From positions 1 to 64,000 of the forward strand of contig PHFX01000003.1 of NCBI GenBank assembly GCA_007618135.1: a DNA stretch of 64,000 bases, written 5' to 3'. The position numbers and the translations under genes were made by a program. The notes under the pieces were generated by a model. That model had not been told where the DNA came from and did no database searches. It saw nothing but the letters and a program-made list of their open reading frames with translations. The DNA is from Candidatus Brocadia sp. WS118 (GTDB lineage Bacteria > Planctomycetota > Brocadiia > Brocadiales > Brocadiaceae). Shown piece by piece: positions 1 through 64,000 of this stretch (positions are counted from its first letter, which is position 1; each line of letters opens with the position of its first letter).

Positions 1-1
1 T

Positions 2-115
2 ATTGGCCTAGCGAAATGTATTAAGGAGTGGGAGTGGATATCATTTATGCTAACTGAAAATCCAAGAAAAAGAGCTTCGCAGATGCAATTGTTGGAAAAT
101 TTAATTAAAATTTAG
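2..115 (+). CDS. C-terminal end of an unidentified protein (5' partial)
   Basis: A reading frame is open from base 2 to a TAG stop at 113-115 and gives 37 residues of ordinary composition, including WEWISF and ENPRKRAS. It enters from outside the window, so only the tail of the protein is visible. An internal ATG at 47 could start a 22-residue peptide, but the frame is open across it, so a partial gene is more likely. The remnant Res gene downstream suggests it could be a restriction-modification partner such as the methylase, but no methylase motif lies in this short piece. Family not recognised. Confidence 0.35.
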   Translation: MGLAKCIKEWEWISFMLTENPRKRASQMQLLENLIKI

Positions 116-139
116 GACTTTGTTAAGTTAACGCTTATG

Positions 140-264
140 CCCCTAACCCCTCTCAAGAGGGGAGTAAACACACCCCCAACCCCCTCTCGATAGAGGAGCA
201 TGAAAGTCCCCTCTTGGGAGGGGATATAGGGGTGGGTAATACGGCAGGGGATTTAGGGGTGGGT
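140..264. repeat. GC-rich palindromic interspersed repeat
   Basis: The left half is built of C-rich units (CCCCTAACCCC then TCTCAAGAGGGG, and ACCCCCAACCCCC then TCTCGATAGAGG). The right half is their mirror image in G-rich units (CCCCTCTTGGGAGGGG then ATATAGGGGTGGGT, and GGGGATTTAGGGGTGGGT). Together they form nested inverted repeats able to fold into a cruciform or RNA hairpin. Composition is sharply unlike the AT-rich flanks. This design matches short interspersed palindromic repeats scattered in many genomes, which have no coding capacity of their own. It sits exactly where the N-terminal part of the Res gene should be. No target-site duplication was identified. Confidence 0.75.
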
Positions 265-2831
265 TCTTTCCTTCAACAAGAACTTGAGAAAGTTAAAAGC
301 GCCTATCCTACTTGCACCGACTTTGAGAGAAATTTCCCGTCAATCTGTTTTTCGCTGGCCACAGGGGTTGGCAAGACCCGACTGATGGGGGCGTTTGTAG
401 TTTACCTGTATCTGGCAAAAGGCATAAAAAACTTTTTCATTCTGGCACCCAATATCACCATTTATAACAAGTTGATTGAAGATTTCTCCAATTCCACCAG
501 CCCAAAATATGTATTTCAGGGTATCGGTGAATTTGTTCACAAACAACCGCGCATTATTACCGGAGATACCTATAATACCACGTACAAAACGGACATTTTT
601 AAATCAGAGGTACACATCAATGTTTTTAATATTTCAAAAATAAACGCCGAAACAAAGGGCGGTAAACTTCCCCGTATCAAAAGGCTTTCAGAATATTTAG
701 GCGATTCTTATTTCAATTACCTTTCCAGCCTTGATGATCTGGTTTTGCTGATGGATGAATCACATCACTACCGCGCAGACAGGGGCATGCAGGTTATCAA
801 CGAATTAAACCCGATTCTGGGGTTAGAACTTACCGCGACTCCACAGGTAGAGCGAAGCGGCGGGGCTATTAAGTTTAAAAATGTCGTGTTTGAATATTCA
901 CTTGCCAGGGCTATTCAGGACGGTTTTGTGAAAGAACCAGCAGTGGCGACCCGCAAAGACTTTGACCCTTCTCATTATACTGCTGATGAACTGGACAGGA
1001 TAAAATTGGAAGACGGCATTCGTATCCATGAAGACACGAAAGTGGCTTTGGACATTTATGCTCGGGATAATAAAGTAAAACCTGTAAAACCTTTTGTGCT
1101 GGTTGTCGCCCAGGATACAACCCATGCCGGTAAATTAAAGCAATTGATCATTTCAAACGCATTCTTTGAGGGTAATTATGCCGATAAGGTAATGGAAATC
1201 CACTCGAACCAATTGGGGGAAGAAAAAGAAGAAAATATTGAAAAGCTCATTTCATTGGAAAATCCTGATAACAAAATAGAAATCGTAATCCATGTGAATA
1301 TGCTGAAGGAAGGCTGGGACGTAACCAACTCTATACGATTATCCCCTTAAGAACGGCTACGTCCATGACTTTGAGAGAACAAACTATCGGCAGGGGTTTG
1401 CGTTTACCGTATGGCAAAAGAACGTGTGTTGATAACGTGGATAAACTTACCATAGTAGCCCATGATAAATTTCAGGAAATCATAGATGCGGCCAATCAAC
1501 CTGATTCTATTATTAAAAGGCAAAATATTATAGAAATTGATCCACAGGAAATTATTGGGCAAAAAGAGGTAATCAGTTCCGTTTCAAACATTGAACAAAA
1601 ATTTGAGGAAGAACAGAAGAAGATTAAACTCATTACCGAACCTGAAAGCCAGCAAAAAGCCCAGATTAATTTAGACCTCAGAAAGACCATCCTTGCTACA
1701 CTTCCGGAACTCAATAATGCGGTGACCAATGTCAATGAATTGACAAAGGCAGAAATCAAACAAATAGCAGTAGAAAAAATTAAACAAAATATTTTCAGTG
1801 CACCACAGAAAAGTTTATTTGCCGCAGAAATGATAAGGGAAGTTGAGGCTGCCTATGAATCGGTAGTGCATGATTTTGTACAAAATATCATAGAAATTCC
1901 AAGAATTACTATTCAGCAAAGTAATGAAGTAAGGTCGGGCTTTAAGGATTTGGACCTTGATACCAGAAATCTCAACTACCAACCGGTATCAGAAGAAATT
2001 TTAGTAAAAAAGCTCCGCGAACAGGAAAACAGTATTGATATTATAAGCGGGAAGGGCAGGGGCATACATGACAGTCCAGAAAATATCATGGTAAATGAGC
2101 TCATGAATTACTCTGAAATAGACTATGACGAACAATCTGAATTGCTTTTTAAATTAACCCGTCAGGCAATTGAGAAATTCAGGACATACCTTGATGACGA
2201 TAAATTGATGAATGTTGTGCAATTTCACAAAAAAGAGATTGGAAGCTATATTTATTCACAGTTAATGCAACATTTTTACTTTGAAGCGCCAAGCTATGAA
2301 AAACCAATGGTTAAGCCTTTTACAAAGATTGAAGAACACAATTTTTCAAAATATACGAAAGACAGTATCCATCATTTTACCGAGACAATCACTCCAACCA
2401 ATGCCATCCCCAATAAGGTATTTAGTGGTTTCCAAAAGGCGTGTCATAATCTGTATAAGTTTGATTCCAAGACAGAAAAGGACTTTGCGGTCATTCTAGA
2501 GCAGGACAGATCGGTTCTTAAGTGGCTGAGACCTGCGTCGAATCAATTCCACATATACTGGAAGCACAATTCAAGGCAATACAACCCTGATTTTGCCGTG
2601 GAAACGAAAGATGCTATTTATCTTATCGAAACGAAGAAAGAGACGGATATTGAATCGACAGACGTTCAGGAAAAAGCCCAGGCAGCCATAGAGTATTGTA
2701 AGTATGCCACTGATTTTACCATTCCCAATGGAGGGAAACCCTGGAAATATGTCTTAATTCCACATAATGCCGTAATGGTAAATATGAGCCTTGAGACATT
2801 GGTAAGGAATTATGAATATCAAAGTGGATAA
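214..2831 (+). pseudogene. Type III restriction enzyme, Res (helicase/endonuclease) subunit, disrupted
   Basis: Res subunits couple a superfamily 2 helicase/translocase to a PD-(D/E)XK nuclease. Visible are Walker A (ATGVGKT, near 360-380), the DEAD-like box (LLMDESHH, near 750), motif III (LTATPQ, near 835), motif V/VI (LKEGWDVTN, then TIGRGLRLPYG after 1380) and a C-terminal nuclease-like stretch (NPDFAV then YLIETKKE, near 2585-2640). The frame is broken: reading 214-1350 stops at a TAA just after GWDVTN, and the missing link resumes in the -1 frame from about 1329, as expected from loss of one C in an original AACCTC. The N-terminus is also lost: the TTG start and first 17 codons lie in the palindromic repeat, and normal pre-Walker sequence is absent. 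No Mod methylase is visible. A sequencing indel could explain the frameshift, but not the missing N-terminus. Confidence 0.8.
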
Positions 2832-2855
2832 ATATTTTGATTATTACGACTATGG

Positions 2856-3167
2856 TTGACAATTCTGAAATACGAGAAAATGGTGTTATATTTGATCCGA
2901 GAGACTAAAGGTACGAAAGACTTTGAAAAACTGCGTAATACAGAAGCCGACAAGATTCGTTGCGGGCGGAAACACTTCGAGAAACTCGCCAAAATTATTC
3001 ATCTTCTCAAAAAAGAGTTTGTTCAACCTGAACTCAAAGAAAAATCTGCAACAGAAGAATTCCTTTCTGTATGCGGAACATGGGAAGACGATAGAAGCGT
3101 TGAGGAGCAAATAAAGGTTATCTATTCGAGTAGAAAATCCTCTGCAAAAATGGAGCATGTATTTTAA
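2856..3167 (+). pseudogene. Chimeric remnant: Res C-terminus joined to VapB-like antitoxin tail
   Basis: The first half (YLIRETKGTKDF, then RCGRKHFEKL) is the signature of the C-terminal nuclease end of a second type III Res protein, different from the copy ending at 2831. The second half (TEEFLSVCGTWEDDRSVEEQ, then IYSSRKSS) matches the C-terminal toxin-binding tail of short VapB/DUF antitoxins. Neither half has the rest of its gene. The stop at 3165-3167 overlaps the start of the VapC remnant, the usual antitoxin-toxin arrangement, so the antitoxin half was originally coupled to that toxin. Most likely a deletion fused the two genes. Whether the 103-residue product is made or stable is unknown. 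Confidence 0.6.
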
Positions 3168-3437
3168 AATATCTTCTCGATACAAATACTTGTGTTTACT
3201 TGCTCAATGGTAATGAGGTTCTCAAAAGGAAGGTTAAGGAAATCGGAGTTTATTCTTTATCGATATCTAATTGCGTACTGGCCGAATTATACTTTGGGGC
3301 TTACAATTCAAAGAGGGTTGAGGAAAATTTAGGGAGGATAGATTTATTTAAAAAGAATCTTTCGGTTTTATTTGATAGTGAGGAATTCGCGAGACTCTTT
3401 GGAAAGATTAGAGCGGATTTAAGAACCAAAGGCACAA
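3161..3437 (+). pseudogene. VapC-type PIN-domain toxin, C-terminally truncated
   Basis: VapC toxins are Mg-dependent RNases of the PIN fold. The first conserved acidic motif (KYLLDTNTCVYLLN) and the second (NCVLAELYFGAY) are clear, followed by FGKIRADLRTKGTIID. The frame then runs into the C-terminal codons of the convergent permease gene (3438 onward) and continues as unrelated residues to 3550, so the DFDILIAA-type motif with the remaining catalytic acid and the last strand are absent. The start is unusual: the conserved N-terminus needs ATT at 3161 or lies after the antitoxin stop; the TTG at 3200 would delete the first catalytic Asp. Probably inactive. Confidence 0.7.
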
Positions 3438-4721
3438 TTATCGACGCAGAAAATAAACCGGCAATGACAACACAATCGCTATTGTTGTTGCTGCAATTAC
3501 CTTTAATTCCACATGGCATATCAGCCAACCACAAATCACCAATCCTATAACAGGAACAACATCTCCACCAGGTACCATATAACTCCTCACCCGCTCTGCA
3601 CGGTACCTTCTCAATACCATAACCGCCAAACAGGCAGGAATATATTGGAGAATACTTACTATGACGCTTGCTGCAATCAGATATTTAAAGCTGCCTGTCA
3701 GACTTAATGCCAGTGTCAAGGCGGTGTTGAGGAGAATAGCCCAATAGGGAGTGCGATACGTCCGATGTAATTTGGAAAATATTCGGGGAAAAAATCCATC
3801 AGCAGAAAGTACATAGAGACTCCTGGGACTGGTCAGGGCAATTCCGGCATTGACACCTCCAATAGAAAGCAACGCCCCGGCGCCGATAAGGATGCCGCCG
3901 GCCTTTCCCATAAAATGTTGAGCCGCATCCGCCAAAGGTTTATCAGATGAGGCGAGTGCAGGGAATGTTCCTGCAGCTACGATCTGAATGGTAACATATA
4001 AACCCGTGACGAACATGAGCACAAAAAACAGTGCGCGCGGGATGTCCCTTCGGGGATGTCGCATCTCTCCTGCGGGTACCGCAATAAATTCAAATCCGGT
4101 ATAGGCATACAAAGCCATAATGATTGCTGCAGAGAAATTTCCTTCATGCAATGCTGGCGGTATCTCCCTATCCCATAGTGACACAGGAGAATCACTTCCA
4201 TGGATAAAAAATAATCCCACAACAATGAAGATAAGCAAAGACAGGAGTTTTCCCACGGTAAAAAAATTAATGGTTCTTGACCCTGGTTTTATCCCAAAGT
4301 AATTAATGGTGCTTAATCCTCCAATGAGGAGGGTGATAACCAGGTTGCTCACCCATGGACTTGCTCCTGGAAGAAAATACCCTGCATACAGCGAAAACCC
4401 GCTTGCGACCGATGCCCAGCCGATGATAGATGAAAGCCACATCATCCAACCAACCAAAAAACCTGCAAACGGACCAAAGGCCTCTCTTGCATAGAGGTAT
4501 GCCCCGCCGGTTGTATGGTACATACCACCCAGCTCTGCAAAGCACAGGGCGATGGCAAAGCAAAGGATTCCGCACGCAGGAAACACCCACACTGCGTCAC
4601 GTCCGGCAAAGCTGGAGAGCTGGCCCGGCAATAAAAAAATGCCGGCGCCTACTACACTGTTAATTCCCAAACAGGCCACATCGAAAAACCCTAACGTCCT
4701 CTTGAATTCATGATTTTGCAT
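3438..4721 (-). CDS. APC-superfamily amino acid permease
   Basis: A 427-residue inner-membrane protein with about 12 hydrophobic segments. The N-terminus carries the helix-1 glycine-rich substrate loop typical of the amino acid-polyamine-organocation family (GINSVVGAGIF, about residues 19-29), followed by the conserved SFAGRDAVWVFP and GGAYLYAREAFG segments. Such proteins import amino acids by cation symport or exchange; the substrate cannot be told from sequence. It is transcribed away from the TPR lipoprotein gene and ends exactly at the breakpoint of the vapC remnant, so its 3' end marks the edge of the decayed defence region. Full length for the family, with no sign of damage. Confidence 0.85.
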   Translation of the reverse strand: MQNHEFKRTLGFFDVACLGINSVVGAGIFLLPGQLSSFAGRDAVWVFPACGILCFAIALCFAELGGMYHTTGGAYLYAREAFGPFAGFLVGWMMWLSSIIGWASVASGFSLYAGYFLPGASPWVSNLVITLLIGGLSTINYFGIKPGSRTINFFTVGKLLSLLIFIVVGLFFIHGSDSPVSLWDREIPPALHEGNFSAAIIMALYAYTGFEFIAVPAGEMRHPRRDIPRALFFVLMFVTGLYVTIQIVAAGTFPALASSDKPLADAAQHFMGKAGGILIGAGALLSIGGVNAGIALTSPRSLYVLSADGFFPRIFSKLHRTYRTPYWAILLNTALTLALSLTGSFKYLIAASVIVSILQYIPACLAVMVLRRYRAERVRSYMVPGGDVVPVIGLVICGWLICHVELKVIAATTIAIVLSLPVYFLRR

Positions 4722-4758
4722 ATCATTCTGTTTTATCGTATGCTGTATTAATTTCAGA

Positions 4759-4786
4759 TTGACGAATGCTCATTATACTATATAAT
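4759..4786 (+). promoter_or_regulatory. Predicted sigma-70 promoter of the TPR lipoprotein gene
   Basis: TTGACG (4759-4764) and TATAAT (4781-4786) are separated by 16 bases in the gap between the divergent permease and TPR genes, about 75 bases before the ATG at 4865. Confidence 0.55.
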
Positions 4787-4864
4787 TTATGTTCCACGTT
4801 TTTTATTTTTGAATTTTTACACGTTTTAACAAGTTACCTTTTCCACGAAAGAGCATAAATTATT

Positions 4865-5806
4865 ATGAGAAATAATGCCTGGCATACGTATTTGCTGTTT
4901 TCCGTAATGGTGGTTCTTTTCTGCGGTACCCTTAGTTGCAGCAAGAAAGAATCCGGCACACAACCTGCCTTCCAGGATTCTCCTGCCGTTAAGTTTGAGG
5001 GAGATGTCCCTTCTGTCCATAAAAAAACGATGGCAGACGAAGAGATTGAAAAAAACAAAAAGCTTCTGGAGTTAAATCCAAACGATGCCGTTATCCATTA
5101 TAATCTGGGCTTATTATACGATGAAAAGGGCATGCTTGACGAATCGCTGGCTGCATATAAAAAGGCTGCAGAACTCAACCCGGCGATGGTTGAGGCTTTG
5201 GTCGGGCAGGGTAATATCCTGAATAAGAAAGGAAAATCGGACGAGGCGATTGATCTCTTCAAAAAAGCAATTGACAGTAACTCCCATTACGCAGAGGCCT
5301 ATGAGGGTCTCGGCCTTGTGTATGTTCATAAAAAACAGGAAGAGGACGCGGTCAAGTCGTTTAAGAGGGCAATCGATATCAATCCCGGCATGGTGAACTC
5401 AAGGTACAATCTCGGTATCCTTTACGCAAAAAAGGCGCAATTCAACGAAGCGGTTGCAGAATGGACAAAAGCCCTAGAAATCAATCCGCAAAAGATAGAG
5501 ATATACTACAACCTCGGTATTGCTTATACAAAGCTTGGGAAATTGGACGATGCTATTTCTGTTTGGCAAAAGGCATTGACGATTCGGCCGGACATGGCAG
5601 ACTTTCATTATGTGACAGGACTGGTATATAAAGAAAAGGGAGATTTTGAAAAAGCCGAAGCCTCTTTGAAAAAGGCGCTTGAGGTTAATCCCGATCTGGC
5701 TGAGGTGCACAAAGTGCTTGAGGAATTGTATCGTTCCAAGGGCATGCTTGGTGATGCAGACCGTGAGGCGGAACTTTATAAAAGCCGGTCCAGCCCGCAT
5801 CATTAA
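4865..5806 (+). CDS. Tetratricopeptide-repeat lipoprotein
   Basis: A 313-residue exported protein. The N-terminal hydrophobic segment ends in a lipobox (GTLSC, cysteine near residue 25), pointing to a lipid-anchored protein. From about residue 65 it consists of roughly seven TPR units, each with the pattern YNLG-x4-KG-x2-DEA and closing with x-LNP or x-INP (for example HYNLGLLYDEKG and YYNLGIAYTKLGK). TPR arrays are protein-protein scaffolds, often in envelope assembly or multiprotein complexes; the partner is unknown. A promoter lies upstream, and anmK follows after only 7 bases, so the two are probably co-transcribed. Confidence 0.85.
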   Translation: MRNNAWHTYLLFSVMVVLFCGTLSCSKKESGTQPAFQDSPAVKFEGDVPSVHKKTMADEEIEKNKKLLELNPNDAVIHYNLGLLYDEKGMLDESLAAYKKAAELNPAMVEALVGQGNILNKKGKSDEAIDLFKKAIDSNSHYAEAYEGLGLVYVHKKQEEDAVKSFKRAIDINPGMVNSRYNLGILYAKKAQFNEAVAEWTKALEINPQKIEIYYNLGIAYTKLGKLDDAISVWQKALTIRPDMADFHYVTGLVYKEKGDFEKAEASLKKALEVNPDLAEVHKVLEELYRSKGMLGDADREAELYKSRSSPHH

Positions 5807-5813
5807 ACCAAAA

Positions 5814-7106
5814 ATGTTAGATAAACTCCTGAAGTTACAGCAGAAGGCTCTCAGAAAAGTCATTGGCCTCATGTCGGGGACGTCTGCAGACGGCATAGAC
5901 GCCTGCCTTGTGGAAATCTCCGGGAACGGCATGCATACAAAGGCAAATATCCTGGCCTCTGAGACCTATCCGTATGACAAGGCTATACGGATTGCTATCT
6001 TTGAAGCCTGTAATTTTAAAACAGGCACCGTTGATAAAGTGTGCCGGTTAAATTTTTATCTTGGGAAAGTTTTTGCAGACGCAGCAAAATCCATTGCAAA
6101 GAAAGCGCGTATCCCTATCGCTGATGTTGATCTTATCGGTTCACACGGGCAGACGATTTGTCACCTGCCCGGTGAAAGAACCCGAGAAAAGGATGAAGAC
6201 AGAAGGCAGAAGACAGAAACCCGAAGCAATGAGACCACAAGCAATCTGAGAAACACAGCAGATTTCAGGAAAGAATTTTGGGGTTTACCTTTTCTTCCTT
6301 CGACACTGCAAATCGGCGAACCATCTGTCATTGCACAGGAGACCGGCATTACCACGGTGGCGGACTTCCGCCCGCGAGATGTGGCTGCCGGAGGACAAGG
6401 CGCGCCTCTCGTACCGTATGCAGATTTTATCCTTTTCCGGGATAAAGAAAAAGGTCGCGCCCTGCAAAATATCGGAGGAATTGCTAACGTTACCTTCCTG
6501 CCTTGTAACTGCAGCATGAATGAGGTTGTCGCCTTTGACACCGGTCCGGGAAACATGGTGATCGATCGTATCACTGAACTTGTCTCAAACAATAGTTACC
6601 ACTTCGACGAAGGCGGCAAATTCGCTGCAAAAGGAAGGGTGAATGATCGGCTTATGTCTGGACTTCTTGCGCATCCGTATCTATCCAGGCCGCCCCCAAA
6701 GAGCACGGGGCGGGAAGAATTCGGAATATCTTTTACTGATAAGCTTTACGAAGATGCCATGGCTTCCGGCATTGAATGCATGGATATCCTGGCAACGGTG
6801 ACCGCCTTCACGGCCCGCACCATCGCAGATAGTTACCAGCGATGGATTTTAACAAAATATCATCTCTCTGAAATAATCATTTCCGGGGGAGGAGTCCATA
6901 ATGCTACCCTCGTAAAATTCCTTATGCAATATTTTCCTCCCGCCATTACAATACATTCCATCAATGACTTTGGTATTGCATCCAACGCCAAAGAAGCCCT
7001 TGCCTTTGCTATCCTGGCCAACGAGACAATCTCCGGAAATCCCAACAATCTCCCCACGGTTACAGGGGCAAGGGAACCGGTAGTTATGGGAAAGATTCTT
7101 TTATGA
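5814..7106 (+). CDS. anmK: Anhydro-N-acetylmuramic acid kinase
   Basis: AnmK cleaves and phosphorylates 1,6-anhydro-MurNAc to MurNAc-6-phosphate in peptidoglycan recycling. The family N-terminus is clear (VIGLMSGTSADGIDACLVEI), followed by GSHGQTICHLPGE, STLQIGEPSVIA, VADFRPRDVAAGGQGAPLVP, FDTGPGNMVID and ISGGGVHNATL, all features of this ASKHA-fold kinase. The ATG at 5814 is chosen because the frame upstream overlaps the TPR gene and is not AnmK-like. At 430 residues it is longer than the usual 370-390. The excess is a hydrophilic block of about 40 residues at roughly 6178-6297, between CHLPGE and STLQIG, encoded in part by repetitive AGAAGGCAGAAGACAGAAAC-type DNA. Catalysis may survive, as flanking motifs are intact. 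Confidence 0.9.
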   Translation: MLDKLLKLQQKALRKVIGLMSGTSADGIDACLVEISGNGMHTKANILASETYPYDKAIRIAIFEACNFKTGTVDKVCRLNFYLGKVFADAAKSIAKKARIPIADVDLIGSHGQTICHLPGERTREKDEDRRQKTETRSNETTSNLRNTADFRKEFWGLPFLPSTLQIGEPSVIAQETGITTVADFRPRDVAAGGQGAPLVPYADFILFRDKEKGRALQNIGGIANVTFLPCNCSMNEVVAFDTGPGNMVIDRITELVSNNSYHFDEGGKFAAKGRVNDRLMSGLLAHPYLSRPPPKSTGREEFGISFTDKLYEDAMASGIECMDILATVTAFTARTIADSYQRWILTKYHLSEIIISGGGVHNATLVKFLMQYFPPAITIHSINDFGIASNAKEALAFAILANETISGNPNNLPTVTGAREPVVMGKILL

Positions 7107-7594
7107 CTTTAAAAAAGTAAAGGAATTGAAAAAATAAGGATATTTTCCTGTAGCAACCATAAAAAGTGCACCACTGGGTTATTAGTTGTATCTTAGTAAG
7201 TCATTTGAATACAAGGTCTTATAAAATATTTCGATAAACCTTTTTCCGTGCGTTTATGTTGTGGTATTTGTTTGCGAAAAAAATTTGGTTATTATAACAA
7301 TAAATTATTCAACAGAGGTTTCTCCTTATCTAGTGTAACTACACGATACAGGAAATAAGAGTTTTAAGAAAATACAACCTGTGGAGGGCGGCACCGGCTA
7401 AGGAGATGCCCCCATGTGTCAATGGTAGATAAGTCTTGGCGTGATGAGAGAATTTTTTCGCAAGACTGCCTTGAAACCACGTGCCCGGAGGACAAGCGAT
7501 AAGATTGACGGGGCTAATTGTTACAGATCAAAGGCAATAATCTTTCCGGTATAGGGTCAAACAAAATGTGTCTGCACCTGCGCAGAATGCATGA
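7107..7594. other. Intergenic region with a candidate structured segment
   Basis: This 488-base gap lies between the 3' ends of two convergent genes (anmK and parB), so promoters for them are not expected here. 7107-7370 is AT-rich and shows nothing recognisable. 7378-7530 is clearly more GC-rich and contains a strong hairpin: 7432-7441 (AGTCTTGGCG) pairs with 7459-7467 (CGCAAGACT) with one bulged G. A second possible stem joins GGGCGGCA (7385-7392) to TGCCCCC (7408-7414). No tRNA, tmRNA, SRP RNA or RNase P core motif was found. A small RNA or a decayed element is possible. Confidence 0.35.
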
Positions 7595-8461
7595 TTAAAG
7601 GCGAATCCCCAAGGTGTTTGCAATCCTGCCGAATTCCTCACTTGAGTGAAATGCAATCAGAATCTTCCCCCTGCCATTTCTTTCCCTGATTGTCACCTTG
7701 GTTCCGAAAAACCTGCGAAAGCGGTCTTCCAGGTCTTCGATGTGGGGGGTTGACGCCTTGGCTGAAGCTGATTTCCTAGGTTTTGCCTGCTTTTTTTCCA
7801 GCGAAACGATCTCTTCTGCTTCCCGAACCGACAACCCTTCTTTCAGGATGCGTTCGCAAATCATCCGTTGCGTCTCATGGTCGCGAACCGCAAGGATTGC
7901 CCTCGCATGCCCCATGGAAAGTGTTCCACGTGAAACATACTCTTGTATCTCCTGGGGCAGTTCCAGGAGCCGGAGGTAGTTTGCAACAGAACTGCGGTCT
8001 TTTCCCATCGCCTTTGCCACCTGTTCCTGGGTGAGGCCGAATTTGCCTACCAGCTCTTTAAATCCCTTCCCTTTTTCAATCGGGTTGAGGTCTTCCCTTT
8101 GAATATTTTCGATAAGGGCAATCTCCAGGGTGTTTGCCCCATCAGAGTGGCGAACGATGGCGGGGATCTCTTTTAGCCCGAGCTGTTTAGCCGCCCGCCA
8201 GCGCCGCTCCCCTGCAATGAGCATATAGCCGTGCGGGAGCGGTTTTACGATGACGGGCTGTAAGATGCCATGTTTCTTTATCGACTCGATAAGCCCCTGC
8301 ATCTCCCCTTCGTTGAAAAGGTGTCGCGGCTGGTGGTCGCTTGGCTGGACATCCTTGGGATTAATCTTGATAATGACGTCCTGTCCCACATCGGCCTCTA
8401 TCCCAATAACCCCGCCAAGGAGTGATTGCAGGCTGCGGCTGAGGTTTTCCTTTTTCGACAT
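7595..8461 (-). CDS. parB: Chromosome-partitioning protein ParB
   Basis: ParB loads on parS sites, slides as a CTP-dependent clamp and positions the origin region with ParA. The 288-residue product has the ParB/Srx nucleotide-binding domain (NPKDVQPSDHQPR, then GERRWRAAKQLG), an HTH domain (LTQEQVAKAMGKDRSSVANYL) and a short C-terminal dimerisation region. I place the start at the ATG at 8461 (MSKKENLSRSL), preceded by AGGAG six bases upstream. A longer frame to 8557 exists only because parS read backwards encodes MFHVEH. parA, usually adjacent, is not in the window; the upstream neighbour is divergent. Confidence 0.93.
   Translation of the reverse strand: MSKKENLSRSLQSLLGGVIGIEADVGQDVIIKINPKDVQPSDHQPRHLFNEGEMQGLIESIKKHGILQPVIVKPLPHGYMLIAGERRWRAAKQLGLKEIPAIVRHSDGANTLEIALIENIQREDLNPIEKGKGFKELVGKFGLTQEQVAKAMGKDRSSVANYLRLLELPQEIQEYVSRGTLSMGHARAILAVRDHETQRMICERILKEGLSVREAEEIVSLEKKQAKPRKSASAKASTPHIEDLEDRFRRFFGTKVTIRERNGRGKILIAFHSSEEFGRIANTLGIRL
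7922..7937. promoter_or_regulatory. parS site inside parB
   Basis: TGTTCCACGTGAAACA differs at one position from the widespread consensus TGTTTCACGTGAAACA. It lies within the parB coding sequence, as parS sites often do near parAB loci, and is the expected loading site for ParB. Confidence 0.85.
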
Positions 8462-8539
8462 CGTATAATCTCCTGTCTTAGTTTTCCATTGCATTTCCGC
8501 AACAGGAATGCTAGGATTAAAAAGATTTAATGGCAACCG

Positions 8540-8555
8540 ATGTTCCACGTGGAAC
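8540..8555. promoter_or_regulatory. parS site upstream of parB
   Basis: TGTTCCACGTGGAACA is a perfect 16-base palindrome, two changes from the canonical parS, in the gap between parB and the divergent ABC-2 permease. ParB bound here could also influence both promoters. Two sites about 600 bases apart suggest proximity to the replication origin. Confidence 0.85.
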
Positions 8556-8574
8556 ATCCATTTCGTCTTAGTGT

Positions 8575-9408
8575 ATGATTTTTTTTCAAATTTGCAAGAT
8601 TTTTATGCACCGACGTATCATTACTATTGCAGGAAACACCGCGCGGGATGTGATGAGACAGGGTCTCTTTTGTCTTATTGCAGGAGGAGGGGTTGCCCTG
8701 ATGCTCTGTTCCTTCTCCTTCACTCTCTTTGCCTTTGGGGAGGAGACAAGAATGATACAGGAGATGGGGATATCGACGATTGCCGTCTGCTGTCTCTGTC
8801 TTGCGTCATTGTGTGCTGCAAATACGATATCCCACGAGGTAGAAAAGGGCACCATAACGATGTTGCTATCCAAGCCGGTCGACAAATCTTCGGTTGTCCT
8901 GGGAAAATTTTTCGGGATACTAGCCGCAGTTTCACTGGTATTTGCCGTAATGGGCATCATTCTAACCATTGCCTTGTGCATCAGGGGGTCGCTAGATCAT
9001 CATACCGGTTTTCTGTCCTCATTTACACGAATCGGTTCTTCAACGGTTTTTCAGCTTGCATTTTCCTTTGTGCCCGTTGTTATCATGTGTGCTGTGGCGA
9101 CTGCCGGCTCGGTCTATCTGGGTATGATACCCAATCTGTGCTGTTGTATGGTGATTTATATCATCGGTAATTTAACAAGCTTTTTCCAGGATGTGCTCCC
9201 CGCTACGACGAATTGGCATGGTTGGTATCTGTCTCCCTTCTTTGTTTTTGTCCCAAATCTGGAGGAATTCAGTACCTTGGGGATGGGAGGCAAGACGGAA
9301 ACCCTGAGCTTTTATTCTGTGACAGCTTTAATGATATACGCTGTATTATATACCGTCTTCGTTATCATGTTGACCATCACTTTTTTTGACAGAAAAGAGT
9401 GCCGTTAG
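8575..9408 (+). CDS. ABC-2 type transporter permease
   Basis: A 277-residue inner-membrane protein with about six hydrophobic helices. The N-terminal part has the ABC-2 permease pattern: a first membrane helix, then ISHEVEKGTITMLLSKPVDK, the conserved cytoplasmic segment preceding helix 2 in NosY/GldF-like permeases. The ATG at 8605 (MHRRIITIAG) is an alternative start close to the motif. No ATP-binding subunit is next to it, so its partner must be encoded elsewhere and the cargo is unknown. It is divergent from parB; the phosphoesterase follows 31 bases downstream. Confidence 0.75.
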   Translation: MIFFQICKIFMHRRIITIAGNTARDVMRQGLFCLIAGGGVALMLCSFSFTLFAFGEETRMIQEMGISTIAVCCLCLASLCAANTISHEVEKGTITMLLSKPVDKSSVVLGKFFGILAAVSLVFAVMGIILTIALCIRGSLDHHTGFLSSFTRIGSSTVFQLAFSFVPVVIMCAVATAGSVYLGMIPNLCCCMVIYIIGNLTSFFQDVLPATTNWHGWYLSPFFVFVPNLEEFSTLGMGGKTETLSFYSVTALMIYAVLYTVFVIMLTITFFDRKECR

Positions 9409-9439
9409 GTGATCGATCTTTGTTATGTGAAAGGACGCT

Positions 9440-10162
9440 TTGTTGAGGTATGGTGTAATTGGAGATGTCCATAGCAACTATGAGGCATTAACGGCAGTCG
9501 TTAAAGAATTACGGGCAGAGCAGGTCGATAAGATATTATGTACGGGAGATATTATCGGCTATGCGGCTGAACCGATACCGTGCATTGAAATCATACGAGA
9601 TTTAGACTGCGCCATCGTGGCGGGAAACCACGACTATGCGGCGGTGGGGAAATTTCCTTCGGCGTATTTTCATTCAGACGCAAGGAATGCAATCATCTGG
9701 ACGGCTCATCAACTTACTAATGAACACGCAGACTTCCTGAAAAAGGTGCCTTTGGTTGAGGAGCTGAACGATATTACCCTTGTGCATGCCTCTTTGAACC
9801 ATCCGGAGTTTTTTGATTATATTACGAGCGGGTCAGATGCGCAGTTAAATTTAGACATCTTAAAAACACGGGTCTGTTTTTACGGGCATACCCATGTGCC
9901 ATTAGCGATCTTTTTGGCAGAGGGAACCATACATGTAGACCGGGGGGGGACATTCGATCTACGCAACGCAGAGAAAGCACTTATCAATGTAGGTAGTGTA
10001 GGACAACCGCGCGACTGGGACATCAGGGCATCTTATGCGATTTACGACGAAAAAGAAAAGATTGTGCAAATCAAGCGTGTTAAGTACAATATCCACGATG
10101 CCGTTAACAAAATCTATAAGGCGGGACTGCCAGAAGTAAACGCTTTGCGCTTAATGGGTTAG
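9440..10162 (+). CDS. Calcineurin-like metallophosphoesterase (YfcE/PPP-like)
   Basis: A 240-residue cytoplasmic protein with the complete dimetal phosphoesterase signature: GDVHSNYEAL (about residue 8), GDIIGYAAEP, GNHDYAAV, HASLNHPE and GHTHVP. Family members hydrolyse phosphomonoesters, phosphodiesters or nucleotide alarmones; the substrate is not predictable. No ATG precedes the first motif, so translation must begin at TTG (9440 or 9443) behind AAAGGA at about 9429. Convergent with serA. Confidence 0.85.
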   Translation: MLRYGVIGDVHSNYEALTAVVKELRAEQVDKILCTGDIIGYAAEPIPCIEIIRDLDCAIVAGNHDYAAVGKFPSAYFHSDARNAIIWTAHQLTNEHADFLKKVPLVEELNDITLVHASLNHPEFFDYITSGSDAQLNLDILKTRVCFYGHTHVPLAIFLAEGTIHVDRGGTFDLRNAEKALINVGSVGQPRDWDIRASYAIYDEKEKIVQIKRVKYNIHDAVNKIYKAGLPEVNALRLMG

Positions 10163-10247
10163 GAACGAACTTCCGGTACATCACCCCTCTTCATTTCATA
10201 CGTTTGAACCGTGTTTTCCTTTTCCTGGGAAAAGCATTGCCGTCGTT

Positions 10248-11828
10248 TCAAAAACGAATTAAATAAGCCGACTCGATGTGTTCAATTTGTTCGATCTCAC
10301 GAAGGCATTCCTGAGGTATCTTCGCATCTATGTTGATGATCGTAATAGCATTGCCGCCCGTTTCCTTCCTGCCAAAGGTCATGTGAGCGATATTGATATT
10401 TTTGTTGCCCAGGACTCGCCCGATATTGCCAATCAATCCTGGTTTATCCTTCCCAAAGATGACAAGCATGTATTTGTCGATTACCGCTTCGACCCCATAG
10501 CCATTGATATCAACAATCCTCGGTTCATTTTTGCCAAAGACCGTCCCTGAGATCAACGTTTCACCCTGAGCGGTCTTTATTTTTGCCGTAATAAGACTCG
10601 TGAAATCACTTGCACCGCTGCTTGTGGTAATGTTGGTCTTGATGCCGCGTTCTGCAATAAGATGAGGCGCGCTGACCAGATTTACGCCATCTTCAAGGGC
10701 TGGCTTGAGCAATCCAACCATAAGACTATCCGTAACGAGGCAAATATTTTTTTTCGTAATTTCTCCCGTATAAATAATATCGACTTCACTGATCCCCCCT
10801 ACAGCAAGTTGTGAAAGAAGCAATCCCATTTTTTCTGCCAGGAGGATATAGGGTTTCAGGGTATTGTATTCTTCGATATTATATGGAGGAAGATTTACCG
10901 CATTTCGAAAACCCTTTCCGGTAAGCGCATCAGCCATTTGTTCTGCGGCTTCTACCGCAACCGCGAACTGAGCCTCTTCCGTGGATGCGCCCAGGTGGGG
11001 AGTCGTAATAACCTGATCAAGTTCAAGGAGCTTGTTGCCTACGGGGGGTTCTACGTCAAAGACATCGATGGCTGCCCCTGCAACCTGACCACTCTTGATA
11101 GCATGGTAAAGGTCTTCTTCTGAGATAATACCACCCCGTGCACAATTGATGATACGAACACCGGGCTTCATGATCGGGAATTCATTACGGGTAATAAGGT
11201 TTTTTGTCTCGCTGTTAAAAGGGACATGAATTGTGATGTAATCGGCTTGCGAGAGTAACTCCTTGAGATTTTTTGCAATATGGATGCTGTATTGGGCGGT
11301 TACTTCGGGTGATATGAAAGGGTCGTAGCCAATTACCTTCATTTCTAAGGCTGCCGCACGTTTTGCAACTTGTCTCCCCACTCTGCCCAATCCAATAATG
11401 CCAAGCGTCTTTCCGGTGATTTGGAAGCCGGTAAACTTCTTTCTCTCCCATTTTCCAGCTTTTACTGACGCGCAGGCCTGCGGAACGAAACGTGAAAGGG
11501 AAAAGAGCAAGGCCACGGTATGTTCGGCGGTGGATATGATATTTCCTTCCGGCGTGTTCATGACGACAACGCCTTTTTTGGTGGCAGCCGGCACATCGAC
11601 ATTGTCCACTCCTACGCCGGCCCGGCAAATAGCCTTCAATCTGTCGGTTTTTTCCAGAAGGGGTGCAGTGATTTTTGTTCCACTCCGCAGGATAATCCCC
11701 TCGCAGGAAGCAATCATAGTTTTTAACTCATCTGCTTTTATCCCGGGTTTATTCAATACCTTGAGCCCTGCTTTTTCAAGTATTTCAATGCATATATCCG
11801 GAAGTTCGTCAGCAATTAAGACCTGCAT
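10248..11828 (-). CDS. serA: D-3-phosphoglycerate dehydrogenase
   Basis: SerA oxidises 3-phosphoglycerate to 3-phosphohydroxypyruvate, the first step of serine synthesis. The 526-residue product has the long (type I) architecture: a catalytic domain with a Rossmann fold (GIIGLGRVGRQVAKRA, about residues 145-160), the catalytic Arg/Glu/His segments (NCARGGIISEEDL and TPHLGASTEEAQ), an allosteric substrate-binding domain and a C-terminal ACT domain (MLVIFGKDKPGLIGNIGRVL). The ACT domain suggests serine feedback. The ATG is preceded by GAAAGGAT. A stand-alone gene with no other serine genes nearby. Confidence 0.95.
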   Translation of the reverse strand: MQVLIADELPDICIEILEKAGLKVLNKPGIKADELKTMIASCEGIILRSGTKITAPLLEKTDRLKAICRAGVGVDNVDVPAATKKGVVVMNTPEGNIISTAEHTVALLFSLSRFVPQACASVKAGKWERKKFTGFQITGKTLGIIGLGRVGRQVAKRAAALEMKVIGYDPFISPEVTAQYSIHIAKNLKELLSQADYITIHVPFNSETKNLITRNEFPIMKPGVRIINCARGGIISEEDLYHAIKSGQVAGAAIDVFDVEPPVGNKLLELDQVITTPHLGASTEEAQFAVAVEAAEQMADALTGKGFRNAVNLPPYNIEEYNTLKPYILLAEKMGLLLSQLAVGGISEVDIIYTGEITKKNICLVTDSLMVGLLKPALEDGVNLVSAPHLIAERGIKTNITTSSGASDFTSLITAKIKTAQGETLISGTVFGKNEPRIVDINGYGVEAVIDKYMLVIFGKDKPGLIGNIGRVLGNKNINIAHMTFGRKETGGNAITIINIDAKIPQECLREIEQIEHIESAYLIRF

Positions 11829-12078
11829 AGCATCCTTTCTTAAAAAGAAAATATCTTAAAAAATATTCATGACAGAGTGACCAGTTGCAGCGATAGCAAA
11901 GAACACGCTTTCTCTTTGGTATCATGTAAAAGAATTTCATGATACCCGTTTTCTCCGATAAAATCAAATTGAAACTCTCTCTCGCCGGAATCGGATAAAT
12001 ATTTGCGATACGCACAAATTTTTGATAAACTACCTACCATTCTTTAGAACGATACCTTTTTCGACGGAGCATAATGCA

Positions 12079-13164
12079 ATGAAAGTCATACGTTTCGTTA
12101 CCTTGAGCGCCTTTATACTCTTTGGACTTTTAGGAATAACGAATGCTGCTGACAATGCCAGTGACGGGCAGCAAGTTATGAAGGAATTAGATGATTTTCA
12201 GAAGGCCCTTTCCGGCTGGATGAAGAACCTGGATACCCTGGCATCGCAATTTAATAACTTTCAGAAGAGTGTCGGTGATAGTTTGACCCCTTTAAAAGAG
12301 TTCGAGAAGGCTTTCAAGGTGAATGACGAAAAATTGAATTCCATCATTTCACGGCTGGAAGGGATAGAGAAAACGACAACAGTAGCAGATGTCAAGGGGT
12401 TGCTGGATTCTTTTGGCAAGACCCTTGATGTCATAAAAAAACTCTTGTCGGATCTTACGAAACGGGTTGAGGATCAGGAAATAAAAACCGCGGTGCTCGA
12501 GAAAAGATACCAGGAGGCGCAAAGGCCTTTGGAGCCTATAAAAAAGGCCATTGAGGATCTCAATAAGTTAGTGACAGACAAATTAGGTGAACAGGAAAAA
12601 AGAGTTGCAACGGTTGAAGACAGCATTAAGAATCGGGTGGCTTCTTTAGACGCTAAGATGAAATCCTTTGACGGACAATCGAAGATCGTTTCTGAACTTG
12701 AAATGCGTCTGAAAAAAATGGAAAAAGGTAGTATGGTTGTTTCAGGGACAGTGACTGCGGAAGCTGCGTCAGCCAAACAAACGACGGCACCGGTGGGTAC
12801 AGAAACGGTACAGGTCGTTGAAGGTACGGCAACTGCGGAAGCAGTTAAAGAACGTGTGGTCACGCCGGAAGAAGAGGGTTATAAAGAGGTCGGAGACGGG
12901 TTTTATATCCGGAATATTACGCTCTCTCTCTTTGGGTCATCTTCGCAGATTAAAGGGGAGATTAAGAATTTTTCGGAGAGGGACCGAAGTATTGCCTCTT
13001 TTGTTGTCAAGGTTTACAATGTCTCGGAGATGCTTTTGTTCACACAGGATTTTTCTATTAAGACTTTCAAGGCAGGTGAAGTCAGGACCTTCAATGAAAT
13101 AATTTCCGGTTATACCCCGTTGGAGATTGCACGGTACGAAATTATTACCAAGAGGAGATATTAA
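12079..13164 (+). CDS. Exported coiled-coil protein with C-terminal beta domain
   Basis: A 361-residue protein from the ATG at 12079 (MKVIRFVTLSAFILF), which gives a clean signal peptide ending near NAADNA; the longer frame from 12022 adds a non-signal extension and is less likely. Residues of about 30-210 are charged, heptad-like and probably a long coiled coil (for example EDSIKNRVASLDAKMKSFD). A Thr/Ala-rich linker follows, then about 85 residues resembling the FxLYD-type beta-sandwich of bacterial exported proteins (IKGEIKNFSERD, FVVKVYNVSEML). Function unknown; probably an envelope structural or tethering protein. The FGE-fold gene starts 3 bases after its stop, so they form an operon. 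Confidence 0.75.
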   Translation: MKVIRFVTLSAFILFGLLGITNAADNASDGQQVMKELDDFQKALSGWMKNLDTLASQFNNFQKSVGDSLTPLKEFEKAFKVNDEKLNSIISRLEGIEKTTTVADVKGLLDSFGKTLDVIKKLLSDLTKRVEDQEIKTAVLEKRYQEAQRPLEPIKKAIEDLNKLVTDKLGEQEKRVATVEDSIKNRVASLDAKMKSFDGQSKIVSELEMRLKKMEKGSMVVSGTVTAEAASAKQTTAPVGTETVQVVEGTATAEAVKERVVTPEEEGYKEVGDGFYIRNITLSLFGSSSQIKGEIKNFSERDRSIASFVVKVYNVSEMLLFTQDFSIKTFKAGEVRTFNEIISGYTPLEIARYEIITKRRY

Positions 13165-13167
13165 AAA

Positions 13168-13968
13168 TTGTTTATAAAAAAAGGCTTCGTAATACTCTGT
13201 ATGATCGGTTTTTTGGGTATTTCTTCATCAGGTAAACCAACAGCTGCGGAAGAGAAGTACCCCGATATGGTGCTGATACCGGCCGGTGAATTTACGATGG
13301 GTGACAATACCCGCTATAATTGGAGTTTTATGCTGGCGTATAATATTTATGACGGGCCGGAACATATTGTTTATCTTGACGCATATTATATTGATAAATA
13401 TGAAGTGACCAATGCGCAGTATCGAAAATTTATTGAAGAAACAGGGTATCATCAACCACGATGCTGGAACGATGCCAGATTAAACCGGTTGGATCAGCCT
13501 GTTGTCGGAGTTACCTGGGAAGATGCAACTGCTTATGCGCGGTGGGTTGGAAAGCGATTGCCAACGGAAGCAGAATGGGAGAAAGCGGCACGGGGTACAG
13601 ACAGGCGTTTATGGCCGTGGGGAAACAAATTTGATAAAACCAAGTGTACCGTGTGGGAATCTCAAGAAGCGGGGGCTAGATGGACAACTCCTGTAGGAAA
13701 GTATGAAACGGGCAAAAGTCCTTATGGATGCCACGACATGGCGGGAAATGCATGGGAATGGTGTGCCGACTACTATGACCCGAACTATTATTCTGTGTCT
13801 CCGATAAAGAATCCCCCCGGTCCTGCAGGGGGACTTCAAAGAGTTATTCGCGGTGGAAGTTTTCTTTACTTCGGACATCTCGCACGGTGTGCTGCACGCT
13901 ATCGTGTACCCTGGCATGCCCAGAGTCCGCAAATCGGGTTTCGCTGCGCAAAATCTTCCGAAAAATAA
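13168..13968 (+). CDS. Exported FGE-sulfatase (SUMF1) fold protein
   Basis: 266 residues: a signal peptide (hydrophobic core to about residue 25) and then a single formylglycine-generating-enzyme-like domain (MVLIPAGEFTMGDNT, YYIDKYEVTNAQYRKFI, RLPTEAEWEKAARG, DMAGNAWEWCADYY, RVIRGGSFL). True FGE needs a cysteine pair in the segment after GGSF; here the first cysteine position is Tyr (GGSFLYFGHL) and the second is not Cys, so formylglycine formation is unlikely. The fold is reused for ligand binding and other oxidations. The start is TTG at 13168, since no ATG gives the signal peptide. Co-transcribed with the coiled-coil gene just upstream. Confidence 0.8.
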   Translation: MFIKKGFVILCMIGFLGISSSGKPTAAEEKYPDMVLIPAGEFTMGDNTRYNWSFMLAYNIYDGPEHIVYLDAYYIDKYEVTNAQYRKFIEETGYHQPRCWNDARLNRLDQPVVGVTWEDATAYARWVGKRLPTEAEWEKAARGTDRRLWPWGNKFDKTKCTVWESQEAGARWTTPVGKYETGKSPYGCHDMAGNAWEWCADYYDPNYYSVSPIKNPPGPAGGLQRVIRGGSFLYFGHLARCAARYRVPWHAQSPQIGFRCAKSSEK

Positions 13969-14047
13969 ATGGCATGGCTTCTACAAAAACAGGATTCGGA
14001 GGTGCTCTCCTGAAAACGGCGCGAAGAACTCGTATCCTTTGAAAAAA

Positions 14048-14614
14048 TCAGAGTATTTTTTCAAAGTGGACTTTTGTTTCGTCTCCTTCCTTTACGAGTG
14101 ATTCCAGAAATAGATCTACCTTAAGGGTAGGATACTTTTCTAAGAAGAGCTCCCTTGCCATTTTTAAGTCTGCGGTCAGTGTTTCATATTCTGCTATTTC
14201 TGAACCAAAGGTAACAGAACCTCCATATGCCCCACAATCACGATGGCTAACAACAACCACGTGGTTAATGAGATGCATACTTACTGAAAGGGCAAATTTG
14301 CTAAACAGCAGTGGCCGGGTTTCCGGATTTACGAGGTTATAAATACTGCCGGGTATAGAAATATGATCGTAATTGTCTCTCAATCCCAGCGTGTCATTTG
14401 CAAACTCCTGATTTGCTATGGCAAAACGATAGTCGATACAGGTAATTACCAGGGTATCGCAGTCAGATCTGGCCGCTTCCGGGCTTACAGTTACGGATAT
14501 TTGCTGATTATCCAGCAAACGATCGGGTAAAGAAGATTTGTTCAACGTACAGCTAGCCGGAATAAGTAATAACACAATACAACCTGCAAAAATTGCCTTT
14601 CCTATTTTTTTCAT
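14048..14614 (-). CDS. Exported beta-carbonic-anhydrase-like protein (copy 1)
   Basis: 188 residues with an N-terminal hydrophobic segment ending in PASC (possible lipoprotein, weak lipobox). The mature part carries both beta-class zinc motifs: C-x-D-x-R (ITCIDYRF, about residue 59) and H-x-x-C (SHRDCGAYGG, about residue 123). So the full Cys-Asp-Arg / His-Cys set of CO2-hydrating enzymes is present. The core is shorter than many beta enzymes. It is convergent with the FGE-fold gene and lies 25 bases downstream of a second copy. Location outside the cytoplasm is unusual for this class and would affect CO2/bicarbonate balance in the periplasm or an internal compartment. Confidence 0.75.
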   Translation of the reverse strand: MKKIGKAIFAGCIVLLLIPASCTLNKSSLPDRLLDNQQISVTVSPEAARSDCDTLVITCIDYRFAIANQEFANDTLGLRDNYDHISIPGSIYNLVNPETRPLLFSKFALSVSMHLINHVVVVSHRDCGAYGGSVTFGSEIAEYETLTADLKMARELFLEKYPTLKVDLFLESLVKEGDETKVHFEKIL

Positions 14615-14639
14615 AATAAGCTTTCAGAAAAATTCCCTG

Positions 14640-15236
14640 TTACAATATTTGCTCGAAATTATAAATACGTTGATGGTTTTCCGATAATATCGTTGCATAA
14701 TATAAATATACCTTAAGGTGAGGAAATCTGATACCCATTCTGGTTCTTGCCTTCTTCAAATCCTTGCAAATAGTTTTATATTCATCTATCGGCTCTTTAA
14801 ACTTTTTCGATCCTCCATAACCAATACTACAATCTTCGTGTCCCAGGATGATTACCCGCTTTACGTAATGAAGGCGGACTGAAACACCAAAATTGTTTAA
14901 AACAAGGTCCCTTGTATTGCGGTCAAGGAGGTTTCTGATAGAGCCCGGTATGGATATGTAATCATAATTACCTTTCATGCCTAACCGATTGTTAATGAAT
15001 TCTTGTGTTGCTGTAGTAAACCGGAAATCGGTGCACGTAATTACTAATGCATCACACCACTTGGTTTTTTTATCAAAGAATTTTGAATACTTTGCCGGTT
15101 TTCCCGGTTGATTGTTATTGTTTGGTTCTTCAGTTGCTAAAGTAGCATGAATTCCTGAGAAGCTGATGAGAAGTAGTATTAACATTATGGTGAAAGGCAG
15201 AACACTTTCTTTTAATAGGTTTTTTGCACGTGGCAT
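14640..15236 (-). CDS. Exported beta-carbonic-anhydrase-like protein (copy 2)
   Basis: A 198-residue paralogue of the gene after it, with the same layout: a signal segment (PFTIMLILLLISFSGI), then ITCTDFRF (Cys, Asp, Arg), SIPGSIRNLL and GHEDCSIGYGG (His, Cys). The shared pattern TQEFINNRLG / NQEFANDTLG and the matching C-termini (FEQIL / FEKIL) show tandem duplication followed by divergence. It lies first in the two-gene operon. All zinc ligands are present, so catalysis is possible but not shown. Confidence 0.75.
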   Translation of the reverse strand: MPRAKNLLKESVLPFTIMLILLLISFSGIHATLATEEPNNNNQPGKPAKYSKFFDKKTKWCDALVITCTDFRFTTATQEFINNRLGMKGNYDYISIPGSIRNLLDRNTRDLVLNNFGVSVRLHYVKRVIILGHEDCSIGYGGSKKFKEPIDEYKTICKDLKKARTRMGIRFPHLKVYLYYATILSENHQRIYNFEQIL

Positions 15237-15495
15237 AATTTTCTTCTCTCTGAAATTTAAAAAATTTAATAAATGGAATTACAAATTGAGCAAATAGTAT
15301 TCCTTGATTGCTATTTTTGTCTAAGTGCTTATTTTACAGAGAGATGATTCGTTGTGTAGTATTGGATGGAGTGTGCTAAAGGCAGAGAAATGGTTTATTT
15401 AAACCATTTAGATGCTAATAAGAACGACATCTCGTTAAATGCCTTACCTTTTTTAACGGGGTTTTTGGAAAAATTTCTGAAAAAAAGGAATTTAA

Positions 15496-16665
15496 CTATT
15501 TTGGTTTTGCCGTATCTGTGTCTTTTGGTTGATTGAGCAATTCCTGAAGTTGCTTAAATGTCTTTGTATCAACCCGAAGTTTTCCCTTGACGTCTGAGAC
15601 ACCGAAACGCGTTGCCATTTCATCTACATCAAGGAGATTAATATCAAGACTGGAGATGTTTAAATCCGCAAGATTCATGTTCCGTGCGGCCTCCATGGCA
15701 ACAATAATATCGCCACCCATGCCTGATATCGCCTCTCTTCGCAGTCTTTCTCCCTCTGCTTGCGCCTGCTTAATCAAGAGATTTCCGTCCGCCTTGCGCT
15801 GCTCTTTGTAAAGGTCGCCTTCCGCCTTCTTTTCGATCAGGTATTTATCTGCTTCGGCAAGAATTTCGATTGTCTGCTTTGTCGTTTCAGCATCGAGCAC
15901 GGTAATCGACCGTTCCTTGTCGCCGATGATTTTTTGTGCAATGGCCTCCGTGTCTGCATCTATTGTCTGGGTAATACCTCGTTGTTCCGCGGCAAGCGCT
16001 TTTGATATATTTAAAACGTTATCAAGCTCTGCTAATTTAATATTCTTAATCTTTCTCTCCAGCTGTGGGTCAAATCTCATCTCCAAGATCAGAACGTCGA
16101 TGATATCGACATGCCTATCAAAAAGTCTTTCAACAAGCTGTTCTTTGAATGCTGCAGCCCTTTTTCGCTTTTCATCAGGGTTGTAGAGATCTCTTTCTGA
16201 CATTTTTCCCAGCACACTTCTGGCAATGTCTCGTATCTCGTTCTCTACAATTATTTTGTACCGCTCACCCACACCAATATCCTGACGCAAGTTCCACGCA
16301 TGTCCTTTTTTGATTTGATATTTAACAATGATATCAGCGGAGACGTCATAGTCATCTGCGGTTCTTATGGCAACCTCCTGACGTTCGTCATGTCCCAGCC
16401 GGGAAGGTGATTTGGTAAGTTCAAGCGTCTGTACGGTGCTATCATAAAGATCCCATTGATCAATGCCGCTAATTGCCCTGTGCCATCCTGGTCCGTAATC
16501 CTTTTGTACCAGACCTCGCTTAACACCCCAGATTATAGTTCTTACTCCTACCTGATCAACTCCCACCTTTATGACAAAGAATTTTATGCCGATAACAAAC
16601 AAAATAAGAAAAATGACAATACCGATTGGGATAATATATTTTGCCGCAAACTTGCCTAAATGCAT
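15496..16665 (-). CDS. SPFH/band 7 domain protein (second of pair)
   Basis: 389 residues: one N-terminal membrane helix (about residues 13-33), an SPFH domain (VGVDQVGVRTIIWGVKRGLV through DVSADIIVKYQI) and a long Ala/Glu/Lys-rich coiled coil (EADKYLIEKKAEGDLYKE) to a short tail. SPFH proteins (stomatin, prohibitin, HflK/C, flotillin) form large membrane-bound cages that organise lipid domains or control proteases. It follows the other SPFH gene by 48 bases, and the two probably hetero-oligomerise as HflK and HflC do, but no FtsH or NfeD gene is adjacent. Confidence 0.82.
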   Translation of the reverse strand: MHLGKFAAKYIIPIGIVIFLILFVIGIKFFVIKVGVDQVGVRTIIWGVKRGLVQKDYGPGWHRAISGIDQWDLYDSTVQTLELTKSPSRLGHDERQEVAIRTADDYDVSADIIVKYQIKKGHAWNLRQDIGVGERYKIIVENEIRDIARSVLGKMSERDLYNPDEKRKRAAAFKEQLVERLFDRHVDIIDVLILEMRFDPQLERKIKNIKLAELDNVLNISKALAAEQRGITQTIDADTEAIAQKIIGDKERSITVLDAETTKQTIEILAEADKYLIEKKAEGDLYKEQRKADGNLLIKQAQAEGERLRREAISGMGGDIIVAMEAARNMNLADLNISSLDINLLDVDEMATRFGVSDVKGKLRVDTKTFKQLQELLNQPKDTDTAKPK

Positions 16666-16713
16666 TTTTTACCTCTTTTATGAAATGGATATCAAATGTA
16701 AGGGTAAATTCGT

Positions 16714-17898
16714 TTAAGGAGACTTGTCTGGCCCTGGCTTTAAAGGACTAACCAACGCTGCATCCGGCGGCTCTGGAAACATATAGTCGATCTTTGGGGC
16801 ATCTTCAATATATTTAAACCGCTGAATGCTTTGTGGTGTTTCGATACCCTGCCGGACAATCGGCGTGCTTCTGACAATAGCCTGTTTTAAACGTTTTGCG
16901 TATTCAAGTCTCACCAAATTACGCCCCCCATCCCCTTCCAGGGCGTTCCGCAATAACCTGACTCCTTCGGCTTCGGTCTTGAGGGTGGCAAGAGTCGCTT
17001 CCGCATCCCTTGCAAGGCGTTCATACTCGGCGTCTGCTTCAAATCTTGCCCGAATAAGGTAGGCATCGGCATCCTGCTTTTTTGCCTCGCCACTACCTCG
17101 CGCATCCATAATACGCTTATCGCATTCACCGCGAAACCTTGCCACTTCAACTTCCAATTTTTTCGTCTCTTCAACAACCACCCTTCGTTGGTTTTCTCTT
17201 GCAGCCAAAGCCCTGGTTTTTTGCTCTTCAACCTCTTTGTCCGCCAATCTTCGTTCCTGGATTTTTTCTGCATATTCTCTATAATAACGATAATCAGACA
17301 AGTCTATAGAGGTAACGGTGAAACCGTGGGATTCCAGCATTTTATTGATCTCTTCCTTCGCCTTTTGCGCCTTAATATCACGTTTTGAAGCCATCGGGAA
17401 CTCATCCAACGTTAATTCGCCGTAACAATAATAGCAGATAGTACGCGAATAGTCATACAGCCATTTTTGCTTAAAAATATCTCCTACCCCGGTATTTTGG
17501 ACAACATGCACAGCGTATTCCGGTCTCAGCATGTAATGTATAAGCAAATCCAGTACGACATCACCACCGTCGATCGATTTTACCATAAGGGGGTTCCCCT
17601 GGGGATGCTTTTCGTCTATTTCCGCCGCCGTCATTTTTAAAATTTGTTCTCTTTTATCCAGGACATAGATGTCCTGAATGAAGGGATAATAAAGAACGGC
17701 ACCAGCTCTATTTATAAATTTTATGCCGCCGGTGAGGTTGTTTACCACGACGGCAACCTCGTCTGCGGCTATTTCTTTCCAACTTAATTCCTTGCCACCA
17801 TATATGCCGCCAATAATTATTCCAATGATGACTACGGCAGTAATGATCTTCCTGTATAAGTAAAAATATTTAGCCTTTAATTTAAAGTTCTTATCCAT
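16714..17898 (-). CDS. SPFH/band 7 domain protein (first of pair)
   Basis: 394 residues with a membrane helix at about 16-36 (IITAVVIIGIIIGGIY), an SPFH domain (ADEVAVVVNNLTGGIKFI, LDLLIHYMLRPEYAV) and a charged coiled coil (KTRALAARENQRRVVVEET). Organisation mirrors the downstream gene, but sequence identity is low, as expected for the two subunits of a hetero-oligomeric complex. The C-terminus is Pro-rich. First gene of a two-gene operon transcribed away from the porin. Confidence 0.82.
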   Translation of the reverse strand: MDKNFKLKAKYFYLYRKIITAVVIIGIIIGGIYGGKELSWKEIAADEVAVVVNNLTGGIKFINRAGAVLYYPFIQDIYVLDKREQILKMTAAEIDEKHPQGNPLMVKSIDGGDVVLDLLIHYMLRPEYAVHVVQNTGVGDIFKQKWLYDYSRTICYYCYGELTLDEFPMASKRDIKAQKAKEEINKMLESHGFTVTSIDLSDYRYYREYAEKIQERRLADKEVEEQKTRALAARENQRRVVVEETKKLEVEVARFRGECDKRIMDARGSGEAKKQDADAYLIRARFEADAEYERLARDAEATLATLKTEAEGVRLLRNALEGDGGRNLVRLEYAKRLKQAIVRSTPIVRQGIETPQSIQRFKYIEDAPKIDYMFPEPPDAALVSPLKPGPDKSP

Positions 17899-18589
17899 AA
17901 TCTGCCTTTTTCTTAAGGTGATTACTAATGAAGGATTATAATCTTTTCTCTTTTACCAATTTTGGTTCATAATTATAAGAGCATGTCATTATAACGTCAA
18001 CAAAAAATTAAAAAACATCATGGCACGAAAAACCTCTTCAACTGTTAAAGGTGAAGCAAATTTTTTACCGTTGTCATATGCCTTGCATGAAAATCTATTC
18101 GACACATGACAGATGCAAAAGATGCAAATTGTAAAATAAATTTCAAGTTTGCAATATCTGTTTGCTCTTTGTATGATAGGTATCCTAGGTTTTTTGTTTC
18201 CTTGTTTTTGTTTAAGTCTCTGCAAAATTGTTACTAATGATATATTGCCTTAGTATATAAGATTTGGAATATTATTTGTTGGTTAGCCATAATAAATATT
18301 CATCGTTTTGCGAAAGATTATTTCATGTTTTCGACCTGTAGTTAACGTATTAAAGTACTTATCTGATATTTACTTAAAAAATTTTTATTTGACATTATTT
18401 TGTTTTTTTGTTAACATGCCTGCCCAAAGTGTACAAAGTGTATGATTGAACCTTGCTATCTAAATGAAAACTGGCGCGAGGAGGAGAAAGGAGGCTATTT
18501 TGCTTTAGATTGCCTTAACATGGGTTAGTATTTGTCTTTTTATTTTTTTTGTTGGGGGTCCAATTGTCTTTTATTAGGGAGGTTTTATA
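17899..18589. other. AT-rich divergent intergenic region
   Basis: A 691-base gap between the SPFH operon (minus) and the porin (plus). It is strongly AT-rich. A 78-codon minus-strand frame at 17989-18225 lacks protein-like character and is not called. The only supported element is the porin promoter at 18389-18417. The porin leader of about 170 bases holds a purine-rich stretch at about 18475-18492 and ends in a good ribosome-binding site (GGGAGG, about 18580). Confidence 0.5.
18389..18417 (+). promoter_or_regulatory. Predicted sigma-70 promoter of the porin gene
   Basis: TTGACA (18389-18394) and TAACAT (18412-18417) with an ideal 17-base spacer in very AT-rich DNA. It predicts a 5' leader of roughly 165 bases before the ATG at 18590. 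Confidence 0.65.
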
Positions 18590-20239
18590 ATGAAAAATGG
18601 ATTGTGGAAGACATGTATGGGTGGTTTTGTCGCTGCCGTCTTCTGCGTAGCGTCTGGTAGCCAGTCTTACGGGGCAGATACTAAGTCGCTAGAGGAAATG
18701 GAAAAAGAGTTGAATGCCTTAAGGGCGTCTGTCTCAGCCTTAACGGACCAGATTGAGTCTGTGAAGCAGGAAAAAACGGTGGTTGCATCATCTTCTGACA
18801 CGAAGCAAGATGTTGAAGCTTTAAGAAATGAAGTTAGCACTCTGAAGGAAGAGATGAGAACTGCTGCTCAAGCCGAACAAACGCTGAAGGCAGAAGATAT
18901 TGCAGGCAATGTGTATTCTGAGTTTGCCAAAAAGGTAAAATTGGGTGGTCAGATCAGGACCCGTGCAGAGTACGCCAACGGCCTCTATCAAGTGCCAACC
19001 AGCAATGCTACTTTACCCGGTGCAGGTGGGATTGCCGGGCGTGGGACGTCTTACGATGATGATTATGTATTAAACCAGACAAGAATCTGGGCTGATGCAG
19101 ACGTAAATGAGCATTTGCGGGTATTTATTCAGCTCCAGGATGCCAGGACGTTTGGTGCTGAAGGAACGACGGTTGGATTTGCCAATGCCTATGGTGAAAA
19201 TAGTATATTTGATGTTCATCAGGGGTATTTTGATCTAAGAAAACTGTTTGATCTGCCATTGACCGTGAGGGTTGGTCGGCAAGAAATCATTTGGGGCGAC
19301 CACAGGGTTCTGGGTAACTTTGTATGGTCAAACGTAGGCCGTAACTTTGACGGTGGTCGGTTTATGTGGGACACAGATGAAGTCCACATAGAAGCTATCG
19401 CTGCAAGGGTCGATGAGGATGGATTTACCACCGTCGACGGGAGTGATAACAGCGACGAGAATATGTATGCTGCCCAGTTGGCATTTAAGAAGCTCGTACC
19501 TGGCGCCTTGTTAGAGCTTATGTATATTCAGAGAAACGACGAGGATAATGTGGGTAATATTGCCGTGGGGAGCGGATATTCCACTGCCGGTGGCGAGTCA
19601 CTCGAAGTTCATGATTTTGGTTTTAGGTTAGATGGAAAGATACCAAACCTTGATGCTATCGATTATACCTTAGAAATGCATGGTCAGTTTGGTGATTATG
19701 GTGATCAAACGCATAAGGCATACGCCCTTGCCGCAAAAGCGGGATATACGTTTAAAGATATGGGTTGGAAACCGCGTTTTGGTTTTGAATATGCCCATGC
19801 TTCCGGTGATGATGACCCAACAGACAACGACCATGACACCTTTGATAACCTGTACCCGACAAATCACATGAATGGTATCTATGGATTTGCCGATCTCTTA
19901 TCATGGCAGAATATGCATGATATACGGTTTAATGTGAAGGTTGTGCCAACCACGAAGCTGACGGTGCAGGTTGATTATCATTGGCTTATGTTGGATGAGG
20001 CAGAAGATGGATGGTATCTGGCAAGTGCGGCCTTGGCCACACCACGTCCTGTTGGCGGGTATGATGATGAAGATGATGACCTGGCGCAGGAAGTAGACTT
20101 GACGGTAAGTTACCAATTGTATAAGAACGTAGGGATTCTTGCAGGCTATTCCTGGTTTGGTGTTGAGGACTGGATAGAGAATAACGTTGGTGATGTTGAT
20201 ACCAACTGGGTCTACTTGCAAACTACCGTTACTTTCTAA
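18590..20239 (+). CDS. Outer-membrane porin, alginate-export (AlgE-like) family
   Basis: 549 residues. A signal peptide ends near SYGAD, then a short coiled-coil (LEEMEKELNALRASVSALTD) that could trimerise or span the periplasm, as in planctomycete and S-layer-homology porins. From about residue 125 the sequence is an alternating polar/hydrophobic beta-barrel (KVKLGGQIRTRAEYANGLYQ, RVGRQEIIWGDHRVLG, LQTTVTF at the end, closing in the aromatic Phe typical of barrel proteins). The RxGRQ-x4-GDxR motif matches the alginate-export/OprE-like family, whose members pass various small solutes. A dedicated promoter and terminator suggest high expression. Confidence 0.78.
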   Translation: MKNGLWKTCMGGFVAAVFCVASGSQSYGADTKSLEEMEKELNALRASVSALTDQIESVKQEKTVVASSSDTKQDVEALRNEVSTLKEEMRTAAQAEQTLKAEDIAGNVYSEFAKKVKLGGQIRTRAEYANGLYQVPTSNATLPGAGGIAGRGTSYDDDYVLNQTRIWADADVNEHLRVFIQLQDARTFGAEGTTVGFANAYGENSIFDVHQGYFDLRKLFDLPLTVRVGRQEIIWGDHRVLGNFVWSNVGRNFDGGRFMWDTDEVHIEAIAARVDEDGFTTVDGSDNSDENMYAAQLAFKKLVPGALLELMYIQRNDEDNVGNIAVGSGYSTAGGESLEVHDFGFRLDGKIPNLDAIDYTLEMHGQFGDYGDQTHKAYALAAKAGYTFKDMGWKPRFGFEYAHASGDDDPTDNDHDTFDNLYPTNHMNGIYGFADLLSWQNMHDIRFNVKVVPTTKLTVQVDYHWLMLDEAEDGWYLASAALATPRPVGGYDDEDDDLAQEVDLTVSYQLYKNVGILAGYSWFGVEDWIENNVGDVDTNWVYLQTTVTF

Positions 20240-20303
20240 GTTTTGTAAGAACGCCCGTCCTTTATTTTGGATTGGTGGTTATAAAAGATTTGTGTGTATA
20301 ATA

Positions 20304-20338
20304 AAATGGGTGTTGCCTGGGCAACACCCATTTTTTTT
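20304..20338 (+). terminator. Intrinsic terminator after the porin
   Basis: AAATGGGTGTTGC pairs perfectly with GCAACACCCATTT around a CTGG loop and is followed by a run of eight T. One of the strongest terminators in the window. Confidence 0.9.
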
Positions 20339-20448
20339 CATGTGGACTTTATAGTTGATAGAATGCATGGGTAATGTACAATAATACTTAGTCGAGATGT
20401 TTTCCCGATGTTTGTTGTCCTTCGGTATTTTTTAATTCTTTTCATGAA

Positions 20449-21981
20449 ATGATGAACCGATATTATCCTGGCTATGAGGTATTTAAACAGTTAGCTACAC
20501 GAGGTAATCTTGTGCCTGTTTATCGTCAACTCTTTGCAGATGCCCTTACTCCCGTATCGGCATTTCAAAAGATATCTGATGCCGGAAATGCCTTTTTGCT
20601 TGAAAGCGCAACTGGCGGTGAAAAGATTTCCCGGTATTCTCTCCTGAGCTCAGATCCGTTCATTGAATTTACTGCCTTTGGCAATCGCATAGAAATCAAA
20701 CGCAGGGGGAAGGGAAAGGAAGTAGTGCACGCACAGGACCCTTTGGGTGTTTTGCGTGCTGAAGTAAAATCTTTTGTTCCTGTGCAGGTGGATGGCTTGC
20801 CTCAGTTCTTTTGCTGTGGTGTAGGATATATTGGATATGATACGATACGCTATTATGAGTCATTGCCTCATATCCCTAAGGATGATTTATCACTTCCTGA
20901 CATCCAGGTTATGTTTTATGACACCATGATCATATTTGATCATATAACGAAAACCATCAAGGTTGTTTGTACTGCACAGATTGATGGAGATCACATGGAA
21001 AATGTATACTGCGAGGCAGTTAATAAAATTGATCGTATTATTGCAAAATTACGAACTCCCGTTATGTCTTTAAGCGAGGACATCATGACGGAAAAGGAAA
21101 CAAACATTTTGTTTTCTTCAAACTTTACAAGAACTGATTTTCTTAAGGCGGTGGATCAATGCAAGGAATACATCCGTGCGGGTGATGTTTTTCAGGTGGT
21201 GATTTCTCAGCGATTTAAGACACAGACAGATGCCGATCCATTCAGTATTTACCGCGTCTTGCGGGTGATCAATCCATCCCCTTATATGTTTTACCTTAAA
21301 ATGGACAACGTGAAGCTGGTAGGATCATCTCCTGAAGTTATGGTGAAGGTTGAAGGGAAAAAGATTGTCGTAAGGCCCATTGCTGGCACACGGAGGAGGG
21401 GGAAAGACGATGCGGAGGATATGTGCTTTGCTCAGGATTTAATTACCGATCCGAAAGAGCGTGCGGAGCACATTATGCTTTTGGATTTGGGAAGAAATGA
21501 TGTGGGAAGGGTATCCCGTTACGGGAGCGTGCATATTGATGAAAAAATGGTAATTGAGAAATATTCGCATGTTATGCATATTACCTCCAGCGTCTGCGGT
21601 GAACTGGAAGAGGGTAAAAATGCGTTTGATTCGCTCATAGCCTGTCTTCCGGCGGGTACGTTATCCGGTGCGCCAAAAATAAGGGCGATGCAGATCATTG
21701 ATGAAATTGAGCCTACGAAGCGGGGTCCTTACGGCGGGGCGGTCGGATATTTTGATTTCTTTGGAAACATGAATACGTGTATTACGATTCGAACTATTTT
21801 GCTGAAAGGAAATGACGCGTACATTCAGGCCGGTGCCGGAATCGTGGCGGATTCAATCCCGGAACGTGAATATGAAGAAACCGAGAATAAGGCGAAGGGG
21901 TTGTTAAAGGCAATAGAAATTGCTGAAAAGATAAAGCAACAGCAGGAAGACACACATAGTGCTTTTAGAGAGGGATCGTGA
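20449..21981 (+). CDS. trpE: Anthranilate synthase component I
   Basis: TrpE converts chorismate to anthranilate with ammonia from TrpG, the first step of tryptophan synthesis. The 510-residue protein has the N-terminal regulatory domain (LLESATGGEKISRYSLL, carrying the LLES element of the Trp-binding pocket) and the chorismate-binding domain (GDVFQVVISQRF, GSSPEVMVKVE, RPIAGTRRRG, LLDLGRNDVGRV, LPAGTLSGAPKIRAM, GAGIVADSIPE). It starts ATG ATG; either may be used. TrpG is not adjacent. A small membrane-protein gene begins 1 base after its stop. No Trp-codon leader peptide was found upstream. Confidence 0.95.
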   Translation: MMNRYYPGYEVFKQLATRGNLVPVYRQLFADALTPVSAFQKISDAGNAFLLESATGGEKISRYSLLSSDPFIEFTAFGNRIEIKRRGKGKEVVHAQDPLGVLRAEVKSFVPVQVDGLPQFFCCGVGYIGYDTIRYYESLPHIPKDDLSLPDIQVMFYDTMIIFDHITKTIKVVCTAQIDGDHMENVYCEAVNKIDRIIAKLRTPVMSLSEDIMTEKETNILFSSNFTRTDFLKAVDQCKEYIRAGDVFQVVISQRFKTQTDADPFSIYRVLRVINPSPYMFYLKMDNVKLVGSSPEVMVKVEGKKIVVRPIAGTRRRGKDDAEDMCFAQDLITDPKERAEHIMLLDLGRNDVGRVSRYGSVHIDEKMVIEKYSHVMHITSSVCGELEEGKNAFDSLIACLPAGTLSGAPKIRAMQIIDEIEPTKRGPYGGAVGYFDFFGNMNTCITIRTILLKGNDAYIQAGAGIVADSIPEREYEETENKAKGLLKAIEIAEKIKQQQEDTHSAFREGS

Positions 21982-21982
21982 A

Positions 21983-22144
21983 ATGAGTTTTGCCAAGATT
22001 TTACAGCTCATGGGGATCATTTTGGCATTGAATGCCCTGTACTTTGGCATTGCAAAGGATTCCATGAAGACAGAGGTCCTTTTATTATTTCTTGGGGGTA
22101 TGGTTTTTTATGTAGGGCGTATGTTTGAAAAAAGAGGTAAGTGA
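21983..22144 (+). CDS. Small two-helix membrane protein
   Basis: 53 residues from the ATG at 21983 (MSFAKILQLMGIIL), just after the trpE TGA, so translation is probably coupled to trpE. Two hydrophobic segments (LQLMGIILALNALYFGI and VLLLFLGGMVFYVGRMF) are joined by a short charged loop, and the C-terminus is basic. Small proteins of this shape are often left unannotated. No function assigned; a role linked to tryptophan synthesis is not implied by sequence. Confidence 0.65.
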   Translation: MSFAKILQLMGIILALNALYFGIAKDSMKTEVLLLFLGGMVFYVGRMFEKRGK

Positions 22145-22214
22145 TGCTCTGTCTGATTGTAAATGACAAGTCCTCCCCTTGCGATTTTTTGGAATATACG
22201 AAAAAGGCAGGTGG

Positions 22215-22766
22215 TTACTTTTTCTCTTTAATTATCTCCGTTGTAAAGATATAAATTTCAATATCTTTTTGCTTCCAGGCGTTAGCAGGTAATCCTGCCT
22301 TGTGAGAGCAGCAATGGGAGAGAAACTCTTCTTTCGTCCAGCCAGTTTCTGTTGCCACCTGAGGCAGGAAACATCCTGCACAAAAGCCCTTTTTTATATA
22401 GATGCCGTGCTTCCCGAGTTCAAAATCTAGGGGGTTTGAAATACGTGTTAAAGGAGACAGTACGGATATCTCAATCTCTAGCTCATTGAATTCTGAAAGA
22501 GATATGCGATGGTGCTCAAACCGAGGGTCATCTGCTGCAGATGATACTGCCATTTCAGAAACCAGCTGATAGAGGGGTATATCGGATAGAAAATGGCCGA
22601 TACATCCCCGAAGTTGCCCACGTGTTTTCAAGGTGACAAAAACCCCGTGTTTTCCCTGCAGATCAGGATGATTACAGGATACGACTGGCTTCGGGTCATG
22701 TTTTATAGCGGCCTTGATGCTTGTTTTTGCGATATCCAAAAGAATTCTTTTTGCCTGTTCATCCAA
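22215..22766 (-). CDS. AMMECR1-domain protein (AmmeMemoRadiSam system A type)
   Basis: A 183-residue stand-alone AMMECR1 domain without a signal peptide. The hallmark LRGCIGHF is at about residue 52, with GVFVTLKTRGQ before and LSPLTRISNPLDFELGKHGIYIKKG after; PQVATETGWTKEEFLSHCC follows. The molecular function of AMMECR1 is not established; in bacteria it co-occurs with MEMO-like and radical SAM proteins. It lies directly downstream of a gene that contains a second AMMECR1 domain. The usual radical SAM partner is not adjacent. Confidence 0.85.
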   Translation of the reverse strand: MDEQAKRILLDIAKTSIKAAIKHDPKPVVSCNHPDLQGKHGVFVTLKTRGQLRGCIGHFLSDIPLYQLVSEMAVSSAADDPRFEHHRISLSEFNELEIEISVLSPLTRISNPLDFELGKHGIYIKKGFCAGCFLPQVATETGWTKEEFLSHCCSHKAGLPANAWKQKDIEIYIFTTEIIKEKK

Positions 22767-22824
22767 GGGAATATTTTTTATGGTTAAAACGAAGGAGGAA
22801 AAAGCGGGTGTTATAAAAATAGAT

Positions 22825-24426
22825 TCAGGATTTTACGCCTTCATGAAACACATCCGCGGTAAAAACATAAAATTCCATATCATCTTCTTTCCACGCATCG
22901 CGTGACAATCCAGCTTTCTGGCAGAGGTGGCATAAGGTTTCTGCTCTATCCCATCCTTGCTCTACCGCTACCTGTGGAAGAAATACAGCGCTGTGAGATC
23001 CCTTTCGTATAAGGATTCCTTCTTTGCCCACCATAAAATTATCTGATCCTGGTATTCTTTTTGGTGTGCTCAGAACGGATATTTCAATGGTAATATCGGA
23101 AACTTCTTTTGTGTCTACCGGATTGAATCTCCAGTCGTAAGAAGATGAATTGATGGTGTTTTCAATCACTCCTTGAAAGAGAGGCGCCTTAGGCAGTATG
23201 TGTCCAATACATCCGCGAAGTTCGCCATGTTTCTTTAAAGTGACAAAAACACCGTATTTCTTTTTTAATTTCAGGGTTAACTGATTGTTTACCTGGTCCA
23301 GTCTTGGTGGATTGCCGGTTTTCGTATAGGTTTCCAGGGTGTTCCTGGCTAAAGACAGGAGAAGGGCTTTTTCTTCACTGGTTAACAAAAGCTGATCGGT
23401 TGATAAGGTTTCTTTTTCTGGTAAAAGAAAACCTGATTTGGTTTTGTCGGGTTTGGTAAATATGATAGATGCATAGCTCACAGAGTAAGAAAAATTATTG
23501 GATTGGTGGCCGGAGGTATCATAATTAAGTATCTCGCTTGATACGTTGTTAGGCAATAATTTCAGGAGCAGCTGAATCGGCATAATACCGCAAGCGTTTA
23601 TCCCCGTTTCTTTCCTGTAATTTCTTATACCGTCAAAATCTTTAGAGAGGATTTTGTCAAAGGCACCATAATCTAATTTACGAATGTTTTTTTCAATGTC
23701 TTTTTTGAATGGGATGTAACCGTATCCTTCACCATAATGGGTAAAATCAGAACTTACTACGACGATCGTTTTATCATCCATTAATGGTCTGATGGCATGT
23801 GCAACTTTATCAAAGTCATCATCAATTAAAATACCTACCATAACAGGAACTACTTTGAATGTTCCAAGGGTCGCTTGTAAGAAAGGGAGCTGCGTTTCCA
23901 ATGAGTGTTCCTCTTGATATGCATCTTCAAATGTTCCAAAAAGTTTTATAGATTTTTGTGCAGGATTTTGCGATGAGCTCGCGGGGTAATGAAGTAATTG
24001 ATTGCATGCATCTAAGTCGACAGGAATAAGACCTAGGGGTGTTTTGAAATTTTTCACCGTTAAAATGGAGGCGCCGCGGAATCGTTTGGCCATAAAATGT
24101 TTAAACGCAAGGATAATAACCCTGTTAAAATCGTAGTCTCGAATTGCATTATATCCGTAAGCTGCTACCTGGCCAGAGTACTGATAACCCGCATGGGGTG
24201 AAATAAGGGCAACAGGTTTTCCTTTCAAGGTTTGTTTGGGTACATTTTTTAAAAGAGTGTTTATTTGATCTTTCAAGGCAATTTCGTTGCCTGGGTAAAA
24301 ACGCCCGGCGACTTGGGGTTCCCATACCTCTTTGGATTCTGTTTGACCAAACAGCGCCAAAGGGTTTGATACGGTAATACAAAGAATAATTAAAAAATAT
24401 ACTATTTTCATAACGTGCATTCCCAT
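22825..24426 (-). CDS. Exported MEMO-AMMECR1 fusion protein
   Basis: 533 residues. A signal peptide (MKIVYFLIILCITVSNPLAL, from the in-frame ATG at 24411, or slightly longer from 24426) is followed by a MEMO-like domain (AGRFYPGNEIAL, LISPHAGYQYSGQVAAYGY, VVSSDFTHYG; the His residues resemble extradiol-dioxygenase metal ligands) to about residue 325. An AMMECR1 domain (LRGCIGHILPKAP, ISVLSTPKRIPG, PQVAVEQGWDRAE) fills the C-terminal 180 residues. The two families are normally separate cytoplasmic proteins, so fusion plus export is notable. The AMMECR1 parts of this and the next gene are clearly paralogous, suggesting local duplication. Role unknown. Confidence 0.85.
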   Translation of the reverse strand: MGMHVMKIVYFLIILCITVSNPLALFGQTESKEVWEPQVAGRFYPGNEIALKDQINTLLKNVPKQTLKGKPVALISPHAGYQYSGQVAAYGYNAIRDYDFNRVIILAFKHFMAKRFRGASILTVKNFKTPLGLIPVDLDACNQLLHYPASSSQNPAQKSIKLFGTFEDAYQEEHSLETQLPFLQATLGTFKVVPVMVGILIDDDFDKVAHAIRPLMDDKTIVVVSSDFTHYGEGYGYIPFKKDIEKNIRKLDYGAFDKILSKDFDGIRNYRKETGINACGIMPIQLLLKLLPNNVSSEILNYDTSGHQSNNFSYSVSYASIIFTKPDKTKSGFLLPEKETLSTDQLLLTSEEKALLLSLARNTLETYTKTGNPPRLDQVNNQLTLKLKKKYGVFVTLKKHGELRGCIGHILPKAPLFQGVIENTINSSSYDWRFNPVDTKEVSDITIEISVLSTPKRIPGSDNFMVGKEGILIRKGSHSAVFLPQVAVEQGWDRAETLCHLCQKAGLSRDAWKEDDMEFYVFTADVFHEGVKS

Positions 24427-24606
24427 AATTTGAAAAATTATCTCTCAATCAATATCAAGACTACCATTAAAGATCAATGGGCAGGTATTTACGTAGTCCA
24501 TTTAGAGTAAAAACAGCGGGTTTTGAATAGGCGAATAACGTAGAAATAAACATAAATCTTGCTTTAAAGTCAAGCGAAATCTAAAGATGGATGGCTGAGT
24601 TTTGAA

Positions 24607-24634
24607 TTGACATTAAGACGCTTTTCGCTATAAT
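24607..24634 (+). promoter_or_regulatory. Predicted sigma-70 promoter of ilvD
   Basis: TTGACA (24607-24612) and TATAAT (24629-24634), both perfect consensus, with a 16-base spacer. Predicted start about 70 bases before the chosen ilvD start; tRNA-Gln downstream may share this transcript. Confidence 0.75.
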
Positions 24635-24709
24635 AGTAAGGATTTATGGTATAGTGTCTGACGTTTGTGGTCAGCGGTTTTCGTTTTACCTTCGAAAGGA
24701 AAAGCACGT

Positions 24710-26368
24710 TTGCGAAGTGATAAAATCACCAAGGGGCTTGAACGTGTGCCAGCCCGGGCGCTTTTGTATGCCACGGGCTTGAACAGGGAGGATTTAGGCA
24801 AGCCTTTTATTGGTATTGCCAGCAGTTTTACCGATCTGATTCCTGGACATGTGCATATGCGCTCGCTTGAAAGGGCGATTGAAAAAGGGATTCACGCAGG
24901 GGGTGGTGTCAGTTTTATTTTTGGCGTACCAGGCATTTGTGATGGAATAGCAATGGGACATGCGGGTATGCGGTATTCACTTGCATCAAGAGACCTTATT
25001 GCGGATATCATTGAGTGTGTCGTAAGCGCCCACTGTTTAGACGGACTTGTCATGCTGACCAACTGTGATAAGATTACGCCGGGGATGTTGATGGGCGCTG
25101 CCAGGCTGGATATCCCAGGGATTGTTCTGACGGCAGGCCCAATGATTTCTGGCCGCTCCGGGAAGCAGAAGCTTTCTTTGGTGAAAGACACCTTTGAGGC
25201 CGTGGGAAGAAGGCGGAAAGGGGAAATTAATGACGAAGAACTTTCGTGTCTTGAAATGGAGGCTTGTCCCGGGCCAGGTTCATGCCAGGGACTTTATACT
25301 GCCAATACGATGGCTTGCGTTGCTGAGGCAATAGGAATGTCGCTGCCGCGTTGTGCCGCATCATTGGCTATTTCTTCAGAAAAGGAACGGCTTGCTTATA
25401 AAAGTGGGCAACAAGTGGTTGAATTGGTGAGAAAAGGTATTACCGCTCGAAAAATCATGACCCGGGAAGCATTTGAAAACGCCATTATGGTTGATATGGC
25501 GCTTGGGGGTTCAACAAATTCCTGTTTACATATTCCCGCTATTGCTAATGAGGCTGGCATGAAAGTCGATTTGCAGTTGTGCGATTCGATAAGCGCGAGA
25601 ACTCCGCATATCACCAGCATGCAACCCGGAGGTGAATATTTACTGGAAGATTTATACTATGCGGGCGGGATTCCTGCGGTTATGAAACGGCTGTGTGATG
25701 ATTTACACGACTGTGCTACGGTAAGCGGCCTGAGTACACAACAGATTGCGAAGGCTGCAGAAATTCATGATGAGGATGTTATCAGGGCAAAGGAGAAGGC
25801 GTATCATCGGGAAGGCGGAATTGCTGTTTTGTATGGAAGTTTGTCTCCTGATGGCGCCGTAATTAAACAGAGTGCCGTGTCGGAAGGGATGATGCAGTTT
25901 AAGGGTATTGCAAAGGTTTTTGACAGCGAAGAAACTGCCATGGCTGCGATCATGAATTCTCAGATACAGAAAGGTATGGTTGTGGTAATACGATACGAAG
26001 GGCCGCGCGGGGGGCCGGGGATGCGGGAAATGTTATCGCCTACTGCGGCACTTGTTGGCATGGGTCTGGGGGAATCCGTTGCATTGGTTACAGACGGGAG
26101 ATTTTCCGGCGGCACTCAGGGGCCTTGCATTGGACACGTATCTCCGGAAGCAATGGTTGGCGGTCCTATTGCATTGGTGGAGGATGGAGATGAGATAAGT
26201 ATCGACATTCCTAAACGAAGATTGGATCTACACGTAACAAAAGAGGTGCTTGCAAAGCGTAAGGCGCGTTGGATACCGCCCAAGCCGAAAATCATGCAGG
26301 GTTTATTGGCCAGATATGCGAAATGTGTAACCTCTGCGGATAAAGGGGCTGTGCTCGTGGCGGAATAG
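24710..26368 (+). CDS. ilvD: Dihydroxy-acid dehydratase
   Basis: IlvD dehydrates 2,3-dihydroxy-isovalerate and -methylvalerate to the 2-keto acids in valine/isoleucine synthesis and needs an Fe-S cluster. Cysteine ligand motifs are present ([11 protein letters not shown] and [17 protein letters not shown]), as are [18 protein letters not shown] near the N-terminus, [17 protein letters not shown] and [13 protein letters not shown] choose TTG at 24710 ([14 protein letters not shown]): it has AAAGGA about ten bases upstream and matches the family N-terminus, whereas the TTG at 24665 adds non-conserved residues. About 552 residues, normal length. Confidence 0.93.
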
Positions 26369-26418
26369 CAGGGGTCATGATAGGGCTTTGCACACGTAAG
26401 AAGTCCTGAAATGAATGC

Positions 26419-26492
26419 TACCCGGTGGTGTAATGGTAACACTAGAGATTTTGGTTCTCTCATTGGAGGTTCGAGTCCTCCCCGGGTAGCCA
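26419..26492 (+). tRNA. tRNA-Gln (anticodon UUG)
   Basis: A 74-base cloverleaf with encoded CCA: acceptor TACCCGG/CCGGGTA (U1-A72, typical of Gln tRNAs) with discriminator G, D arm GTGTAATGGTAACAC, anticodon stem AGAGA/TCTCT around loop TTTTGGT (anticodon TTG), and T arm GGAGG TTCGAGT CCTCC. It lies 50 bases after ilvD. Confidence 0.95.
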
Positions 26493-26739
26493 TTGTATTT
26501 TATAGAAAAGAGCGAAGTTCTGAACCGTAAATCACTTTTATTGAAAATCATGTTGAGATTGGAAAGGGAGCGTGGATATCTTCCTTTGCCTATAGCGCTA
26601 ACCATGTGGTCATGAGTCAACAGTGCCGTATCAGATTTTGCGCATTTTGAACCTGGCACAAAGATCGACGACAAGACAGATGTCAAAAATTATGTTGAGG
26701 AAAAGAAATGTCTTTTTTTATGAGAGATAGAGGAACGTA

Positions 26740-27711
26740 ATGGATAAAAAAAGAAGACTGGAAGAAATAAACCACTTAAAGATTTTTTCAGGGAATGCGA
26801 ATCCTTCCCTGGCAATGAAAATTTGCGAACATCTATCGATACGCCTGGGAAATGCTTATGTGGGCCGTTTTCCTGACGGTGAAATTGATCTGAAAGTAAA
26901 TGAGGATGTCCGTGGGGCTGATGTGTTTTTAATACAACCTACCTGTCCCCCCGTCAATGAGAATTTAACGGAGTTGCTGATATTTATCGATTGTTTAAAA
27001 AGGGCATCAGCTGCGCGTATTACGGCGGTTTTACCGTATTATGGGTATGCAAGGAAGGATAGAAAAGACGAAGGGCGTGTGCCTATTACGGCAAAATTGG
27101 TTGCAAACCTTATTACTGAAGCCGGGGCGGACCGTGCGCTTACCGTCGATTTGCATGCTGCCCAAATCCAGGGATTTTTCGATATTCCGGTAGACCATTT
27201 ACTTGCCTTTCCGGTACTGTCAAAATATTTCGAACAGTTGAACGCCGGAGATCTGGTTGTGGTAACACCCGATGTGGGCGGTATAAAATTAGCCAGAAAT
27301 TATTCAAAAAAATTGGGAATAAAGATGGCGATTGTTGATAAGCGAAGGATAGGACCGGAAGAGACAGAGGTTGGGTTTGTAATAGGAGACGTGGCGAATA
27401 AAAACGTGGTCATGATCGATGATCTAATTGCTACCGGGGGGTCAATCGCCCAGGCTGCTAAGGTGCTTAAAGAACGAGGGGCAAAAGATATTTATGTTGG
27501 AGCTACCCACCCCGTGTTTTGTGGTACAGCGGTAGAAAAATTGTCCGCTGCACCGATTAAGGAAATTGTAGTCACGGATACGATACCGCTGAATGAAAAA
27601 GCAAAAGGATTAGACAGTAAAATAAAAGTATTATCTATTTCCGGACTCTTAGGAGATGCGATATCGAGAATTCACCGCCATGAGTCGGTGAGTTCTCTCT
27701 TTGTTCAATAA
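26740..27711 (+). CDS. prs: Ribose-phosphate pyrophosphokinase
   Basis: Prs makes PRPP from ribose-5-phosphate and ATP for nucleotide, His and Trp synthesis. The 323-residue protein has the family N-terminus (LKIFSGNANPSLAMKICEHL), the metal/ATP segments (VGRFPDGEIDLKVNEDVRG, YGYARKDRKDEGRVPI), DLHAAQIQGFF and the PRPP-binding loop VVMIDDLIATGGS. It opens a long plus-strand gene series and is followed within 25 bases by rplY, the common bacterial prs-rplY-pth order. The preceding 247 bases hold no convincing gene. Confidence 0.95.
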   Translation: MDKKRRLEEINHLKIFSGNANPSLAMKICEHLSIRLGNAYVGRFPDGEIDLKVNEDVRGADVFLIQPTCPPVNENLTELLIFIDCLKRASAARITAVLPYYGYARKDRKDEGRVPITAKLVANLITEAGADRALTVDLHAAQIQGFFDIPVDHLLAFPVLSKYFEQLNAGDLVVVTPDVGGIKLARNYSKKLGIKMAIVDKRRIGPEETEVGFVIGDVANKNVVMIDDLIATGGSIAQAAKVLKERGAKDIYVGATHPVFCGTAVEKLSAAPIKEIVVTDTIPLNEKAKGLDSKIKVLSISGLLGDAISRIHRHESVSSLFVQ

Positions 27712-27736
27712 TTTTATGTTTTTGGGAGTAAGAGAG

Positions 27737-28384
27737 ATGAAAATCTTGGAATTAAAGACAGAAAAAAGGACGACCAAACGGAGTAAGGCAATTAAAAAAC
27801 TGAGAATGACGGGGAAAATCCCGGCGATATTGTATGGCCATAAACAGGACAATGTTATGCTGTGCATGAAGGAAGACGAATTTACGCGTGTCTTGCATGC
27901 CGGATCAAGGATGCTTTATGTAACTTACGATAATCAGAGGGAGTCTGCGCTTATAAAGGAGATTCAATACGACCCTGTCGTAGACCGTGTGCTTCATGTA
28001 GATTTCTCACGTATTGATTTGGATGAAAGGGTAAAGCTGAGAGTGTCGATAGGGTTAGCCGGCGAGTCCGTCGGGGTAAAAGAGGGTGGCGTACTGACCC
28101 ACGTTATGAAAGATATAGAAATAGAATGCCTTCCGACTTCTATACCAGAAATGATAAAGGTGGACGTATCGGAATTGGGTTTGGGCAAGGCGATACACGT
28201 CAGAGAATTACCGGTGTTGGAAGGTATCCGGTATATATCCGATGCGGAAGCAGTGGTTGTATCCGTGCACCAAATTGTGGAGAAAAAGGCCGTAACTGAA
28301 GAAGAACTCCTGGCCGAACCAGAAGTTATTGCCAAGAAACCAAAAGAAGGAGAAGAAACTGCTGAGGCTGAGAAAAAGGCCTGA
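27737..28384 (+). CDS. rplY: 50S ribosomal protein L25, long (CTC) form
   Basis: L25 binds 5S rRNA in the large subunit. The 215-residue protein has the L25 domain (KIPAILYGHKQDNVMLCM) and the extra C-terminal TL5/CTC beta domain (VSIGLAGESVGVKEGGVLTHV, IECLPTSIPEMIKVDVSEL), ending in an acidic Lys/Glu-rich tail. The ATG at 27737, behind AGAGAG, gives the standard start; the frame extends uselessly to 27701 over the prs stop. Confidence 0.93.
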   Translation: MKILELKTEKRTTKRSKAIKKLRMTGKIPAILYGHKQDNVMLCMKEDEFTRVLHAGSRMLYVTYDNQRESALIKEIQYDPVVDRVLHVDFSRIDLDERVKLRVSIGLAGESVGVKEGGVLTHVMKDIEIECLPTSIPEMIKVDVSELGLGKAIHVRELPVLEGIRYISDAEAVVVSVHQIVEKKAVTEEELLAEPEVIAKKPKEGEETAEAEKKA

Positions 28385-28398
28385 CATGGTATGGTTGA

Positions 28399-28953
28399 AT
28401 GAAGATTATCGTTGGCTTGGGTAATCCCGGGGAAAAGTATTTGAAGACAAGACATAATTTTGGTTTTATGGTAATAGACCGGCTTGCATGGCAGCTTGAA
28501 ACAGGGTGTTGTCAGAGAAAATTTCAGTCTTTCTTTTGTAAAAAGACCGTGGGAACAGAAGAAGTTGCCTTGCTAAAACCGCAGACGTTTATGAATGTGA
28601 GTGGTGTTGCGGTAAAAGAAGCTTTGGCTCTTTATAAGTGCACGCTGCAAGAACTCATGGTTGTGTGCGATGACCTTGATTTGCCGCTCGGGAAAATACG
28701 GGTCAGACGGAACGGCGGTTGTGGCGGGCATCGTGGTCTGGAATCCATTGCTAACCTCCTTGGGACTACGGATTTTCCCCGGTTAAGAATTGGGATAGGT
28801 CGTCCTCTTGCAGGAGAACCAGGCAAGTATGTTCTTTCCCCGTTTTCCGGAGATGAAGAATCCGGGGCGCAAGAATCCGTTGAAAAGGCTTGTCAGGTTT
28901 TGAAAACGTGGATTTTTGAGGGGATTGAGGCATGCATGAACAAATTTAATTAA
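28399..28953 (+). CDS. pth: Peptidyl-tRNA hydrolase
   Basis: Pth releases peptides from prematurely dropped peptidyl-tRNA. 184 residues with the conserved N-terminus KIIVGLGNPGEKYLKTRHNF (catalytic His at residue 20), PQTFMNVSG (substrate Asn), VVCDDLDLPLGKIRVR and GCGGHRGLESIA. Full length, 14 bases after rplY. Confidence 0.95.
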   Translation: MKIIVGLGNPGEKYLKTRHNFGFMVIDRLAWQLETGCCQRKFQSFFCKKTVGTEEVALLKPQTFMNVSGVAVKEALALYKCTLQELMVVCDDLDLPLGKIRVRRNGGCGGHRGLESIANLLGTTDFPRLRIGIGRPLAGEPGKYVLSPFSGDEESGAQESVEKACQVLKTWIFEGIEACMNKFN

Positions 28954-29030
28954 CCAGTCCTGTATGCCATTCACAAAGAGATAAGAGAATTTGTATTTAA
29001 GGAACACTTTAACCGTAGGAGGAAAAGAAT

Positions 29031-29447
29031 TTGAGGATGTATGAAGGGTTGTTTTTACTCGATAATGCACATGCCAGCCTGGAGTGGGATACTGTGGTCA
29101 AGCATATCCATGATATCCTGCAAAAGAACGGGGCTGAAATCCTGAAAACAGAAAAATGGGGTGAAAAAAAATTGGCATATAAGATTAAGGGACATAAGCG
29201 AGGCACCTATCTATTGATTCATTTTAATGCTAAATATTCAGCTATTCCGGCAATTAAAAGGGATTTCCAGCTTTCGGATTATATCGTTCGTTCTTTGATC
29301 GTAAAAGACGATAAGATTGAGGAATTATCCCAACTGGACACGGCAGCAGGGATGGCGGGAAAAAATGTCGATAAGATACCTGAAACTGCTGAGAAGGAAT
29401 TATTGGAAGAAAGCGATGTGTCCCGTAAGACTGCGGATACCGTATAG
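29031..29447 (+). CDS. rpsF: 30S ribosomal protein S6
   Basis: S6 binds the 16S rRNA central domain with S18. 138 residues with the S6 fold pattern (YEGLFLLDNA, WGEKKLAYKIKGHKRGTYLLI, SDYIVRSLIV) and an acidic C-terminal tail. TTG at 29031 is preferred over ATG at 29037 because AGGAGG (29017-29022) is spaced 8 bases from the TTG. First of the rpsF-ssb-rpsR-rplI group. Confidence 0.93.
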   Translation: MRMYEGLFLLDNAHASLEWDTVVKHIHDILQKNGAEILKTEKWGEKKLAYKIKGHKRGTYLLIHFNAKYSAIPAIKRDFQLSDYIVRSLIVKDDKIEELSQLDTAAGMAGKNVDKIPETAEKELLEESDVSRKTADTV

Positions 29448-29555
29448 AATTCCATAGACATATGCCGTACTTATGGGTTTACAAAGGAAAGCGGAAAGTT
29501 TATAAAATACCGACACAGGATTTGTTTCTATAAGCTTTTTCAAAAGGAGCAGGGT

Positions 29556-29996
29556 ATGGCGAGTCTGAATAAAGTATTTCTTATGGGAAATCTCACCCGA
29601 GATCCGGAGCTGAGATATACACCGGCAGGACTGGCAGTAGCAAGTTTTGGGATTGCAATCAACAGGGCTTGGACTGCGAAAACTGGTGAACAGAAAGAGG
29701 AAGTGTGTTATGTTGACATTAATATTTTCGGACGCAGGGCTGAGGTTATCGGAGAATATTTTAGTAAAGGAAATCCGATTTTTATTGAAGGGCGTTTGCA
29801 ATTTAATCAATGGGAAACCAAGGATGGACAAAAGCGGAGTACTCTTCGTGTCGTTGCCGATAATTTCCAATTTATCGGCGGAGCGGCTAAGCGTCCTGCG
29901 GGCGAAGCAGGCGCATCTTTGAAAGAGGGCAACCAGCCGGAAGGAATGCCTGAAGATGTTCATCTTGATATTAATAACGAAGAGATACCATTTTAA
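29556..29996 (+). CDS. ssb: Single-stranded DNA-binding protein
   Basis: Ssb coats single-stranded DNA in replication and repair. 146 residues: an OB-fold (NKVFLMGNLTRDPELRYTP, VCYVDINIFGRRAEV, IFIEGRLQFNQWETKDGQK) and the conserved acidic tip (INNEEIPF) that recruits partner proteins. Placed between rpsF and rpsR, the standard bacterial order. Confidence 0.95.
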   Translation: MASLNKVFLMGNLTRDPELRYTPAGLAVASFGIAINRAWTAKTGEQKEEVCYVDINIFGRRAEVIGEYFSKGNPIFIEGRLQFNQWETKDGQKRSTLRVVADNFQFIGGAAKRPAGEAGASLKEGNQPEGMPEDVHLDINNEEIPF

Positions 29997-30031
29997 CGTG
30001 TTTTGTGGGATTTTTTATAAGGGTAAAAGAC

Positions 30032-30253
30032 ATGACAAAAAGAAGGTTTAATAAAACAAGCAAATGTCGGTTTTGCAGGATGGGAGTGGGCGAGGTAGAT
30101 TATAAAGACACGCAAAATTTACCAAAACTTACGACATCGCAGGGGAAACTTTTTTCGAGAAAACGTTCAGGAAACTGCGCCCGGCACCAGCATTCCGTGA
30201 AGGTATCTATTAAAAGGGCGAGATTTATGGCATTGCTTCCATATGTGACGTAA
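30032..30253 (+). CDS. rpsR: 30S ribosomal protein S18
   Basis: 73 residues from the ATG at 30032 (MTKRRFNKTSKCRFC); the frame extends upstream without S18 character. The protein keeps the zinc-ligand cysteines of the C-plus type (CRFC and NCARHQ), and the S18 core VDYKDTQNLPKLTT and RARFMALLPY. Co-encoded with its binding partner S6. Confidence 0.93.
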   Translation: MTKRRFNKTSKCRFCRMGVGEVDYKDTQNLPKLTTSQGKLFSRKRSGNCARHQHSVKVSIKRARFMALLPYVT

Positions 30254-30266
30254 GGAGGAGATAATC

Positions 30267-30734
30267 ATGGAATTGTTGCTGAAGAAAAATGTAGATAAGC
30301 TTGGCAGGATTGGCGATATTGTAAAAGTAAAAGAAGGATATGCAAGAAATTATTTGTTGCCAAAAGGGTTGGCGACAAGTGTTTCTCCTGCTAATGTAAA
30401 GCAGATAGAAAAAGAAAAGATCAGGATGGAGTTGCAGCTAAAGGAAGAAAGAGAGAAATTAGAGGGGATATTAGAAAGAATTTCTACAGCTTCCTGCACC
30501 ATTCTTGCGAAGGCAAACGAAGAAGGCAGGCTCTTTGGCTCTGTTGCCGCAGTTCAAATTGCGGATGCTTTGGCAAAGGAAGGATATCCGGTCAATCATG
30601 AGATGGTAAAACTCGATAGCCCAATAAAAGTATGCGGTGATTTTGATGTGACAATTGCTCTCAGCCTTGAATTACAGACGAAGTGCAAAGTATCAGTAGT
30701 AAAAGAGGATACGGGTCAGCCGGAAAACAACTAG
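30267..30734 (+). CDS. rplI: 50S ribosomal protein L9
   Basis: 155 residues with the L9 N-terminal RNA-binding domain (NVDKLGRIGDIVKVKEGYAR and NYLLPKGLA) and the long helix leading to the C-terminal domain (NEEGRLFGSVAAVQIADAL). Preceded by AAGGAGGAG; immediately downstream of rpsR and 20 bases before dnaB. Confidence 0.95.
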   Translation: MELLLKKNVDKLGRIGDIVKVKEGYARNYLLPKGLATSVSPANVKQIEKEKIRMELQLKEEREKLEGILERISTASCTILAKANEEGRLFGSVAAVQIADALAKEGYPVNHEMVKLDSPIKVCGDFDVTIALSLELQTKCKVSVVKEDTGQPENN

Positions 30735-30754
30735 TGTATTGTTGAGGAAGTAGC

Positions 30755-32092
30755 ATGGTTGTCGAGTCTATACTTGAACGCACATTGCCTCAAAGTATTG
30801 AAGCAGAAATGAGTGTTTTGGGGGCAATGCTCCTGGATAACGAGGTTATAAGCCTGGTTATCCCTATACTCAATAAGAACAGTTTTTACAAAACAGCGCA
30901 TCAGGAATTATACCAGACTATCATAGAGGTCTATGATAAGGGACACATGGTTGATTTGGTCGTCCTGAGGGAAGAGCTGAAAAAGCGTTCATTGCTGGAA
31001 AAAGTTGGTGGTATAGAATACTTGATGGAACTGGAAGAGGCAGTTCCCACGATAGGAAACGTAGAATTTTACGCAAATATTGTACGTGAAAAAGCGATAA
31101 AAAGGAATCTGATCGAGGTCGCATCTGGCATACAAAAACAAGCATTTGATGAGTCCTGTGACACCGGGCAACTGCTTGATAGTTCTGAAAGGGCGATCTT
31201 CGACATTACCCAAAAGAAATTTCATGCCGCATCTTCAAAGCTAAACGAAATCCTGAAAGAAACGTTTAGCCGTATTGAAAATCTTCATGATAGGCAAAAC
31301 AGATTAACGGGATTATCAACCGGTTTTTATGATTTGGATGACCTTACCTGTGGCTTGCAGGCGTCTGAGCTCATTATCGTTGCAGCCAGACCGAGTATGG
31401 GGAAAACAAGCCTTGCCCTGAATATTCTTGAACACGCAGGGGTAATAGATAAAAAGCCAGTTGTGCTGTTTTCCTTAGAAATGTCAGCACAGCAAGTGGC
31501 GCAGAATATGCTTTGTTCTCATGCACGGATAGATGCACATAAGCTTAGGAAAGGTTTTTTAGAGGATAAACAATGGAGCGATCTTTCTTACGGGCTTGGA
31601 TCGCTTTCCGAGGCGCCAATTTTTATTGACGACACCCCAGGTCTTTCCGTATTAGAAATACGTGCAAAGGCGCGGAGATTAAAAGCTCAGTATAATGTCC
31701 AATTAATTGCAGTAGATTATTTACAATTAATGGAAGCTCCGCGCGCTGAAAACCGGCAGCAAGAGATATCGGTAATTTCTCGTGGTTTAAAGTCCCTTGC
31801 TCGGGAGTTGTCGATACCGGTAATTGTTGTATCACAGCTGAATAGGTCTGTAGAGTCCAGAGAAGGACACCGGCCCAGGATGTCCGACCTCCGCGAATCG
31901 GGGTCCATCGAGCAAGATGCTGATGTTGTTATCCTTTTGCACCGGGAGGATTATTATGATCCTGAAAGAAAGGATGGAACGGCAGAACTCATTATTGCCA
32001 AACAGCGGAACGGACCTATAGGGGTGATAAAATTAGCGTTTCTTTCCCAATACATGCGCTTTGAGAATTTAGCCTCTGTAGGTAACAAATGA
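30755..32092 (+). CDS. dnaB: Replicative DNA helicase
   Basis: DnaB is the hexameric 5'-3' fork helicase. 445 residues: an N-terminal primase-interacting domain (LPQSIEAEMSVLGAMLLDN) and a RecA-like motor with Walker A (AARPSMGKTSLALNI, about residue 211), Walker B (LIAVDYLQLM) and the arginine-finger/loop region (DLRESGSIEQDADVVILLHR). No intein. Its stop overlaps the bamA start (ATGA at 32089-32092), coupling replication and outer-membrane assembly genes. Confidence 0.96.
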   Translation: MVVESILERTLPQSIEAEMSVLGAMLLDNEVISLVIPILNKNSFYKTAHQELYQTIIEVYDKGHMVDLVVLREELKKRSLLEKVGGIEYLMELEEAVPTIGNVEFYANIVREKAIKRNLIEVASGIQKQAFDESCDTGQLLDSSERAIFDITQKKFHAASSKLNEILKETFSRIENLHDRQNRLTGLSTGFYDLDDLTCGLQASELIIVAARPSMGKTSLALNILEHAGVIDKKPVVLFSLEMSAQQVAQNMLCSHARIDAHKLRKGFLEDKQWSDLSYGLGSLSEAPIFIDDTPGLSVLEIRAKARRLKAQYNVQLIAVDYLQLMEAPRAENRQQEISVISRGLKSLARELSIPVIVVSQLNRSVESREGHRPRMSDLRESGSIEQDADVVILLHREDYYDPERKDGTAELIIAKQRNGPIGVIKLAFLSQYMRFENLASVGNK

Positions 32093-34476
32093 AGTTTTAC
32101 AGAGCTTTATTACAAGCAACGAGTTTAATCGGAGTGCTTGTTATAATTCTGTGTGTGGGATATAAAGAGATATTTTGCGCTGAAACTCAGGAAAAGGCGG
32201 CGCAAATTATTAAAAAAATTGAGATCAGAGGAGCGCAACGGATCAGTCCCACGGCAATAAAGAGCAGCATCCGGGTGAAGGAAGGCGATCGCTATAATCC
32301 ATTAGCCGTAAGCCAGGATGTTGACGCGATCTGGTCGCTGGGATTCTTTGATAATATTGAGGTGGAACTTGAAGAGCTCAGAGACGGATTGAAGCTCATA
32401 TTTGTTGTAACTGAGCGGGCGGTCATTGACGAAATACAATTTGCCGGGAATAAAAAGATCAAGACCAAGAAACTGGAAAAACAAATCGAGGTAAAAAAAG
32501 GGGATTACTTAAAACATTACCTGCTGAAATTGGATGAAGATAAAATTAAGGAACTGTACATAAAAAAGTGTTTCAACCGGGTGCAGGTGCACGCTGAGAG
32601 TAAAGACATCGATGGGAAAAACGTGGTCATATTTAACATTGACGAGGGTCCTAAGATTCGCATTTCCAAAATAGCGTTTGAGGGAAATACCGGCTTCAAG
32701 CGAAGAAAGCTTTTGAAACAGATGGAAACCAGGCAAAAGCGGTTTCCTGCATTTATCTTTCCGGGCAGATTCGATGCTAAAAAGTTTGAAGCAGACGTAG
32801 AAAAGGTAAAAGAATTTTACATGAATAACGGATGGCTGGATGTTGATGTCGGGTGGGACATAACATATGGGGATGACAATGCGAAGATGTACATTACCCT
32901 TCATGTAAAAGAGGGAGAAAGATATTCAGTAGAAAACTTAAAGATAGAAGGCGCTGCTTTATTTACCGATGAGGAATTAAAAGGAAAATTGAAATTACAA
33001 GAAGGAGGCCCTTTCTTTCTAGACGCGGTAGAGAAGGATACCTATCAACTCCGGTTAATGTACGGAGAACAAGGGTATATTACCACCGTTGTCAAAGAAA
33101 AGCACACGTTTAGTTCAGAAGGGGCACGGGTAAATGTGTTTTTTACTATAGAAGAGAAGGACAGGCATTATATTGAAAAGATCAAGGTAACGGGAAATGA
33201 TAAAACACGAGATAACGTTATCCGCCGGCAGTTAACATTTTATCCCGGAGAAAAATTGGATACCGAAAAGATCCGTGATAGTCAGCGGCGGCTTACCAAT
33301 ACAGGGTATTTTGATATGGAGTCAGGAATGCCCGCCGGAATTAATTTTGAACAAGGTTCTGAGCCAGACAAGCAAAACATTGTGGTAGACGTAAAAGAAG
33401 GGCGAACGGGCATGCTGCGGTTCGGTGGAGGTTTTGGAGCAAATGTCGGAGTGTTCGGGGATGTTTCCTATACCGACAGAAACTTTGACGTCACGGATTT
33501 ACCAAAAAGCTGGGATGATTTTTTACAGGGTAATGCCTTCCGCGGCGCCGGTGAGATATTAACGTTACGGTTTAGTCCCGGTTTTGAGAGGACAGAGATC
33601 ATGTTGTCTTTGACAAATCCATCCGTATTCGATTCCCCTTACAGCGCAGGGGTAAGTTTGTTTGACTATCTTCGGTGGTATCGGGAGTATGAACAACAGG
33701 ACCTCGGTTCAAGGGTTTCTGTGGGAAGGGAGCTGCAGAGAGATTTTTTTGTAAGATTAAGTCCTGAATTTAATATCATTGACATTTCAAAACGTGATGG
33801 TGAAGATGATGAAGACGTACCCCAGGATGTCCTGGATGCAGAAGGCAGCTATTTGAAAGCCGGTGTTACGTTGTCGGCAAATATAAACAAAACCGACAAC
33901 TTCTTTGCACCAACAAAAGGGTACCAGGGAGAATCGTCCATAGAAGTTGCAGGTTTGGATGTGGATATTGCGAAATATAAATTTCAGGCAACAAAATTTC
34001 ATACCCTCTTTGAATTTCCCAAATGGGGCAAACATGTGCTCGCTTACGGTGGCACCTTTGGCATTGCAGAGTCAACTTCAGGGGAAGAGGTTCCTATATT
34101 TGAAAGGTACTACGCCGGTGGTTACAGCTCAATTCGTGGGTTCCGGTTTAGAGGTGTATCTCCGGTTGATGAGAAAACCGGTGATCAGATTGGCGGAGAT
34201 GTACTAATTTTAATGAATACAGAATACCTTATTCCCATTTATAAGGATATGATTCGCGCGGCGATCTTTGTTGATAGTGGAAAGGCTGACGAAAGCGTTA
34301 GCGATATTAATTTTGATCGGTTTAGGCTATCTTCGGGTTTTGGATTGAGATTGAGTGTTCCTTTTCTTGGCCGCTCTACAATATCAATTGATTACGGTAT
34401 TCCCATTATAAAAAAGGATGAGGATGAGACTGAGGCATTTTCGTTTAATTTTGGAGGAGGAGGTAGTAGCTTTTAA
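32089..34476 (+). CDS. bamA: Outer-membrane protein assembly factor BamA
   Basis: BamA inserts beta-barrel proteins into the outer membrane. 795 residues: a signal segment (to about residue 30, ending IFCAETQ), five POTRA domains (starting KIEIRGAQRISPTAIKSSI, last one IEKIKVTGNDKTRDNVIRRQL) and a C-terminal 16-strand barrel with the family's lid motif VRGF equivalent (SIRGFRFRGVSP) and a terminal aromatic pattern (FSFNFGGGGSSF). A real outer membrane is implied. Followed after 2 bases by the OmpH/Skp gene. Confidence 0.95.
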   Translation: MKFYRALLQATSLIGVLVIILCVGYKEIFCAETQEKAAQIIKKIEIRGAQRISPTAIKSSIRVKEGDRYNPLAVSQDVDAIWSLGFFDNIEVELEELRDGLKLIFVVTERAVIDEIQFAGNKKIKTKKLEKQIEVKKGDYLKHYLLKLDEDKIKELYIKKCFNRVQVHAESKDIDGKNVVIFNIDEGPKIRISKIAFEGNTGFKRRKLLKQMETRQKRFPAFIFPGRFDAKKFEADVEKVKEFYMNNGWLDVDVGWDITYGDDNAKMYITLHVKEGERYSVENLKIEGAALFTDEELKGKLKLQEGGPFFLDAVEKDTYQLRLMYGEQGYITTVVKEKHTFSSEGARVNVFFTIEEKDRHYIEKIKVTGNDKTRDNVIRRQLTFYPGEKLDTEKIRDSQRRLTNTGYFDMESGMPAGINFEQGSEPDKQNIVVDVKEGRTGMLRFGGGFGANVGVFGDVSYTDRNFDVTDLPKSWDDFLQGNAFRGAGEILTLRFSPGFERTEIMLSLTNPSVFDSPYSAGVSLFDYLRWYREYEQQDLGSRVSVGRELQRDFFVRLSPEFNIIDISKRDGEDDEDVPQDVLDAEGSYLKAGVTLSANINKTDNFFAPTKGYQGESSIEVAGLDVDIAKYKFQATKFHTLFEFPKWGKHVLAYGGTFGIAESTSGEEVPIFERYYAGGYSSIRGFRFRGVSPVDEKTGDQIGGDVLILMNTEYLIPIYKDMIRAAIFVDSGKADESVSDINFDRFRLSSGFGLRLSVPFLGRSTISIDYGIPIIKKDEDETEAFSFNFGGGGSSF

Positions 34477-34478
34477 TT

Positions 34479-35138
34479 ATGAAAACAGCAAAAACGGTTA
34501 AGAACAATAGAAAAATGAAAACAGTTGTTTTTTGTGTCGTGGCAATTTTTGTATGCTTGTCTCTGGGGTTGTTGAATACGATTCAGGCAAAAGAACCAGC
34601 AGGGGCGATAGTTTCGCCGTCGAAAGGGTTAAAGGTAGGGGTTGTTGATTTAAATACGGTATTTGAAAAGTATGAGAAGAGGAAGGTTTTTGATGCCCAG
34701 TTAAAAGAGCAGGAAAAGCAATGCCAAAAAAATATCACTGACAGAAAGAAGGAACTGGTGAGCCTCAGTGAGAAGATACAATTGTTGGATCTGGGGAGTG
34801 AGGCCAGAAAAAAAGACGAAGAGACCTTCGAAAAAAAGAGCATGGAGCTGGAATCGTATGCGAAGTTTGCAGAAAAGAGCCTTACGAAGAAGTATAAGGA
34901 TTATTTCGAAAATCTCTATACGGAAGTCTGCAAGGAAGTAGAAGATATTGGCAAACGGGAACAATATGATCTGATTATTAAGAAAGAAGAGCCGGAGTTG
35001 CAGAGTAGCGGGATTTCTGAACTACAGTTCAAGGTCGGAATCAAAACCGTTCTGTATAATTCTGATTCAGTTGATATTACCAACCGGGTAATTGATACCT
35101 TGAACAAGCGATTTTCAGAAGGAACCAAGGGAAAGTAG
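34479..35138 (+). CDS. OmpH/Skp-family periplasmic chaperone
   Basis: 219 residues: a signal/anchor segment (FCVVAIFVCLSLGLLNTI), then KVGVVDLNTVFEKYEKRKVFDAQ, the hallmark beta-strand/helix start of OmpH (Skp), and a long charged coiled coil forming the jellyfish tentacles. Skp holds unfolded outer-membrane proteins on the way to BamA, which agrees with its position between bamA and lpxC. Somewhat longer than the roughly 160-residue E. coli protein, with an additional C-terminal segment. Confidence 0.87.
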   Translation: MKTAKTVKNNRKMKTVVFCVVAIFVCLSLGLLNTIQAKEPAGAIVSPSKGLKVGVVDLNTVFEKYEKRKVFDAQLKEQEKQCQKNITDRKKELVSLSEKIQLLDLGSEARKKDEETFEKKSMELESYAKFAEKSLTKKYKDYFENLYTEVCKEVEDIGKREQYDLIIKKEEPELQSSGISELQFKVGIKTVLYNSDSVDITNRVIDTLNKRFSEGTKGK

Positions 35139-35141
35139 TTT

Positions 35142-35996
35142 GTGGTCCGTACACAAAAAACAATCGGGCAAGAAATCGGGTGCTCTGGGATTGGGATGTT
35201 TCGGGGAGGAAATACGACACTCCATTTCAAGCCTGTACCGTTAAACGGTGGCATATCATTTGTCCGCGTTGATTTGCCAAATCGACCAAAGATTCCTGCT
35301 CATGTTCACTCTCTATCAAGCAATTACCGGCGTATCTTTCTCAAACACAAGGACGCCGAGGTTGAGTGCATAGAGCATCTTATGGCAGCCCTGGCGGGGC
35401 TGGGGATTGACAATATCGAGATTGAAATCAACGGCAGAGAAGTTCCTGCGGGAGACGGGAGTGCGCGTCTTTTTGTTGATATTTTGAAAAAAGCGGGGGT
35501 TGTTGACCTGGGGGGTGCGCAGAAGGTATTTGTCGTCAAACAATCAATAGCGGTTGAGAGCGGAAATGCAAGCATTCTGGCAGTTCCTTGTGAAAAAGGA
35601 TTGGAGTTGTCGTATACGCTGGATTTCAATGGGTCTTTTCTCCAGCAGCAAACGTATGATATCGAGCTTACAGAAGAGAGCTTTTGCAGGGAAATTGCAC
35701 CGGCAAGGACGTTTGGGCTAAGCACGTATATTGAAGAGTTCAGGCAGCTTGGCTTGGGAAAAGGGGTTACTGATGATAACAGTATCATCGTGCATGAAGA
35801 CGGAACGATGACAAAACCAATTTCTATGAAACCCGCAGAATTACGATTTCCCAACGAACTGGTAAGACACAAAATCTTGGATCTGATAGGTGACCTTTAT
35901 TTGGCCAATGTCATTATACAAGGACGTATCATTGCTATAAGGTCCGGGCATTCGCTGAATGTTCAGTTAGCAGAAAAGATCGTAAGCAGTATATGA
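35142..35996 (+). CDS. lpxC: UDP-3-O-acyl-N-acetylglucosamine deacetylase
   Basis: LpxC catalyses the committed, zinc-dependent step of lipid A synthesis. 284 residues with the motif VECIEHLMAALAGLGIDN (zinc His), NGREVPAGDGSARLFVD, ARTFGLSTYIEE and LVRHKILDLIGDLYL (zinc His/Asp and catalytic residues). The start is GTG at 35142, three bases after the ompH stop. It indicates lipid A production. Confidence 0.95.
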   Translation: MVRTQKTIGQEIGCSGIGMFRGGNTTLHFKPVPLNGGISFVRVDLPNRPKIPAHVHSLSSNYRRIFLKHKDAEVECIEHLMAALAGLGIDNIEIEINGREVPAGDGSARLFVDILKKAGVVDLGGAQKVFVVKQSIAVESGNASILAVPCEKGLELSYTLDFNGSFLQQQTYDIELTEESFCREIAPARTFGLSTYIEEFRQLGLGKGVTDDNSIIVHEDGTMTKPISMKPAELRFPNELVRHKILDLIGDLYLANVIIQGRIIAIRSGHSLNVQLAEKIVSSI

Positions 35997-36068
35997 CTCG
36001 AAAAAGTCATTGCAGGCATGATATGGGTATAAAAATGTTGGAAACATGCAGAAAAAAGGGGAGACAGG

Positions 36069-36887
36069 TTGAAGATTCATAGATTGGCTATTGTACACCC
36101 CGATGCTGTTTTAGGCAAAGAGGTTGAAGTTGGTCCTTATAGCATAATTGATGAGGATGTTACGCTTGGAGATGGGACTATGATAAAAAACAACGTTACT
36201 GTAACCGGTAACACTATCATAGGAAAAAATAATATCATTCACCCAAATGCTGTTTTGGGAGCCGAACCGCAGGATCTTAAATATCGTGGCGAGCAGACTT
36301 TTCTTATCATGGGAGATAACAATGTGGTGAGGGAAGGCGTAACCATAAATAAAGGCACGGCAGGCGGTGGAGAAAAAACGGTAATCGGCGATAATAATTT
36401 TTTTATGGCTTATTCACATGTCGCTCATGATTGCATTATCGAAGACAATGTTCTTTTGGCAAATGGAGTGCTTTTGGGCGGACATGTTGTGGTAGAAAGG
36501 TGCGCCAAGCTGATGGGGCTTGTGGGCATACAACCTTTCGTAACCATTGGTCGATATGCATATGTCGGAGGCCATACCCGCATTGTTCAGGACGTCCCAC
36601 CGTATGTGATTATCGAAGGTCATCCTGCAAAGATACGCCAGGTAAACGTCATTGGATTAGAGAGGGAAGGGTTTTCAAAAGTGCAAATTAACGAAATCAA
36701 AGAGGCCTTTCGCAAAGTATTTCGTTCAGACGGATTGAATAAGAGCCAGATCCTGGAAACATTGGAAAAAAAAGAAAACATTTCTCCAGAGGTCAGGTAT
36801 CTGGTTGCCTTCCTGAAAAATATTGATAAAGGTAAGTTTGGAAGGTACCGGGAATCTTTGCGATATTTGACGGTAACGGCGACTTAA
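36069..36887 (+). CDS. lpxA: Acyl-ACP--UDP-N-acetylglucosamine O-acyltransferase
   Basis: LpxA adds the first acyl chain in lipid A synthesis. 272 residues of left-handed beta-helix hexapeptide repeats (VGPYSIIDEDVTLGDGTMI, NNIIHPNAVLGAEPQDLKY) with the catalytic His in FMAYSHVAHDC, and a helical C-terminus. Starts at TTG (36069) behind GGGGAGA. fabZ, often between lpxC and lpxA, is absent, and the next gene is a Gfo/Idh oxidoreductase, as in the branch that works with 3-amino sugar precursors. Confidence 0.93.
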   Translation: MKIHRLAIVHPDAVLGKEVEVGPYSIIDEDVTLGDGTMIKNNVTVTGNTIIGKNNIIHPNAVLGAEPQDLKYRGEQTFLIMGDNNVVREGVTINKGTAGGGEKTVIGDNNFFMAYSHVAHDCIIEDNVLLANGVLLGGHVVVERCAKLMGLVGIQPFVTIGRYAYVGGHTRIVQDVPPYVIIEGHPAKIRQVNVIGLEREGFSKVQINEIKEAFRKVFRSDGLNKSQILETLEKKENISPEVRYLVAFLKNIDKGKFGRYRESLRYLTVTAT

Positions 36888-36889
36888 TT

Positions 36890-37927
36890 ATGTCTAATTT
36901 GAAGGTTGCTGTAATTGGTGTTGGTCATCTGGGGAGGGAGCATGCAAGGGTCTATACCGAGTTACCAGGGGTGACGCTGATCGGGGTTGTTGACATTCAG
37001 CGTGATCAGGCGGAGAAAATTGCACAGCGGTACCATACACAATGCTTTTCAAACTATAAGGAGATCATTGACCAGGCAGAGGCCGTAAGTATTGCAGTTC
37101 CCACAAAGGCTCATTACGGCATAGCAAAGGATTGCCTTCAGCACGGAATTCACGTCATGATCGAAAAACCCATGACAGGAACGGTACAAGAGGCGAGGGA
37201 ATTAATCGCTATGAGTAAAGCAAAAGGGGTGGTGCTTCAGGCAGGATATATTGAGCGGTTTAATCCTGCAATAGACGCGATAAAAAAACTCTCCATCAAT
37301 CCCCGGTTTATCGAGTGCCATCGGCTAAGTCCGTTTACCTTCCGTTCTGCTGATATCGGAGTAGTGCTTGATCTGATGATACATGATATTGACATTCTTC
37401 TGCACGTAACAGGATCTAAGGTAAAAAAATTTGATGCCGTGGGAGTAAATGTCATTTCTGACAAAGAGGATATTGCAAACGTCCGTATTCAATTTCAGAA
37501 CGGCTGTGTAGCGAATGTTACCGCTAGTCGGGTATCAATTACCTCAATGCGTAAAATGAGATTGTTCTCCGAGGATTCATATATTTCTATTGATTATCAG
37601 AAAAGAGATGCATTAATATATAAAAAATCTCCCAAGCTGACTTTGAAGGCATTAAACATTTCTGAAATGGATGTCTCGACCATTGCCGATTTGAAGAGTT
37701 ATGTGTTTGGTGACTTATTAAAAGTGGAGCATATAAAGATGGACGATTGCGAACCACTCAAAAAGGAACTCGGCTCTTTTGTGGATTGTGTTGTTGGGCG
37801 TAAAGAACCGATTGTTTCGGGAGAAGAAGGTTTGAAGGCGATTGAGGTCGCAAATGACATTGTATGCGAGATAGAAAAAAATCTCAAATTAGTCCACAAT
37901 ACAAAGAGTATGGAGGATAAAATATGA
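36890..37927 (+). CDS. Gfo/Idh/MocA-family NAD(P)-dependent sugar oxidoreductase
   Basis: 345 residues with a Rossmann motif (VAVIGVGHLGREHARVY), the EKP signature (IHVMIEKPMTGT, catalytic Lys) and HDIDILLHVTGS (active-site His) in the substrate domain. It begins 2 bases after lpxA. In Leptospira and Acidithiobacillus a related enzyme (GnnA) oxidises UDP-GlcNAc at C3 for 3-amino lipid A, but the aminotransferase GnnB is not beside it here, so substrate assignment is inference. Its stop overlaps the radical SAM start (ATGA at 37924-37927). Confidence 0.85.
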   Translation: MSNLKVAVIGVGHLGREHARVYTELPGVTLIGVVDIQRDQAEKIAQRYHTQCFSNYKEIIDQAEAVSIAVPTKAHYGIAKDCLQHGIHVMIEKPMTGTVQEARELIAMSKAKGVVLQAGYIERFNPAIDAIKKLSINPRFIECHRLSPFTFRSADIGVVLDLMIHDIDILLHVTGSKVKKFDAVGVNVISDKEDIANVRIQFQNGCVANVTASRVSITSMRKMRLFSEDSYISIDYQKRDALIYKKSPKLTLKALNISEMDVSTIADLKSYVFGDLLKVEHIKMDDCEPLKKELGSFVDCVVGRKEPIVSGEEGLKAIEVANDIVCEIEKNLKLVHNTKSMEDKI

Positions 37928-39171
37928 CATCATTTGATTTTTTACATATCGACTCTGAGATTCTTGCCGGTAAAGTAGTAGGAAAGGCTGGAGGGGTATT
38001 GGGCAAAATGTTGCAGCCTTACGTGGACCAGTTTTTTGAGAAGATTAATTCCTTGAAGGTGATTGCCAAAATGAATGGCATGAATGTTTATAACCTGTAT
38101 AATCCCCCATTTCCCAGTCAGGCAGGGATGAGATTTCTCGAACGAAAGTTGAGAATGATGCTGCATAAGATGGCATTCCCTGTTACCGCGAATTTAGCCA
38201 TTACCCATAAATGCCAGTGTCAGTGTATTCATTGTAGCGCGGATCCGTTTATCGACCCTGCAAAAAGAGATTTGACGGTAGAGGAAATAAAGACGGTGGT
38301 TGATGGTGCGCTGGATCTTGGCACAAGCCTTATCATCTATGTAGGCGGGGAACCCCTGCTCCGTGAAGAGCTTTACGATCTCATTCACTATGTAGATAAA
38401 ACCAAGGCAATTCCCATGATATTTACCAATGGATTACTCCTTACCGAAGAAAACGTCCGAAAACTCGCTCAGGCAGGGCTGTTTTCCTTAAATATCTCCA
38501 TCGATAGCAGCGAGCCTGAATTGCACAACGAGTTTAGGGCAGTACCGGGGTGTTATCAAAAAGCCTTTGAGGGCGCTGAACGTTGCCGCAAGGCTGGGAT
38601 CCTGACGGGTATTTCCACCTACGCAACGAGTGAAAGTATCAAGACGGGAAAGGTTGAAAAACTCTTAAAGATTGCTCAGGAACAAGGGTTTTCCGAGGTA
38701 ACGATCTTTGACTGTATTCCGTCAGGCCGGTTCTTGAAGGATACATCAAAGATATTGACGGCTGAAGACCGGAAACAATTGATTGCCCTGACGAAAAAAT
38801 ATCACGAGATGAACCATCCGATGGGAATAAATTGTATGTCGATTATCAATTCGCCGCGGGGTGTGGGTTGTTATGGAGCACAGTCTCAATTTTATATGAC
38901 GGCATATGGTGATATTAATCCCTGTGATTTTAATCCCATTAACTTTGGGAACGTACGCGAAATGTCTATTCAGGAAATATGGAAAAAGATGGTAACACAT
39001 CCTGACTTTAGCAAGCGATACCCCACCTGCCGTATGCAGAGCAAGGCGTACCGGAAAAAATATATCGATCCGCTTCCCAAAAATGTGCGGTTGCCGGTAA
39101 AAATAGAGGATATTGCACCTATCGAGCTTGCTGATCAGGAAATTACCCTTGCCGGGGTAGGATCGTTCTAA
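37924..39171 (+). CDS. Radical SAM protein with SPASM-like C-terminus
   Basis: 415 residues. After an N-terminal helical region of about 90 residues comes the cluster motif C-x3-C-x2-C (HKCQCQCIHC, about residues 97-104), followed by YVGGEPLLREELYD and FTNGLLLTEE, standard for the radical SAM barrel. The C-terminal quarter has spaced cysteines (GVGCYGAQ, INPCDFNP, YPTCRMQ) that may bind an auxiliary cluster, as in SPASM/NirJ/PqqE proteins. The substrate is unknown. Translationally coupled to the Gfo/Idh gene, and 29 bases before the DUF1858 gene and the HAO module. Options include cofactor maturation for the cytochrome or envelope-lipid chemistry; sequence alone does not decide. Confidence 0.82.
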   Translation: MTSFDFLHIDSEILAGKVVGKAGGVLGKMLQPYVDQFFEKINSLKVIAKMNGMNVYNLYNPPFPSQAGMRFLERKLRMMLHKMAFPVTANLAITHKCQCQCIHCSADPFIDPAKRDLTVEEIKTVVDGALDLGTSLIIYVGGEPLLREELYDLIHYVDKTKAIPMIFTNGLLLTEENVRKLAQAGLFSLNISIDSSEPELHNEFRAVPGCYQKAFEGAERCRKAGILTGISTYATSESIKTGKVEKLLKIAQEQGFSEVTIFDCIPSGRFLKDTSKILTAEDRKQLIALTKKYHEMNHPMGINCMSIINSPRGVGCYGAQSQFYMTAYGDINPCDFNPINFGNVREMSIQEIWKKMVTHPDFSKRYPTCRMQSKAYRKKYIDPLPKNVRLPVKIEDIAPIELADQEITLAGVGSF

Positions 39172-39200
39172 ATGCACTTTATCGTTATGGGAGGAAAAAT

Positions 39201-39431
39201 ATGGGCGGCGAAATTCTCATCACAAAAAAAATGAGCACAGGAGAAGTCACAAAGAAATATCCTGCAACAAAAGCAGTTTTCACAAAATATTTCGGGAAAG
39301 GATGTTTCGATTGCCCTTCTTTTGGTACGGAAGATATCAACCTTGCCTGCATGATGCATAGCACCGATGTAGATAAATTCGTGAAAGAATTAAACGAAGC
39401 GGCTCAAAAAGAGGCAACCAAGACTCCGTAA
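39201..39431 (+). CDS. DUF1858-domain protein
   Basis: 76 residues matching the small DUF1858 domain: ITKKMSTGEVTKKYPATKAVF, KGCFDCPSFGTEDI (the conserved Cys pair) and HSTDVDKFVKELNEA. The domain is found alone or at the N-terminus of ScdA/RIC-like and hybrid-cluster-related proteins and is associated with nitrosative stress and Fe-S repair; biochemical function is unproven. A good ribosome site (GGGAGG) precedes the ATG. It opens the small-protein set leading to the octaheme cytochrome. Confidence 0.85.
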   Translation: MGGEILITKKMSTGEVTKKYPATKAVFTKYFGKGCFDCPSFGTEDINLACMMHSTDVDKFVKELNEAAQKEATKTP

Positions 39432-39563
39432 AAGGCCTCGATTTCCCATTCCAAAGGAGATACGAGTCTAAATTATCTTCGGTTGACAGGTGTGATATGC
39501 CTGTCACAATAGAAATTGTCTGGAAAATTGAACACATGTCCTGGAAGGAGGTTGGCTTATACC

Positions 39564-39866
39564 TTGGAACCAATATATTTAGAAGAAAAAATAACATTTA
39601 ACAAAGATCACTTTATTCTAAATATTCTTTACGCCTCACCAAAGGTAAAGATGCCGCTTATTTGTATGGAACCTGGCCAGGAAATCCCGCCCCATGGCGG
39701 ACAAAGTGTAGGTATTTTCTATGTAAAAGAAGGGAAAGGAGTATTTACCCTCGATAATAAAAAAATTGATATGAAAAAGGATATGATTATTGTCGCTCCA
39801 GAGGGGGCGTCAAGGGGTATGCGGTGTACAGAAAGAATGGTTGTTTTGGCTATCAGCGTAGGGTAA
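39564..39866 (+). CDS. Cupin-domain protein
   Basis: A single-domain cupin of about 100 residues: PGQEIPPHGGQSVGIFYVKEG is the first cupin motif (with only one of the usual two His), and KKDMIIVAPEGASRGM fits the second. The metal site is therefore atypical. No ATG is available before the motif. TTG at 39564 lies 12 bases after AAGGAGG; TTG at 39552 is also in frame but touches the ribosome site. Between DUF1858 and DUF2249 genes; possible sensor or small-molecule binding protein. Confidence 0.75.
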   Translation: MEPIYLEEKITFNKDHFILNILYASPKVKMPLICMEPGQEIPPHGGQSVGIFYVKEGKGVFTLDNKKIDMKKDMIIVAPEGASRGMRCTERMVVLAISVG

Positions 39867-39889
39867 ATCAATGAAAAAAAGGGAGAGAT

Positions 39890-40126
39890 ATGAATAAGAC
39901 ACAGCCTGTTGTTCTCGATGTAAGAAGTATTGTGCCCAGGGAAAGACATCCAAAAATATTTAATACCTTCGACGGTCTGAAAAAAGGCGAGATGATGGTC
40001 TTGATCAATGACCACGACCCAAAACCCTTAAAGTACCAGTTGGATGCAGAACGAAGCGGGCAATTGGACTGGAAATACATTGAACAAGGACCTGAAGTTT
40101 GGAAGGTAGAAATAACGAAAAAATAA
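39890..40126 (+). CDS. DUF2249-domain protein
   Basis: 78 residues covering one complete DUF2249 domain: VVLDVRSIVPRERHPKIF, GEMMVLINDHDPKPLKYQL and WKYIEQGPEVWKVEI. The HDPKPL segment is the family hallmark. DUF2249 is related to the TusA/SirA fold and is frequently encoded near nitrite/nitric-oxide reductases, hemerythrins and DUF1858, suggesting a role in NO-linked metabolism (association only). Start ATG with GGGAGAG upstream; the HAO gene follows after 78 bases. Confidence 0.87.
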   Translation: MNKTQPVVLDVRSIVPRERHPKIFNTFDGLKKGEMMVLINDHDPKPLKYQLDAERSGQLDWKYIEQGPEVWKVEITKK

Positions 40127-40204
40127 AGAGTCAGTACGGATTCCGAAGGTTTTGAATGTACTGGTTATTTTAACAAACATGGTTGAAGAAAAGGAGAAAG
40201 GGAT

Positions 40205-41875
40205 ATGAGCAAGGGGATAAAATTTACAATCTCTCTGGGGATATTTGCCCTGTTGGGCTGTATCCAGCTTGGCTGCGAACAGGCGTCTGTGAAAAAGGCA
40301 GAAGTCGTTACCATGAAACAAGGGGAGGAAATTTCCACTAAGTCAAAAGAAGAGACAAAGCCCGTGGTTTCTGCTCCTGAAATGCAAAAGGAGGCGAAAG
40401 CTTCGTGTTCCGTAAAAAAGGAGGAAATGACATCGCATCCAAAAGACAAGAGGACTATTCAGCAAATTATCTCTGAGATCACCGGAGAAAAGATGGGCGC
40501 TGATAGTTCAGGAGACTTGTATCACGCCGGTTTAACAGCCAGTTATACCGGTCCAGAAGAGGTGCTCCCTGGTGAGGGTAAGTTTGGGAAACTGTTTGGA
40601 TTTTTACCTCTTATGCGATGGTATGATCCTGATCACTATTATACACCGAACATGAATGTTTCAGGAGAATTTAAGCATGAAGAGTGTGTTATGTGTCATA
40701 CGGTACAGACACCCGGTATTGTTGCACAATGGAAAAAGAGCAAACACTCATCTACAGAAAAGGGTGTTGTAGGGTGCGACAAGTGTCATGGGAATAATCA
40801 CCAGCAGCTCTACATGCCTTCATGGAAGCACTGTGGCGAGTGTCATCCTGAACAACAGGCAGGCCATCGTGCCGGCAAAATTGGTTCACATACGCATGCA
40901 TTCCATGTAAGCGTAATAGAAGCTCCCTGGCAGATCGCAAAACCGGCAGCAGAGGTAACAGCGTGTGCTACCTGTCATGGCATCGCTGAAAACCGTTGTG
41001 ATGGGTGTCATACAAGGCATGATTTTTCCGTGGCGGAAGCAAGAAAACCAAATAACTGCGGAATCTGCCATACCGGGCTCGACCACTATGAATACGAAAT
41101 GTACAAGGAATCATATCATGGAATGATTTATGAATCAGAGCAGCATACCTGGGATTGGACAAAGCCCCTGAAACCGGTTAATTATAAAACCCCGACCTGT
41201 GCATATTGTCATATGAAGGACGGTGAACATAATGCTCAAAAAGCTTCTACCATAAACAGCCATATGGGCACGTCTCTTGTAGACCGTGGGGCGCCGAAAT
41301 TTAAAGAGGCAAGGCAAAACTGGATTAACACGTGCAAGGGTTGCCATTCTCCCCGATTTGCTGCAGACCAGTTTGAAGCTATGGACGAGGCTGTAAAAGT
41401 CAGCTTTACCAAGTGGCGTGAGGCCATGAAGATCGTAGTCGATCTTTACAACGATGGTATGCTGGACCCCATGCCGAACGATTTGGCCCCTGACTACGCA
41501 GGACACTACACCTTTAGCCTCCTTGGCGGCGAGGGCAGGATGTACAATGTCTCAGACATAGAACGTACATCCTTTGAGATGCTGGTCTATATAACCAATT
41601 CCGTATACAAGGCCATGGCACACGGGGCTATGTATGGCGCCACTTACGGGAAAGGCGCCTTCCTGCAGGATCGTTGGCTTATCCAGGTTAAGGGTGAGGC
41701 CAGCCGCTTGAGGAGGATCAAGGCGCTGGAGAATCAGGTAGGAATACAACATAAGGCATACGACTTCTGGAAACACGGGGAGTATACGGATCTGCTCTTA
41801 GGCTGGAAGAGAAAGCCAGGAGACGTAGATAAGTCCAAGTGTATGCATGAGGGAGAAAATTGCTTGGCTGAATAA
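40205..41875 (+). CDS. Octaheme hydroxylamine-oxidoreductase-like cytochrome c
   Basis: 556 residues with exactly eight CXXCH heme sites, starting near residues 161, 191, 210, 254, 265, 285, 332 and 377, in the spacing of HAO. Heme 4 (CATCH, 254) corresponds to the catalytic P460 position. HAO-family enzymes oxidise hydroxylamine or hydrazine, or reduce nitrite. A Tyr near residue 481 (GATYGKG) aligns with the region of Nitrosomonas HAO (WTYTEG) that cross-links to P460, which favours an oxidative enzyme. The N-terminus is odd: FALLGC at residues 14-19 resembles a lipobox, followed by about 100 polar residues before heme 1. The Nitrosomonas-type C-terminal membrane helix is absent. Expected in the periplasm or anammoxosome. 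Confidence 0.92.
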   Translation: MSKGIKFTISLGIFALLGCIQLGCEQASVKKAEVVTMKQGEEISTKSKEETKPVVSAPEMQKEAKASCSVKKEEMTSHPKDKRTIQQIISEITGEKMGADSSGDLYHAGLTASYTGPEEVLPGEGKFGKLFGFLPLMRWYDPDHYYTPNMNVSGEFKHEECVMCHTVQTPGIVAQWKKSKHSSTEKGVVGCDKCHGNNHQQLYMPSWKHCGECHPEQQAGHRAGKIGSHTHAFHVSVIEAPWQIAKPAAEVTACATCHGIAENRCDGCHTRHDFSVAEARKPNNCGICHTGLDHYEYEMYKESYHGMIYESEQHTWDWTKPLKPVNYKTPTCAYCHMKDGEHNAQKASTINSHMGTSLVDRGAPKFKEARQNWINTCKGCHSPRFAADQFEAMDEAVKVSFTKWREAMKIVVDLYNDGMLDPMPNDLAPDYAGHYTFSLLGGEGRMYNVSDIERTSFEMLVYITNSVYKAMAHGAMYGATYGKGAFLQDRWLIQVKGEASRLRRIKALENQVGIQHKAYDFWKHGEYTDLLLGWKRKPGDVDKSKCMHEGENCLAE

Positions 41876-41908
41876 GTTAGAAAAAACAAGTTTGTAAAAA
41901 GTTAAGAA

Positions 41909-41945
41909 AAAAGGCTTAATTCGTTTTTTGGATTAAGCCTTTTTG
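41909..41945. terminator. Strong terminator after the HAO-like gene
   Basis: AAAAGGCTTAAT pairs with ATTAAGCCTTTT around a short loop with T runs on both sides, so it can stop transcription from both the plus-strand HAO series and the convergent minus-strand gene at 41972. Confidence 0.9.
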
Positions 41946-41971
41946 TTTTTAGTTCAATTGTATAGGAGTTT

Positions 41972-42559
41972 TCATTGTTTTTTCTTCAGATATTCGTCAA
42001 GAGCCTGCGCCAGTGACCTGAGATCCTTTGCGGCTTTTTCCCCCGCATTTTCAACAGAGATCAAAATATTGCCTTTGATAAAAAAGATGGCTGGTTCAGG
42101 GTTGTCCATGATGTTGACCGCAAGATCTCCTATCATCAGAGGCTCTTCTTCGATGAGTTTAAGACCGGGACGTTGTATTCCGAGCAGATGCTCAATAAGT
42201 CCCTCCGCTGCGTCCGCGCGTGTCGTGAAGCGGGTGACGGAAACCAGAAGGATCTCGTGCGCTTCCCGGACAATATCGGATTTTGAAAGGACATATTGAA
42301 TCGTTTTCCCGCGGCCGGCCTTTTCAATTTCTTGCATGCGCTGAATACGCCAGGGACTTACTATGGCATTGTCCAGTTTAAACTCGTCGTAACTGACTTC
42401 CCGTTTTGTTCCCAAAACCTCTTTCCAGCGGTCGTATTGGACTTGTTTTTCAATGTAATCCCGCTGGGTTTCTCCTTGCTCTTTAGCATGCAAGACAAAC
42501 GAAAGCAAAGGGTGTAAAATTACCATGGCAAAAATCAGTTTAAATCTGGTCAATCGCAT
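41972..42559 (-). CDS. Exported protein of unknown function
   Basis: 195 residues. A signal peptide (RFKLIFAMVILHPLLSFVLHA, ending near residue 25) is followed by a hydrophilic alpha/beta protein with LGTKREVSYDEFKLDNAIV and a C-terminal part (IGDLAVNIMDNPEPAIFFIKGNILISVENA) that looks like a small mixed domain with a closing helix. No cysteines or metal motifs in the mature part. Family not recognised. It converges on the HAO gene; the ATG at 42559 has a good GAGGAG site. Confidence 0.7.
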   Translation of the reverse strand: MRLTRFKLIFAMVILHPLLSFVLHAKEQGETQRDYIEKQVQYDRWKEVLGTKREVSYDEFKLDNAIVSPWRIQRMQEIEKAGRGKTIQYVLSKSDIVREAHEILLVSVTRFTTRADAAEGLIEHLLGIQRPGLKLIEEEPLMIGDLAVNIMDNPEPAIFFIKGNILISVENAGEKAAKDLRSLAQALDEYLKKKQ

Positions 42560-42686
42560 TATAGTCTCCTCTTTGGTAGATAAAATAAGTTGAACAATGG
42601 CAGCCTCTCGTCACTCCAGCATTAATGAATCTCCACGTAACGCGATAGTGACAGGTATTATAACAACGTCTTTGGTACGCACTCTC

Positions 42687-43365
42687 CTAAAATACAGGAG
42701 GCCTTCCTTTTGTCGATGGTTGTGCCTGACAGTTTGGGAGTGAAGCTGGGGGCACAAGCCGTTCGTGATAATCGATACCCGATGGATCATCAAAGATGAT
42801 ATTTTTCGGCAATAAAGCTGTATGAGGAAGATTCGCCGGATCAGCATCTCCATCTACCTTGAGACATGCATCAAAAACCGGTTCGCTGGCAAGGGCATTC
42901 CCCGACCAGGCAACTTCATGATAATTGAACCCACAACCCCAATTCGGACAGGCAAAGGCGGCATATCCAACAGCAATAATCTCGTTAAGCGAAAACCCCC
43001 ATCCCATCTTTGACGACCAGAGTTGACAGCCAAGCAGATTAGAAAAGGTAGTGACGGACATCGCACAATCCGAGCAATTAACGACCGATCCGTTACCCCA
43101 GCCGTCATTGAGGCGATCCAAAAATGCGGTTAGATTATAATATCCATAGTGCGTTGCTCCTCCATTTTGATCGTAGGCGTACGGCCCATTGTTGATATGT
43201 TCTGTAATCTTACCAGCAATTCCATCGAATGTCCCTTCTCCGTCTGCCCATGAGCAGGCATAGTCGAGTGCTTCAGTCCAGGGGTTCTGGCTGTCAGGAA
43301 AAGGCGACTGTTTCCACGGCGCCTTTGGCTCATCCAGGACAGTATTCTCGTTTTAGCTCAGTCAT
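42687..43365 (-). pseudogene. Cysteine-rich protein gene with an early frameshift, behind a riboswitch
   Basis: From 43348 down to the stop at 42687-42689 one frame encodes about 220 residues without a start codon (beginning NENTVLDEPKAPWKQ). The only good start is ATG at 43365 with GAGGAG, but it reaches a stop after 11 codons. Removing one A from the AAAA run (43351-43354) joins them as MTELNENTVL. Features: VNCSDCAMSVTTF, ACPNWGCGF, NYHEVAW, and FDACLKVDGD. This Cys-His-Asp order resembles a transglutaminase/cysteine-protease fold, but that is tentative. No signal peptide. It may be a real pseudogene, a phase-variable homopolymer or a sequencing error. Confidence 0.6.
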
Positions 43366-43416
43366 GAGGTGCTCCTCTTCATACGTGATTTTAGGTCACC
43401 GTTGTTTTTCAACTCA

Positions 43417-43474
43417 CAAAAACAAAAAAGCCTTACTGCAAAGATTTTTAGGAAACATCTTCGGCAGTAAGGCT
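43417..43474 (-). terminator. Terminator (expression platform) in the leader
   Basis: On the minus strand AGCCTTACTGC (43474-43464) pairs perfectly with GCAGTAAGGCT (43439-43429) and is followed by TTTTTTGTTTTT. It lies between the aptamer and the ATG at 43365, where a ligand-controlled terminator would be. Confidence 0.85.
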
Positions 43475-43483
43475 ATCTTTTTC

Positions 43484-43577
43484 ACGAAAGGATGAGGTGC
43501 ATCTTCAACTACATCCTTATGAGTTGAAAGACCCTTTACTTTACGTCCCCTGATCGCTCAGGGTTTGCCTTTATCGT
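43484..43577 (-). promoter_or_regulatory. Cyclic-di-GMP-I (GEMM) type riboswitch aptamer
   Basis: The minus strand reads GGCAAACC, a stem CCCTGA/TCAGGG capped by the GNRA tetraloop GCGA, then GGGACGTAAAG, the diagnostic core of c-di-GMP-I aptamers. A second stem CTTTCAACTCAT/ATGTAGTTGAAG follows, and the ends CGATAAAGG and CCTTTCG can pair as P1. The 3' conserved segment (normally like GCCGGGTTACC) is not well matched, so it may be a variant or degenerate. A terminator hairpin follows directly, consistent with transcriptional control of the gene at 42687-43365. Confidence 0.65.
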
Positions 43578-43708
43578 ATATGTTTTTACTTATTCCACAC
43601 GTATTTTTCACAGAAGTCATCGTTAGAAGATTCTACCCTTTATTAATGACACAGAATTTTTAGATGTCAAGAAAAATACTATACGAACCGTATTGCAAAA
43701 TTTGGATT

Positions 43709-46021
43709 CTATTTCAAAATATCTTTTAAAATATTGCCTATGGGTAATTCTTTTCGTTTTTTATCTTTGTCTTCGCCCTGTTGTTCTTTATCCCCTTTTT
43801 TGGGCAACCCTATCTTTTCACCCAATTTCTCCAATTCCTTTTTGCCGTAATATTTCGCCGTAGCGCTGGTTACATAGGGAATATCAAGGATAGGCGTTGG
43901 TTTTCCGAGACTTCCGGTGATCGAAATTGGCAGAACCATGCGGTTGTCGGAATTAAGGAGGGCATTGAGCGGTTCTGCCTTTTTTGCTAACCTCGCAGAA
44001 TATTCCTGTGAGAGAACAAGCTTGCCCTTCAGGTCTAATCTGTCAGCGGGGCAGTCAATTAGCCCGTCTATACGTGCGTCGGTATTCGTTATCTCAACGG
44101 TATGGATATTATGTATGGCAACTTTCTTTACATTGATTTTATTACTCGCCATGGAAAAATCACCACCCATGGAATCGAATCGTGTAATCTTTTGTTTCTC
44201 CAATTCGCTGCCTTCTTTTTTCAGGAACGTGGATATCCCCTTGATCCCAAAAAGAGATTCCATGACCGTATCCACAAGGTTTACATTCATGATTTCGCCT
44301 TGATCGATCTGGAACGATCCACTGGCATTCAGAGCACCTTTCTGTTTGTCGTCTCCGGCATTGTTTGCTGCAAAAGACCCGGAAAATGTCCCTTTAAACA
44401 GACCCGCATATTGGGTAAATTTATCAGTGGCCTCCGCCAGATTGATATTTTTGACTACCGGTTTCACGCTCCATTGCAGCTCTTTGGTCTCTACGGTACC
44501 GTTCATGGAAATATCTCCCTGCAAGGTATGAACCTGAAACCCCTGGATGCCGAGAATGTTGTTCTGGTAGTTAAACTGTGCCTGCATCTTTTCAAAAGCC
44601 GCGGCCTGAATCTCTCCCTTGGTAACTTCAAGATTACCGGTACCCTTAATATCATCGTTTTTTTTCACTGCTTGAACTTTCATATCCATGGATTCAAAAA
44701 AACCTTTTCCGGTTGCTGTTCTCTGGCTCTTTTCCGCTGACTGAGGAAGTCTGAATGCAAGTCTTGGAGATGAGAACTGTACATCTGCAGTGGCATCTTT
44801 CAACGTTCCTTTTACGGAAGTCCGAAGAATAAAATTTCCCTCAGGTTCGTATTCCCTCAGGACGGGAACCAACGATTCCCAACCTTTGAGGGAGGTGTCG
44901 TCTGTTCCAATCGAAAGATCAAAATGAGGATCGCCAAAACCACTCACCTTCCCCGATGCGGTAAGGGACAAGGTGTGCATGGTGATAATACCCTGGTCTA
45001 ATTGAATATCCTCACCGGTTTTCCTGGCCGTGACGGAAATTTGGCAGGGAACAAGTTTTGGTTTGCGGAATGTTTCCCCATAGATAATATCGATGTCCTT
45101 CAAATCCATGGTACAACGGGCATCGAGGTTGTCGATATTTCCCTTTGAAAGCATCTCCACGTCTAATAAACCTGAAAAATTCGCATCTTTTGGCAGGGTT
45201 TCTTTGAGGGAAGGGTATAAGGCAACGATACGGTCTACACTGAGATCCTTTGTCCGAAGAGTAATGTCGATAAAAAGCCGTTTCATGTCAATGGTCTTGC
45301 CCAGGGGCCCCATCGTGCCTTGTATCGTGAAATTTTGTTTCGTCCCTTCAGGCAGGCGGGCTGCCATAGACAGGTGGATTGGATTGTCCAAAGACACATC
45401 GGTAAGTTTTATGTCTAAGAGGTCTATGGTAGTCGTGGTAGGAGTGTCCTGCTGAGTAAACTCATCGATAAAATCGATTCGGCCCTGATGCAGGGTAAAG
45501 GTGGAAACCGCTAATCCGGCAAAAAGGGCATCTTCGCCTTTTTCCTCAGTTTTATCATCTCCCTTTCTGTCTTCTTTGTCTTTGTTTCGCTCATTTCCGG
45601 TATCTACGGGCTCTTCATGGTCATTGACCTGCGAACCCATCAAGTCGTTGAAATTAAATTCTCCCTGTGCGTTTTTTATCAGTTGTATGACGGGTTTGTC
45701 CAGGATCAGTTCCTTGACCTGGATTTCTTTCCTGAGAAGCGGAAGAAATTTTACCTTTACCCGTAAACGCCCTATGCTCAAAAAATCGCCCGTTCCAAAT
45801 TCCGGGTTTTCTGCAATTTTAAGTCCCTCAATTTCCGCGCCCAATCCTTTTACTATGGTGAGTTTTATACCGGTAAAATCCAAATTCCTTGCCAGATACG
45901 GCTTCGCAATCTCGATGATTTTCCCCTTATGCTTGTTTAAATCGATGACGAATGGAGCCACTGCGGCACATACGAAAAGACCCAAAACTACACTCAAGAC
46001 AATAATAACAATTTTTTTCAT
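43709..46021 (-). CDS. AsmA-family envelope protein
   Basis: 770 residues: one N-terminal membrane helix (KIVIIVLSVVLGLFVCAAVAPFVID), then the AsmA pattern (LARNLDFTGIKLTIVKGLGAEIEGLKIAENPEF), a Lys/Asp/Glu-rich linker of low complexity (about residues 137-165), and a long beta-rich groove ending in the AsmA C-terminal domain (NASGSFQIDQGEIMNVNLVD). AsmA/TamB proteins bridge the periplasm and are implicated in phospholipid transport to the outer membrane. It fits the BamA/LpxC-type envelope. Monocistronic; the riboswitch lies downstream. Confidence 0.85.
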   Translation of the reverse strand: MKKIVIIVLSVVLGLFVCAAVAPFVIDLNKHKGKIIEIAKPYLARNLDFTGIKLTIVKGLGAEIEGLKIAENPEFGTGDFLSIGRLRVKVKFLPLLRKEIQVKELILDKPVIQLIKNAQGEFNFNDLMGSQVNDHEEPVDTGNERNKDKEDRKGDDKTEEKGEDALFAGLAVSTFTLHQGRIDFIDEFTQQDTPTTTTIDLLDIKLTDVSLDNPIHLSMAARLPEGTKQNFTIQGTMGPLGKTIDMKRLFIDITLRTKDLSVDRIVALYPSLKETLPKDANFSGLLDVEMLSKGNIDNLDARCTMDLKDIDIIYGETFRKPKLVPCQISVTARKTGEDIQLDQGIITMHTLSLTASGKVSGFGDPHFDLSIGTDDTSLKGWESLVPVLREYEPEGNFILRTSVKGTLKDATADVQFSSPRLAFRLPQSAEKSQRTATGKGFFESMDMKVQAVKKNDDIKGTGNLEVTKGEIQAAAFEKMQAQFNYQNNILGIQGFQVHTLQGDISMNGTVETKELQWSVKPVVKNINLAEATDKFTQYAGLFKGTFSGSFAANNAGDDKQKGALNASGSFQIDQGEIMNVNLVDTVMESLFGIKGISTFLKKEGSELEKQKITRFDSMGGDFSMASNKINVKKVAIHNIHTVEITNTDARIDGLIDCPADRLDLKGKLVLSQEYSARLAKKAEPLNALLNSDNRMVLPISITGSLGKPTPILDIPYVTSATAKYYGKKELEKLGEKIGLPKKGDKEQQGEDKDKKRKELPIGNILKDILK

Positions 46022-46201
46022 GCTGTGTACCCTTTTAGATTTTTATTACGCCCATTTGGTTTTCCCCATATAGTAAGATAATTCGCTGTACTATAGCAGA
46101 AGCAGGGCCATTTATCAAGAAAAACGGGACATTCGTGATACCTTGTTTCCTTTGGCTTATTTTCATGGTAAATCTTTATGCAATAAATCTATGCAAAATT
46201 G

Positions 46202-46231
46202 TTGACTGTGTCGGGAGTTTCTTTGTATAGT
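46202..46231 (+). promoter_or_regulatory. Predicted promoter of the M48 lipoprotein protease
   Basis: TTGACT (46202-46207) and TATAGT (46226-46231) with an 18-base spacer, about 85 bases before the ATG at 46316. Confidence 0.5.
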
Positions 46232-46315
46232 CAATGAAGTTTTGTTAATATAGTTTTCATGAAATGCATCCATTATCCTTCTGTCATAACCGTTTATTCA
46301 TGGGGAGGTTTTTCT

Positions 46316-47119
46316 ATGTTCAAAGGTAGATTTTTGGCTTTGCTTATCACGATGATGCTTTTTGTTAGTTGCTCAACGGTGCCAATAACAGGAAGAAAAC
46401 AAATTTCTTTTATACCACAGAACCAGCTTATTGGCTCCAGTATTGATGCGTATAACCAGCTATTATCTCAATCAAAGCTTTCTACCGACCCAACAAAGAA
46501 GCAGATGGTGGTTGACGTCGGGGAAAAAATAGCATCATCAGCAGAAGAGTTTATGCGTGAAAATGGAATGGAAAAAGAAATTGAAACGTATCATTGGGAA
46601 TTTAACCTCATTGAGGACGATAAAATGGTAAACGCCTTTTGCATGCCGGGGGGAAAAATTGCCGTCTATACCGGTATACTTCCGGTTACTCAAGATGAAA
46701 ATGGTCTGGCAGTTGTGATGGGTCATGAGGTGGCGCATGCACTGGCAAATCACGGCGGCGAAAGGATGAGTCAGATGATGCTTGCCCAACTGGGGGCAAC
46801 CTCTCTGTCGGTAGCGCTCGGCAGTCAACCTGGGCTGGCCAAGGAATTAATCATGCAGGCATATGGGGTAGGCGCAAACGTGGGAGTCTTGCTGCCGTAT
46901 AGTCGCCGCCACGAACTGGAAGCCGATCATATTGGCCTTATCCTCATGGCAAGGGGTGGTTACGATCCGCGAACTGCTATTCCGTTCTGGCAAAGGATGG
47001 GTAATGTGGGAGGAGAGAGGCCGCCTGAATTTTTATCCACTCATCCGGCGCCGGAAAGGAGAATCGAAGATATTCGAAACGAAATTCCCGAAGCGATGAA
47101 GTATTATAAAGAATTATAA
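46316..47119 (+). CDS. M48-family metalloprotease lipoprotein
   Basis: 267 residues from the ATG at 46316 (MFKGRFLALL) behind GGGGAGG; the longer frame from 46259 lacks a signal. A lipobox (LFVSC) predicts lipid anchoring. The family opening STVPITGRKQISFIPQ and the zinc site HEVAH (about residue 142) with the third ligand in LEADHIGL are complete. Relatives (YfgC/BepA, LoiP) degrade misfolded outer-membrane proteins, which fits the Bam and AsmA genes in the window. Confidence 0.9.
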   Translation: MFKGRFLALLITMMLFVSCSTVPITGRKQISFIPQNQLIGSSIDAYNQLLSQSKLSTDPTKKQMVVDVGEKIASSAEEFMRENGMEKEIETYHWEFNLIEDDKMVNAFCMPGGKIAVYTGILPVTQDENGLAVVMGHEVAHALANHGGERMSQMMLAQLGATSLSVALGSQPGLAKELIMQAYGVGANVGVLLPYSRRHELEADHIGLILMARGGYDPRTAIPFWQRMGNVGGERPPEFLSTHPAPERRIEDIRNEIPEAMKYYKEL

Positions 47120-47145
47120 AGAAGCAGTCTGCTAAATCCTTGTGA

Positions 47146-48021
47146 TTATTTCCCGACGGTATTGGATAATGCCACAGAACCTTTCTGTGTAAAGGTTCCT
47201 TCTCCGGTAAATACCTCCGTTGCGGTACCTGTCATATAAACATTGTCATCTTCTGCCCATTCCAATTCCAGGTCGCCTCCCGGTAAATGCGCAAGGATTT
47301 TACGTTCCGTCTTTTTGTTGAGGACTCCTGCGACACAAACAGCCGATGCGCCTGTCCCGCAGGCCATGGTTATCCCGGAACCACGCTCCCAGGTCTTCAT
47401 GGTGACCTCTTTTCGGCTATGAATTTGGACAAAGTGGACATTTATCCGTTCCGGGAATGCCTGGTGGCGCTCAATTTCCGGGCCGCATTGTGAAATATCA
47501 AACCTGCCGAGATCATTAACAAAGACAACGCAATGGGGATTTCCCATTGAGACACACGTAATCCGGAATGATCCATTCTTATCAATAGCCAGGATTTCAT
47601 TAATCACCTGTGTTGCATTGCCAAGCATAGGAATTTCAGATCTCATGAGCCCGGGTTTGCCCATATTGACGCTTGCCTTAGATACCCGTCCGTTTTCGGT
47701 AAAAAGCTGGACCATCTTGACCCCCGCCAGGGTTTCCACGGCAAGCGGATTTTTTTGAGTGATTTTATGATCATATACATATTTTGCGACACAACGAATG
47801 CCATTCCCGCACATTTGTGCTTCACTGCCATCGGCATTAAAGATACGCATCCGGCAATCGGCTACTGCAGAAGGCAGGATAAGGATAAGGCCATCAGACC
47901 CCACACCAAAATGCCGGTCACTGATAATCGGGGCGAGCTTTGCAGGTGCAGCAACCTCTTCTTCAAAACAATTGACATAGATATAATCGTTGCCAATACC
48001 GTGCATTTTTGTGAATTTCAT
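47146..48021 (-). CDS. dapF: Diaminopimelate epimerase
   Basis: DapF interconverts LL- and meso-diaminopimelate for lysine and peptidoglycan. 291 residues with both catalytic cysteines in their motifs (AQMCGNGIRCVAKYVYD and TMACGTGASAVCVAG) and the start KFTKMHGIGNDYIYVN. Presence agrees with anmK in implying a peptidoglycan wall, as now known in planctomycetes. Confidence 0.95.
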   Translation of the reverse strand: MKFTKMHGIGNDYIYVNCFEEEVAAPAKLAPIISDRHFGVGSDGLILILPSAVADCRMRIFNADGSEAQMCGNGIRCVAKYVYDHKITQKNPLAVETLAGVKMVQLFTENGRVSKASVNMGKPGLMRSEIPMLGNATQVINEILAIDKNGSFRITCVSMGNPHCVVFVNDLGRFDISQCGPEIERHQAFPERINVHFVQIHSRKEVTMKTWERGSGITMACGTGASAVCVAGVLNKKTERKILAHLPGGDLELEWAEDDNVYMTGTATEVFTGEGTFTQKGSVALSNTVGK

Positions 48022-48217
48022 AAGCGTATTCCTCGTTTTTTCAAGTGATTTTCCTCAATCTTTTACATCCTTTCATGCTCTTTATTTTACTGGTAATTTT
48101 CAAACGATTCAAGTCAATGTTGTTATTATTTTGCTTTTCTGAATTCTCGAAGTTTTTTATAATATGGGGAAAAAAATGAAATTAAGATTTTCACAGACGG
48201 TTAGGATTTTTTAAAAA

Positions 48218-49192
48218 ATGCCTTTCATATCTGTTATTATACCAAACTTTAACGGCAGACCATTCCTGGAAGCCTGTCTGCATTCACTCAGCAGGCAGAC
48301 CTATGCCCATTTCGAAACACTCCTCGTAGACGATGCGTCTACCGATGAATCCTTGTCCTTTGTTCTGGCGCATTACCCCGGCACACGGATTATTTCGCTG
48401 AAAAAGAACGTTGGTTTTGCATCAGCCGTAAATGAAGGCATACAACAGGCCAAAGGTCAATACATTGCACTCCTTAACAATGACACAGAGGTCGATGAAA
48501 ACTGGCTCATGGAATTGCATCATGCGCTGGAAAGCCATAGGGAGGCGGGTTTTTGCGCTTCCCTTATGATAAATTACAACGACAGAAACCGTGTTGATTG
48601 CGCCGGGATCGGTTTTTCCTCCTGGGGCAGGGCTTATAAACGGGGTGAAGGAGGGCTTGTTAATCACTATGGACAGCCATCATTCATCTTTGGCGCATCG
48701 GCAGGCGCAGCTATGTATCGCAAGGTGCTTTTCGAGAGGATTGGACTATTTGATGAGGACTTCTGGGCATTTTTTGAGGATGTTGACCTGAGTTTCCGCG
48801 CGCAACTTGCAGGATTTCAGTGTCTTTATGTTCCAACTGCCATGGTATATCACATTGGGACGGCCAGTCACAATAAAAAGAGTTTAAAACTTCATTATAC
48901 CGGTTACCGCAACAAACAATGGGTAATATTTAAAAATTATCCGGCTTACTATCTGTTTAAATATTATTTTAAATACGGTCTCAGTGAAATCAAGACGGTT
49001 TGGACAGACTTTAAAGACGGGTTTTTTTTGTCGCCTTTCATCGCCCATTGGCTTATTTACAAGGACATTTTCAAACTCATCAGGAAACGAGCCGAGGTTC
49101 AGGGATTGAGAACGGTAGATATCCAGTATCTGGATGCCATTATTGACAAGTCGCATGATAAGCTCAAAAGACTTGGAATTCATGGTCTGTAG
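48218..49192 (+). CDS. Family 2 glycosyltransferase
   Basis: 324 residues with the GT-A fold: ISVIIPNFNGRPFLEACLHSL, LLVDDASTDESLSFV, ALLNNDTEVDENWL (DxD-like metal site) and DEDFWAFFEDVDLSFRAQLAGF (catalytic acidic region). It resembles rhamnosyl/dTDP-sugar transferases of polysaccharide synthesis. No membrane helices. The donor and acceptor are unknown; no polysaccharide cluster surrounds it. Confidence 0.87.
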   Translation: MPFISVIIPNFNGRPFLEACLHSLSRQTYAHFETLLVDDASTDESLSFVLAHYPGTRIISLKKNVGFASAVNEGIQQAKGQYIALLNNDTEVDENWLMELHHALESHREAGFCASLMINYNDRNRVDCAGIGFSSWGRAYKRGEGGLVNHYGQPSFIFGASAGAAMYRKVLFERIGLFDEDFWAFFEDVDLSFRAQLAGFQCLYVPTAMVYHIGTASHNKKSLKLHYTGYRNKQWVIFKNYPAYYLFKYYFKYGLSEIKTVWTDFKDGFFLSPFIAHWLIYKDIFKLIRKRAEVQGLRTVDIQYLDAIIDKSHDKLKRLGIHGL

Positions 49193-49236
49193 CGTACGAA
49201 ACAAAAAGTAAATCTTCATCAGTTTTTGCGACAGGC

Positions 49237-51261
49237 TCAATACCATTTCTTCAATGCTTTGAAACAAATGACAAACGGATGGAAAATTCCCGTGGCTTTT
49301 CTTGAAAGCCTTATGAGGAAAAATACCGCTATAAGACCCATAATTATGGCAATAACCACCGGGTTGACACCCAATAGCCAGGCTAACATCTTTACCAGAC
49401 CGGACAGAAACGCGATAGGATGCGTGACGAATGCAAGCAGAAGTGAGGCTACAAGGCCGTATTTGATAAGCTTCGCACATCGTGCAAATATTTTTGGCGG
49501 CATAAAACGCATAACGAAAAGACCAGACTTTCCTTTTCTGGCCAGCTTGAGCCCATCGTCGCCATACATGCCAACGTACATAATGACGTCATCTCCGTGT
49601 CTCTTTGTAAGACTGATAATGTCATCTCCATATTTTTCAATGACTTTAACACCGCTTGAGCCATACTTTGATACATACGATATAACATCAGCACCATGGA
49701 GTGCGGCCATTTTAATAACATTATCTCCATAGACGGAACTCAAAAGCACCACGTCCCTGCCATACTTTTGAATGACGCTGAGGCCGTCATCCCCGTAGAG
49801 CATAAGGTATCGAACAACCTCATCTCCATATTGACGCGCCAGGGATAATACCGTGTCACCGTATTTTTCGATCGTTTTCCCGGCATCACCACCATATTTG
49901 GAGACGTATCGAACTACATCATCTCCATATTGTTGTGCGAGGTGAATGATTTTTCCGTCTGTTGCCTTTATCGCCTTAATGCCGTCGTCTCCGTGTTTTG
50001 CCACAAATTGAACAACGTCATCCCCGTACGTGGTAACGAGCGCTTCCGTCAAATGGGCCAATCCTTTAAAACCTTTTGTAGTCTTGGCAAACCGTGCCCC
50101 TTGTACTGCAAACTTTGCCCCTTTGGATATACCACTTCCGATGGGTATGAATCCCAGAATATCGAGTCCTGCAAACAATTTGTCCTGTAAGGCAATCTCT
50201 TCCTGACGGATCCATTTTCGACTGACCCTTTCTACATCGGAAACAAAGAAGTTCCGTAGTTTATTCGAAATGGTGGTAATTGCCTCTTCCCTGACATTGT
50301 TGATATCAAGAATTTCAAATCTGTCCATGAAATCATTTCCCAACTCATAAATAAGGTTGATAGCCTTCCTGGCGTTTTCACGCTGTCCTGATGCATCACT
50401 TCTGGCGTTTATTGCAGATGTTTCTGTGCCATACCACCAGGATGATAACCATTCGTAAGCGCTTGTTGTCTTAAGGTAGCTATAGAAATGGCTGCTAAAA
50501 TCTTTGTTATCATAGAAAAGATAGATGATAGGAATTGTTTGCTTGTGTCCATAGGTCTTTATTATCTGGTAAAAGGTGTCATCGTCGATAAAAAGGCTAA
50601 ACAAGGTCTTTGCCTTTTCTCCATATTCTTTTATGGCCAGAAGGCCGTCGTCCTGAAATTTTATGACGATATTTAATACCTCTTTGTCGTAAAGCTTTGC
50701 GAAACCAATTCCATGCTTTCGCGCCAGGGGGAAGACAATATCTCCCTTTTCATTAGCTAAATTGATTAAGTCCATTCCCCTGTCTTTATTTTCGCTTATC
50801 AGAAAAAAGTTTTCAGGGTCATTGGCAATATATTTCATTCCCTCATTTCCGAAAGTCCTGTAGAATTCCGCAAGAGACTTGGGGGAGAAGATGGTGTCAA
50901 CAGGTATCGTATTCTCCGGGTTGTTATAAAGAAGAAAGATGTCACGGCAATCGAGGAGTGGGTATAAGCTGGCTATTTCTTTGCCGTATTTTTCGAGCAA
51001 CACGAGCCCTGCAATTTTATACTCTTTCAAAAACTCAAGGACAAAGGTGCCGTACTGCTGACAAAGGCGCTCCGCGTTATTCCCGAATTGATCGAACACG
51101 TCTTTATGCGTTGCGTGAATAGACTCGTCATGGCTTCTTTGGGCATTTAAAATTGCATTTGGGATATCCTCTCTGGACTGAGAACCCACATTCTGCGAGG
51201 ATGCAATGGGTAAGCTGATGATGAAGAGGAGAGGAAAAAACGCAAATATCTTTTTGTTCAT
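49237..51261 (-). CDS. Exported membrane protein with 15 exact 11-residue YGDD repeats
   Basis: 674 residues: a signal peptide (FAFFPLLFIISLPIASS), a diverged helical N-terminal half, and at about residues 410-573 fifteen back-to-back units of exactly 11 residues, consensus [KQ]YGDDVV-x2-[IV]-x (such as QYGDDVVRYVS, KYGGDAGKTIE, KYGDTVLSLAR). The units cycle in threes, giving a 33-residue superperiod. After them come two or three hydrophobic helices (about 590-655) and a basic tail. Less regular relatives of the unit occur earlier (KYGKEIASLY, KHGIGFAKLYD). I do not recognise the family. A short-repeat helical solenoid outside the cytoplasm held by a C-terminal anchor is the likely architecture. 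Confidence 0.8.
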   Translation of the reverse strand: MNKKIFAFFPLLFIISLPIASSQNVGSQSREDIPNAILNAQRSHDESIHATHKDVFDQFGNNAERLCQQYGTFVLEFLKEYKIAGLVLLEKYGKEIASLYPLLDCRDIFLLYNNPENTIPVDTIFSPKSLAEFYRTFGNEGMKYIANDPENFFLISENKDRGMDLINLANEKGDIVFPLARKHGIGFAKLYDKEVLNIVIKFQDDGLLAIKEYGEKAKTLFSLFIDDDTFYQIIKTYGHKQTIPIIYLFYDNKDFSSHFYSYLKTTSAYEWLSSWWYGTETSAINARSDASGQRENARKAINLIYELGNDFMDRFEILDINNVREEAITTISNKLRNFFVSDVERVSRKWIRQEEIALQDKLFAGLDILGFIPIGSGISKGAKFAVQGARFAKTTKGFKGLAHLTEALVTTYGDDVVQFVAKHGDDGIKAIKATDGKIIHLAQQYGDDVVRYVSKYGGDAGKTIEKYGDTVLSLARQYGDEVVRYLMLYGDDGLSVIQKYGRDVVLLSSVYGDNVIKMAALHGADVISYVSKYGSSGVKVIEKYGDDIISLTKRHGDDVIMYVGMYGDDGLKLARKGKSGLFVMRFMPPKIFARCAKLIKYGLVASLLLAFVTHPIAFLSGLVKMLAWLLGVNPVVIAIIMGLIAVFFLIRLSRKATGIFHPFVICFKALKKWY

Positions 51262-51390
51262 GAACGATATTGAAAGAGTTCAATAAAAAGGCTTTTAGCG
51301 AAAGAGTTTAGCACACGGAATAGGGGAATGCAAGTGTCATACGACAAGGAAACGGCTGGCATAGCATGCCTGAATGCGAACGGACATTGA

Positions 51391-51440
51391 CTTTCGTAGT
51401 TCATTGCGTGATAATAATTTTAGTTTGCGAACTACGAAAG
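51391..51440. repeat. Perfect 12-base inverted repeat before the SDR gene
   Basis: CTTTCGTAGTTC (51391-51402) and GAACTACGAAAG (51429-51440) are separated by 26 bases. The right arm ends exactly where the ribosome site AAGGAGG begins, so an RNA hairpin could control initiation, or the DNA could be an operator. Confidence 0.65.
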
Positions 51441-51449
51441 AAGGAGGAG

Positions 51450-52373
51450 ATGGTGGGGAGTAATGATGAATTACATATCGTAACGGGGGCATTTGGTTAT
51501 ACGGGTAAATATATAACAAAAAAACTCCTGTCTCTGGGGAAAAAGGTCCATACCATTACGGGGCATCCTAACCGTCCCAACCCTTTTGGAGGCAAGGTAG
51601 GTATTTCCCTATTCAATTTTGATAATCAGACCGAATTGGTCAAAAGCTTGCAGGGCGCTGTAACTCTTTACAACACCTACTGGGTACGCTTTTCATACAA
51701 ACAAGTGACTTTTGACAAGGCCGTTGAAAATACGAAGGTCCTTATTAAAGCGGCAGAAGAGGCCGGTGTGCAAAGGATTGTGCACATCAGTATCACGAAT
51801 GCCTCTGAGTCATCACCTTTTCCCTATTTCAGAGGAAAGGGAATGCTGGAAAAGGCCATTTGTCAGTCGAGCATGTCATATGCTATTATCCGTCCGACCG
51901 TCCTCTTTGGGCATGAGGATATCCTTATTAACAACATTGCCTGGCTTCTGCGGCGGTTTCCCCTTTTTGCCATTCTTGGGTCCGGTACTTACAAACTGCA
52001 ACCCGTCTTTGTCGAAGATGTGGCTGAGCTAGCCGTAAAAGCTGGCCAATACGGAGAGAATGTGATTATGGACGCAGTCGGTCCGGAAACGTATACATTT
52101 CATGAAATGGTGCAATTCATTGCTGAAAAAGTCCATAGCAAAGCGAAAATAATGTGTCTCAACCCGTTATTAACGCTTTTCTTTTCAAGAGTGATCGGTT
52201 ACTTCGTCAATGATGTGATATTAACACGGGATGAAGTCTATGGGTTGATGTCGAATCTCTTGATTTCCGGGAACCCTACAACGGGTAGGACACGACTCAG
52301 TGATTGGCTGGATGGCAATATAGAGAGCATTGGGATTAAATATGCCTCTGAGTTGGGACGTCACTACCGATAG
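51450..52373 (+). CDS. Atypical SDR / NmrA-like NAD(P)-binding protein
   Basis: About 307 residues from ATG 51450 (GTG at 51453 has better spacing from AAGGAGG). The dinucleotide-binding motif is VTGAFGYTGKYITKKL, with HISITNASESSPFPYFRGKG and AIIRPTVLFG in place of the classical YxxxK catalytic set, as in the NDUFA9/YwnB-like atypical SDR group. Such proteins bind NAD(P)H and may be reductases, complex I accessory factors or redox sensors. Upstream in-frame codons from 51366 cross the inverted repeat and are unlikely to be translated. Confidence 0.8.
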   Translation: MVGSNDELHIVTGAFGYTGKYITKKLLSLGKKVHTITGHPNRPNPFGGKVGISLFNFDNQTELVKSLQGAVTLYNTYWVRFSYKQVTFDKAVENTKVLIKAAEEAGVQRIVHISITNASESSPFPYFRGKGMLEKAICQSSMSYAIIRPTVLFGHEDILINNIAWLLRRFPLFAILGSGTYKLQPVFVEDVAELAVKAGQYGENVIMDAVGPETYTFHEMVQFIAEKVHSKAKIMCLNPLLTLFFSRVIGYFVNDVILTRDEVYGLMSNLLISGNPTTGRTRLSDWLDGNIESIGIKYASELGRHYR

Positions 52374-52472
52374 ATATTTGGTTGTAATCCGGGGAGAAGA
52401 ATTTCTCACTACAATTGCTTCCGGGTGTGACAAATAATATACCGATATTTTTCTGTTGATATGAAATTGTAA

Positions 52473-52514
52473 AATAAGGCGCATTCCGTGAATATTGAGG
52501 TAATGCGCCTTATT
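52473..52514. terminator. Perfect 12-base hairpin after the SDR gene
   Basis: AATAAGGCGCAT pairs with ATGCGCCTTATT across an 18-base loop, about 100 bases after the SDR stop and between two convergent genes. It lacks a long T run, so termination activity is likely but not certain. Confidence 0.55.
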
Positions 52515-52609
52515 CAGATGAGACAAAACCGCAGGTTACTTATCAATGCTTGACAACGTTATGCCACGGTCTTTTTTATCCTTTTGCATACTTCAGCATA
52601 TGAAGGCTT

Positions 52610-53038
52610 TTAGTTGCAGATGGCCATTGTCCAGCTCCCACTACTACCACAGGTATTGCTCCAACTGCCGGAAGCAGTCTTGCCTTGTCTGCCTGTGTGC
52701 TTTCCTGTATAGGTAAATTGTTTGCAACACGAGTTACTCGTACCATTCGTTGCTATGACTTGTACGTTTACCGCATCGAATGTGCCTGTGACATTCCATA
52801 TTCCGCAGCCACCGGTATTTACCGTTCCTGCCAGTTGGCCTGGACCAGTGACATTAAGTGACCATTTGTATCCATAGTTATCACATATAACAGGAAGGTC
52901 TTGATCCACTGACACACCAAAAAATCTGGTGTTGTTTCCTACCTGCGGTGCTACATCATCAGCAGGACCAGCATATACGGAACCCAGTAAAACTATCATA
53001 GCAAACATTGCAAAAAAACCGCCTAACAACTTCTTCAT
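52610..53038 (-). CDS. Small exported cysteine-containing protein
   Basis: 142 residues: a signal peptide (GGFFAMFAMIVLLGSVYA), then a Gly/Thr/Ser/Asn-rich beta-type mature domain with six cysteines (VICDNYG, GGCGIWN, SNSCCKQF, NTCGSSG, AICN), probably disulfide-bonded. An excellent ribosome site (AAGGAGG) suggests good expression. Not a family I recognise. The composition is typical of exported surface or matrix proteins. Confidence 0.75.
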   Translation of the reverse strand: MKKLLGGFFAMFAMIVLLGSVYAGPADDVAPQVGNNTRFFGVSVDQDLPVICDNYGYKWSLNVTGPGQLAGTVNTGGCGIWNVTGTFDAVNVQVIATNGTSNSCCKQFTYTGKHTGRQGKTASGSWSNTCGSSGSWTMAICN

Positions 53039-53853
53039 AATTTTGTTTACCTCCTTTTTAAATAATGAAATATTTTAAAAACCAAATCTAATACTTCTCT
53101 CATTCCCGTCTAAAAGTGACCCTCCTTTCTGCCCGTACGCTTCTTCCAAAGGCACAATATCGTGTGAGTTACAATTAGGCTTTATTTCTATTGTAAAAGC
53201 ACGACGCGCTTCATCAGGAATTTGACGGTTAAAAGCATTTGGTATTATCGGTTCCTTTCTGAGGAAATTTAAGTTGGTTTCTCAATAATGTTATTAGTTA
53301 AGACAATTTTTTAAAGAATGGAGCAAATTAGGTGCAAGAGAATGTTTGTCAATACAAATAAGTTTTAATTTGTTTAATTTCATTGGATTATAACTTATTT
53401 GCTTCCTATTGATTGTAGGAATTCATCGCAAGAAAAAATCGAATTTGTTTAAATTTGAGACGTTGATGCGCAGTTTATCTTTACGCTAGGTTCAAATTTT
53501 CAATAATTACAATGATCATGTAGCTCTGCTGTAAAAATTTTTGTTTCTTTGCATTATGTGGAATTGAAGCGTGGATGTAATATGTCGGGATAGCGAAGAG
53601 GGTAAATGAGACGAACTTATCGAAGAACTACTAATAATTGACCGTATTGGAACAGGATACTGATGTTTGGGTTAATCACTTGGAAATGATAAAAAATTGA
53701 GATTACAACGAGACAGATGACAGAATGTGCAGGATACGAATAAGTATATGATTCACCGGTGTAAAATTTGATTACTACAATATTTACGATTACCAAAAAT
53801 AGATGGCCGATCACATTTACCCGAAGATATTGCCCGGGTCGTAAATCTATCGT
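53039..53853. other. Long AT-rich intergenic region
   Basis: 815 bases between the small exported protein and the barrel-sandwich protein gene, both on the minus strand. It contains the possible decayed frame at 53075-53280. 53281-53853 is AT-rich and shows no convincing gene; a 65-codon hydrophobic frame at 53617-53814 looks like chance. The promoter of the small exported protein should be in the first 250 bases, but I could not single one out. Confidence 0.4.
53075..53280 (-). pseudogene. Possible decayed reading frame without a start
   Basis: A minus-strand frame of about 67 codons is open from just after a TGA near 53281 to a TAA at 53075-53077 and has protein-like segments (IPDEARRAFTIEIKP, IVPLEEAYGQKGGSLLDGNE). 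It has no ATG, GTG or TTG in a suitable place. It may be the 3' remnant of a lost gene or a chance frame. Confidence 0.25.
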
Positions 53854-54978
53854 TTATGTCTCAATCATCTCGACATTTGCCCGCGGGACAATGGCTGTGG
53901 AACCATCAGGAAATTCAACCTCAAGAATGCGTACCTTTGCCTCGGTTTCTATACTTTGGGGTGAAAAGGGAAGTGCCTTGATTTTGCCGATCCTTCCAAA
54001 ATGAGGCACACGGATAACCCTTACAGAATCTCCTGTTTCCATGCCTCTATTGATAGGTTTGTCTACTGCTTCTCCCGATATTTTACCTGAATAGGGTATG
54101 ATAATTTCGGGTCTTACCACACCTGCCCGAATCTGGGTAGCGCCGTTAATAGAGGTTTTAGCGCCCGATCGGGATTTTAAAAGATCAAAGGTTTTTTGCG
54201 CCATGGGTATCCGGCCAAAACCTTCCGTGATAATAAGGGTGATACCAATATCTTCTGACCCGGTAATGGCAACTCCCAGGTTGTATCCGAGGAGTTTGGT
54301 AAGATCTTCATCGTCAAACCCGCCAACGATGATACCCCTGACACCGGTCTTCTTTGCCTTGTCAATCGCATCGGACTGAATATAAGCCCCCCCGGCAAGG
54401 ATCGTATCTTTGTGCGCGGGTTGGATGTGATTGGCGGTGAGTGTGTCATTAGGGCTGTCTACCGCAACAACAAGTTCGCCTACCGTTTCTCCGCCTACGC
54501 CAAAGATACCCTGAATCAAGGTTGCCATCGTCTCCATTACCACACCTTCTTTTTCTGTGACTTCAATGACGGTGCCGTCTATGTAAGCAAACACTTGGAT
54601 CGGTTTTGGGGGTTCCCGCAAAAGGACTTGTCCGGTCACATTCGATATGGTTTCAATGGTACCGGTAATGGGGGAGAGCAGGACGGTTTTTAACATCTTA
54701 ATCCATGGCTTGGTCTCGGCAATAATTTCGTCTTTCTGAACCGGATCACCTTCTTTCTTAATCATATATTCCCTGATATCCTTCGGTTGAATACCCAGGC
54801 GATTCACGGCATTCATGGCATGCACCTTGCCAGGTAAATGGGTCATGGCCACAATATCCTCCGCCTTCAGGACATCGCCTTTTTTGACGATAACGTCACC
54901 CGATAAAGGCAGGATACGATGGCTCACCATCTGTGTCTTTTCCGATATACGCAGTCCTGGGGTATAAGCGTGGGTCAT
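53854..54978 (-). CDS. Barrel-sandwich/KOW-like protein of the GlmL-type operon
   Basis: 374 residues without signal or membrane segments. The N-terminal part has two lipoyl/RnfC-like barrel-sandwich segments (LSGDVIVKKGDVLKAEDIVAMTHLPGKV and LLSPITGTIETISNVTGQVLL). A middle alpha/beta segment (GVRGIIVGGFDDEDLTKLLG, AITGSEDIGITLIITEGFG) follows, and the C-terminal 60 residues look like a KOW/NusG-type barrel (TGDSVRVIRVPHFGRIGKI). It is the last gene of a three-gene operon, 52 bases after the GlmL-like ATPase, and is probably its functional partner. The function is not known to me. Confidence 0.65.
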   Translation of the reverse strand: MTHAYTPGLRISEKTQMVSHRILPLSGDVIVKKGDVLKAEDIVAMTHLPGKVHAMNAVNRLGIQPKDIREYMIKKEGDPVQKDEIIAETKPWIKMLKTVLLSPITGTIETISNVTGQVLLREPPKPIQVFAYIDGTVIEVTEKEGVVMETMATLIQGIFGVGGETVGELVVAVDSPNDTLTANHIQPAHKDTILAGGAYIQSDAIDKAKKTGVRGIIVGGFDDEDLTKLLGYNLGVAITGSEDIGITLIITEGFGRIPMAQKTFDLLKSRSGAKTSINGATQIRAGVVRPEIIIPYSGKISGEAVDKPINRGMETGDSVRVIRVPHFGRIGKIKALPFSPQSIETEAKVRILEVEFPDGSTAIVPRANVEMIET

Positions 54979-55030
54979 GGTTTTTTACACTTTGCTAAAA
55001 TTTCTTTATAATAGAATTTTCTTTTGTTTT

Positions 55031-56818
55031 TCATTCCGGATAGGCGCCAATAGCCTTAGCCCATCGCTGAAGCTGTGCTACCCGTGAAGCCTTATCTTTT
55101 GCCAGGGTTACCGGTCTTCCACGCGTATCAATGACGATGCCTACGATTCCACCGGAAATTTTCTTGAGGACAGGCTTTCCCTTTCCTGCACCCACATCGA
55201 ATTTTTTTGCAGGCACCACCTCGATTTCTACCTCCTGATCGCTTCCCAGTGGCACTACCCGCAAATGGCCATACGGGAGGGAGTCCTCCATTTTTCTGCC
55301 ATCGGACATCGTTATTTTATACGAGATACAATTTTCCTCGGGCTTTCCTATGCTCCCTTTCGCCAGGGAAATGCAGGTGCCAAGATGAATCAGGCAATCT
55401 TTCTCGAAAACCTCTGTGGACGCCTGCTCATTCACCGTTGCAAGAACTCCTAAATGTGGCAGCATAAAAATGCTGTCAACGGCAATCCTGGTAAATCCCT
55501 CGGGTTGTAAGGCGTCGGTCATCATAAGCATTGCCTGCGATCTGCGCGGTGCATTGGAGAGCACACCGCCGCTGCCTACCAGGAGGTCCAGGGTTAGCAT
55601 ATTTATCAGGGTCTCACCCGCTCCGTCCTGTTTAAAAGCCTCGGAGATGTCGCGTTCCCGCTGTACTCCTTTGAGTCCTACTGCCAGGGATTTGTGTTGT
55701 TCGAAAGACACCCTGAGGGCTTCGCGGGATATTGCCTGTTCTATCTTCAGTTCTTCAAGGGTTTGGGGTATCGTTGTGGGCCGGATCATCTTATTCTTGA
55801 TCCGATTTCTGAGATCGGATTCATCGATGTCAAAAGGGACCCATCGCAGGATATTTTCGAGCCCTGCTTCGACTAACACATTCGAGATACTATAACTCAT
55901 TCCAAGGTTTGCGCTCACGGTGCGATTGAATACCGCACCGTACACGGAAAAAATATTCGTCGTAGCGCCGCCTATGTCAATACCAATTACGTTGATCTGC
56001 TGTTTCCTTGCGATTGCCTGCATAATAAGCCCCTCCGCCGCTGGCGTAGGCATAATGGGCGCCCCGGTCCATGACATGAGCTTTTTGTAACCGGGGGCCT
56101 GGGCCATGACATGTTCAAGAAAGAGTTTCTGGATTTCCTGCCGTGCGGGAATGAGGTTTTCCCTTTCAAGCGTGGGTCTGATGTTTTCTGTAATATGAAG
56201 AGACGTCTTTTCCCCGAGGATTTCTTTGATTTTTTCTTGTACCTCTTTGTTGCCGGCATAGACGACGGGAAGTTCAAACGTCATGCCGAGCCTGGGCTTT
56301 GGATTTGCCGCTGCAATAAATTCAGCCAATTCTACTACATGAGAAACGGTGCCCCCGTCAGTCCCGCCGGAGAGTAATATGATGTCAGGTCTTAATTGCC
56401 GTATGAGATCGATCTTCTCATGGGGCAATCGTTTGTCGTTGGAAGCAATAACGTCCATCACAATGGCGCCTGCTCCAAGAGCAGCACGCTGAGCGCTCTG
56501 GGCAGTCATCGTTTTTACCGCGCCCGCCACCATCATCTGTAATCCTCCACCGGCGCTGCTTGTGGAAACATACATATCTACCCCGACATTTCCACGGGCC
56601 GGTGTGATGATTCTTTCCCCATCTAAAATTTTACGACCTGAGAGTTCTTCAACCTCAGCGAATGCGTTTAAGACGCCACGGGTGACATCTTCAAATGGTG
56701 CTTCCACGGTTGTGGGTGCTCCGCCCCGATATGTCTGCCGGTATACTCCGTCCTTTTTTTCAATCAAGATGGCTTTTGTGGTGGTACTGCCGCAGTCTGT
56801 TGCAATGATGACGTCCAA
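55031..56818 (-). CDS. GlmL/MutL-type ASKHA ATPase (glutamate mutase accessory-like)
   Basis: 595 residues with the actin-fold phosphate motif IIATDCGSTTTKAILIE at the N-terminus, a second phosphate motif VIGIDIGGATTNIFSVYG near residue 275 and adenosine-type Gly motifs (GNVGVDMYVSTSSAGGGLQMM). It matches the GlmL/MutL family encoded with B12-dependent glutamate mutase, where it is thought to assist cofactor loading. No mutase subunits (MutS/GlmE) are nearby; instead it is flanked by two genes of unknown function, suggesting another client protein. Confidence 0.82.
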   Translation of the reverse strand: MDVIIATDCGSTTTKAILIEKKDGVYRQTYRGGAPTTVEAPFEDVTRGVLNAFAEVEELSGRKILDGERIITPARGNVGVDMYVSTSSAGGGLQMMVAGAVKTMTAQSAQRAALGAGAIVMDVIASNDKRLPHEKIDLIRQLRPDIILLSGGTDGGTVSHVVELAEFIAAANPKPRLGMTFELPVVYAGNKEVQEKIKEILGEKTSLHITENIRPTLERENLIPARQEIQKLFLEHVMAQAPGYKKLMSWTGAPIMPTPAAEGLIMQAIARKQQINVIGIDIGGATTNIFSVYGAVFNRTVSANLGMSYSISNVLVEAGLENILRWVPFDIDESDLRNRIKNKMIRPTTIPQTLEELKIEQAISREALRVSFEQHKSLAVGLKGVQRERDISEAFKQDGAGETLINMLTLDLLVGSGGVLSNAPRRSQAMLMMTDALQPEGFTRIAVDSIFMLPHLGVLATVNEQASTEVFEKDCLIHLGTCISLAKGSIGKPEENCISYKITMSDGRKMEDSLPYGHLRVVPLGSDQEVEIEVVPAKKFDVGAGKGKPVLKKISGGIVGIVIDTRGRPVTLAKDKASRVAQLQRWAKAIGAYPE

Positions 56819-56917
56819 AGTATTATCCCCTAGTTTTTGTAAAAGCCAACCGCCAGGGGCGGAAGGTGTGCAAAACCTTAAAAAACAGATGGCTATTTAT
56901 TCGCCATCTCTGCATCT

Positions 56918-57295
56918 TTAGGATGCCTTTTCCAATTCTTCAACAATCCTTTTGATGCCTTCTCTCTTTTCAAGAATGCCCTGAAGCAGGTCATATTCTG
57001 CGGGAGCAAAAAAAAAGGTCAAAAATGGTCTGAGAAATACCATCATTTGACTTCCAATATAGTTGAGTGGTTGTGCACTTTCAAGAAACAATGTGGCGGG
57101 AATGGTAAGCCGCCTTTTTTTCATGATCATAGTAAGCTTTTGAATGAGAGCTAACTCCGGTTCGTTCAGCTCTCTGTTTTTCTGTGATGTGCCCAGACTA
57201 AAGGCATGCTTGAACTCGCGACGGATAGATGATTCGTCCAGCTTAGGAAAGTATGAGCATATTTTTGATAAAACTTTTTGCATATACATGGGCAT
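56918..57295 (-). CDS. Small helical protein at the head of the GlmL-like operon
   Basis: 125 residues, mostly helical, with LNEPELALIQKLTMIMKKRRLTI and a hydrophobic stretch (MMVFLRPFLTFFFAPAEYDLL) that may be a buried or amphipathic helix. No cysteines in motifs. Translation probably begins at the ATG at 57295 or at an internal Met (MYMQK). It ends 99 bases before the GlmL-like gene. The family is not recognised; the steady spacing suggests shared transcription. Confidence 0.6.
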   Translation of the reverse strand: MPMYMQKVLSKICSYFPKLDESSIRREFKHAFSLGTSQKNRELNEPELALIQKLTMIMKKRRLTIPATLFLESAQPLNYIGSQMMVFLRPFLTFFFAPAEYDLLQGILEKREGIKRIVEELEKAS

Positions 57296-57552
57296 GGAAA
57301 TCTTATCAAAACAGGGTCGTTTTTGTCAAAATCAAAATACTCACACCATCCCTGTTTGCGTATATTTTCCTTGTAATTTTCTATCCGTCTGCCTATAATA
57401 AAACTCGTATTTAACGGCGATTTTCAGCGAGCAAAAAGTGAGGCAAAAGCCATTGAAAATTTGGTGTTGATTTTGCGGTAAGCCCGATGCGGTTGTCTGA
57501 TAGCTGATGTTTATATCAATAGGTATGGAAGTTTTGAAAGGAGAAACAGGTC

Positions 57553-58914
57553 ATGCCATATAGGGCATGGTTTCAGTGTATATCGGGGTGTAGTGAAACG
57601 TACGAGTTGAACGAAGTCGTATACCAGTGCAAAAGATGCGGCGATCTGTTGGAGGTCAAACATGATATGGAAAAACTCCACAGGCATTCTCCGGAACAGT
57701 GGAAAAAATTATTTGATGAGCGTTACAGACGCACCAAATGGCCATACGGGAGTTCCGTGTGGGGGAAGAAGGAGTGGGTTTGTCCCACCGTCAGCAACGA
57801 CAATGTCGTTTCCCTTTATGAAGGTGGCAGCAATCTTTTTTGGGCAGAACGGCTTGGACGGGAGATGGGTATTGAAGATCTCTGGATCAAGCAGTGCGGG
57901 AATGCCCATACCGGTTCTTTTAAAGACCTTGGCATGACCGTTCTGGTCTCTATGGTGAAACAGATGATTGCCGATGGGAAAAATATCCCTGCCGTGGCCT
58001 GTGCATCCACCGGAGATACTTCTGCTGCCCTGGCATCGTATTGTGCGGCTGCCGGTATTCTTGCGATTGTATTTCTACCAAAGAACAAGGTGTCTCTTGC
58101 ACAACTTATCCAGCCCATTGCGAACGGCGCCCTTACGTTGTCTCTCGATACGGATTTTGACGGTTGCATGAAACTGGTAAAGGAGATATGCAGTAAAAAT
58201 AATATCTACCTGGCAAATTCCATGAATTCCCTCCGCATTGAGGGACAAAAGACCGTAAGCATCGAAATAGTCCAGCAGTTTGACTGGGAGGTGCCTGATG
58301 TTGTGATTGTTCCTGGCGGGAATTTGGGAAATACTGCGGCGCTGGGCAAAGGGTTTCTCATGATGAAGGAATTGGGCATGATCAACAAACAGCCGCGTAT
58401 TGTGTGTGCACAGGCGGCAAAGGCCAATCCCCTCTACCTGAGTTATCTGAAGGACTTTAGGGAATTTACCCCGGTAAAAGCGCAAAAGACCCTTGCCAAT
58501 GCCATTCAAATCGGCGATCCGGTGAGTTACAAAAAGGCAATCAACGTGTTGAAAACCTTCAATGGCATAGTAGAGCAGGCTACGGAAGATGAGTTGGCGA
58601 ATGCTTCTGCACAGGCAGATAAAACGGGGCTCTTTTGTTGCCCGCATACAGGAGTGGCTCTCGCAGCGTTGGCAAAATTATTAAAGAAGAACATGATACG
58701 GCCGGACGAAAGGGTTGTTGTCATCTCCACAGCACACGGTTTAAAATTTCCTGAATTTAAGATAAGCTATCATGAAAATAAGCTGGAAGAGGTAAACTCC
58801 AGATTTGCTAACCTTCCGGTTGAGGTATCACCCCAATACGATGCGGTTCGGACAACTATTTACCGTAAGCTTGAACAAATGTCTTCTGGACCCAGCAATG
58901 CCGCAGGCAAATAA
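57553..58914 (+). CDS. threonine synthase gene thrC: Threonine synthase
   Basis: ThrC converts O-phosphohomoserine to threonine with PLP. 453 residues: an N-terminal Cys-rich segment ([23 protein letters not shown]) seen in the longer ThrC group, the PLP lysine motif ([16 protein letters not shown]), [16 protein letters not shown] and the phosphate-binding [14 protein letters not shown]. The ATG is behind AAAGGAGAAA. Stand-alone, with no thrA or thrB adjacent. Confidence 0.92.
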
Positions 58915-59037
58915 CCAACACCCTTCAAAAACAATGAACCGTATGTCCCGAACAACAACGAAATTTCCACGTCCCTGCCACACTTGCTGGTGGTAATTCT
59001 CTGAGGTTGTCGCTGATGATTGCGGGGATTAAATTCC

Positions 59038-59065
59038 TTGACAAAAAACAGGCTATACTTATAAT
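59038..59065 (+). promoter_or_regulatory. Predicted sigma-70 promoter of htpX
   Basis: TTGACA (59038-59043) and TATAAT (59060-59065), both perfect, with a 16-base spacer, about 95 bases before the ATG at 59164. HtpX genes are often heat- or envelope-stress induced, but no alternative-sigma site was visible. Confidence 0.7.
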
Positions 59066-59163
59066 AATTTTTCAGGGGCGGAAATGTTCATAAATAATAA
59101 ATTTTTTTATGATAGAGTTTACCCTGAAAAGTTTTTTTGATTAGTTTCCGGAGAAGGTTACTT

Positions 59164-60009
59164 ATGAATTATGTTAAAACCACGATATTGCTTATTGCCT
59201 TAACACTGTTACTCATTTGGGTGGGAAGTATGATTGGAGGACGTCAGGGCGCCACCTTTGCCTTTGCTATTGCCATGGGCATGAACTTTTTCAGTTATTG
59301 GTTTAGCGACAAGATCGTCCTCAAAATGTACGGAGCCAGGATCGTTTCAGAACAGGAATCGCCGGACTATTATGCTATGGTCAAAGATTTGACGGATCGT
59401 GCAGGAATGCCCATGCCCAAGATGTATATCATCCCGACGAACGCCATGAATGCCTTCGCAACGGGGAGAAATCCCAATCATGCTGCGGTAGCAGTTACCG
59501 AGGGGATGCTCAATTCGCTGAAACGTGAAGAACTGAAGGGGGTATTGGGACATGAGCTATCTCATATCCGGAACCGTGACATCCTGATCTCTACGATAGT
59601 TGCAACGATTGCTGGAGCCGTTATGTTGCTTGCTAATATGGCACGGTGGGCAGCTCTTTTCGGAGGTTATGGCGGAAGGGATGACGGGGAAAACCGGGGA
59701 AGTGGCTTTGCCATGTTGTTTTTGGCTATTTTAGCCCCCATTGCTGCGATCATCATCCAGATGGCAATTTCCCGTTCGCGGGAATACGCCGCGGACAAAG
59801 GCGGAGCGTTATTAACCGGTAATCCCCTGGGACTAGCCGGTGCCCTTGAAAAATTGCAGCAGTCATCAATGGTCAGACAGATGAATGCAAATACTGCCAC
59901 GGCGCATATGTTTATTGTGAACCCCTTAAGCGGTCGTTCGTTACTCAGCATCTTCAGTACCCATCCGCCGATTGAAGAGCGGATCAAAAGGCTCAGGGCA
60001 ATGGCATAA
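59164..60009 (+). CDS. htpX: Membrane-bound zinc protease HtpX
   Basis: 281 residues from ATG 59164 ([13 protein letters not shown]), with GGAGAAGG upstream. Two N-terminal helices, the conserved [17 protein letters not shown] segment, zinc site HELSH (about residue 133), two further helices ([35 protein letters not shown]) and the third ligand in [10 protein letters not shown]; the end [12 protein letters not shown] is typical. HtpX is an inner-membrane quality-control protease working beside FtsH. Confidence 0.93.
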
Positions 60010-60294
60010 GGAAAGGCGATTGAAATCTGAACGGTCATGGTAACAACCCGTCTCTGCCACGAACTTGCAAATACCATCCTGCAGGAAACGAGTCAGTTTC
60101 ACAGCGCAGCAAGAGGCAATCAAATCTCCTTGATAAAAGGAGAAGAAGGAGATTGCAAAACCTTACCAAAAAAAAGATCTTGTACGCAAAGGTAATAAAT
60201 GAAGTGCTGGGACTCTTTGTATTTTTCATTATTTTGGTCTGTTGCCAAAGCACAGGTGTTTTACAAAGATGGCAATTTATTTGGAGGAACATGA

Positions 60295-60615
60295 ATGGTG
60301 CACTATACGTGTGATATGTGCGGAAGACCATTGGTGGCAGAGGAAGATATTCGGTATGTAGTAAAAATTGAGGTATACACTGCGTGTGATGCTATGGAAC
60401 TGGATGATGATGACGACGATGACGATATTGATGAAGAAATTTGGGCGATGGAAGAAGACAATGGCCAGGATGAGACATCAAATACGGCAGAATCCTTTGG
60501 AAACTGCGAATACAAGACATTCCGCTTTGACTTATGCACCAAATGTCACAAAAAATATTTACAGGATCCGTTATTCCTGAAATTATGGAACGGAACCAGG
60601 TTTTCAGAAAATTAA
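60295..60615 (+). CDS. Small acidic zinc-ribbon-like protein
   Basis: 106 residues: a CDMCGRPL pair at the N-terminus and DLCTKCHKKYLQDP at the C-terminus form a split four-cysteine zinc site. They enclose an insert dominated by acidic residues (eight consecutive Asp around residues 37-44). No enzyme motif. Possibly a protein- or nucleic-acid-binding adaptor; the family is not recognised. The ATG at 60295 follows TTTGGAGGAAC. Confidence 0.7.
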   Translation: MVHYTCDMCGRPLVAEEDIRYVVKIEVYTACDAMELDDDDDDDDIDEEIWAMEEDNGQDETSNTAESFGNCEYKTFRFDLCTKCHKKYLQDPLFLKLWNGTRFSEN

Positions 60616-60698
60616 ATTTCTTTTTAAAGTCATAATATTTGCAATGGTTTGTGCCTTGAGTGAGAAAAAAGCGCAAACTTTTTGCTGTTGAGAAATAT

Positions 60699-61967
60699 AT
60701 GGGAATGACAATAACCGAGAAGATCATTGCTGATCATTCGGGACTCAAAGAGGTGCATCCGGGACAATTCGTGTATGCGAACGTGGACATCTGCCTTGGC
60801 AACGACATTACTGCGCCTATTGCCATCGAAGAGTTTGAAAAGGCCGGTATATCAAAAGTTTTTGACCCCGAGAAGGTTGTGCTGGTCCCTGACCACTTTA
60901 CCCCCAACAAGGACATCAAATCTGCACAGCAGTCAAAGATACTAAGAATCTTTGCAGAAAAACATCATTTAAAACATTACTTTGAGATCGGTCGGGTGGG
61001 AATTGAACATGCCCTCCTGCCTGAACAAGGGATCGTAGGTCCCGGAGATCTTGTCATTGGCGCTGATTCTCATACCTGCACTTATGGCGCCCTTGGCGCA
61101 TTTTCTACGGGTGTAGGGAGTACTGATCTTGCCGCATGTTTTGCTACCGGAAAGGTATGGCTCAAGGTGCCCGAATCGATGAAATTTGTTTTTCACGGCA
61201 AGGTAAAAAATTGGACCTCCGGTAAGGATCTCATCCTTTACACGATTGGAAAGATCGGTGTAGACGGCGCCCTCTATAAGGCGATGGAGTTTACCGGCAG
61301 CGCCATATCACAATTGCCGATGGACGATCGCTTTGCCATGTGTAATATGGCAATCGAGGCCGGGGCAAAGAGCGGCATCATCACCCCCGACAAAAACACG
61401 GAAGAATATATCAAAGGCAGATTCAAGAGAAAGCCTGTAATGTACTACAGTGATCCCGGCTGTAACTACGCAAAGACATATGAATTTCATGCCGATGAAA
61501 TATCACCGCAGGTAGCCCTTCCCAGCTTGCCGGAAAATACAAAACCCGTGGAAGAGGTTTCGGGGATTAAGATTGATCAGGTAGTTATCGGTTCTTGTAC
61601 CAATGGACGGATTTCAGATCTTAGGATAGCGGCCAGATTCCTCAAAGGGAAAAAGATACATCCTTCCATTCGGCTCATCATTTTCCCGGCAACTCAGGAA
61701 ATTTACAAACAGGCATTACACGAGGGCCTGATTGAGATATTTATTGACGCTGAGGCGGTCGTTTCCACCTCAACATGCGGGCCATGTCTTGGCGGACACA
61801 TGGGAATTCTTGCGGATGGAGAGCGGGCGCTTTCCACAACCAACCGTAATTTTGTTGGCCGCATGGGGCACCCGAAAAGTGAGATATATCTTTGCAGTCC
61901 CGCCGTTGCAGCGGCGTCTGCAATCACGGGAAAGATTACGCCACCGGATGAAATCATAAAGAATTGA
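60699..61967 (+). CDS. leuC: 3-isopropylmalate dehydratase large subunit (short form)
   Basis: LeuC with LeuD isomerises isopropylmalate in leucine synthesis through a 4Fe-4S cluster. About 422 residues, the short archaeal/HacA-like form. Motifs: [34 protein letters not shown] and [12 protein letters not shown] supply the three cluster cysteines. The start is uncertain between ATG 60699, ATG 60705 (MTITEKI) and GTG 60660; 60699 gives the usual N-terminus. leuD is not immediately downstream. A homoaconitase role is possible but less likely. Confidence 0.87.
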
Positions 61968-61987
61968 TGGAGGAAGCGAGTTAAACC

Positions 61988-64000
61988 ATGTCTCAGAAAA
62001 AATATATAGGACTTGATATTGGTTCTGTAAGCGTAAAGGCGGTATTAGTTAACGGCCACAAGGAAATCCTGGAAAATCACTACGTCCGTTCACACGGTCA
62101 ACCGGTAGAGACATTCATCCTTGTCTTACGGGACATATTCAATCGGACACATATTGATGACATCGACGGAATAGCAATTACCGGTTCTGGTGGTAAGCTT
62201 GTCTCTGAATTGATGAACATTGCCTTTGTCAACGAGGTTGTTGCCCATAGCCAGGCGACAACAACCCTATACCCTGAAGTGCACACCATTATTGAAATTG
62301 GCGGTGAAGATTCCAAGCTTATGCTGATTGAAAGGGATGCAGCCTCCGGGCAAACAAAGGTTTCTGATTTTTCCATGAATACCATGTGTGCTGCAGGGAC
62401 GGGTTCGTTTTTGGATCAGCAGGCTACCCGACTTGACATTGCTATTGAAAAAGAATTTGGAGAGCTTGCACTAAAATCCAAAAATCCTCCGCGAATTGCC
62501 GGCCGCTGCAGTGTCTTTGCCAAAACCGATATGATTCACCTACAACAGGAAGGCACACCCGTATATGACATCGTGGCTGGTCTTTGTTATGCCATGGCCA
62601 GGAATTTCAAGAGCAACATTGGCAAGGGAAAGGAATTTTCCAAGCCCATTGTTTTTCAGGGTGGTGTGGCAGCAAACGTCGGAATGATTAAGGCGTTTGA
62701 GGATATTTTAGAACTCAAACCCGGAGAACTCCTGATACCAAAATATTTTAGTGTCATGGGGGCAATTGGCACGGTATTCACTCTTATGGACAAAGGTATC
62801 CATTCGCCCTTCCGTGGTTTAAAAGAGGTCGAAGAATATTTAAGAAATCGTGGCGCAAAGGCTTCGAATCTGGAACCCCTTCAGGCGGATAATTATAAAA
62901 TCGTTGAAAAAACGCATGCAATCGCTGGCGATGAAAAGATTGATGCGTATGTGGGGGTTGACGTGGGGTCGATCAGCACCAACATTGTTGTGATTGACAA
63001 ACATAAAAATGTCCTGGCAAGGCGCTATCTTATGACGGCGGGAAGACCGCTTGAGGCCGTAAAACAAGGGTTGTATGAGGTTGGTCTTGAGGTGGGAGAT
63101 AAGGTGATTGTCTGTGGCGCAGGAACGACAGGTTCCGGGCGTTATTTAACGGGGGATTTTATCGGTGCAGACATAGCTAAGAATGAAATTACCGCCCATG
63201 CAACCGCCGCTGCAAATGTAGACAAGAGTGTAGACACCATCTTTGAAATCGGCGGACAGGATTCCAAATTTATCCGGCTAGAAAACGGCGCAATCGTGGA
63301 CTTTGCCATGAACAAAGTGTGTGCCGCAGGAACCGGCTCATTTCTGGAAGAACAGGCGGAAAAGCTAAGCATAAGTATTAAAGGAGAATTCAGCAAACGG
63401 GCGCTTTCGTCATGCTGTCCGTCCCATCTTGGCGAGCGATGTACGGTGTTTATGGAGTCAGACCTGAACCACCATCAGCAGCGCGGGACGTCTAAAGATG
63501 ATTTGCTTGCAGGGCTGAGTTACTCTGTTGTGTTAAACTTTATTAACAGGGTCGTAGAAGACAGAAAAATTGGAAATTCAATTTTCTTTCAGGGGGGAGT
63601 GGCAGCCAATCGCGGGGTAAAGGCTGCATTTGAAAAGGTGACCGGGAAAAAGATCCGTGTTCCACCTCATCACGATATCATGGGCGCCATCGGATCCGCG
63701 ATTATTGCCATGGAGGAAAGGACGTGGGAAAAATCCCGGTTCAAGGGGTTTGACCTCCGGCATAAGAGATATGAATTATCTTCGTTTGTTTGCAAGGACT
63801 GTTCAAATATCTGCGAGATCAGAAAGGTCACCATTGATGGAGAAAACCCACTTCACTATGGAAGCCGCTGCGGTAAATTTGATGATGAACGGACGCTGAA
63901 AAAGGGGAAGCATCTCCCCAGACTTTTCCGTGAGAGGAAAGACGCCCTTTTCAATACGTACAAAAAAAATAAACCTGATCAACCCATTGGGAAAAGGGTT
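61988..64000 (+). CDS. CoA-enzyme activase, tandem BcrAD/BadFG type (3' partial)
   Basis: Open from ATG 61988 to the window edge (671 codons, no stop). It holds two ASKHA ATPase domains: the first begins YIGLDIGSVSVKAVLV and has cluster cysteines in NTMCAAGTGSFLDQ and GRCSVFAKTDM; the second begins YVGVDVGSISTNIVV with NKVCAAGTGSFLEE and ERCTVFMESDL. These are the HgdC-like activators that feed low-potential electrons to radical dehydratases or benzoyl-CoA reductases through a subunit-bridging 4Fe-4S cluster. A cysteine-rich segment follows (CKDCSNIC, GSRCGKF). The family usually continues past 1,000 residues with HgdB-like parts outside the window. Its client in this organism is unknown. Confidence 0.87.
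   Translation, partial: MSQKKYIGLDIGSVSVKAVLVNGHKEILENHYVRSHGQPVETFILVLRDIFNRTHIDDIDGIAITGSGGKLVSELMNIAFVNEVVAHSQATTTLYPEVHTIIEIGGEDSKLMLIERDAASGQTKVSDFSMNTMCAAGTGSFLDQQATRLDIAIEKEFGELALKSKNPPRIAGRCSVFAKTDMIHLQQEGTPVYDIVAGLCYAMARNFKSNIGKGKEFSKPIVFQGGVAANVGMIKAFEDILELKPGELLIPKYFSVMGAIGTVFTLMDKGIHSPFRGLKEVEEYLRNRGAKASNLEPLQADNYKIVEKTHAIAGDEKIDAYVGVDVGSISTNIVVIDKHKNVLARRYLMTAGRPLEAVKQGLYEVGLEVGDKVIVCGAGTTGSGRYLTGDFIGADIAKNEITAHATAAANVDKSVDTIFEIGGQDSKFIRLENGAIVDFAMNKVCAAGTGSFLEEQAEKLSISIKGEFSKRALSSCCPSHLGERCTVFMESDLNHHQQRGTSKDDLLAGLSYSVVLNFINRVVEDRKIGNSIFFQGGVAANRGVKAAFEKVTGKKIRVPPHHDIMGAIGSAIIAMEERTWEKSRFKGFDLRHKRYELSSFVCKDCSNICEIRKVTIDGENPLHYGSRCGKFDDERTLKKGKHLPRLFRERKDALFNTYKKNKPDQPIGKRV

Follow-up and report, generated by a model that had tools for sequence, protein, structure and literature searches.

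The window, a 64,000-nucleotide stretch of contig C221 in a 5.0-Mb genome of the genus Candidatus Brocadia, carries on its forward strand a compact row of three small genes followed by the gene for a large multihaem cytochrome. By its HAO and cupin sequences this genome is closest to Candidatus Brocadia carolinensis (G014) and Ca. Brocadia pituitae (G015). The small genes encode a DUF1858 protein (39201–39431, 76 aa, with the motif GCFDCPSFGTEDINLACMMH), a cupin that we call cupin 1 (39564–39866, 100 aa) and a DUF2249 protein (39890–40126, 78 aa), and the last gene encodes an octahaem HAO-like cytochrome (40205–41875). We found no terminator-like sites between the genes of 39201–41875, and an intrinsic terminator with a 16-bp stem (41908–41944, same strand) closes the unit. 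Directly upstream lies a radical SAM/SPASM gene (37924–39171, also forward), which we judge to be outside the unit, as discussed below. Starting from this gene, the successive intergenic gaps are 29, 132, 23 and 78 nt. Open reading frames and Pfam profiles bear out the four same-strand genes that an earlier note had read from the DNA; the cupin frame is also present, only its listed start at TTG 39516 had to be moved to the TTG at 39564, since the orthologues and a Shine-Dalgarno site place it there. Among the orthologues (L068–L123) a TTG start is used at 29 of the 32 Brocadiaceae loci and at the Scalindua-family and f5 loci with a readable start, often 2 nt past the DUF1858 stop codon; the weak start is conserved, and translational coupling is likely. 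The DUF1858–cupin gap also contains an inverted repeat, TGACAGG-N9-CCTGTCA (39483–39507), a possible regulator site or hairpin, whose arms are present at locus L068, partly at L070, and absent at L069, L071 and L072.

The DUF1858 protein scores 44.4 bits against PF08984 (curated cut-off 32.2) and 52.9 against TIGR03980 (cut-off 44.95), and the NMR structure 2k53 represents a relative (E 2.5e-8). Its CxxC motif, which reads CFDC in the window, is invariant among the orthologues, which have a third cysteine as well. The domain recurs elsewhere in the same genome: one DUF1858 gene is followed by NifU and one adjoins a rhodanese-like gene (both neighbours named by inspection). Two further proteins, on contigs C245 and C237 (L001 1465–3174 and L002), join a C-terminal DUF1858 domain to an NnrS/COX1-like membrane domain; the C245 protein has a second, weaker DUF1858 match near its N-terminus.

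Cupin 1 scores 38.1 bits against PF07883 (Cupin_2, cut-off 27.2), and its AlphaFold2 model (pLDDT 97.0) matches RmlC-like cupins in Foldseek (E 2e-8, TM 0.9). This atypical cupin does not pass as a metal-binding one: of the His/Glu ligands that the two motifs would supply, only one His is kept. A cysteine is invariant across 25 aligned cupins from several phyla. At other loci cupin 1 may be followed by a second cupin gene, cupin 2, and in one Scalindua genome (G056) the two form a single 204-aa protein (L108 7940–8554; L151 5992–6603), which suggests that the cupins act as a pair. The window’s genus appears, from the gene orders described below, to have lost one cupin of the original pair.

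The DUF2249 protein is identified by a score of 103.9 bits against PF10006 (cut-off 29.5). A search of PDB sequences found no relative. The AlphaFold2 model (pLDDT 89.8) has a beta-alpha-beta-alpha-beta-beta arrangement, for which the top Foldseek ranks are TM006/SirA-like/TusA proteins, with TM-scores of 0.70–0.74 to TusA and HP1264 but E-values above 0.001. A role as a TusA-type sulfur carrier was considered and rejected: in place of the Cys-Pro motif the stretch reads IVPRERHP, and the protein is free of cysteine. What is invariant instead is histidine, within the motifs RHP and NDHDP. Every genome with this gene has one copy, placed beside cupin 1 by coordinates in 46 of 46 cases. In other Planctomycetota a hemerythrin domain is fused to DUF2249 in 6 of the 10 proteins scanned, and DUF2249 also adjoins NnrS-DUF1858 or COX1-like genes.

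The cytochrome fits the earlier description as an eight-haem HAO-like protein, with eight CxxCH motifs and scores of 144 against Multi-haem_cyto (cut-off 21.9) and 43.4 against Hao_C (cut-off 27). It also contains the cross-link tyrosine motif ATYGKGAF and the Asp-His pair of HOX, and on these features it should be an oxidative, P460-type enzyme, probably acting in hydroxylamine or NO chemistry. The closest PDB entry is the kustc1061 HOX (4n4j). The protein is not HOX itself, as the HOX sequences form their own clade (100/100 support) and a distinct HOX gene lies on contig C76 of the same genome; nor is it a hydrazine dehydrogenase, scoring 442.8 against NF052343, for which the equivalog cut-off is 900. 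On the tree, HAOs of the window type stand apart from HOX, HDH, a Glu-Gln group and a group confined to the Scalindua family, and they were not recovered as one strict clade (two changes). The orthologue in Kuenenia stuttgartiensis (genome G031, recognised from a HOX identical to 4n4j across 500 residues) has 591 aa and is 81% identical to the window protein, which by length would make the latter the orthologue of kusta0043. The window type is absent from the genus Scalindua, a distribution that agrees with the one published for HAO4 (PMC12758564). Transcripts of the kusta0043 homologue stood at 328 TPM in a metatranscriptome dominated by Brocadia, those of HOX at 3586 (PMC4913261), and expression of kusta0043 fell after hydrazine shock (PMC12053348).

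Several variants of these cytochromes were seen along the way. In genome G033 a relocated window-type HAO, away from the small genes (L090 4573–6255), carries Glu in place of Asp, and its cross-link tyrosine has been lost. A widespread anammox HAO group (L105, L110, L120 and others) keeps the tyrosine, most members having Glu-Gln instead of Asp-His. Directly 3′ of the HAO gene, Kuenenia and genome G035 encode a small cytochrome c with one haem and a lipobox (L085, L087, L092), a possible electron partner.

Gene order was compared in 62 genomes of the order Brocadiales, and we examined 32 loci in Brocadiaceae (f1), 12 in Scalindua and its relatives (f4) and one in family f5; these genome counts follow related species and are not independent events. 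The Brocadiaceae order is nearly constant, bamA-ompH-lpxC-lpxA-gfo-radical SAM-DUF1858-cupin 1-(cupin 2)-DUF2249-HAO, with DUF1858 kept at all 32 loci and HAO directly after DUF2249 at 31 of them; the exception, G033, has its HAO elsewhere, as mentioned. Because the order from DUF1858 to HAO recurs so consistently, the arrangement is not due to chance, and the earlier note’s reading, which was to fall if the genes did not stay together in related genomes, holds within this family. In the Scalindua family, DUF1858, cupin 1 and DUF2249 occur together at 9 of the 12 loci (DUF1858 was not detected at the G044 and G045 loci, nor DUF2249 at the G060 locus), where they are surrounded by housekeeping genes (dnaA, dnaN, gyrB and aspartate aminotransferase, named by sequence inspection). 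Nearly all of these loci, and that of f5, which also keeps DUF1858, lack an adjacent HAO. Only in two related Scalindua-family genomes, G049 and G058, is there an HAO gene nearby, a different paralogue that ends 20 bp 5′ of DUF1858. Among the genomes searched, the small genes are missing from families f2 and f3 and from G059. The HAO orthologue is nevertheless found in the Bathyanammox-type family f3 and in G059; its upstream neighbours in f3 were dropped as a functional clue, being mainly aroK- and moaC-like housekeeping genes.

The small genes therefore are a conserved unit, as proposed in the earlier note, but HAO, which the note counted in, does not belong to the core, since each occurs without the other. 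The older unit appears to be the cassette DUF1858-cupin-cupin-DUF2249, which is free-standing in Scalindua and in one other family. In the Scalindua family DUF2249 faces a convergent aminotransferase gene, and at six Brocadiaceae loci HAO does. On the simplest history, the cassette is the earlier of the two and HAO was joined to its 3′ end in Brocadiaceae, between DUF2249 and the aminotransferase gene. The HAO linkage as a whole comes down to one ancestral event in Brocadiaceae and one, with a different paralogue, in two close Scalindua-family genomes.

The radical SAM gene, which the earlier note had placed just ahead of the module, does not belong to the unit. It has clear Radical_SAM (79.7) and SPASM (36.5) Pfam matches, and assignments as AhbD or NirJ were rejected (157.4 and 139, against equivalog cut-offs of 500). 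Its orthologues, 72–82% identical and present throughout f2 and f3 but only in some of f4, end the same bamA-ompH-lpxC-lpxA-gfo row, mostly followed by rpsB-tsf-pyrH-frr (by sequence inspection), without the cassette, while K. stuttgartiensis keeps the cassette and HAO and is missing the radical SAM gene. Since this older block has the gene without the cassette and Kuenenia has the cassette without the gene, we consider it a neighbour by site.

Beyond Brocadiales, the cupins have their nearest relatives in deltaproteobacterial MAGs, within the row NifU, ferredoxin, COX1-like, cupin 2, ScdA_N or DUF1858, cupin 1, ApbC/Mrp and NIR_SIR ferredoxin; at one locus (L150) COX1/COX2 haem-copper oxidase genes lie opposite this cluster. 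A Thermodesulfovibrionia genome has NifU next after cupin 1. Haloarchaeal DUF2249 genes adjoin nirK/nor/nar/nos and their expression rises under denitrification (PMC11218638), and a Bradyrhizobium DUF1858 gene near nirK belongs to the NnrR regulon (PMC6710368). The tie of both domains to NO and nitrite metabolism, which the earlier note had stated, is thus borne out by gene context in the window’s genome, among other Planctomycetota and in published work. No paper among those searched mentions the cupin, DUF2249 or DUF1858 of anammox bacteria in this setting. Taken together, these independent contexts converge on NO/nitrite metabolism and on the upkeep of iron-sulfur and other iron centres.

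What, then, might the cassette do? On gene context and homology we propose, with a probability of about one half, that DUF1858-cupin(-cupin)-DUF2249 is a cytoplasmic, NO-linked accessory cassette that maintains iron-sulfur or other iron centres. Its response would be to nitric oxide or kindred nitrogen oxides, with such centres kept up or repaired by the joint action of a CxxC protein that is redox-active, a protein of TusA fold whose histidine motifs are invariant, and one or two cupins. Nitric oxide is a free intermediate in anammox bacteria. In Brocadiaceae the cassette would have become the head of a gene set ending in an exported, oxidative P460-type HAO, and we propose that the two became linked because HAO handles reactive nitrogen in the anammoxosome and the cassette its effect in the cytoplasm. 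The cassette stays intact across several different genomic settings, in agreement with this reading. Against it, the hemerythrin domain seen in relatives is not part of the cassette itself, according to Pfam profiles. The function is not needed for anammox as such, since f3 does without the cassette although HAO, HOX and HDH homologues are present. A bolder version, which we consider doubtful, is that DUF1858, DUF2249 and the cupin pair form one complex carrying or repairing Fe-S clusters under constant NO, with the attached HAO setting or lowering the NO/hydroxylamine load; this would, just as tentatively, amount to an undescribed coupling of anammoxosome reactive-nitrogen chemistry to cytoplasmic iron-cofactor repair.

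The main reading and its rivals are not fully exclusive. A possible, if somewhat unlikely, alternative is that the cassette senses nitrogen oxides or regulates in response to them, much as DrpAB of Thermus does but with the domains on separate proteins: DUF2249 would sense, DUF1858 relay and the cupin bind a ligand, and expression of target enzymes would shift. DrpA and DrpB are required for nitrate-dependent control and for nitrate reductase activity (PMC6282519), and the cassette has both domain families together with the invariant histidine motifs. However, it contains no DNA-binding domain, and its relatives outside anammox bacteria adjoin Fe-S assembly genes. As DrpAB also act on nitrate reductase activity after its synthesis, a sensor of this kind would not be cleanly separate from an upkeep system.

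The other two alternatives concern the link to HAO and pull in opposite directions. That cassette and HAO are neighbours by history only, HAO having landed before the convergent aminotransferase gene and never moved, agrees with the position of that gene, with G033, which retains the cassette after HAO has gone, and with the housekeeping block upstream, which is equally well conserved. The genes 3′ of HAO vary among Brocadiaceae genomes, however, while the order of cassette and HAO is constant, on one strand and with gaps of 22–349 nt, and we therefore think it improbable that history is the whole explanation. A set specific to the HAO-like enzyme, serving its maturation or protection (haem, P460 cross-link or folding), as the earlier note had offered, would account for the 31 adjacent pairs in Brocadiaceae and for the second paralogue beside the cassette in G049 and G058. 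It is far less in keeping with the many Scalindua-family loci, and that of f5, where the cassette has no adjacent HAO, with f3 and G059, where the orthologue has no cassette, and with Scalindua-family HAO paralogues that contain the tyrosine without any adjoining cassette. By inspection the DUF1858, cupin and DUF2249 proteins have no signal peptides, while HAO is predicted to be exported, which makes direct maturation unlikely, so we regard this role as very improbable. The cytoplasmic upkeep of iron centres under NO thus remains our preferred proposal. It would offer a concrete, conserved and testable candidate for how iron-sulfur enzymes survive NO in anammox bacteria; DUF1858, DUF2249 and the atypical cupin gain a common genetic context, and the little-studied paralogue kusta0043 its closest gene partners.

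Of known systems, DrpA/DrpB of Thermus thermophilus share with the cassette the DUF1858 and DUF2249 families and the context of nitrogen-oxide respiration (PMC6282519). However, DrpB is a DUF1858-DUF2249-DUF2249 fusion and DrpA a DUF2249 protein, while the anammox domains are separate single-domain genes; DrpAB have no cupin described and adjoin nar, whereas the cassette has one or two cupins and adjoins HAO or is free-standing. RIC/ScdA/YtfE iron-centre proteins bring in the iron-sulfur repair domain ScdA_N, a relative of DUF1858 that stands in for it beside these cupins in the deltaproteobacterial rows, but they have a hemerythrin di-iron domain, which the anammox cassette lacks. TusA/SirA resemble the DUF2249 model in fold, within the E-value limit given above, but their active-site cysteine is absent from the anammox protein. 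HOX kustc1061 shares the eight haems, cross-link tyrosine and Asp-His pair with the window HAO, which is however only 56% identical to it, falls outside its clade and is lipoprotein-like. The nearest counterpart is kusta0043, equal in length to the K. stuttgartiensis orthologue, which lies in the same gene order as in the window; it differs in having a plain signal peptide where the window protein has a lipobox.
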